Virus record (IMG/VR): IMGVR_UViG_3300021197_000406
Location: 1-28,260 of that record
Source: a virus
Strand: one strand, 5' to 3'
Length of the DNA stretch: 28,260 bases
This document shows, piece by piece, positions 1 to 28,260 of the stretch. A program made the position numbers and the translations under genes. The first letter of the stretch is position 1. Every line of letters begins with the position of its first letter. The notes under the pieces are model-generated. The model had not been told where the DNA came from. It ran no database searches and saw nothing but the letters and a program-made list of their open reading frames with translations.

Positions 1-243
1 ATGAAAAAAGAACTAATTGATGAGACAACATCTTTCCCTGCACTAGACATAAAGTCAGGTAATGAAGTTTATCTTGATTGTACCGATGACTTAGTACTGG
101 ATGTAATTCACCACAACGACGAGGTACACCCTAATGGGTACAATGTTATGGTTGAGGTTAATCAACCCTCGCGCAATATAAAGGGTGCAGAGATGCTAGT
201 TGTTTCTGTAGATGTTGATGATTGGGAGAACAATTATGAATAA
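1..243 (+). CDS. Hypothetical protein, 80 aa, may be partial at its 5' end
   Basis: An acidic protein of 80 residues that I do not recognise. Its ATG is the first base of the window, so no ribosome binding site can be seen and the true start could lie further upstream. The composition (many Asp, Glu, Val, few Cys or Trp) suggests a small soluble globular protein. It shares 8 bases with the next gene, so the two are probably translationally coupled as part of the dense early operon. No motif allows a function to be assigned. Confidence 0.7.
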   Translation: MKKELIDETTSFPALDIKSGNEVYLDCTDDLVLDVIHHNDEVHPNGYNVMVEVNQPSRNIKGAEMLVVSVDVDDWENNYE

Positions 244-613
244 CTTTCTAGACTTCAGTAACGCATTTAAAACTTGGCGTAAATATACGCCACCCTATTA
301 CGAAGAACTATTAGGTGAGGCAATTAGAAAGGATGCCGCATCTTGGCGTAACACCTGCACTAAAAAAGATATGTTTCCTACTATGTTTAGGGCAACTAAT
401 GTGCAGACTGAACGTACCGCCCAGGTATTGGCTGTTATAGATAGCTCTAAGCTACCACTAACGGCTATTGAGATTGCCAGGCAATGTGGCCTTGAACGAG
501 CTAACATGGTACGTGACGCATTATTGCGCGAGATTGGAACAGGTCGCATCGTTAAAGGTAACACACAATTATCCGCCAGTAGGCATACATTTATGAGGAG
601 AGAAAAAAGATGA
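236..613 (+). CDS. Winged-helix-like hypothetical protein
   Basis: A basic 125-residue protein. I place the start at ATG 236, preceded at 224-228 by GGGAG with good spacing, rather than at the longer in-frame start at 212. The second half looks like a winged helix-turn-helix: a helix around LTAIEIARQCGL, a turn, a second helix around ANMVRDALLREI, and a short strand region. This suggests a DNA-binding, possibly regulatory, role for an early phage protein, but that is inference from pattern only. The stop overlaps the ATG of the next small gene by 2 bases. Confidence 0.75.
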   Translation: MNNFLDFSNAFKTWRKYTPPYYEELLGEAIRKDAASWRNTCTKKDMFPTMFRATNVQTERTAQVLAVIDSSKLPLTAIEIARQCGLERANMVRDALLREIGTGRIVKGNTQLSASRHTFMRREKR

Positions 614-765
614 CATACCCTAAACCTGAGTGGATTAGATACAAGGTAGAACTAAACGATGCATATTGGGTGCAGATATATATCTATGCCCACGGAGAAC
701 AAATGGTCAGGGAGATACTTGACGATTACGTAGTAACCAAAATTGAAAGGATGGATAAAAAATGA
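610..765 (+). CDS. Small hypothetical protein, 51 aa
   Basis: A short gene of 51 codons that fills the space between its neighbours exactly. Its ATG overlaps the stop of the upstream gene (ATGA) and its TGA overlaps the ATG of the downstream gene at 762. A purine-rich GAGGAGAG stretch lies at about 595-602. The product is rich in Tyr and Trp and charged, and has no recognisable domain. Tight packing is the main argument that it is real. Confidence 0.65.
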   Translation: MTYPKPEWIRYKVELNDAYWVQIYIYAHGEQMVREILDDYVVTKIERMDKK

Positions 766-998
766 GTATATATTATGAAAACGTAAAGGTGTGGACAACA
801 CACATAAAGACAAGTGAATACAATCCTAAAACGGGAAAGCATAAACAGCTAAAAAAGCCAATAGTAACGGAGAAAGTACACGTAATTAATGAGACCGCTT
901 TTGATTTAGGTGAGTTGTATGAGTTAATTAGTTACGCAAAAAGACGGGATGTTTACAGTGCTGTTGACGTAAGTTTTACAGTTAAAGAGGGGCATTAG
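762..998 (+). CDS. Hypothetical protein, 78 aa
   Basis: A basic 78-residue protein with a Lys/Thr-rich N-terminal half and a more hydrophobic C-terminal half. I recognise no family. It starts inside the stop of the preceding small gene (ATGA overlap) and ends 4 bases before the primase gene, so it is part of the same transcription unit. Its place just ahead of the primase does not by itself define a role. Confidence 0.7.
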   Translation: MSIYYENVKVWTTHIKTSEYNPKTGKHKQLKKPIVTEKVHVINETAFDLGELYELISYAKRRDVYSAVDVSFTVKEGH

Positions 999-1002
999 AT
1001 AA

Positions 1003-1803
1003 ATGTTAAAACGTAAGATTATAGATTACATTAAAAGCTTAGACATAGAGGAGGGGCAGAGCTTTAGAAGAGACTGCCCCGACTGCAACGGTATCAATAC
1101 ATTTAGTGTTAGTAAAATTGATGGTGTAGTTAAGTATAACTGTTTTAAAGGTCAGTGTAATATATATGGCAATTCTTATGAAGGAATGACTGCCCAGGAA
1201 ATTATAAAAAAGATTGCAGAGTACGGTCATACAGATCCGTGTCCTACTATTTCTCTAATGGAAATACCAGAATATGTTATATATCCGACTAGTCAGCACA
1301 AACTATTATGGAATTTTATTAATCGTTGGGACTTACACAATGCAGAGCTATTGTATGACGTGAAGGATAAACGTGCTGTCTTCCCTATACGAGAGGATGG
1401 TAGGCTGATTGATGCAGTAGGCAGAGCCTTAGATGGAGCAATACCTAAATGGTATAGGTACACAGGTACATCCCAGGTGTACACAGCCTGCTCCGGTAAA
1501 CCAAATGGATCTGTGGTTGTAGTCGAGGACGTTATCAGTGCTAACACTATATGTAGTGTGTGTCCAAATGTCACAGGTATGGCTATCTTAGGTACATCAT
1601 TGAGTGTGAAACATATGGAGTACCTACAAGATTATGTGCTTATCATTATTGCACTAGACCCAGATGCGGCACACAAGACCTTGACGTACAAACAAGAAGT
1701 AGCGTCTTGGACGGGTGTAAGCACTATTGCCATGCGATTACAGGATGATATAAAGTATAAAGTAGAGGAAGACATTATTAAATTGAAAGGATTATTAACA
1801 TGA
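1003..1803 (+). CDS. DNA primase (zinc-binding domain plus TOPRIM), T7 gp4A-like
   Basis: A 266-residue primase that would make RNA primers for phage replication. The N-terminal zinc-binding domain has Cys25, Cys28, Cys47 and Cys52. The TOPRIM core follows: a hydrophobic strand ends in Glu175 (VVVVEDVIS), and the metal-binding Asp219-Pro-Asp221 sits after the strand VLIIIAL. It resembles the primase half of T7 gp4, but the helicase half is missing and is encoded separately at 3720-4946. The two halves are separated by an integrase and small genes. The stop overlaps the next ATG by 4 bases. Primase assignment is firm from the domain pair; template preference cannot be read from sequence. Confidence 0.88.
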   Translation: MLKRKIIDYIKSLDIEEGQSFRRDCPDCNGINTFSVSKIDGVVKYNCFKGQCNIYGNSYEGMTAQEIIKKIAEYGHTDPCPTISLMEIPEYVIYPTSQHKLLWNFINRWDLHNAELLYDVKDKRAVFPIREDGRLIDAVGRALDGAIPKWYRYTGTSQVYTACSGKPNGSVVVVEDVISANTICSVCPNVTGMAILGTSLSVKHMEYLQDYVLIIIALDPDAAHKTLTYKQEVASWTGVSTIAMRLQDDIKYKVEEDIIKLKGLLT

Positions 1804-2216
1804 CTAATTGGATAGAGCCTATTGGAGGTACTGCAAAACAGCGAGACTTAGTTAGTCGAGTAGTACACTTTTGCATTGACGAACTTATGCCGCGTATGCG
1901 TACATTAGATATAGAAATACTATTACGAAACATTAAGTCTGGTGCAAAAGGTTACTGTTTAATGGCTGACGACAAAAGGACTTTTGAGTTAGAGATAGAG
2001 AATAGAATGACAAATCAAGAAATAATAACTACAGTATGCCATGAGATGGTACACGTTAAGCAGTACGCTAGAACAGAACTTACAGAGACTGAGGGGTGTT
2101 GGAAGGGTAGCATACTTGACGCAGATACCTATGGGAACATGTCGCCCTGGGAAGTTGAGGCGTATGAGGCAGAGGAAATATTAGCACTTAAATTTAAAAC
2201 AAAGGAAGGAAAATAA
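1800..2216 (+). CDS. HExxH zinc metallopeptidase-like protein
   Basis: A 138-residue protein with the zinc-site signature His81-Glu82-x-x-His85 (CHEMVHVKQYA), followed about 35 residues later by an acidic helix (SPWEVEAYEAEE) that could supply the third ligand. This layout resembles the minimal SprT-like and gluzincin folds. The first 75 residues would form the usual helix and strand leading to the active site. It is coupled to the primase by an ATGA overlap, so it is expressed with the replication genes. Whether it cleaves a host or phage protein is unknown. The motif is clear, the substrate is not. Confidence 0.72.
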   Translation: MTNWIEPIGGTAKQRDLVSRVVHFCIDELMPRMRTLDIEILLRNIKSGAKGYCLMADDKRTFELEIENRMTNQEIITTVCHEMVHVKQYARTELTETEGCWKGSILDADTYGNMSPWEVEAYEAEEILALKFKTKEGK

Positions 2217-2218
2217 AC

Positions 2219-2446
2219 ATGAGACAAACTGAACAAGTACTAAAGCACTTAAAAATTACTGGTAGCATATCTAACAGAGAAGCTTTGTTAGACCACGCTA
2301 TAGCCTCACTGAGTAAGGTAATATCCACCTTGAGAGCAGATGGCTATACTATACTAAGTACGTGGCGGTCTCACCCAATAACTCGTAATCGCTACAAGCG
2401 GTACTGGGTTACAGATAAAAATAATATTGTAAAAGAGGAGAAATAA
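2219..2446 (+). CDS. Small helix-turn-helix protein
   Basis: A basic 75-residue protein built almost entirely of a winged helix-turn-helix: a first helix (EQVLKHLKITG), then SISNREALLDH, a recognition-like helix (ASLSKVISTLRADG), and a wing with a Tyr-rich strand (NRYKRYWV). It resembles the small HTH_39-type domains common in phages. It lies two genes upstream of the integrase, so it could be a regulator or a recombination directionality factor; that is inferred only from position. It begins 2 bases after the preceding stop. Confidence 0.72.
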   Translation: MRQTEQVLKHLKITGSISNREALLDHAIASLSKVISTLRADGYTILSTWRSHPITRNRYKRYWVTDKNNIVKEEK

Positions 2447-2448
2447 TT

Positions 2449-2577
2449 ATGTCTATGTGTGGCGAAATAGAGAACGTCGAGTATGAAATAAAGCAACTGT
2501 TAAAGTTGTTTCTAAAAGCTAACGAACGTCTAATTAGATTAAAGCAAGTAAAACCCCCTGAAGAAAGGAAAAAGTAA
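2449..2577 (+). CDS. Very small helical protein, 42 aa
   Basis: A 42-codon gene that exactly fills the gap before the integrase. GAGGAG at about 2436-2441 is a good ribosome binding site, and the stop shares one base with the integrase ATG (TAATG). The predicted product is one charged amphipathic helix (IENVEYEIKQLLKLFLKAN) with a Pro/Lys tail. No family is recognised. Given its place between an HTH gene and the integrase, an accessory role in recombination is possible but unproven. Confidence 0.6.
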   Translation: MSMCGEIENVEYEIKQLLKLFLKANERLIRLKQVKPPEERKK

Positions 2578-3497
2578 TGAGAGAATTAAGTAGAACTAAC
2601 TCTTTGGCAACAGCAGTAGAGTATTACAAGAAGTCGCCTAAGTTTTTAAGATTAGCTGATAAAACAAAAAAAGATTATGCAGAGCAACAGAAGAAGATCT
2701 GTGCTACTAAACTTTCTGATGGTGTGTCCTTGGGAAGTATTAAGCTGCATAAGCTGGCACTTAGGCATGTATCTTCTGCATATGAGCAGTGGTTACATGT
2801 CGGAACAAGGACGGCTAACATTAGATTTAGCGCACTATCCGTAGTAATAAAGTATGCAATGCAAAAAGAAGTGATAGATAAAAATCCTACTCTTGGTGTG
2901 ACTAAACAAAAGGATGCTACACGCAAAGTCTTATGGGATAAACAAGACATTATAAAGTTTTTAGATGTAGCGTATTCTAGAATTGAGTATAAGAGTATAG
3001 GTTTAATATGTCATATGGCATATATCTTTGGGCAACGTATTGGAGATATGCGTACATCAACGTGGGATAACATTGACTTCACTGCCGCCAGGGCAAACTT
3101 TAAACAATCCAAGCGTGGTGCAGAGGTTCATCTTCCCATACCTGCTCCTTTATTAAAAATGTTATGGGAGCAGAAGGAGGCTGTAGGTTGGGAGGGCCAG
3201 GATTATATATGCCCTAGACATAAGTCAAAGACCAAGGGCGGTAAACTAAAACCATACACCCTGCACGAGATTAGCTATCTAGTAACCCGTATAAAAAAGA
3301 AAGCTTCCTTACGGTCAGACTTATGGGCGATGGATTTGCGTCGAACAACTATTACTCAAATGGTAGAGGGAGGAGCAGATATAGCTAGTATTATGCAAGT
3401 GTCTGGTCATCAAAACCCCCAATCAGTAAAGCCATATTTAGTTAATACTTTTAAGGGTGCTTGCCAAGCACTATCCAAAAGGGATGCCTATGTATGA
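2577..3497 (+). CDS. int: Tyrosine recombinase / phage integrase
   Basis: A 306-residue site-specific recombinase expected to integrate and excise phage DNA. Residues 1-100 look like an N-terminal SAM-like core-binding domain. The catalytic domain follows with Arg154 (GQRIGD), Lys179 (QSKRG), Arg255 (MDLRRT), His278 (SGHQ) and nucleophile Tyr287 (KPYL), in the right order and spacing. The position usually held by the first His of the HxxR box is Met252, which is unusual. Its length fits the family. It sits inside the replication operon, between the primase and helicase genes, and not beside an obvious attachment site or tRNA. The family call is strong; activity is not certain because of the missing His. 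Confidence 0.9.
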   Translation: MRELSRTNSLATAVEYYKKSPKFLRLADKTKKDYAEQQKKICATKLSDGVSLGSIKLHKLALRHVSSAYEQWLHVGTRTANIRFSALSVVIKYAMQKEVIDKNPTLGVTKQKDATRKVLWDKQDIIKFLDVAYSRIEYKSIGLICHMAYIFGQRIGDMRTSTWDNIDFTAARANFKQSKRGAEVHLPIPAPLLKMLWEQKEAVGWEGQDYICPRHKSKTKGGKLKPYTLHEISYLVTRIKKKASLRSDLWAMDLRRTTITQMVEGGADIASIMQVSGHQNPQSVKPYLVNTFKGACQALSKRDAYV

Positions 3498-3723
3498 CAA
3501 TGCAAGAAATACAACTTGGTTGGGCAATAAGATCCGTGATCCACCAAAAACATACTTGGCATGTATAGGACTATGTAAAATAGGACGTTGGGGAGTAGTT
3601 AAAGAGTGTTGGAACAACGGTAAGTCACGACAAATGATTTGGTATCTTAGACCATTTCCTATGCGTTTTATCGGCTGGGATAGGCAAGGGGCATTTTTAG
3701 GAAGAAGAAGAAAGGTACGATGA
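3490..3723 (+). CDS. Small basic hypothetical protein
   Basis: A strongly basic protein of 77 residues, rich in Trp, Gly and Arg and ending in GRRRKVR. I choose ATG 3490 because AAGGGA lies a few bases upstream at 3479-3484; ATG 3484 or an earlier in-frame ATG at 3457 are alternatives. It overlaps the 3' end of the integrase gene and ends in an ATGA overlap with the helicase, so it is coupled on both sides. The high charge suggests nucleic acid binding. Small basic proteins beside an integrase are sometimes excisionases, but nothing here proves that. Confidence 0.6.
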   Translation: MYDNARNTTWLGNKIRDPPKTYLACIGLCKIGRWGVVKECWNNGKSRQMIWYLRPFPMRFIGWDRQGAFLGRRRKVR

Positions 3724-4946
3724 CAGAATTATCATTATTAAAAACTTTATTGAATAAAGAATTTTACGCACTACATAAAGGAATACGATGTCCCGACAAA
3801 ATATTTACTAAGGATGTTAGGAAAGTTAAACAGGCACTAGACTATGCAATGGAAACATATGACCAAGGTCTGTCGTTAGCTGACCTAGAGGCATTGTTCT
3901 ACGCTACAAACAAAACCCTTACTACTTCTAACAAAGAGCAGTATCAAAATATATTTAGAAAGATTGCTAACAGCAGTGCATTAAATAATGATGTAGCTAA
4001 TGAAGTAATCTCTAGAATGTTTCAGCAGGTAGTAGGACAAGAGGTAGCTAACATAGGTTTTGAGTACGTTAACGGAACACAAAATAGTTTAGAGCCATTA
4101 CGTAAAATTGTAGAGAATTATCAGGATGATTTTACGCCTAACTTAAAGGTGGAGTTTGAGGACATGAGCATAGATACATTACTAAAAGCTAACGAAACTC
4201 AGACGCAATGGAAGTTTAACATACCCACGCTCAGACGTAATGTTGAAGGCATCAGTGGGGGTCACTTCGTTATAGTAGGGGCCAGACCAAACACAGGTAA
4301 GACTAGCTTTCACGCCTCAGTTATTGCCTCTCCGCATGGGTTTGCAGATCAAGGTGCTAAGTGTGTTGTTTTATGTAATGAAGAGGCAGCAAATAGGGTA
4401 GGTTCACGCTACTTATCAGCCGCTACAACTATGTCTTTAGATGAGATAAAAGATAACTATGCCAAGGCTGCATTGAGGTATAATAAAGTTAGTAACAACA
4501 TACATATTAAGGATGCAACAGGTAAAGATTTAAGTTGGGTCGAGGCTGTAGTTAAGGCAACTAAGCCTGACATTCTGGTATTGGATATGGGAGACAAGTT
4601 TGCCCCCAGGACTAGTGACAAGTCAGATGTTTACCTTAGGGATGCAGCAATTCATGCTAGGAACATAGCTAAAGAGTACAACTGTTCCGTCTTTTGGCTC
4701 TCTCAATTAAGTGCTGCCGCTGAAGGTTTAGCTACCCCAGACCAGTCTATGTTAGAAGGTAGCAAGACAGGAAAAGCTGCTGAAGCAGACTTGATTATAC
4801 TAATAGGTAAGAACAGAATTACCGAAGGTAATGAAATGGAAGACAAAGAACGGCACATAAATATAGCTAAGAACAAATTAAAGGGTGGCTTTCATGGTCG
4901 CATCACTTGCCAATTGGCAGGGGACATAGCACAATACACAGCATAG
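3720..4946 (+). CDS. Replicative DNA helicase, DnaB/T7 gp4B type
   Basis: A 408-residue hexameric RecA-fold helicase that would unwind DNA at the phage fork. Residues 1-150 form a helical N-terminal region. The motor has Walker A GARPNTGKTS with Lys194, a Walker B strand DILVLDMGDKF with Asp289, a Gln-containing strand (VFWLSQLS), and a late conserved segment (GKNRITEG, then NIAKNKLKGG) typical of DnaB-type helicases. The primase domain of T7 gp4 is absent and is encoded at 1003-1803. The start is coupled to the preceding gene (ATGA). Confidence 0.92.
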   Translation: MTELSLLKTLLNKEFYALHKGIRCPDKIFTKDVRKVKQALDYAMETYDQGLSLADLEALFYATNKTLTTSNKEQYQNIFRKIANSSALNNDVANEVISRMFQQVVGQEVANIGFEYVNGTQNSLEPLRKIVENYQDDFTPNLKVEFEDMSIDTLLKANETQTQWKFNIPTLRRNVEGISGGHFVIVGARPNTGKTSFHASVIASPHGFADQGAKCVVLCNEEAANRVGSRYLSAATTMSLDEIKDNYAKAALRYNKVSNNIHIKDATGKDLSWVEAVVKATKPDILVLDMGDKFAPRTSDKSDVYLRDAAIHARNIAKEYNCSVFWLSQLSAAAEGLATPDQSMLEGSKTGKAAEADLIILIGKNRITEGNEMEDKERHINIAKNKLKGGFHGRITCQLAGDIAQYTA

Positions 4947-4957
4947 GGAGAAAACAT

Positions 4958-5104
4958 ATGATGTACGACAACTTAGAAGAGCCTCACACTACTTGCTTTA
5001 CCTGTGACGGTAGGGGAATAATTTATGAGGTAGAACATTTTCCTTCCGATCCAGATAATCGTTGTGTTAATGCTGAAACTTGCCCTGACTGCCATAAGGA
5101 ATGA
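4958..5104 (+). CDS. Small DnaJ-type zinc-finger protein
   Basis: A 48-residue protein starting at ATG 4958 after GGGAG, 11 bases downstream of the helicase stop; an overlapping longer frame start at 4907 is unlikely. It has a CxxCxGxG repeat (Cys13, Cys16, Gly18, Gly20) and a second CxxC (Cys42, Cys45), the pattern of half of a DnaJ central domain, which would bind one zinc. There is no J domain. The stop overlaps the polymerase ATG by 4 bases. The polymerase itself carries the same type of module, so the two products may be functionally linked; that is inference. Confidence 0.75.
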   Translation: MMYDNLEEPHTTCFTCDGRGIIYEVEHFPSDPDNRCVNAETCPDCHKE

Positions 5105-7155
5105 GGATTGTTTTAGATGTTGAGAACACAACTACTAAACGCAATGGCAAAATACATATGGACCCGTTTGAGCCTAATAACTTTTTGGTGCAGGTTGGTA
5201 CTAAAAATGTAGACATAGATACAGATAAACATCTGTTGACGTTTGATCATGTAGAATACCGTGATCATACTGGTGCTAACGCTACGTTGTTACAGGGCAT
5301 ACTTGACAAGACTACATTGTTAATAATGCACAACGCACAGCACGATTTAATGTGGTTGTGGGCATCCGGCTTCAAATATGATGGCGAAATATATGACACT
5401 ATGTTAGCTGAATACATTCTGCAACGAGGTCAAAAACAGTCTATGAAGTTGGCGGCATGTGCAGAACGAAGACAATTAAACTTTCAGAAGGACGATACAT
5501 TAACTAAATATTTTAGTGAAGGATACAACACAAATGAAATACCTCTCAAAGAACTTACCTTTTATCTTGATTGCGATCTTAATGTTACTGCCGAACTGTT
5601 CCTTGCTATTACTACCGAAGGATACGCCAAAAGCGAGTCCAACGGAATGGATAGAGTTCGAGCCATTACCTGTGAAGTCTGTAAAACCCTCACCCGAATG
5701 TATATGCGAGGGTTCCGGGTGGATAGAGTCGCCCTTCAAAGAGTAAGAGAAGAGTTTGAACAAGAAAAGACAAGCATTGAGGCTAGATTGTTTAAGCAGA
5801 TCCGTGATCTAATGGGGGATACCCCAATAAACCTAAACAGTCCAGAGCAAGTATCCCAAGTTATTTTCAGCCGAAAGATTACAGACAAAAAAGAATGGGT
5901 TGATTTGTTCGAATATACAAGTAGCGTATCTGAGTTTCGAGATGCGGTTGCAGCTAATAGTAAGTTGCTACGAAAGACTAAGGCATTTAGCTGTCCTACG
6001 TGCAATGGCGTAGGGAGCAGTTTTAAAAAGAAGAAGGACGGTAGTAACTTTAAAAAAGCTAATAAGTGTACTGATTGTTTAGCTAGGGGCTATCAGCTAG
6101 AGCAAACTAATAATTTGGCAGGGCTAGGATTTAACGCACCAAACAAGTCTTGGGTAAGTGCTAATGGTTTTAGTACTAGTAAAGGTAACTTGGACATACT
6201 CATAGCAACTGCTAGAACTAGGAGTATGATGGTTGCAATACAATTCTTAGAAGACATAAAGCGTTTATCTGCTGTGACCACCTACCTATCATCATTTGTT
6301 GAAGGCATAAGTAACTACACAAAAGAGGACGGCTTTCTCCATGTGTCCTTGACACAACATATTACGGCTACTGGTCGGTTCTCAGGACGTAATCCGAATA
6401 TGCAGAATATGCCTAGGGGCGGTACGTTTCCAGTGAAACGTGTCTTTGTATCCAGATGGAAGGGTGGTCACATATTAGAGGCTGACTTTGCACAATTAGA
6501 ATTTAGGGTTGCTGCATATTTGTCACAGGATGAGGTAGCTATGAAGGAGATAGATACAGGGTTTGATGTTCATAGCTACACAGCTAAAGTTATAACCGAT
6601 GCAGGACAGCATACAACACGCCAGGTAGCAAAGGGCCATACATTTGCCCCCTTGTTCGGGGCGAGTGGGTTTGGTAGAAGTAAGGCAGAAGCTGCCTACT
6701 ACAAACATTTTAATGATAAGTATCAAGGCATAGCTAAGTGGCATAAAACATTAGGTGAGGAGGCAATTAGACACAGAAAGATAACAACACCCTCCGGCAG
6801 ACAGTATGCTTTTCCTGATGTTGAACGTCGAATGAACGGGCAGCCATCATATTTTACTATGATAAAGAACTATCCTGTGCAAGGATTTGCTACAGGAGAC
6901 ATTGTGCCATTAGTTCTTCTTGAAATGGACAAAAGATTAGAGCCGTTAAAGTCGTGCTTAGTTAATACTGTGCATGACTCTACAGTGATTGATGTACATC
7001 CCAAGGAAAGAGAAGCGGTAATACAAATTATAGAAAAGATAAACGAAGATTTAGACCAAATAATAGAGGAGGCATATGATGTAAAAATGAATGTACCCAT
7101 GCTTTTAGAAGCTAAGATAGGCCCTAATTGGCTTGACACAGAAGACGTTTTATAG
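5101..7155 (+). CDS. polA: DNA polymerase A with internal DnaJ-type zinc module
   Basis: A 684-residue family A replicative polymerase. The proofreading 3'-5' exonuclease comes first: Asp6 and Glu8 (LDVENT), the MHNAQHDLMW motif, and a third acidic motif near YLDCDLN. An insertion at about 296-335 has Cys298-x2-Cys301-x-Gly-x-Gly and Cys323-x2-Cys326, a DnaJ central-domain half site. The polymerase domain has motif A (ADFAQLEFR, Asp462), motif B (Arg507, Lys511, Phe515, Phe519) and motif C (VHDSTV, His625-Asp626). Phe515 matches the discriminating residue of E. coli Phe762; Phe519 and Ser627 replace the usual Tyr and Glu. I recall that HMO-2011-type marine phages share the DnaJ insertion. The end of this gene also holds a promoter. 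Confidence 0.95.
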   Translation: MRIVLDVENTTTKRNGKIHMDPFEPNNFLVQVGTKNVDIDTDKHLLTFDHVEYRDHTGANATLLQGILDKTTLLIMHNAQHDLMWLWASGFKYDGEIYDTMLAEYILQRGQKQSMKLAACAERRQLNFQKDDTLTKYFSEGYNTNEIPLKELTFYLDCDLNVTAELFLAITTEGYAKSESNGMDRVRAITCEVCKTLTRMYMRGFRVDRVALQRVREEFEQEKTSIEARLFKQIRDLMGDTPINLNSPEQVSQVIFSRKITDKKEWVDLFEYTSSVSEFRDAVAANSKLLRKTKAFSCPTCNGVGSSFKKKKDGSNFKKANKCTDCLARGYQLEQTNNLAGLGFNAPNKSWVSANGFSTSKGNLDILIATARTRSMMVAIQFLEDIKRLSAVTTYLSSFVEGISNYTKEDGFLHVSLTQHITATGRFSGRNPNMQNMPRGGTFPVKRVFVSRWKGGHILEADFAQLEFRVAAYLSQDEVAMKEIDTGFDVHSYTAKVITDAGQHTTRQVAKGHTFAPLFGASGFGRSKAEAAYYKHFNDKYQGIAKWHKTLGEEAIRHRKITTPSGRQYAFPDVERRMNGQPSYFTMIKNYPVQGFATGDIVPLVLLEMDKRLEPLKSCLVNTVHDSTVIDVHPKEREAVIQIIEKINEDLDQIIEEAYDVKMNVPMLLEAKIGPNWLDTEDVL

Positions 7156-7161
7156 TATAAC
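7133..7161 (+). promoter_or_regulatory. Sigma70-type promoter inside the end of the polymerase gene
   Basis: TTGACA at 7133-7138 is a perfect -35 box and TATAAC at 7156-7161 is a 5/6 match to the -10 box, with an ideal 17-base spacer. Transcription would start near 7168 and serve the gene at 7198 and those after it. It precedes the widest gap in the replication cluster apart from the 12792-12870 region. Confidence 0.72.
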
Positions 7162-7166
7162 TATAA
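7150..7166. promoter_or_regulatory. Inverted repeat over the -10 box, possible operator
   Basis: TTATAGT at 7150-7156 and ACTATAA at 7160-7166 form a perfect 7-base inverted repeat around a 3-base centre. It covers the -10 box of the promoter at 7133-7161. It may be an operator for a phage or host regulator, or simply reflect AT-rich promoter sequence. Confidence 0.4.
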
Positions 7167-7197
7167 TTCTTTTCAAACATTACATAGAAAGTAAATT

Positions 7198-8103
7198 ATG
7201 AACTCAGAACTTATAATATCGGGTGTCTCAGGACAGGCACTAGCCGAAATGATGGGGGTATCTTCCTCTAATGATGCTGGCACAAAAAAAGCATCTAACT
7301 TAGCCAGACTTAGTATAATGTCTAAACCTATCATGGGCGACTTCGAGTCGGATGGTAAAGTTAGAAAGACAGAGGTGCTACCAGTTGGTGCATACAGACT
7401 AAAGGTAGATGATGAATTTGTTTATTGTCTTAATCCAGAGATACGTATCTTTTCTCTTAAAGAACAGTGGACACACTGGGACTCAGTAAACAACGTTATG
7501 GACCGTTCTTTAATGGCGAATAACCTTTATGGAGATTTAAAAGACTCCAAAGGAACATTCAACATAGGAAGGCCAACTGGATACCATTCCAAAAAAGAGT
7601 ATGATGCTTTATCACAGGCCACTAAAGATTTGATGCGTTCTGTAAAAAGAACTAAGATAATATTTGGCACTGTAAATTTTAATGGTCTTGCTTTGGATGA
7701 GAATGGTAATGAAGTTACGGGCTATGATGGTCAGATACCATTTATACTAGATACTAAAAATAAGGATAGTATTAATGCTCTTAGAGATGCCTTGGACGTA
7801 GTAAAACGAGACAGTACACTTCCTATAGAGGCCAAGCTGTTAAAGAGAAGTTTTATTTTGGGGGCTAAAATAGAATCTGTTCCACAAACGTATGCTACTA
7901 TACTATTCACTGTTAAGGGTGAAGTAGACCTTGAAGATCAAGACAGTAAAACATTTGAGAGCTTTCAAGATTGGATTATTTGGTCTAACACTTACGTCTT
8001 AGATAAGTGGAAAGAACACAATGTCCAAGAACTTAGCCAAGAGGACGCAGATCTTACAGAACAATTTGTTGAGATTGAAGAGTTTACTGGCGCAGGTGTA
8101 TAA
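7198..8103 (+). CDS. Hypothetical protein, candidate single-stranded DNA-binding protein
   Basis: A 301-residue protein without a clear sequence signature. The middle is rich in predicted beta strands with aromatic residues (EFVYCLNPEIRIF, TYATILFTVKGEV), and the tail is acidic with a near-terminal Phe (QEDADLTEQFVEIEEF). This resembles the general design of phage SSBs such as T7 gp2.5, an OB-fold body with an acidic tail, and the gene lies directly between polymerase and nuclease genes where an SSB is expected. This is inference from composition and context. It starts 42 bases after the polymerase stop, just below its own promoter, and its stop shares bases with the next ATG (TAATG). Confidence 0.65.
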   Translation: MNSELIISGVSGQALAEMMGVSSSNDAGTKKASNLARLSIMSKPIMGDFESDGKVRKTEVLPVGAYRLKVDDEFVYCLNPEIRIFSLKEQWTHWDSVNNVMDRSLMANNLYGDLKDSKGTFNIGRPTGYHSKKEYDALSQATKDLMRSVKRTKIIFGTVNFNGLALDENGNEVTGYDGQIPFILDTKNKDSINALRDALDVVKRDSTLPIEAKLLKRSFILGAKIESVPQTYATILFTVKGEVDLEDQDSKTFESFQDWIIWSNTYVLDKWKEHNVQELSQEDADLTEQFVEIEEFTGAGV

Positions 8104-8885
8104 TGGAGCAACTATCTGAGGCAGGCCATTGGTACGACAAAGATGGTTTGCCTACTTACACTATTATTGGGGCAAATGGTAAAGAAAGAAATACCACCCT
8201 AAGAGATGCGAGGCAGTGGGGATACGTCCCCTCTGTCACAACAGTAATAGGCATGGCAGCAAAACCTGCGCTAGAGAACTGGAAAGTTAATCAAGCGTTG
8301 AACTCAGCTTTGACTTTAGAACAAGATCCAGGGGAGTCGTTAGAAGACTTTACTAATAGATGCAAACAAGACTCAAAAGAAATCGGCAGAAGAGCAGCAG
8401 AGCGTGGTACTATTATCCATGCTATGATTGAACAAGGGTTTATGGGCGGCACAAAAACTAAAGCCTATAAAGTTATTAAAGCATACTTAGATAAAGATTT
8501 TCCTGGAGAGAAATGGATTGCAGAAGATTCATTCTGTTCAAAGAGAGGCTACGGAGGTAAGATAGATTTATATTCTAAATCAGGAATATTTGTTGACTTT
8601 AAGACTAAAGATGGGTTAAAAGATAAGAAGGCATCTAAGCTAGTGTTTGATGATCACGGTATGCAATTATCGGCTTACGCTGCAGGATGTAATTTTAATA
8701 AACCAGAAAGAGTTTCAATATTTGTTGACAGAGAAGATCCTGAATTAATAGCCGTGCATAAGTGGGATATAAAAACCCATGAAAGACATTTAGCTATGTT
8801 CGACAGTCTTCTGTCATATTGGAAACTAATGAAAAAATATGATCCATCAGAGATCTTAAACAATAACAAAGATGAGGCAGCATAA
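8103..8885 (+). CDS. PD-(D/E)XK exonuclease, Cas4/RecB-like
   Basis: A 260-residue nuclease of the PD-(D/E)XK superfamily. The metal-binding core is seen as GGKIDL with Asp155, then VDFKTK with Asp165 and Lys167, followed by the QLSAYA helix that is typical of RecB- and Cas4-like nucleases. A helix with RGTIIHAMIEQG near residue 105 supplies the conserved upstream His. It probably processes DNA ends for recombination or replication, or degrades host DNA. Both borders are one-base TAATG overlaps, so it is co-expressed with the candidate SSB and the small gene downstream. No cysteine cluster is present, so this is not an iron-sulfur Cas4. Confidence 0.85.
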   Translation: MEQLSEAGHWYDKDGLPTYTIIGANGKERNTTLRDARQWGYVPSVTTVIGMAAKPALENWKVNQALNSALTLEQDPGESLEDFTNRCKQDSKEIGRRAAERGTIIHAMIEQGFMGGTKTKAYKVIKAYLDKDFPGEKWIAEDSFCSKRGYGGKIDLYSKSGIFVDFKTKDGLKDKKASKLVFDDHGMQLSAYAAGCNFNKPERVSIFVDREDPELIAVHKWDIKTHERHLAMFDSLLSYWKLMKKYDPSEILNNNKDEAA

Positions 8886-9082
8886 TGGTAAAGATGACAA
8901 TCGAAGGCACAGACTACGACACAGATAATATGACTGATGAACAAAAGGAATTGATTGAAGTTCTTAAAGTTAATACAACTACATCAAATGTAGTCAATCA
9001 TATGTTACAATGTGTGAACGCAATAGGTAGAGTTAAAATTGATGAATTAAAGGCTCTCCTATCAGATGGTAAAAAAGAATAA
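8885..9082 (+). CDS. Small acidic protein, DUF6447-like
   Basis: A 65-residue acidic protein. The N-terminus (MTIEGTDYDTDNMTDEQKEL) resembles a family of small phage proteins (DUF6447-like) with the pattern of a short strand, YDTD, then an alpha helix; I recall this from memory and could not confirm it. The rest is a helical segment ending in KALLSDGKKE. Function unknown. It overlaps the following endonuclease gene by 17 bases. Confidence 0.65.
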   Translation: MVKMTIEGTDYDTDNMTDEQKELIEVLKVNTTTSNVVNHMLQCVNAIGRVKIDELKALLSDGKKE

Positions 9083-9521
9083 TAGTAAACGTAGACACAA
9101 TTCTCGACGCTACAGAAGTGGCTTAGAAGAAACACTTGCTGACTACTTAACGCATCACCAAAAAGAAGTACGTTACGAACTACTGAAGGTCCAATGGGAG
9201 GATCTTCGGTATCGTACCTACACACCTGACTTTCAGTTAGACAATGGCATCATATGTGAGGCTAAAGGATTGTTCGACAATGAAGACAGGCGTAAGCATT
9301 TAGCTATTCAGAAGCAGCACCCTGAATTAGATATACGCTTTGTCTTTAGTAACGCTCAAGCTAAACTATACAAAGGTTCTAAGACTAGGTACTCAGGGTG
9401 GTGTGAGAAGAATAACTTCAAGTGGGCGCATAGAGTTATCCCTATGGACTGGCTAACAGAAAAAGGTAGGTGTACTTCAGCTACTGTGATAAAGTTAAAA
9501 ACAAAAAGAAAGGATATATAA
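9066..9521 (+). CDS. Endonuclease I, Holliday junction resolvase (T7 gp3-like)
   Basis: A 151-residue protein that aligns by eye along almost its whole length with T7 endonuclease I, which cuts four-way and branched DNA as a domain-swapped dimer. The catalytic residues Glu21, Asp55 (TYTPDF), Glu65 and Lys67 (CEAKGL) match T7 Glu20, Asp55, Glu65 and Lys67. The stretches HPELDIRFVFSNA and KLYKGSKT also match T7. A basic N-terminus (KKNNSKRRHNSRRYR) precedes the core. The start lies inside the upstream gene and has no clear Shine-Dalgarno, so expression probably relies on coupling. The next gene starts at the stop (TAATG). Confidence 0.92.
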   Translation: MVKKNNSKRRHNSRRYRSGLEETLADYLTHHQKEVRYELLKVQWEDLRYRTYTPDFQLDNGIICEAKGLFDNEDRRKHLAIQKQHPELDIRFVFSNAQAKLYKGSKTRYSGWCEKNNFKWAHRVIPMDWLTEKGRCTSATVIKLKTKRKDI

Positions 9522-9883
9522 TGGGCTATACATTAGCTGACGATGAAGTTGCTCTTATACTACGGCCTATAAATTTTACTGCCGATGGCGAATGGAGTGG
9601 CCTGATTTCTACTGGATTAGCAATGGGACCAGAAAGTAACATAGATAAGGATATACTTAGTGACTTAATAAAATGCGCTACCTTTCTAAGTGCTTTCCTT
9701 GATGTTGCACACGACTATCCAAACATTATGGAAGTTGTTGAAAAAAGAAGGGACGAAGTGATTAAAATGTTTGAACAAGATGCGAACGAAGAGGCTAATG
9801 GATTACCGGAAGTAGAAGTACAAACTTCTGGAGGGCAGGTTATAAAGTTTGGCCCGACATCTAAAACGAAAGGAAGCGCATGA
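9521..9883 (+). CDS. Hypothetical protein, 120 aa
   Basis: A 120-residue acidic protein starting at ATG 9521 after AAGAAAGGA; an in-frame start at 9470 lies deep in the preceding gene and is less likely. The body has two helices (DILSDLIKCATFLSAFLDVA and NIMEVVEKRRDEVIKMFEQ) and a flexible Ser/Thr/Lys tail. Similar short proteins are frequent in marine phages, but I know no function. It overlaps the DUF3310 gene by 4 bases. Confidence 0.72.
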   Translation: MGYTLADDEVALILRPINFTADGEWSGLISTGLAMGPESNIDKDILSDLIKCATFLSAFLDVAHDYPNIMEVVEKRRDEVIKMFEQDANEEANGLPEVEVQTSGGQVIKFGPTSKTKGSA

Positions 9884-10122
9884 CGGAAGAATTAATACGT
9901 AAGCCAGCTCACTATGCTAGATGGCAGATAGAACCAATCACCTATACTATGGTGAATGGCTTTGAGTTTTGGCGTGGCAATATAGTCAAGTACGCTAGTC
10001 GAGCAGGGCATAAAATTTATGATGGTATGGATGAACAAGAGAGTGAGATAACAGATCTCAACAAAGTAATACGATACGCTGAGATGCGTATTAATCAAAT
10101 TAAGGGTGCTGATGAGTTATAA
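9880..10122 (+). CDS. DUF3310 family protein
   Basis: An 80-residue protein that fits the DUF3310 pattern: KPAHYARWQIEPITYTMVNG, then a FEFWRGNIVKYASRAGHK segment, then an acidic helix (ITDLNKVIRYAEMRI). DUF3310 proteins are widespread in phages and are sometimes annotated as nucleotide kinase-like, without firm evidence. It sits a short distance from the ribonucleotide reductase, which fits a link to nucleotide metabolism. It starts in an ATGA overlap and ends inside the next small gene. Confidence 0.85.
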   Translation: MTEELIRKPAHYARWQIEPITYTMVNGFEFWRGNIVKYASRAGHKIYDGMDEQESEITDLNKVIRYAEMRINQIKGADEL

Positions 10123-10294
10123 ATCTTTTCATATATCGTTTGCAATGAAGGTAGACGAAGAAGGCAATATCCTATCCTTAGTAGAAGATGAACACGAGAG
10201 AGATGTTGAAGAAGTAATATCAAATGCGCTGCATGATATTGACGATGTAAGAATAGAAAAAATTAAAGTAAAAGGGAAAGACTATGGACGGTAA
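10112..10294 (+). CDS. Small acidic hypothetical protein, 60 aa
   Basis: A 60-residue acidic protein. ATG 10112 is chosen because AAGGG lies just upstream; the frame also has a GTG at 10106. The sequence looks like a beta strand (FHISFAMKVDEEG), a Glu/Asp-rich helix (DEHERDVEEVISNALHDI), and a second strand (VRIEKIKVKGKD), a small alpha-beta fold of unknown role. It overlaps the DUF3310 gene by 11 bases and the ribonucleotide reductase by 11 bases. Confidence 0.65.
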   Translation: MSYKSFHISFAMKVDEEGNILSLVEDEHERDVEEVISNALHDIDDVRIEKIKVKGKDYGR

Positions 10295-12188
10295 CTATCT
10301 ACCAACGGACTACCAATCATTCATTCACAAATCTAGATACGCCAGGTGGTTAGATACTGAGGGACGCAGAGAAAGCTGGCATGAAACAGTACTGAGGTAT
10401 GTATCTAATATATGTAAAACAAACGCTATAGATACAAATACTAAAAAAGAATTGTACGATGCTATTATATCTTTACAAGTAATGCCATCCATGAGAGCTA
10501 TGATGACTGCAGGTCCTGCACTAGAGCGAGACAACACAGCAGGATATAACTGTAGCTACCTACCAGTTGATGACCCTAAAAGTTTTGATGAAGCTATGTT
10601 TATACTTTTGTGTGGTACAGGTGTGGGGTTTTCTGTTGAGAGACAGTTTGTATCTAAGCTGCCGGAAGTACCAACGATGTTTGATAGTGATACAACTATA
10701 ATAGTTAAGGATAGTAAGGAGGGCTGGGCTAAAGCATTTAGACAAGTCTTAGCATTACTCTGGGCAGGGGAAGTACCTAAGTGGGATGTATCTCTAGTTC
10801 GTCCAGCAGGAGCTAAACTAAAGACGTTTGGTGGCAGAGCTTCTGGTCCAGCACCTTTGATAGATCTGTTTAACTTTTGTATTGCTACATTCAAAGGCGC
10901 ACAAAACCGCAGGTTGTCTAGCCTAGAGTGTCATGACATTATGTGTAAAGTTGGTGAGATAGTTGTAAGTGGTGGCGTTAGACGTAGTGCTATGATTAGT
11001 TTGTCTAATCTAAGCGATGACCGTATGCGTCATGCTAAGTCAGGCAACTGGTGGGAACATGCAGGGCATCGAGCATTAGCTAATAACTCAGTTAGCTATA
11101 CAGAAAAGCCAGACATGGAGACTTTCTTGCGTGAGTGGACAGCATTAGTTGAATCTAAGTCAGGTGAGCGTGGCATCTTCAACAGACAGGCTAGTAAGAA
11201 ACAAGCAGCTAAGAATGGCAGACGAGACACTGAATGGGAGTTTGGGACAAATCCTTGCAGCGAGATAATCCTACGCCCATACCAATTCTGCAATTTATCT
11301 GAGGTAGTAGTACGAGCCACAGACGATATAAAGAGTTTATCTAACAAAGTTAAGTTAGCTACAATTATAGGTACAATACAATCCAGTCTAACTAAGTTTC
11401 CGTACTTGCGTAAAGTCTGGCAGAATAATACGGAGGAAGAAAGGCTACTGGGTGTTTCTCTTACAGGCATAATGGATAACCCATTGCTCACAGCTAAGAA
11501 CAAAGGGTTAGCTCAAACGCTAGATCACTTGCGTCACGTTGCTGTTGATACTAATAAAGAGTGGGCAGTAAGACTAGGGGTACAACAATCTACTGCTATT
11601 ACGTGCGTCAAGCCTAGTGGAACTGTATCACAACTTGTAGACAGTGCATCAGGCATACACGCTAGACACAGCCAGTATTATTATAGAACTGTTCGAGGAG
11701 ACAACAAAGATCCTATTACACAGTTTATGAAAGATCAGGGCATACCTTCAGAGTTATGTGTAATGAAACCAGACACTACCACTGTTTTTACGTTTCCTAT
11801 TGCATCACCTAAAAATGCAGTAACTCGTAACGACATGACAGCCATAGATCAACTAGAGATGTGGTTAACCTATCAACGCCACTGGTGTGAACACAAACCT
11901 TCTGTAACCATTACAGTTCTACCTGATGAATGGATGGACGTAGGAGCATTTGTATATAAGTATTTTGATGAGATGAGTGGTGTGTCTTTTCTGCCACACT
12001 CAGATCATACCTATCAGCAAGCACCCTATCAAGAGTGTAGCAAGGATGAATACAAAGCGTTACTGAAAGACTTCCCTAGTAAGATTGACTGGGAAAAGTT
12101 ATCTTCTTATGAACAGGAAGACAATACTGTAGGGATGCAAACCCTAGCGTGTAGCGGTGATGTGTGTGAGATTGTGGACCTTACGTAG
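10284..12188 (+). CDS. nrdJ: Adenosylcobalamin-dependent ribonucleoside-triphosphate reductase (class II, monomeric)
   Basis: A 634-residue class II ribonucleotide reductase that makes dNTPs from NTPs with coenzyme B12 as radical source. The pattern matches the monomeric Lactobacillus leichmannii enzyme: a disulfide pair Cys90 (YNCSYL) and Cys336 (QFCNLS), the radical Cys325 (NPCSEI) 11 residues before the second one, a CGTGVGFSVE loop, and a C-terminal redox pair Cys623 and Cys628 (CSGDVC). It would support phage DNA synthesis from host ribonucleotides. No thioredoxin gene is seen nearby, so host reductant is needed. The host must make or take up B12. The start follows AAAGGGAAAG. Confidence 0.94.
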   Translation: MDGNYLPTDYQSFIHKSRYARWLDTEGRRESWHETVLRYVSNICKTNAIDTNTKKELYDAIISLQVMPSMRAMMTAGPALERDNTAGYNCSYLPVDDPKSFDEAMFILLCGTGVGFSVERQFVSKLPEVPTMFDSDTTIIVKDSKEGWAKAFRQVLALLWAGEVPKWDVSLVRPAGAKLKTFGGRASGPAPLIDLFNFCIATFKGAQNRRLSSLECHDIMCKVGEIVVSGGVRRSAMISLSNLSDDRMRHAKSGNWWEHAGHRALANNSVSYTEKPDMETFLREWTALVESKSGERGIFNRQASKKQAAKNGRRDTEWEFGTNPCSEIILRPYQFCNLSEVVVRATDDIKSLSNKVKLATIIGTIQSSLTKFPYLRKVWQNNTEEERLLGVSLTGIMDNPLLTAKNKGLAQTLDHLRHVAVDTNKEWAVRLGVQQSTAITCVKPSGTVSQLVDSASGIHARHSQYYYRTVRGDNKDPITQFMKDQGIPSELCVMKPDTTTVFTFPIASPKNAVTRNDMTAIDQLEMWLTYQRHWCEHKPSVTITVLPDEWMDVGAFVYKYFDEMSGVSFLPHSDHTYQQAPYQECSKDEYKALLKDFPSKIDWEKLSSYEQEDNTVGMQTLACSGDVCEIVDLT

Positions 12189-12583
12189 TGCAGCTAGATC
12201 TCTTTAAAGAGCTACCAAGTAAGATTGAAGGACCCTCAAAGTATTGCAAGAAGTGTGATATTCTCAAACCAATGAGTTCTTTTAGATTATATCGTAGGGC
12301 TACTGGAGATCGTAATTCTAGAGATAGTAAATGCAAAGATTGTTCTCGTCACGCAAACAACGTAATAAAAAAACTCCGGGCTATTTCTCCAGCACCAGAG
12401 GGACATTGTGAGTGTTGTCTCGTAAAGACAGATAAACTTGTATTAGATCATTGTCACGATACAGAGATATTTAGGGGTTGGTTATGCCCTCCATGCAATC
12501 TTGGCATTGGGGTTTTGGGAGATACAATAGGGGATATTAAAAAGGCACTAAACTACTTAAACAAAACATCAAGGAAACAATAG
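12188..12583 (+). CDS. Endonuclease VII-like recombination endonuclease
   Basis: A 131-residue nuclease of the T4 endonuclease VII (HNH / beta-beta-alpha metal) class. The core has zinc ligands Cys74, Cys77, Cys100 and Cys103 around the active-site DHCHD segment (Asp87, His88, His90) and the conserved helix start CPPCNLGIG. An extra N-terminal zinc finger is formed by Cys20, Cys23, Cys49 and Cys52. It starts at GTG 12188, whose first base is the last base of the reductase stop, so it depends on coupling; no ATG would keep the first finger. With endonuclease I it gives this phage two unrelated branched-DNA nucleases. A homing-type origin is possible. Confidence 0.88.
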   Translation: MQLDLFKELPSKIEGPSKYCKKCDILKPMSSFRLYRRATGDRNSRDSKCKDCSRHANNVIKKLRAISPAPEGHCECCLVKTDKLVLDHCHDTEIFRGWLCPPCNLGIGVLGDTIGDIKKALNYLNKTSRKQ

Positions 12584-12587
12584 CCCT

Positions 12588-12791
12588 ATGAAACTACAAC
12601 ACGAAGCTAATGTACACATGAACCGAAAACAAACTAAGTTTGCAAACGAGTTTAATAAAATTATGAAACCTTTAAAAACCCTTTTAACTTCGGAGTTGTA
12701 TGAAACACCTGAACAGGCCAATGCTTTATTGCATCTTGTTGAAGTAGAGTTGTGGGCTAAAAGAGGTGTTGAAATCTGGGGTGTCAAGTAG
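12588..12791 (+). CDS. Hypothetical protein, 67 aa
   Basis: A basic 67-residue protein, mostly helical (KFANEFNKIMKPLKTLL and EQANALLHLVEVELWAKRG). No family recognised. It begins 4 bases after the endonuclease VII-like gene and is probably the last gene of that transcript. The sequence after its stop leads into the only sizeable non-coding region of the window. Confidence 0.65.
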   Translation: MKLQHEANVHMNRKQTKFANEFNKIMKPLKTLLTSELYETPEQANALLHLVEVELWAKRGVEIWGVK

Positions 12792-12811
12792 TCATAACGG
12801 GGTTGTGATTA

Positions 12812-12831
12812 TAGCAATATTAAAATTGCTA
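12812..12831. promoter_or_regulatory. Perfect inverted repeat upstream of the DUF1127 gene
   Basis: TAGCAAT at 12812-12818 and ATTGCTA at 12825-12831 form a perfect 7-base inverted repeat with a 6-base centre. It lies just upstream of the promoter at 12837-12845, in the place of a -35 box, so an operator or activator site is likely. A weak terminator is less likely because there is no T run on either side. Confidence 0.5.
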
Positions 12832-12836
12832 AAGTG

Positions 12837-12845
12837 TGGTATAAC
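12837..12845 (+). promoter_or_regulatory. Extended -10 promoter for the DUF1127 gene
   Basis: TGGTATAAC is an extended -10 element (TGn plus a 5/6 TATAAT match). No good -35 box lies at the right distance, which fits an extended -10 or activator-dependent promoter. It shares GTATAACTAYAAT (12 of 13 bases) with the promoter at 7133-7161. The start of the mRNA would be near 12852. Confidence 0.55.
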
Positions 12846-12869
12846 TACAATACATTAAAGGAGTTATAC
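12839..12869. promoter_or_regulatory. 8-base inverted repeat spanning promoter and ribosome binding site
   Basis: GTATAACT at 12839-12846 is the exact reverse complement of AGTTATAC at 12862-12869, with 15 bases between. The first arm is the -10 box; the second lies between the strong AAGGAG site (12858-12863) and the ATG. The left arm would be outside the mRNA, so a dimeric protein binding site is more likely than an RNA hairpin. Confidence 0.45.
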
Positions 12870-12870
12870 T

Positions 12871-13005
12871 ATGATAAGAAAACTATGGCGCAAAGCGGTA
12901 GCTGCACAAGAAAGAAAAGCTAACTACTGGAAACTATACCATATGACAGACAGGGAACTACAAGATATTGGCATTGACCGATATGATCTAAAGCGTATGC
13001 TATAG
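12871..13005 (+). CDS. DUF1127 small protein
   Basis: A 44-residue Arg/Lys-rich protein with a strong ribosome binding site (AAGGAG, 7 bases upstream) and its own promoter. It fits the DUF1127 pattern: basic N-terminal helix with Trp (RKLWRKAVAAQERKANYW), then LYHMTDRELQDIGIDRYDL, matching the L..Ms.reL.DIGlsR.di core. In alphaproteobacteria such proteins are small RNA-related regulators linked to RNA turnover, phosphate and growth control. A phage copy might rewire host RNA metabolism; that is inference. It is too small for many gene finders. Its last Leu codon and stop overlap the last Leu codon and stop of the convergent - strand gene. Confidence 0.85.
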   Translation: MIRKLWRKAVAAQERKANYWKLYHMTDRELQDIGIDRYDLKRML

Positions 13006-16000
13006 TCTGTTATCTTCGTACATTTCAATGTAATCTAAAAACCGCATTAAAGTACCAGTGTTCATGTCGCTGATGCTACCTTCATAGCCATTGCCTATAC
13101 TCTTTAAGTACTTAAACGCTGCTTCTTTAGCATCTTTCTTTTGCATCTTTGCTTTTCTTTTTAACGACAGTTGAGCAGCATCATTACCACGGTAGTTTTC
13201 ATCCATGAGTTTTCTTACGGTGTTTGCTGTTTCGTTTTTGACATTCTTAACAATCTGTTCTTTTTGTTTTTGCGTTCCGTTTTGGAAGACCCCTGTGTCT
13301 AACCATTTGGCGGAAGCTCTTTCCATTATAGGAGCAAACAACTCATTAAATATTCTATCATAAGCAGGTAAGTTACTTCTTTCACTAGATTTAAAGTCTT
13401 TCATTTCCGCCATAGAGTAAAGTATCTCTGTAGCGGTTCTGCCAGGTTTAGTAGTAACGCCTATTGCCCTAGCAATTGGGTTGGGATCTTGTATATCTCC
13501 TGCCCTACCACCAACTCGTAAAGTTTTAGTTCCTAGCGCACCAATCTTTACGTCTTTATCTAAAAATATTTCAATAAGGTTATCGACATACTTTGTTGCA
13601 GATATAGCAAATACGTTAGCTCCTGTTTCTTGTCGAGGATCTTTAGCTACATCACTGTCTGCCATGTACCCTACTATCTTGTTAAGGGCATCTAGAGGTC
13701 TAGTAAAACCAGCCGCAATATTACCTGCTGCTCTGTAAACTTGCTGGGCATTTATTTGACGTTTGTCTGGTTCGTCGTTAAACATAACATCCATCATGTT
13801 AAGTAAATCATTTGAAAACTGAGTGTCTCTAGCAACCTGTCCTACAGCAAGTGCATCACCTAAGTCTATTAATAAAGAATTAGAAACGGTATCTCCATCT
13901 TTTACAGTATTAGAAATACGCCCTGCTATCATCCAGACTGACATAGGAAATGTATTTTTAAAATCAACAACTGCACCATTTACTTCTCTTTGATACCAAG
14001 GAAGATTTTTTGCTTTAGCTTCGTCGTCACTTTGCATAGCTAAACTAATAGCAGTAAGTCCTACAACACTACGGTATAGTGCTTCTTTTGGTTCTATTGC
14101 TTCTTGGCCTCTTTTAAATTTAATGCCTTTAAACATACCAAAACCAGAAACATCTGCTTTTTCTCCTACTGTAGCAACACGCCCTATTGTCTTAGCATAT
14201 TGAACTAGGCCACCTAACGACCACTGATAGGTTGTAGCTACTACGCTATTAAAGAACCTACCAAATGGTAGTATCGTACCTAGACCAGGAGTAGCGGATA
14301 CTTTTTCAACTAACTCAGCTAAACCTTTTAGGCCTTGGTCGTCTGTAGTATAGTCTTTAGCAAATACAGATCTCAATGTTGTATCCACTGCACTTCCTAC
14401 AATGTCTGTATCAATTAAGTCAACATCTGCTCGTACTAATTTTCCGTTAACAGAAACTTCTCGTGCATTTATTACATCAGATAAAGTCACACCGTGTTTT
14501 AGTCTTAGAAGTTTATCCATTTCAGTAGTCAACATTAAGGCTTTAGTTACAGAGTCTTGGAGTTCAACAGCAGTTACTCTGTTAGCTGTAGTAACAGCAT
14601 TTTCTACTCCACGAGCGATCTTACCACCCACGCCTTCTTGTGGCATGTTGAACGCAGATAACTTTCTATCAACACCTGCAGTTATAGTTGCTTTCAGTGT
14701 TTTCTGTACGTCTTCGTTGTATAATAAAAATTCTTCATATGCTTGTCTTGTTGAGTATGGGTCAGCTAGATTTTTTAGTTTTTGTACTATCATTGATCCG
14801 TATACAGCACCCATTCTTTGCATTTCTTTATTGCCTGTAATAGAACCGTATGCGTAGGTTACCCCACCATTTAACATTTCAGCTATAGATCTAGCACCAA
14901 AGAACTGAGCAAATCCTTGTACGTTTACAAACGTTGTAGCCGGGGAAGAAACTAAAAGTCTTTTCCAAGCATTTTGAGCAAACGAAGCATATTTAGTTCT
15001 ACTTTTTTGTCCTGCTGCTTCATCTTTAAGTTCTATTCCTCGCTTCATCGCTTCTAGAGCCTCATCCCCTTTAAGGATCGCACCATCTAGCACACGTTTA
15101 GCTACAGAGGGAACGGCTAGTATACGCCCTGCTTCAGAAAACTGTGATGCCATTAGAGAAGGTAATTCTAATCTAATCTGTGTCAGATCACCAAACTTAA
15201 CATGTAAACTTGTGTCTGCTAATAAATCATTTATTTGTCTTAATTGTATGTCTGTCATTTCAGGAATGATGTCTGTTATAAGATCTGATATATTAACTTT
15301 ACCAGTAAGCTTTATGTTAAAGTCATCCATATACATTCTTAAAAGACCATCAACTTGACCTTTTCCTCCTGTACCCAGTACTATGTCTCGTAATAAAGTG
15401 GATAAAGGCATTTCAACGTAATCACTTTCTAGAGGGTTGTTTCCTCCCCGTTGCATTATCTTACGACCTTCGTCTACTTTAGTTTTCCACCCTTTTGCTT
15501 TTTGTAAAACATGTTCTGCAGCTTTTGCACTTTGCGTTTTATTAAGTAAGCTGGTTGCTTTTAAATTAGCCTGGCTTACCATTTCATTAATTCTAAATCT
15601 GTCTTTACTATTTTCAAGACCAGACTTTTCAGCACCCATCTTTTTAAAACCTACATGTGCGCCAACGGATGCAAATCCTGCTAACGAACTAAAGGCACTA
15701 GATATAGCACTGAACTCATCTTGTACGCCAATGTCTATTCTATTGCTTTGAATGGCTGCGTCTTGTAGTACGGCAGCAGTTGCATCAAGAACGCCTGTTT
15801 GAAACACAGGTTTAGAAATGCCTAATGTAGTACCTCCCCCAAAAGCCCTATCTCTGAGGGTTAAAGACCCTGCTTCTTTTTTAGATAGCTTTAATGCTTT
15901 TGTTGCGCCTTGCTTGCTTATGTCTTTAGCTAATTTCTCTTGTGCTTCCAATGCAGATCTTTGTAGAAAGGCTTGTTGGTTAGCTTTAAATATTGATCTT

Positions 16001-16791
16001 CCTACTGCTTTTTTCTTTTTTGCATTAACTTCAGTAGACATTTTTCTAAGCATATTTTCTTTAGCTTTATTTCCTGCTTGCTTGGCTGCTTGTTTTGTAC
16101 CTTTGTCTTTGAGTACGCGCTCTGATGCTTCAGCCATAGCTTTCTTTATTAAAGCCTTACCTGCAACACTACTACCTACAGCACCACCTTTAGCTAATCC
16201 TCCAGTTAATAAACCTACCCAGCTTGTTGGGTCTGCTGCAACAGCAAAGATGTAATCCTTCATGCCGTCAAATGCGCCATAATAACCGTCATTAACGAAT
16301 ACATTACCCATTTGATCATATAAAGAGTATGCTCTCTGGGCTAACATCTTTTCATCGTCAGAGGCGTTGCTTATCCATCTAACTTCTCCGGCAGTTTTTA
16401 CTACGTTAGCTTCAACCCACCGCATATGCCCAATAAAATCTTCTACTACATCGTCATCTGTTTTATTTCCTGCGCCTCGATAGTCTTGACCAAAACGAGA
16501 AATCATTAATGCGCGTATGTCTCTTACGTTTTTACCACTCTTCAAGTCTTCTTTTCTTAAACTTTTATCAGTAGGGTTTATATTATTAGGATTATCAAAT
16601 AGATTTTTACTTTCTAAGGAAGGATACTTTCCGTCATCTTCATTGTCGTAGTAAATGTTTTGGAGAGATGAGGCAGTAGCTTGGTCACTTTCTTTTCTAA
16701 TTGGAGCATCAGGAAAAGCAACAACGCTATTGTCTTCTTCCTCCTCAGGAAGGTTATCATAAAAGATATTACTAAAAGATAGGTCAGCCAT
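13000..16791 (-). CDS. Very large virion protein, candidate internal/ejection protein
   Basis: A 1263-residue protein, by far the largest here, transcribed last in the virion arm. By size and place it resembles the large internal or ejected proteins of podoviruses (T7 gp16-like role), but no lysozyme motif is visible. Residues 1-70 are acidic and hold repeated NI[FY]YDN motifs (residues 8-13, 45-50) and a related NLFDN (63-67). A Gly/Ala-rich hydrophobic segment at about 185-230 (DYIFAVAADPTSWVGLLTGG) could enter membranes. A long Lys/Ala-rich helical region follows. The rest is mixed helical. The stop overlaps the DUF1127 gene. Direct proof of virion presence is lacking. Confidence 0.8.
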   Translation of the reverse strand: MADLSFSNIFYDNLPEEEEDNSVVAFPDAPIRKESDQATASSLQNIYYDNEDDGKYPSLESKNLFDNPNNINPTDKSLRKEDLKSGKNVRDIRALMISRFGQDYRGAGNKTDDDVVEDFIGHMRWVEANVVKTAGEVRWISNASDDEKMLAQRAYSLYDQMGNVFVNDGYYGAFDGMKDYIFAVAADPTSWVGLLTGGLAKGGAVGSSVAGKALIKKAMAEASERVLKDKGTKQAAKQAGNKAKENMLRKMSTEVNAKKKKAVGRSIFKANQQAFLQRSALEAQEKLAKDISKQGATKALKLSKKEAGSLTLRDRAFGGGTTLGISKPVFQTGVLDATAAVLQDAAIQSNRIDIGVQDEFSAISSAFSSLAGFASVGAHVGFKKMGAEKSGLENSKDRFRINEMVSQANLKATSLLNKTQSAKAAEHVLQKAKGWKTKVDEGRKIMQRGGNNPLESDYVEMPLSTLLRDIVLGTGGKGQVDGLLRMYMDDFNIKLTGKVNISDLITDIIPEMTDIQLRQINDLLADTSLHVKFGDLTQIRLELPSLMASQFSEAGRILAVPSVAKRVLDGAILKGDEALEAMKRGIELKDEAAGQKSRTKYASFAQNAWKRLLVSSPATTFVNVQGFAQFFGARSIAEMLNGGVTYAYGSITGNKEMQRMGAVYGSMIVQKLKNLADPYSTRQAYEEFLLYNEDVQKTLKATITAGVDRKLSAFNMPQEGVGGKIARGVENAVTTANRVTAVELQDSVTKALMLTTEMDKLLRLKHGVTLSDVINAREVSVNGKLVRADVDLIDTDIVGSAVDTTLRSVFAKDYTTDDQGLKGLAELVEKVSATPGLGTILPFGRFFNSVVATTYQWSLGGLVQYAKTIGRVATVGEKADVSGFGMFKGIKFKRGQEAIEPKEALYRSVVGLTAISLAMQSDDEAKAKNLPWYQREVNGAVVDFKNTFPMSVWMIAGRISNTVKDGDTVSNSLLIDLGDALAVGQVARDTQFSNDLLNMMDVMFNDEPDKRQINAQQVYRAAGNIAAGFTRPLDALNKIVGYMADSDVAKDPRQETGANVFAISATKYVDNLIEIFLDKDVKIGALGTKTLRVGGRAGDIQDPNPIARAIGVTTKPGRTATEILYSMAEMKDFKSSERSNLPAYDRIFNELFAPIMERASAKWLDTGVFQNGTQKQKEQIVKNVKNETANTVRKLMDENYRGNDAAQLSLKRKAKMQKKDAKEAAFKYLKSIGNGYEGSISDMNTGTLMRFLDYIEMYEDNRL

Positions 16792-16794
16792 TCT

Positions 16795-18690
16795 TTATTT
16801 GCTTTCTTTATTTAATTGTGCTTCATAACGTAAATACCAACCTATAGGATCTTTTTCCGCCTCACTTAATTGTTTAGGATTTTGTTTAAAATATTGAAGG
16901 GCATTTTGATTTATTGCGGATTTGCTATTTTTGTACCATAAGCTTGCTCTTCGTGTAATATCTCTTCTTTGTGCAACTGTTGGGTTATCAAAAGCATAAC
17001 CTAGTCCCTGCATAAGTAAATTACCTGCTGGTTCGTCTTTAAAACCTGTAGCAACTTTATCTCCTAGTTGCATAAGAGCTGACTCTATCTGACTTCTTGA
17101 CAAAATTACTTGTGTATCTTGTATCATTCTAGATTTCTTTTTATCAATTTGTGTTATGTTCTCTGCTCCTGATCTTCCTGCTTTGCTCTCACCATCCTTT
17201 TTAAACTCTGGAAGACTAGCGGCTTTAGCGTCAATTAACTTTTTAAGAGCAGCCTCAGTTATTTGACCTGTAAGAGCAGCCATAATTTCTTGTGACCTTT
17301 CTAAATCTACAGAGCCAAACACTTTTAATCCGTCTTTGCTAATCGGCATAGACACTTGTGCAAGTTTTAACGGGTCCTCTACAAGCATTGTAAATGTTCT
17401 TGGTTCCCCATTTTTTCCAACACCATCCTGTATTTTTACGCTAAATTTATTGTCAGTGTCTGTTAATTCAATTTTCAACACCTTCCAAGTTTTAGGATCT
17501 GAGGGGCCAGGAGTATCAATAACTTTTGTACTTTCAACTTCTGTTACTGCATCCCCATTGGAGTCTACCATAGCAGGGAGTTCGTATCCTAATGTAGCAG
17601 GCCTTGATAATATACTCCTAAGACCAACATCATTAATTACACTTTCCCCATAATTAATTTTTAACAGACCTACTTTGTTATCAATTGTGCTGTGTATTAT
17701 TTCTTTCATGGTTTGTGTTGCATTATTAAACTGTAAAGTATTAGAATTGTAAGAATCCAACCCTACCTCACTTAGGTATTTGTTGAACTCATTGTCATCA
17801 ACACTACTGTTAGCTTTGAAACTAGCATCTATTGGTTGGCCTATTCTTAAATTTTTTATTTTATCATTATTAATAATGTTTTTATCATAAGTTGAAGTTC
17901 TGGCAGTATTAAGAATATTTTGAAGGGATTCAAGTCCATTATCTCTGTTCAACTCTGCCTGTATAAAATTAGTATTGTATCTACTTACATCACGTATTGC
18001 AGAACTTAGGCCATCGTCAAATGAATTTTGTGCAGCTATATCAAATACTCTTGCATTAGGATACTGTATAAATGCACCAGGTATTAAGGATTGATATTGT
18101 GCAGCGTTTGCTGATTGATTAATATCGTATGCACTCATGCCTTCCGCAAATTCCATTTGATCTAGCTCTTGTCTAGTCCTAGCCATTTTATTTCGACCAT
18201 CTAACCTGCTAAAGAAACTATCTTTTGGAGCTTTAAAGTCACCTACTGTATAACTTCCTCTGCCCATAGACTTTCTAATAAAGTCAGTAGTATCTGTTCC
18301 TGAATATTCTAGAAACGCTTCGCTATTACGAACTTCATCCGGTATAACACCCCAAATGTCTTTTACGTATTCTGCGTTCCAAACACCACCAAGTTGTTTT
18401 TGTGCGGATGCCATTTTATTTCTTAGGTCTACTAGTCCATCCGGCCCCATAGACTGAGCTGCTATTATCATATCGTCAGTACCGTACATACTCTTTACTT
18501 GGTTCACAACTCCCAGAGCATTATTAACTACGGTGTCAGCAGCTTTTATTTTAGGTAGATTTCTTGCTGCTAGTTCCATTTGCATGTCATAATAGCTTTG
18601 AGCTTTTTCGTCTGCTCTTTCAAGTTTTTTTGCTTTGGCTCCTAAAAACCCCTCAAGAAAAGCAAGCCCTGCATCACCAAAACGACTCAT
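16795..18690 (-). CDS. Candidate internal virion / ejection protein
   Basis: A 631-residue mainly helical protein lying between two other presumed virion genes. The start (MSRFGDAGLAFLEGFLGAKA) is an amphipathic Gly/Ala/Phe-rich segment, seen in proteins that insert in or follow the ejection channel, followed by a charged helical region (KKLERADEKAQSYYDMQMEL). No enzyme motif is recognised. Its stop lies 3 bases before the start of the 1263-residue gene, and its own start overlaps the previous stop by 1 base, so all three are translated together. Function is inferred only from context. Confidence 0.75.
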   Translation of the reverse strand: MSRFGDAGLAFLEGFLGAKAKKLERADEKAQSYYDMQMELAARNLPKIKAADTVVNNALGVVNQVKSMYGTDDMIIAAQSMGPDGLVDLRNKMASAQKQLGGVWNAEYVKDIWGVIPDEVRNSEAFLEYSGTDTTDFIRKSMGRGSYTVGDFKAPKDSFFSRLDGRNKMARTRQELDQMEFAEGMSAYDINQSANAAQYQSLIPGAFIQYPNARVFDIAAQNSFDDGLSSAIRDVSRYNTNFIQAELNRDNGLESLQNILNTARTSTYDKNIINNDKIKNLRIGQPIDASFKANSSVDDNEFNKYLSEVGLDSYNSNTLQFNNATQTMKEIIHSTIDNKVGLLKINYGESVINDVGLRSILSRPATLGYELPAMVDSNGDAVTEVESTKVIDTPGPSDPKTWKVLKIELTDTDNKFSVKIQDGVGKNGEPRTFTMLVEDPLKLAQVSMPISKDGLKVFGSVDLERSQEIMAALTGQITEAALKKLIDAKAASLPEFKKDGESKAGRSGAENITQIDKKKSRMIQDTQVILSRSQIESALMQLGDKVATGFKDEPAGNLLMQGLGYAFDNPTVAQRRDITRRASLWYKNSKSAINQNALQYFKQNPKQLSEAEKDPIGWYLRYEAQLNKESK

Positions 18691-19256
18691 TAGACAACCC
18701 CCCTAGACATAATTCCATTTCCTTGTTCTGCCATCTCTGTAGGTGCTTCAGAAACATCCGCTTCTACTTCTGGCATAGGTGAAGCTGCTTCTGGTGAAGA
18801 GACATCCGCCATTTCTTGTAACATGTCTGTACCTGCATCCTCTTGTTTTGCCTTACTTATAGCAGCATCTATTAATTGAGATAACCGTCCATGTTCTTTA
18901 CTTTCTTTTATTTCATCAACAGAAACACTTTTCTCTGGTGCGTCAATACCGTAAGTACTTAACATTGACTTTAAAAAGGAAGCAACAATTGGACCAGCTA
19001 ACAAACCAACTTCTACAGTATGCACCCCCTTCATTGCGCCTGCCGTGTGCATAGTCTCAGTGACGGTTTCTAAATCAGCCCCCATCTGAAATAACACAGC
19101 CATGTCATCCATAACTTCTTCATCTGCTAATTTATTTATGTAATGCGTTACAACATCTTCTAGTTTTGATATTTGGGCAGGTCTTTCCCACGGAGAATTT
19201 TTAGGTAAGTCTGTTAAAGATTGACCTGGGACGGCTGATTGTATTAGATTTGTCAT
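18690..19256 (-). CDS. Small virion-associated hypothetical protein
   Basis: A 188-residue acidic protein. Residues 30-100 are a helical core with a hydrophobic Gly/Ala stretch (HTVEVGLLAGPIVASFL). Residues 135-185 are an acidic low-complexity tail rich in Glu, Pro, Ala and Ser that is probably disordered. No family is recognised with certainty. It sits between the three-helix membrane protein and the large candidate ejection proteins, so a structural or chaperone role is likely. Confidence 0.7.
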   Translation of the reverse strand: MTNLIQSAVPGQSLTDLPKNSPWERPAQISKLEDVVTHYINKLADEEVMDDMAVLFQMGADLETVTETMHTAGAMKGVHTVEVGLLAGPIVASFLKSMLSTYGIDAPEKSVSVDEIKESKEHGRLSQLIDAAISKAKQEDAGTDMLQEMADVSSPEAASPMPEVEADVSEAPTEMAEQGNGIMSRGVV

Positions 19257-19270
19257 TTTTTAAATATACC

Positions 19271-19711
19271 TTACTTAGTAAAACCTGCACCAAAGTATAG
19301 ACCTACGATGGCTGAAACTATATGTGTGTCTAGTGGTGTGATTACAAAACCTCTTGCGGCTTTCCATACGATTGCTTCACTGGGACCAAACAAAAAGTTA
19401 AGGAACCCTCCTTGTACTTCTGTATATCCTACAACTACACCTATTTCAGGATACCATACAGCAGCTACCTTGGGTAGTACTATTATAGCACCGACTGCTC
19501 CTAATGCAATAAGTCTTCTTGTCCAAGCAAAGTGCGTATCTTTCCTACCGTACTCTCTAGCGTCTTTTACTGCACCTGCTCTAAACTCAGCACGTTGTAA
19601 TAGCATCTTGTTTTGTTCTGCTTTGGCCTTTATTGATTGACCCCAAATAGTCATAACCCCACCTAAAATAGTGGAACCTAACATGGTAATTAGTTCTAAA
19701 GGAAATCCCAT
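19271..19711 (-). CDS. Three-helix membrane protein, possible holin-like
   Basis: A 146-residue protein with three hydrophobic segments: residues 5-23, 67-90 and 130-145. A charged helical stretch (KAKAEQNKMLLQRAEFRAG) joins the first two. Basic residues Arg65-Arg66 precede the second helix. Similar small membrane proteins occur in the virion arms of marine podoviruses, where they may be holins or channel parts; neither is proven. It directly abuts the gene at 19712, with no gap. Confidence 0.72.
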   Translation of the reverse strand: MGFPLELITMLGSTILGGVMTIWGQSIKAKAEQNKMLLQRAEFRAGAVKDAREYGRKDTHFAWTRRLIALGAVGAIIVLPKVAAVWYPEIGVVVGYTEVQGGFLNFLFGPSEAIVWKAARGFVITPLDTHIVSAIVGLYFGAGFTK

Positions 19712-20452
19712 TTAGTACAGCCCCAGTAAATTATCTTTAGCTGATAACGCCAAAGGTCTTTTTATAGGTTTAAAGAATGAATTAGTTAAGCTCTCTTTCA
19801 TTTTATCTATTCCTAAAATTTGTCCATCCTCACTAAGCAAAGTAGCCTGAAAGTCTTCATCAGATAACTCGTCAATCTTACTAGGATCTTTTGCTATTTC
19901 TTTTTTTACGACAGGGTTTAACGCTCTATAAATTCTTTCATTTAATAAAGCATTATTACGGCTTTGGTACAATGTAGATAGGTCATCTAAATCTTTTTCT
20001 TCATAGTTTATGTAGCTACCAAGTGACTGTTCTTTTTCTTTTATTAGTTGTTCATAAAAGGTACTAGAGTCTTGATCTGCCATATAACCTGAAGCTGGGG
20101 TTTGTTCTAACAAAAGTTTAGTTGTAGTTTTAGGTGTTTTATCTAAAGTACTAGAAATTCGTTTTCTTTCTTGTGCAAAAGCAGCAGCAGTTTTTTTACC
20201 AAACACAAATTCTTCTGCAGAAAAGTTTGTTGCTTTGGAAGCTACGTTACTAAGAAAACTACTTACTTTATCTTTTATACTTACAGGCGTATCGTCTTGA
20301 TTATTATCGTTATCATTATTGTTGTTGTTAGCTTCCGTATTTGATGTTGTATCCTTTACCTCTGGTTTAGAGCCAAGGCCACCAAATTCGCCTTCACCAC
20401 CAAAGCCAAAGCCCATTTGTTCTTGATAAGATGGTTGTACACTATATGTCAT
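19712..20452 (-). CDS. Asn/Asp-rich hypothetical virion protein
   Basis: A 246-residue protein with a Gly/Phe-rich N-terminus (MGFGFGGEGEFGGLG), a polar Asn/Asp run at residues 42-54, an amphipathic helix (VSIKDKVSSFLSNVASK), the segment KKTAAAF, and a charged C-terminal helical half. The same Asn/Asp linker plus helix, and KTAAAF, occur in its neighbour at 20455-21804, so the two may be partial paralogues. Function unknown; probably structural. Confidence 0.72.
   Translation of the reverse strand: MTYSVQPSYQEQMGFGFGGEGEFGGLGSKPEVKDTTSNTEANNNNNDNDNNQDDTPVSIKDKVSSFLSNVASKATNFSAEEFVFGKKTAAAFAQERKRISSTLDKTPKTTTKLLLEQTPASGYMADQDSSTFYEQLIKEKEQSLGSYINYEEKDLDDLSTLYQSRNNALLNERIYRALNPVVKKEIAKDPSKIDELSDEDFQATLLSEDGQILGIDKMKESLTNSFFKPIKRPLALSAKDNLLGLY
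20291..20329 (-). repeat. Asn/Asp codon repeat in the 19712-20452 gene
   Basis: A run of AAT, AAC, GAT and GAC codons encoding 13 residues of Asn, Asp and one Gln, at residues 42-54. It closely resembles two tracts in the adjacent gene. Confidence 0.7.
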
Positions 20453-20454
20453 AT

Positions 20455-21804
20455 TTATACTACCTCTACAAATATACCGTACACTTCTCTTAGAATACGG
20501 ATTTTTTGTTCTCTGTCATTAGTGCCATGAATATATGTTGACGGGTCTAGTAATGTCTCTATTGGTACGCTTCTCAGATCAAAAGTATCGCCATCTTGGT
20601 TGTTATCGTTGTCATCGTTATCTGTTGTCACTTCTGAAGTTTGTGTAGTCGTATCAATTGTAGGTCTTTTTACTGGTACTGGATCAACTATTTTTTGCAT
20701 ATCGTTGTAAAGAGGTTCTATGGCTGCAGAGAATTTCTTACCATAGTCAGACATATAAGTTCCAAGCTTGTCTCTTTTATTATAGCTTCCCTTCGTGTCT
20801 AAAAACTTTTTAGCTCCCGTTTTTCCTCCTAAGTGAGCCATAGCTATAATAGCATCCTTATCTACAACAACACCCCCAATTACTTTTCCGTAATAGTCAT
20901 CTAATTTATTTTTTATAATAAAAGACTCAAGATCTTTAATATGCCATTGCTCTACTCTTTTTTGTAAAGAAGGCGTATTTTTAAAATTTGCAGTACTTCT
21001 GCCCGTTGCATCTGTAAAATCTTTTAGGCGACCTGCTCCAAATTGAAGCCGTCCTATATAGCCTAGTTTATTATCAGCAGCAAAATTGTTACTACTTTCT
21101 GACATTGCAAGTTTATCTATTATTCTTGTTCTTTCATCTTCCTGTGCTTTAATTTTTGCTCCCATCCCTAAGGGTCTAGGTATAGGCCTGTTCAGCGGAT
21201 AAGGTTCTCCTGTGGGAGTAGGTACAAACATAGTCTCATCAGTATCTGCTCCATACCCCGTAGGTGTGCTAGGAGGGGGAGTAAAGCTACCTAACGTAGT
21301 AGGCACAAACATACTTTCACCAGAAAAAGATCCTTTAAATGCCGCAGCAGTCTTTGCACGACTAGGAATTGTTACTAGTCCAGTTTTTGGGGTCTCTAAA
21401 TATTGATTGTATACTTTGTTGTAGTCAAAAGGTGTGTCTATTTTTCTAACTTTTTCCAATTGATCGGCAACACTAGATCCAGAAATAGTTGCAGTTATTC
21501 CAGCAGCAGCTCCTAATAAAGGATTTGCCTGACCAAAGAAACCCATAAATGCTTTTGCTGCATTAGTTACATTTTCAAGTATAGTAGGGGGAGAATCATC
21601 GTTGTCGTCATTGTCGTTATTATTAGAAAAATTAGAACTCATAAGCCCTTGCTTTTCTTTGGTTTCTTTTATGTCTTTGCTAAATATGTCTTTAACATCC
21701 TCATAAATATAACTTACTGCTTCAGTTAAATTTTTATCTTTCTCAGGTTCGGAGTCTCTACCAGTTTCAAAACCCCCCATAGTGCTATAGCTATAGTACC
21801 CCAT
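20455..21804 (-). CDS. Virion-associated peptidoglycan hydrolase (lysozyme/SLT-like)
   Basis: A 449-residue protein with a lytic transglycosylase-like domain at about 225-365. The catalytic Glu is likely Glu236 in MSESSNNF, followed by the LGYIGRLQFGAGRL segment; this E-S plus G-x-LQ pattern is typical of soluble lytic transglycosylase and goose-type lysozyme folds, and the same domain occurs in rhizobial and roseobacter phages. It would open the cell wall at infection. The N-terminal half is disordered, with an Asn/Asp tract (61-70), a Gly/Ala segment and two MFVPT motifs; a second Asn/Asp tract lies at 395-406. I choose ATG 21804; GTG 21816 overlaps the upstream gene. Confidence 0.8.
   Translation of the reverse strand: MGYYSYSTMGGFETGRDSEPEKDKNLTEAVSYIYEDVKDIFSKDIKETKEKQGLMSSNFSNNNDNDDNDDSPPTILENVTNAAKAFMGFFGQANPLLGAAAGITATISGSSVADQLEKVRKIDTPFDYNKVYNQYLETPKTGLVTIPSRAKTAAAFKGSFSGESMFVPTTLGSFTPPPSTPTGYGADTDETMFVPTPTGEPYPLNRPIPRPLGMGAKIKAQEDERTRIIDKLAMSESSNNFAADNKLGYIGRLQFGAGRLKDFTDATGRSTANFKNTPSLQKRVEQWHIKDLESFIIKNKLDDYYGKVIGGVVVDKDAIIAMAHLGGKTGAKKFLDTKGSYNKRDKLGTYMSDYGKKFSAAIEPLYNDMQKIVDPVPVKRPTIDTTTQTSEVTTDNDDNDNNQDGDTFDLRSVPIETLLDPSTYIHGTNDREQKIRILREVYGIFVEVV
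20587..20622 (-). repeat. Asn/Asp codon repeat, C-terminal in the lysin gene
   Basis: A 12-residue Asn/Asp tract (DNDDNDNNQDGD) at residues 395-406. It is the second such tract in this protein. Confidence 0.65.
21594..21624 (-). repeat. Asn/Asp codon repeat, N-terminal in the lysin gene
   Basis: A short AAT/AAC/GAT/GAC codon repeat at residues 61-70 (NNNDNDDNDD), followed by Ser-Pro-Pro and an amphipathic helix. It precedes the lysozyme-like domain by about 165 residues. Confidence 0.65.
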
Positions 21805-21805
21805 A

Positions 21806-24013
21806 TTAGAGACCACCTACAACAGCACCTAACGCTGTCCACAAGCCAGAATACTTTTTTGCTTTTGCATTAGCCATGTTAGCGTCACCTGCAACTTTAG
21901 CTATAGCTAAGTTAGTTGCTCTATCTGCATCATTATTAGCTGTCTGCCAAGAGTAACTCATTAAGTCACGTACTTCCTGCATGTAAGCCCCAAAACCTAA
22001 AGTAGTCATGTTATTAGCTGCAGCAGCAGCATCCCTATTTGCTTGATTAGTAGCTGCATTATCAGTCGTAGCTATTTTTTGATACCACTCTGCATTAGCT
22101 TGCTCTATAATTAAACTATTCTGGGCGTTAAACTGCCCTCTAAGATTTTTCTGTGTTGTATTAAACTCAGCTAACGCATTAGTTTCTCCGGCATTAAATC
22201 TATTCATTGCATTAGTTTGTTCATTATTAAACTGAGCTACTTGGTTTGCCATACTAGCAAAGAATTGGTTTGTTTGATTTTCGCTAGACGCATTAAACTG
22301 GGCAGCAGCATTTTCTGCAGCAGCATCTGACAATATTGAGTTAGCTATTGTCTGAGTTTTAAATAGTTCAGCTTGCTGTTCGTTGTCTAGATTAGCTAAG
22401 TCCATCTGTAAAAATGATTTAGCATTTTCAACTTGTGCTTGTTGACGATTATTTAAGTTAGCTAATTCAAGCTGTGCTATTGTTGCAGCATCAGCCATAA
22501 CTTTAGCGTTCTTAGCATCTAAGTTAGCTAGATCTGCTGTCTGTGCTAGTCTAGCGTTTTCAATAGCGACTTGTTGATCTGCAGTAAAATTCATGTTTGC
22601 TATGTCAGATACTTTAGCAGCGTTAGCTACCCTGGTTTGAAACTCTTGATCAAACTCTATGCCTAAAAATTGCGCTCTTTTCTCTGCTGCAAACATAGCT
22701 GCTTGCTGTCTGTTAGATAAGTTCTGTTCTTCAAACCTAGAAAAAGTAGCGGCATCTATTTGTGCTATAGGTAGTGCAGACTCCATAGCAGCCTGTATAA
22801 TAGCCTGTCCTGCCATACTAGATGCACCTAGCCCTCTAGCCGCCATAGCTGCTGTAGCGGCTCTCATAGCCCCTGCTGCCCAAGGGGGAGGATCTCCACC
22901 CTCAAAGTCTTTCATAAGACTAGTTAACTGGCCTTGTACAGTAGCATCTGTAGAGGGCGCACCTGTTGCGGCTTCAAAGTTAGTTTCTTCTTTAACTTTG
23001 TCCATGTCAACGGTAGAACCTTCAATTAGCTCATCGTCTTCTACCTTACGATCCTCTGTGTCTTCTACTTTTGTTGGGTCTGTAATTTGTTCAACTTCTA
23101 CATCTAAGGATTCTGATGTAGTTGGATCTTTTTCTGCCGCTACTACAGTAGCATCGTCTGATACTTCTCCTGTTGCAGCGTCTACTTCTTTCATAAGTTC
23201 TTCGGTTGCGTCAGTAGTTCCAGTAGTACCAGCTTCAGCGGCATCTGTTTTCGGTTGCGTCACTACATCTGCTGCAGTCTCTGCAGTAGTTCCAGTAGCC
23301 GTATCAGCTTCCCCAGCACCCTCAGTCTTTTCCATCAACCCTTTTTCTGCTTGCTCGTCAGTGGTTGTGGCAGTATCTGCGGTAGTAGTCATAGACTCAG
23401 GATCTGTTATAGCTTTATCTAACAGTTCTGGTGCGCTATCTGTTGCTGTTTCTTTAAATTGTGCAGTAGCCTGTTCTCTTGCTTCTTTTAAACGAGCTAC
23501 TTCAGACGTTGCTGCTTCTAGAGCTGTTTTAAAACTTTCGTCTGCAGGATTTGCTGTTAGTGCATCTCGTGCTGCCTGTTGTGCCGCAAGTGCATCAGAA
23601 TAATTTTGTTGTGCTGCATCTAAAAATGTTTTAGCTGGATCTACCGTACCACCTTCAGCAAATCTTCTTTCTTGTTGATCTGGAGTAGGAAATTGGTTTT
23701 CCATTTTATTTACCTGGGCAGCTTGTAAATCAACAATAGACTCAGAAAACTCAGGGTTGTCTTTTGACATAAGAGTATTAACTTTACCGCGAGCATTTTT
23801 GCTAGGGAATACAAATCCTCCCGTTGCCATCTGACGACCTTCAACTAATGCCATAGCTTTTTCTACTTGCCTAGTATAAAAGGCATTATACCTCTTGTCA
23901 GCATTTATTAAATTTTTTGCTTCATCTGCGGCAAGAGGTGGCCCTTTACGACCTGCCATTGCTAGAATATCATTAATTTGTTTGGTATCAAACCCTGCAA
24001 ATTTAATAGGCAT
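21806..24013 (-). CDS. Repeat-rich candidate ejection protein with 22- and 11-residue repeats
   Basis: A 735-residue protein of four parts. Residues 1-125 include a Gly-rich turn (ATGGFVFP). Residues 130-190 are an Ala/Gln/Glu-rich helix. Residues 190-360 are a very acidic Thr/Ala/Glu/Asp-rich linker, probably disordered. Residues 431-562 hold six perfect-length 22-residue repeats (NLxNxQQA type) and residues 572-637 hold six 11-residue repeats (QFN type). The C-terminus is Ala/Asn-rich and ends in a hydrophobic Gly/Val stretch (LWTALGAVVGGL). 11- and 22-residue periods are typical of lipid-binding amphipathic helices and hendecad coiled coils. No enzyme motif. Likely ejected with DNA; this is inferred from context. 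Confidence 0.78.
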   Translation of the reverse strand: MPIKFAGFDTKQINDILAMAGRKGPPLAADEAKNLINADKRYNAFYTRQVEKAMALVEGRQMATGGFVFPSKNARGKVNTLMSKDNPEFSESIVDLQAAQVNKMENQFPTPDQQERRFAEGGTVDPAKTFLDAAQQNYSDALAAQQAARDALTANPADESFKTALEAATSEVARLKEAREQATAQFKETATDSAPELLDKAITDPESMTTTADTATTTDEQAEKGLMEKTEGAGEADTATGTTAETAADVVTQPKTDAAEAGTTGTTDATEELMKEVDAATGEVSDDATVVAAEKDPTTSESLDVEVEQITDPTKVEDTEDRKVEDDELIEGSTVDMDKVKEETNFEAATGAPSTDATVQGQLTSLMKDFEGGDPPPWAAGAMRAATAAMAARGLGASSMAGQAIIQAAMESALPIAQIDAATFSRFEEQNLSNRQQAAMFAAEKRAQFLGIEFDQEFQTRVANAAKVSDIANMNFTADQQVAIENARLAQTADLANLDAKNAKVMADAATIAQLELANLNNRQQAQVENAKSFLQMDLANLDNEQQAELFKTQTIANSILSDAAAENAAAQFNASSENQTNQFFASMANQVAQFNNEQTNAMNRFNAGETNALAEFNTTQKNLRGQFNAQNSLIIEQANAEWYQKIATTDNAATNQANRDAAAAANNMTTLGFGAYMQEVRDLMSYSWQTANNDADRATNLAIAKVAGDANMANAKAKKYSGLWTALGAVVGGL
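22103..22300 (-). repeat. Six tandem 11-residue (33 bp) repeats
   Basis: Residues 572-637 consist of six consecutive units of 11 residues with Phe at 573, 584, 595, 606, 617 and 628, consensus [Q/R/E]-F-N-[A/N]-x4-[N/A/Q]-[AVL]-[N/A]. A weaker seventh unit follows. Confidence 0.8.
22328..22723 (-). repeat. Six tandem 22-residue (66 bp) repeats
   Basis: Residues 431-562 split into six units of exactly 22 residues. Position 2 is Leu or Phe in every unit (432, 454, 476, 498, 520, 542), position 10 is hydrophobic, and the start is mostly N-[LF]-x-x-x-Q-Q-A. No insertions or deletions break the register. Confidence 0.85.
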
Positions 24014-24025
24014 TATTTATGATCC

Positions 24026-24295
24026 TTAATCTTTTGACGCTATACGTTCTACTGACATACGTATTGCTTTGATGTTCTCATCTATTCGTGCAAGAGCTAC
24101 TGCTTGTCCTTGGACTGCAAGCTCTAGCTTTTCTGTTCGTGTTTCTATTTTTACTATACTCATAGCGTTAGCTTCTATATTAGATTGCATCTGTGATACA
24201 GTCCACACTATGGCGGCTGCTTGTATGACGAGTGCTAGTATAAGTGATACGGGTACGGACTTACTGAGATGCCAACTGTTGTTGTTTTTTTCCAT
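24026..24295 (-). CDS. Small membrane protein with coiled coil, possible holin or lysis accessory
   Basis: An 89-residue protein with one transmembrane helix at residues 14-35 (VPVSLILALVIQAAAIVWTV) and a predicted coiled coil at 40-85 that is rich in Glu, Lys and Ile. The polar N-terminus is short, so the C-terminal coiled coil would face either the periplasm or the cytoplasm. Single-helix proteins of this design occur next to lysis genes in many phages, so a holin or spanin-like part is possible. Nothing more specific can be shown. Confidence 0.68.
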   Translation of the reverse strand: MEKNNNSWHLSKSVPVSLILALVIQAAAIVWTVSQMQSNIEANAMSIVKIETRTEKLELAVQGQAVALARIDENIKAIRMSVERIASKD

Positions 24296-24297
24296 AG

Positions 24298-25413
24298 CTA
24301 CATATCTGCATCAAAGGTTATGCCAGGTGTAGAAGTTGCAGAATACGTCCAACATCCTTCTCCTACTACGCCACTTGCTGAAGCTAATGTTAAACCAATT
24401 AATGTGGACTTTACAGATTGAAAAACTACTGAATCTATAGCTGTTACATTAATGTTGTTTCCATCATTAGTGTCGTGAATAACAACAGAACCAGAAGCCC
24501 TTAATGTAGCTGTTGGATTAGCTCTCATTGCAACTGGATGTTGCTGTAAAATTTGTGCATTGCTAGTTGTTCTAAAACTTCCGTTTGCCATACCACCTGT
24601 GTGAGCATCTGTTGAGCTACAACCTATGAAAAAATATCTCTGACACAGTAACATTTCTTCTCCTCTTGAACGGTGTTCAAAATTTGTAGCTTGCGAACCT
24701 ACCTCTAATTGAATACCAGTTATAAAAAACTCTCTATCTGTACTATCAAAAAATTGTGTATTAGATGAGTGAGAACGTACATTAGCAGCATATGTTGACC
24801 ACGCATCTTCTACGAAAGTACCACCATTATATGTAGCTCCAGCATTAAGCCAAAAACCTAAAGCTATAGACTCTCCACTGTCGTTATTAAATGCGCCAGT
24901 AGTATCAGCAGGAATGGCTATTGTAATTTTATTCCAAGATGTAGTTACTGCAAATCTTTTATAGAAACAACGGTTATTATCAAAGTCACCTACCTCTACA
25001 TTATATGTAGCTGCTTGATCTCCTTTAACATAAAAAGACAAAGTCATTGGCAGTGCATCAGATGTTCCTTTTTTAATGTGTTGGCAATCAAACCCCTCAA
25101 TAGAACAACCTAAAGATAATCGTTCTCCTGCTGCAATAGATGTATCTGCTGTAGTACAATCCATTTTTAAAGAATTAGCAAATCCATCAGGAGCATCTGT
25201 TGATTGCGTCATTGTAAGCCGCCCAGCGGTTGTTGCATCTTTGTGTATTTTCCATCTATCTGGTCCAAAATATCCAGTAGCATTACCTACACCTGTAGTT
25301 GAAACAGATCTTTGTGATATTTGCATACCGCCATTGATTACGATGTTTTTCCTGCCTGACGGTTGGTTCGTTAGTGTGTCACCTGACTTGGCTAACTCTG
25401 CTGCTTTACTCAT
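24298..25413 (-). CDS. Tail-fibre or carbohydrate-binding virion protein
   Basis: A 371-residue beta-rich protein of a type common in marine phages. It starts with a spacer, then RKNIVINGGMQISQRSVS and GPDRWKIHK, the usual entry to this fibre domain, followed by a jelly-roll-like module (residues 60-240) with SLKMDCTTAD and LSFYVKGDQ. LLCQRYFF marks the end of that module, and a short C-terminal domain follows. It probably binds host surface sugars. It is close to the big fibre gene, 3 bases downstream. Confidence 0.8.
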   Translation of the reverse strand: MSKAAELAKSGDTLTNQPSGRKNIVINGGMQISQRSVSTTGVGNATGYFGPDRWKIHKDATTAGRLTMTQSTDAPDGFANSLKMDCTTADTSIAAGERLSLGCSIEGFDCQHIKKGTSDALPMTLSFYVKGDQAATYNVEVGDFDNNRCFYKRFAVTTSWNKITIAIPADTTGAFNNDSGESIALGFWLNAGATYNGGTFVEDAWSTYAANVRSHSSNTQFFDSTDREFFITGIQLEVGSQATNFEHRSRGEEMLLCQRYFFIGCSSTDAHTGGMANGSFRTTSNAQILQQHPVAMRANPTATLRASGSVVIHDTNDGNNINVTAIDSVVFQSVKSTLIGLTLASASGVVGEGCWTYSATSTPGITFDADM

Positions 25414-25416
25414 ACT

Positions 25417-27441
25417 CTATGCCTCCAATGCTGCTAGACGAGCCTCAAGAGCATCGTTCTTTTCTGATAGTTCTTGTATTGCCTTGACAAGTATTGGTAC
25501 AAACTTACTATATGTCAGACCATACTGCTTGCCATCATCTGTAAGGTTAGTTGTGAGGTTAGTTTTATCAGCTATGGTATAACCAGCGGCTTTCTCTAGT
25601 GCTTCAACAGCCTGTGCTTTAAACCCTACATCCAACCAATCTTCTTTATGTGTACCGTCATGTGTTATGGTACTTACGTCATCTCCATAGTTAGAGCGTT
25701 TATCCCACTTATATGTTACAGGTTCTAATCCTTTAACAAAATCTAATCCTAAGTCTAATGCAGTAAAGTCAGTTTTATCTCTTTCATCTGAAGCTACAGT
25801 CCAATCAATTTGAATGTGAGCGTTTGTATTACTTGCATTACCTATAACTATTTGATTATCACCTGTTGATATAGATCCTCCCGGCTGACTAGCGTTACCA
25901 GCAGTAGTACCTAAAAGTAAATTATTAGAACCAGTTGTCAATGCATTAGCGGCTAAAGCACCAACAACTGTATTATGTGGGCCAGTAGTTACTTCATCAC
26001 CTGCTTGATAGCCTATGTATACCCCATTCATATCTACATTGCCACTAGGGTTTAATTGTTCTGCTGCTTCGTTACCAATAGCAACAGTATTATCTCCTGC
26101 TACGTTCGTTAATAAAGCATTTACTCCAACAGCAGTGTTCTGTATTCCTGTAGTATTTGCATCTAACGCTCTTTTACCAAGTCCTGTATTGTCACTAGCA
26201 GTGGTGTTAGCTCTTAAAGCATTCCAACCTAAAGCTGTGTTTTGTGCGCCTTCAGTGTTAGAGAGAAGTGCCTGATACCCCACAGCCGTGTTGTTAGACG
26301 CTGTAGTGTTTTTATTGCCAGCAAGACCCCCAACAAAAGTGTTAGTTTGTCCTGTGGTATTGCTACCCCCTGCAAAACCACCAACTGCTGTGTTATAAGA
26401 ATCTGTACTACTCGTAAAGTTTTGAGACTGTAAAGCACCAATTCCTATTGCAGTATTTAGGTCACCTTGTGTATCTAAACTTAATGCGTTTTGTCCAACT
26501 GCTGTATTAGAATTACCTACAGTTAATGCGTCACCAGCTAAAGCACCAATAATAGTGTTAAGTGTGCCTGTGGTTACTGCATTACCTGATTGGAAACCTA
26601 CTGCTGTGTTGTAAGAATTTGTAGATGATGTAAAGTTTTGTGTAGCTAATGTACCCTGACCTATTGCAACTGAACGATGGCCCTTTGTATCTGCACTTAA
26701 TGCTGTCTTACCAACTGCTGTATTTTCATTTCCAGTAGTTATTGCATCACCTGCAAGCGCACCAACCACTGTGTTTTCAGTACCTGTAGTTACTGCTGTT
26801 CCTGCATTATAACCCATTGCTGTGTTGTTAGATGCTGTAGTGTTAGCAGCAAGAGCTGATTTACCTACGGCTGTGTTAGTAGCTCCTGTGGTGTTTGCTG
26901 TTAAAGCATCCGCACCAATGGCAGTGTTATTGGAGGCTGTAGTGTTAGCGTCTAAAGCTCCATACCCCAAGGATGTGTTGTTATCCCCTGTAGTAATCGC
27001 AGTACCAGCTTCATCACCCACGACAGTGTTGTAGTTACCACCAGCCTGTATTGAGTTACCTGCATTAACACCAGCAATGTAGTTAGATGTTCCTGCTGTT
27101 GATGATGAGTATCCTGCTGCAGCTATTGTTCCGCTAAATGTACCACCATCTTTGGCACTCACAGAATCTGCTACACTAAATATGTCATGCACTAGCAACT
27201 CTACTGTGTCACCTACAGATGCACCCTGTACTAATACAACGGATGTACCTGTTGATGCTGCATAATCTGTGGCTGGTACTAAGAGTACACCATTCTGATA
27301 TACGTCCATGTACAATGTGTCAGTGTAGGCTAGTGTAATACCTGCGTCATCGTTGCCACTAAATGTCGTTTGCCCTGCAGTAGCCGTGTAGATAAACCTA
27401 CTACGTACTCCAAAGTCTGATCCTCGTCCTATATATGGCAT
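25417..27441 (-). CDS. Tail fibre with NTAVG beta-roll repeats and self-cleaving S74 chaperone
   Basis: A 674-residue fibre. Residues 1-95 form a virion-binding N-terminal domain (PYIGRGSDFG). Residues 138-534 are about twenty-two tandem repeats, mostly 17 residues, of NT[AV][VIM]G type, resembling the head of YadA-like trimeric adhesins and building a long trimeric beta-roll shaft. Residues 551-674 are a peptidase S74 intramolecular chaperone, with Ser551 and Lys556 (SDERDK) as the likely catalytic pair; it helps trimer folding and then cuts itself off before Ser551. A coiled coil (EKNDALEARLAALEA) closes the protein. The start overlaps the previous stop by one base. Expected to be the main host-range determinant. 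Confidence 0.92.
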   Translation of the reverse strand: MPYIGRGSDFGVRSRFIYTATAGQTTFSGNDDAGITLAYTDTLYMDVYQNGVLLVPATDYAASTGTSVVLVQGASVGDTVELLVHDIFSVADSVSAKDGGTFSGTIAAAGYSSSTAGTSNYIAGVNAGNSIQAGGNYNTVVGDEAGTAITTGDNNTSLGYGALDANTTASNNTAIGADALTANTTGATNTAVGKSALAANTTASNNTAMGYNAGTAVTTGTENTVVGALAGDAITTGNENTAVGKTALSADTKGHRSVAIGQGTLATQNFTSSTNSYNTAVGFQSGNAVTTGTLNTIIGALAGDALTVGNSNTAVGQNALSLDTQGDLNTAIGIGALQSQNFTSSTDSYNTAVGGFAGGSNTTGQTNTFVGGLAGNKNTTASNNTAVGYQALLSNTEGAQNTALGWNALRANTTASDNTGLGKRALDANTTGIQNTAVGVNALLTNVAGDNTVAIGNEAAEQLNPSGNVDMNGVYIGYQAGDEVTTGPHNTVVGALAANALTTGSNNLLLGTTAGNASQPGGSISTGDNQIVIGNASNTNAHIQIDWTVASDERDKTDFTALDLGLDFVKGLEPVTYKWDKRSNYGDDVSTITHDGTHKEDWLDVGFKAQAVEALEKAAGYTIADKTNLTTNLTDDGKQYGLTYSKFVPILVKAIQELSEKNDALEARLAALEA
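25840..27030 (-). repeat. Tandem 17-residue (51 bp) NTAVG repeats
   Basis: Residues 138-534 of the fibre. Most units are 17 residues (for example NTAIGADALTANTTGAT); two are 21 residues and hold QNFTSST. A 72-residue block (216 bp) is duplicated in tandem, so the two long units lie at about 26631 and 26415. Confidence 0.85.
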
Positions 27442-27932
27442 TATGCTAAGTCTCCTACTACCTGAGTCATAGTATCTTCGTTATCTTCTAGTCCAACATT
27501 AGTACCACCATTAGTACTAGATACACAGTGAACCCTGTATGCTGATGCTGTCATTGCTGTACCGTGATCTATGTTCATACATCTAGCTATATTTTCAGCA
27601 GATTGGCTACTTAATGGTGCAATCATACCTGAGACTGAATAGTTAACACTAGCCATATCATTAGCTATTGTTTTTGTAAAACTTCCTGCAGCATTATCTG
27701 TTAAACTTGTAAGATTAAAACTATCACTTATAGCTGTACCATTACCAACTACATTACTCCAAGATTTAGTTAACCCTTGACCAATAATACTAGTAGCTGC
27801 ACCGCCTTCAGATGTAACTACAGCAGTAGTCAAAAGTGTTGCTACCTCTGAAGCATTTACACTTAGAAAAGTAGCATTAGATAAATTGGTTATACCCTCA
27901 ACACCACTGCCTATTACTTTAGTTAAAGCCAT
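27441..27932 (-). CDS. Short tail-fibre-like protein
   Basis: A 163-residue protein beginning MALTKVIGSGVEGITNLSNA, the usual N-terminal phrase of marine phage tail fibres. The rest is a small Ser/Thr-rich beta domain with a Trp-containing turn (TKSWSNVVGNG). It could be a fibre tip, an adaptor to the larger fibre, or a decoration. It overlaps the next gene by one base, so they are coupled. Confidence 0.72.
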   Translation of the reverse strand: MALTKVIGSGVEGITNLSNATFLSVNASEVATLLTTAVVTSEGGAATSIIGQGLTKSWSNVVGNGTAISDSFNLTSLTDNAAGSFTKTIANDMASVNYSVSGMIAPLSSQSAENIARCMNIDHGTAMTASAYRVHCVSSTNGGTNVGLEDNEDTMTQVVGDLA

Positions 27933-27943
27933 CTATCTATCCT

Positions 27944-28255
27944 TTATGCGTAAGGGCTGTCGCCTAGTACTGATGTATCCCAAGCTGCTGTAAGTTCTTC
28001 TATGCTTGAGGCTGCATCAATAGCGGATGCCTTAGTTGCATCTCGTAGTGCTTTCTTTTTAGCTACACTAGCTGCTCTAGCTGATGCGTCATCATTCTCT
28101 AAGGCCATCATAAATGCTACATCTTCTGATGCTAGTAGAGGTGTACGAGCTTCTTTAACTTTATCTCTAAATATTTCTTTGGCGGCAGAAAGATCTTCTT
28201 TCATTACGTCACCTTCAAGTGTCCACGCTCCTCTAAAGTCTCGTGTTTTTGGCAT
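27944..28255 (-). CDS. Tail fibre assembly / tail chaperone-like protein
   Basis: A 103-residue helical protein with the pattern RDKVKEARTPLLASEDVAFM, then ALEND, KKKALRDATKASAIDAASS and IEELTAAWD. I recall this pattern from small phage proteins next to fibre genes that are annotated as tail assembly chaperones or XkdW-like proteins. It starts 5 bases from the right edge, so its upstream context is not visible. The fibre genes follow 11 bases downstream. Confidence 0.7.
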   Translation of the reverse strand: MPKTRDFRGAWTLEGDVMKEDLSAAKEIFRDKVKEARTPLLASEDVAFMMALENDDASARAASVAKKKALRDATKASAIDAASSIEELTAAWDTSVLGDSPYA

Positions 28256-28260
28256 TGTTA

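Follow-up and report, generated by a model that had tools for sequence, protein, structure and literature searches.

A hendecad-array protein with length set in steps of 11 residues in an ejection-type gene module of HMO-2011-like podophages

Locus, source phage and relatives

The window analysed here is the whole stretch of 28,260 nucleotides in IMG/VR record IMGVR_UViG_3300021197_000406, a viral contig of 28.3 kb that represents a fragment of an HMO-2011-like podophage and holds the open reading frame (ORF) of the repeat protein described below. Relatives of this protein were found in 27 phage records and in more than 400 viral contigs, and include those of HMO-2011, roseophages CRP-1/2/3 and others, pelagiphages HTVC033P/103P/104P/115P, phiM6, CHOED, MQM1, and Slicky01. 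These relatives, together with the replication genes of the contig (DNA polymerase A with a DnaJ-type zinc insert, and a B12-dependent ribonucleotide reductase), placed the contig among the HMO-2011-like podophages. The source of the repeat protein is an abundant marine short-tailed phage, and the tails of its isolated RCA phage relatives are short (PMC6918029). When two divergent members were used as queries, 27 phage records of the same groups were returned again; thus the family looks closed at the search sensitivity used. The features of the locus were as follows.

21806..24013, minus strand: ORF of the repeat protein, 735 aa, with relatives in other phages and dN far below dS in residues 405-712
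22979..23656, minus strand: residues 120-345, low-complexity region rich in Ala, Thr, Glu and Asp, variable in length and probably disordered, from its sequence and from N-terminal lengths that vary without an 11-residue rule
22769..22942, minus strand: residues 358-415, conserved small helical domain (..WAAGAMR..RGLGASSMAGQA..ALPIA), also present in relatives with a different downstream array
22085..22771, minus strand: residues 415-643, complete hendecad array between its anchors, 228 residues = 20 x 11 + 8
22328..22723, minus strand: residues 431-562, 22-residue part of the array, two-faced helix with hydrophobic registers 4/7/0 and 6/9/2
22103..22300, minus strand: residues 572-637, 11-residue part of the array with one hydrophobic face, inside the predicted helix of residues 544-666
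21809..22084, minus strand: residues 644-735, C-terminal helical tail, ending in a Gly-rich hydrophobic segment, GLWTALGAVVGGL
20455..21816, minus strand: 453-aa protein with an endolysin/transglycosylase-like domain at residues 237-359 (endolysin PHROG, E=2e-15), overlapping the end of the repeat gene
18690..19256, minus strand: 188-aa conserved module protein with the motif PGQSLTD.PKN.PWE...GLMAR
16795..18690, minus strand: 631-aa module protein that by position alone corresponds to a gp15-like ejection protein
13000..16791, minus strand: 1263-aa protein of the final module gene, by position a counterpart of a gp16-like ejection protein

When the window protein and its relatives were scanned against Pfam and PHROG, no match was obtained outside a member bearing an S74 domain, and a PDB search with the repeat protein by sequence and by profile returned nothing credible (one weak match to an unrelated protein, E=0.26). 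The match of one relative to Gemin7 was weak, probably due to chance, and was rejected. A 314-aa open frame lies on the plus strand (22659-23603) opposite the low-complexity region of the repeat gene and is most likely a composition artefact.

Gene neighbourhood

The repeat gene is followed by the gene of the hydrolase-domain protein, two smaller ORFs, and then the genes of the 188-, 631- and 1263-aa proteins. Comparable gene orders were found in nine phage records, often without the small insertions. With small insertions allowed, the order of repeat protein, a protein of about 150-190 aa, one of about 500-650 aa, and one of about 800-1640 aa was located at the end of the late genes in HMO-2011, CRP-2, phiM6, CHOED, MQM1, and HTVC104P; the last gene of HTVC104P, which is the positional counterpart of the 1263-aa gene, carries an internal-virion lysozyme motif. 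In position and domain content only, the repeat gene starts a module resembling podophage ejection modules. The preliminary description had placed the protein next to a cell-wall lysin and had named it a candidate ejection protein, and the endolysin match and the ejection-type module agree with both claims. The spike and fibre genes (24298-27441) are separate from the repeat gene and lie directly upstream of it.

The likeness to T7 gp14/15/16, DEV gp73/72/71, and SU10 gp20-24 consists in a late-operon module that ends with a mid-size and a very large protein, and a peptidoglycan hydrolase domain within the module is common to the window and the podophage ejection modules. Unlike the T7, DEV and SU10 modules, the window module has an extra long hendecad protein without a clear transmembrane segment. 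Sequence and profile comparison revealed no relationship of the repeat protein to T7 gp14/15/16, DEV gp72/73, or phiX174 H. AlphaFold modelling and fold search of the 631-aa neighbour against the gp15/gp72 fold had low confidence and gave no match, and in low-confidence models neither this neighbour nor the repeat protein showed fold similarity to solved ejection proteins. In SU10, gp20-24 occupy a comparable place and are five proteins lost on genome release, one of which is a transglycosylase (PMC9509320). No credible sequence similarity to the window module and no 11-residue period were found in SU10 gp20-24; accordingly, this parallel rests on position and on the published experiment.

Several other ORFs of the neighbourhood were inspected. 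Most relatives retain the 188-aa protein, encoded close to the repeat gene or immediately after it; it had no PHROG match. Asn/Asp runs (NNNDNDDNDD, NNNNNDNDNNQDD, and DNDDNDNNQD) occur in ORFs 20455-21816 and 19712-20452 (minus strand), both of which also carry a KTAAAF motif and a P[IV].RP motif; BLASTP of these two ORFs found no convincing homology. A 146-aa protein with several hydrophobic segments (19271-19711, minus strand) and an 89-aa protein with one hydrophobic segment and a polar helix (24026-24295, minus strand) resemble products of lysis or membrane genes interspersed within the ejection module.

Continuous hendecad register of the repeat protein

Six gapless 22-residue units in residues 431-562 and, after a short break, six 11-residue units in residues 572-637 had been described previously. 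Both blocks were confirmed, with Leu/Phe at 432, 454, 476, 498, 520, and 542 in the first and Phe at 573, 584, 595, 606, 617, and 628 in the second. The identity autocorrelation relative to shuffles was z=4.8 at lag 22 and z=6.2 at lag 44 for residues 420-570, and z=6.7 at lag 11 for residues 565-645, so that the 11/22 period claimed earlier stands about 5 to 7 standard deviations over shuffles. Lags 11, 22, 33, and 44 ranked highest in the autocorrelation of the protein. Six Phe/Trp residues at spacing 11 occurred in 0 of 5000 shuffles of residues 420-660, the longest run being five, which was seen once.

The break between the blocks proved not to be real. Counted from Trp643, the Leu/Phe marker moves from register 9 in the first block to register 7 in the second; this shift of two residues accounts for the 9-residue gap (542 to 573 = 31 = 33-2). 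A single hendecad register runs without interruption through the 22- and 11-residue blocks, and nothing but the position of the Leu/Phe marker changes. The array is also longer than the two blocks together, reaching from Pro415 to Trp643 (22085-22771). Its 11-residue period, helix-compatible core positions and indels in steps of 11 are those of the hendecad helical arrays as a structural class.

Region 405-712 of the repeat protein is under strong purifying selection, dN being 10 to 20 times lower than dS over 308 codons (dN/dS about 0.05-0.1). Tandem Repeats Finder detected no 33- or 66-bp DNA array under the protein repeats. The absence of a DNA tandem repeat, together with dN far below dS, indicates that selection acting on the protein maintains the repeat pattern.

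Quantised length of the array across relatives

Net length change was determined from an alignment of 90 sequences over residues 405-640, and also to 700 and 712. No net length change was found in 74 of the 90 sequences, and every change in the remainder was a multiple of 11. In an alignment-free retest, the distance from the conserved Pro (ALPIA; Pro415) to the conserved Trp (NxxW; Trp643) was 8 mod 11 in 144 of 145 proteins, which fell into 13 length classes (118, 140, 151, 162, 173, 184, 217, 228, 283, 316, 360, 426, and 536). A contig of a marine metagenome-assembled genome added class 239, giving 14 classes from 118 to 536 residues, or 10 to 48 hendecads. The sole off-register protein (L101; 317) differed by +1, with an extra Ala near the array end; L017 and L083 were rejected as off-register cases since they were false matches of the N-terminal anchor. 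The lengths of the segments before and after the array followed no 11-residue rule.

At least 11 changes of length class were required by a tree of the flanking regions plus the array end. Were residue counts unconstrained, 11 independent changes would all be multiples of 11 with a chance near (1/11)^11. Duplication of a 33-bp unit could by itself yield steps of 11; however, off-register indels are nearly absent from this region of strong purifying selection, which argues that the register is also selected. Some metagenomic members (L118, L143, L144, and L150) exceed 1000 aa and have 38-48 hendecads, which at full extension would correspond to about 60-80 nm of helix.

Helix faces and structure prediction

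On an 11/3 wheel, the hydrophobic residues of the 22-residue part fell into two stripes (registers 4/7/0 and 6/9/2) separated by about 180 degrees. Charged residues are located at registers 1 and 5 and Gln/Asn/Ser at registers 3 and 10, so that charges lie on one side between the two stripes and Gln/Asn on the other. Four length classes, computed separately, each gave the same arrangement beyond shuffles, with the hydrophobic axis at about 20/200 degrees, charged residues at 74-124 degrees, and amides at 283-319 degrees. The face signal of the window protein alone is hardly above shuffles, and the pattern thus rests on the family. The 11-residue part has a single hydrophobic face formed by Phe at register 7, Ile/Val/Met at register 4, and Leu at register 0, a 4, 7, 0 spacing that corresponds to a-d-h; a bundle or trimer is therefore possible in this C-terminal block.

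The array contains 23-35% Asn+Gln, few Lys/Arg, and no clearly membrane-like stretch; its mean Eisenberg hydrophobicity (-0.04/-0.10) and its moment at 11/3 periodicity (0.10/0.16) are both low. Of the two kinds of helix to which the period had been assigned in the preliminary description, the hendecad was retained and the apolipoprotein-like lipid-binding helix was not.

AlphaFold predicted the repeat protein as helix almost throughout, with low confidence (mean pLDDT 61.6, pTM 0.21). Residues 544-666 were predicted as a single helix of 123 residues, which had the best pLDDT of the model (about 70-80). A fold search with the low-confidence model of the array gave no match (best E 3.8, meaningless).

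S74 domain in relatives

In some relatives, the C-terminal tail is followed by a Peptidase_S74 domain. This domain is best known from homotrimers. It was found at the C-terminus of the proteins of CRP-3 and of the metagenomic member L130, and tblastn suggests that CRP-235, CRP-738, and CRP-212 also have an S74 end. The closest outside-family matches of the S74 domains of CRP-3 and L130 are mostly annotated as DNA injection/ejection proteins, and some as fibre or spike. A PHROG match to phrog_4287 (DNA ejection protein) was obtained only for the S74-bearing L130; the window protein, which lacks S74, had no match to this profile. The S74 ejection proteins (phrog_4287; 7-11 gp020, GAP52, and H6/1 gp17) have the same C-terminal S74 as CRP-3 and L130, but only the S74 columns aligned in profile comparison. 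An 11/22 period was also present in H6/1 gp17 (z up to 4.6 and 6.1) and absent from Salmonella phage 7-11 gp020 and GAP52. In Vibrio phage PVA1, an S74-bearing ORF that carries no annotation of its own in the record is located upstream of the annotated ejection genes (L155:3001-3216).

Discussion

Two elements of the reading proposed below are already known from other phages: siphophage tape measures are built from 11-residue units in variable copy number (PMC3271669), and phiX174 H forms a hendecad tube lined with amides. In the literature searched, no family of 10 to 48 units in an ejection-type module of short-tailed phages was found, and phiX174 H was the one relevant case of phage hendecads.

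The DNA pilot protein H of phiX174 forms a decameric helical tube that has been solved, with a lumen of Asn/Gln/Arg and a role in DNA passage (PMC7354561). On the same wheel, its hendecads place hydrophobic residues at 266, charged residues at 147, and amides at 344 degrees. The repeat-protein family likewise has hendecad helices and, in composition by register, a comparable wheel with charges opposite Gln/Asn and hydrophobics between. In contrast, H has 3 hendecads plus heptads against 10-48 hendecads in the repeat-protein family, and phiX174 is a tailless ssDNA phage whereas the source of the repeat protein is a dsDNA podophage.

The 11-residue step is almost never broken over the range of 10 to 48 units, and this suggests a helix that acts like a ruler and builds a DNA-delivery tube. 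The reading preferred here is an ejected virion protein whose hendecad helices assemble into a Gln/Asn-lined DNA conduit of set length, with a probability of roughly 0.45. We infer that the protein is present in the virion, is ejected, forms an oligomeric tube, and takes part in DNA passage. As a late virion protein, it would be ejected with or before the DNA; its helix of 20 hendecads would associate laterally with further copies, each contacting its neighbours through the two opposite hydrophobic faces, and so build a tube. In this tube, the Gln/Asn side, which has the smaller angle, would line the lumen and the charges would face outwards. The tube and the 453-, 631-, and 1263-aa neighbours may then carry DNA through the envelope. 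The packing register would survive only if residues were gained or lost 11n at a time, and this would fix the array length in whole hendecads. The role in lining a DNA conduit proposed in the preliminary description fits a two-faced helix with a Gln/Asn side. Against a conduit, the helix spans about 18 to 80 nm across the family, which is hard to match with a single barrier thickness.

A more specific form of the conduit, hendecad-quantised from 10 to 48 units and tuned by lineage, perhaps to the host envelope, is doubtful; if true, it would unite a tube wall like that of the phiX174 pilot protein with the unit-based construction of tape measures. The strictness of the length rule makes envelope crossing by a short-tailed phage directly accessible to experiment: exact addition or removal of hendecads could show whether infection follows register or length.

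The strongest rival, itself rather unlikely, is a tape-measure-like rod, in which a hendecad coiled coil of 2-6 strands, placed in the core or along the portal/tail axis, would act as a spacer or plug during assembly and leave before the DNA. Siphophage tape measures have 11-residue units with Phe/Trp markers in variable number (PMC3271669; TP901-1, PMC5099701); the repeat-protein family shares the unit, the aromatic marker and the variable number, the Phe-every-11 pattern is also present in the C-terminal block, quantised length is the signature of a ruler, and tape measure proteins have also been linked to DNA passage. The Phe run of the window protein is six, one short of the pattern used in PMC3271669, and the protein had no PHROG tape-measure match. 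However, the phages that carry the gene have podophage gene content and short tails (PMC6918029), leaving no long tube to measure. Their gene adjoins an ejection module and is not placed between tail-tube and tail-tip genes, and the two opposite hydrophobic faces of the Asn/Gln-rich 22-residue units exceed the needs of a simple rod.

The array could also be the shaft of a homotrimeric tail fibre or needle, with S74 as the C-terminal folding domain in some members, and the S74 of CRP-3 and L130 and the fibre genes directly upstream are in line with this. Nevertheless, it is unlikely, since the protein is predicted helical almost throughout without a beta-rich receptor-binding domain, spike and fibre genes are present separately, the outside-family S74 relatives are mostly annotated for DNA injection/ejection, and a trimer has no need of two opposite hydrophobic faces. 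Slightly less likely again is an internal role as scaffold or head core protein, limited to the organisation of packaged DNA or ejection proteins and without a conduit. The internal proteins of some podophages are a core or disordered mass (PMC13320782), and long Asn/Gln-rich helices could contact DNA, but such a role would account neither for length changes in whole hendecads nor for the separation of charged and amide residues on the helix faces. Apolipoprotein/synuclein-type amphipathic helices lying on the host membrane, as suggested in the preliminary description, are highly improbable: such proteins share the 11/3 periodicity and 11n insertions would likewise keep an amphipathic face, but low hydrophobicity and moment in place of one broad high-moment face, hydrophobics in two opposite stripes in the first block, the Asn+Gln content with few Lys/Arg, and the lack of a clearly membrane-like stretch all oppose it.

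A 957-aa Asn/Gln-rich repeat protein (L154) with weak similarity and without the family anchors may be a separate family. Proteins of Burkholderiales and Zixiibacteriota metagenome-assembled genomes (L166:5341-6906, L165:311-1735) contain the RGL.NSSM...ALPIAQQDAQ domain, which in L166 is followed by an array of 36-residue period in place of the hendecads; for comparison, the TP901-1 tape measure also has 18-residue repeats.
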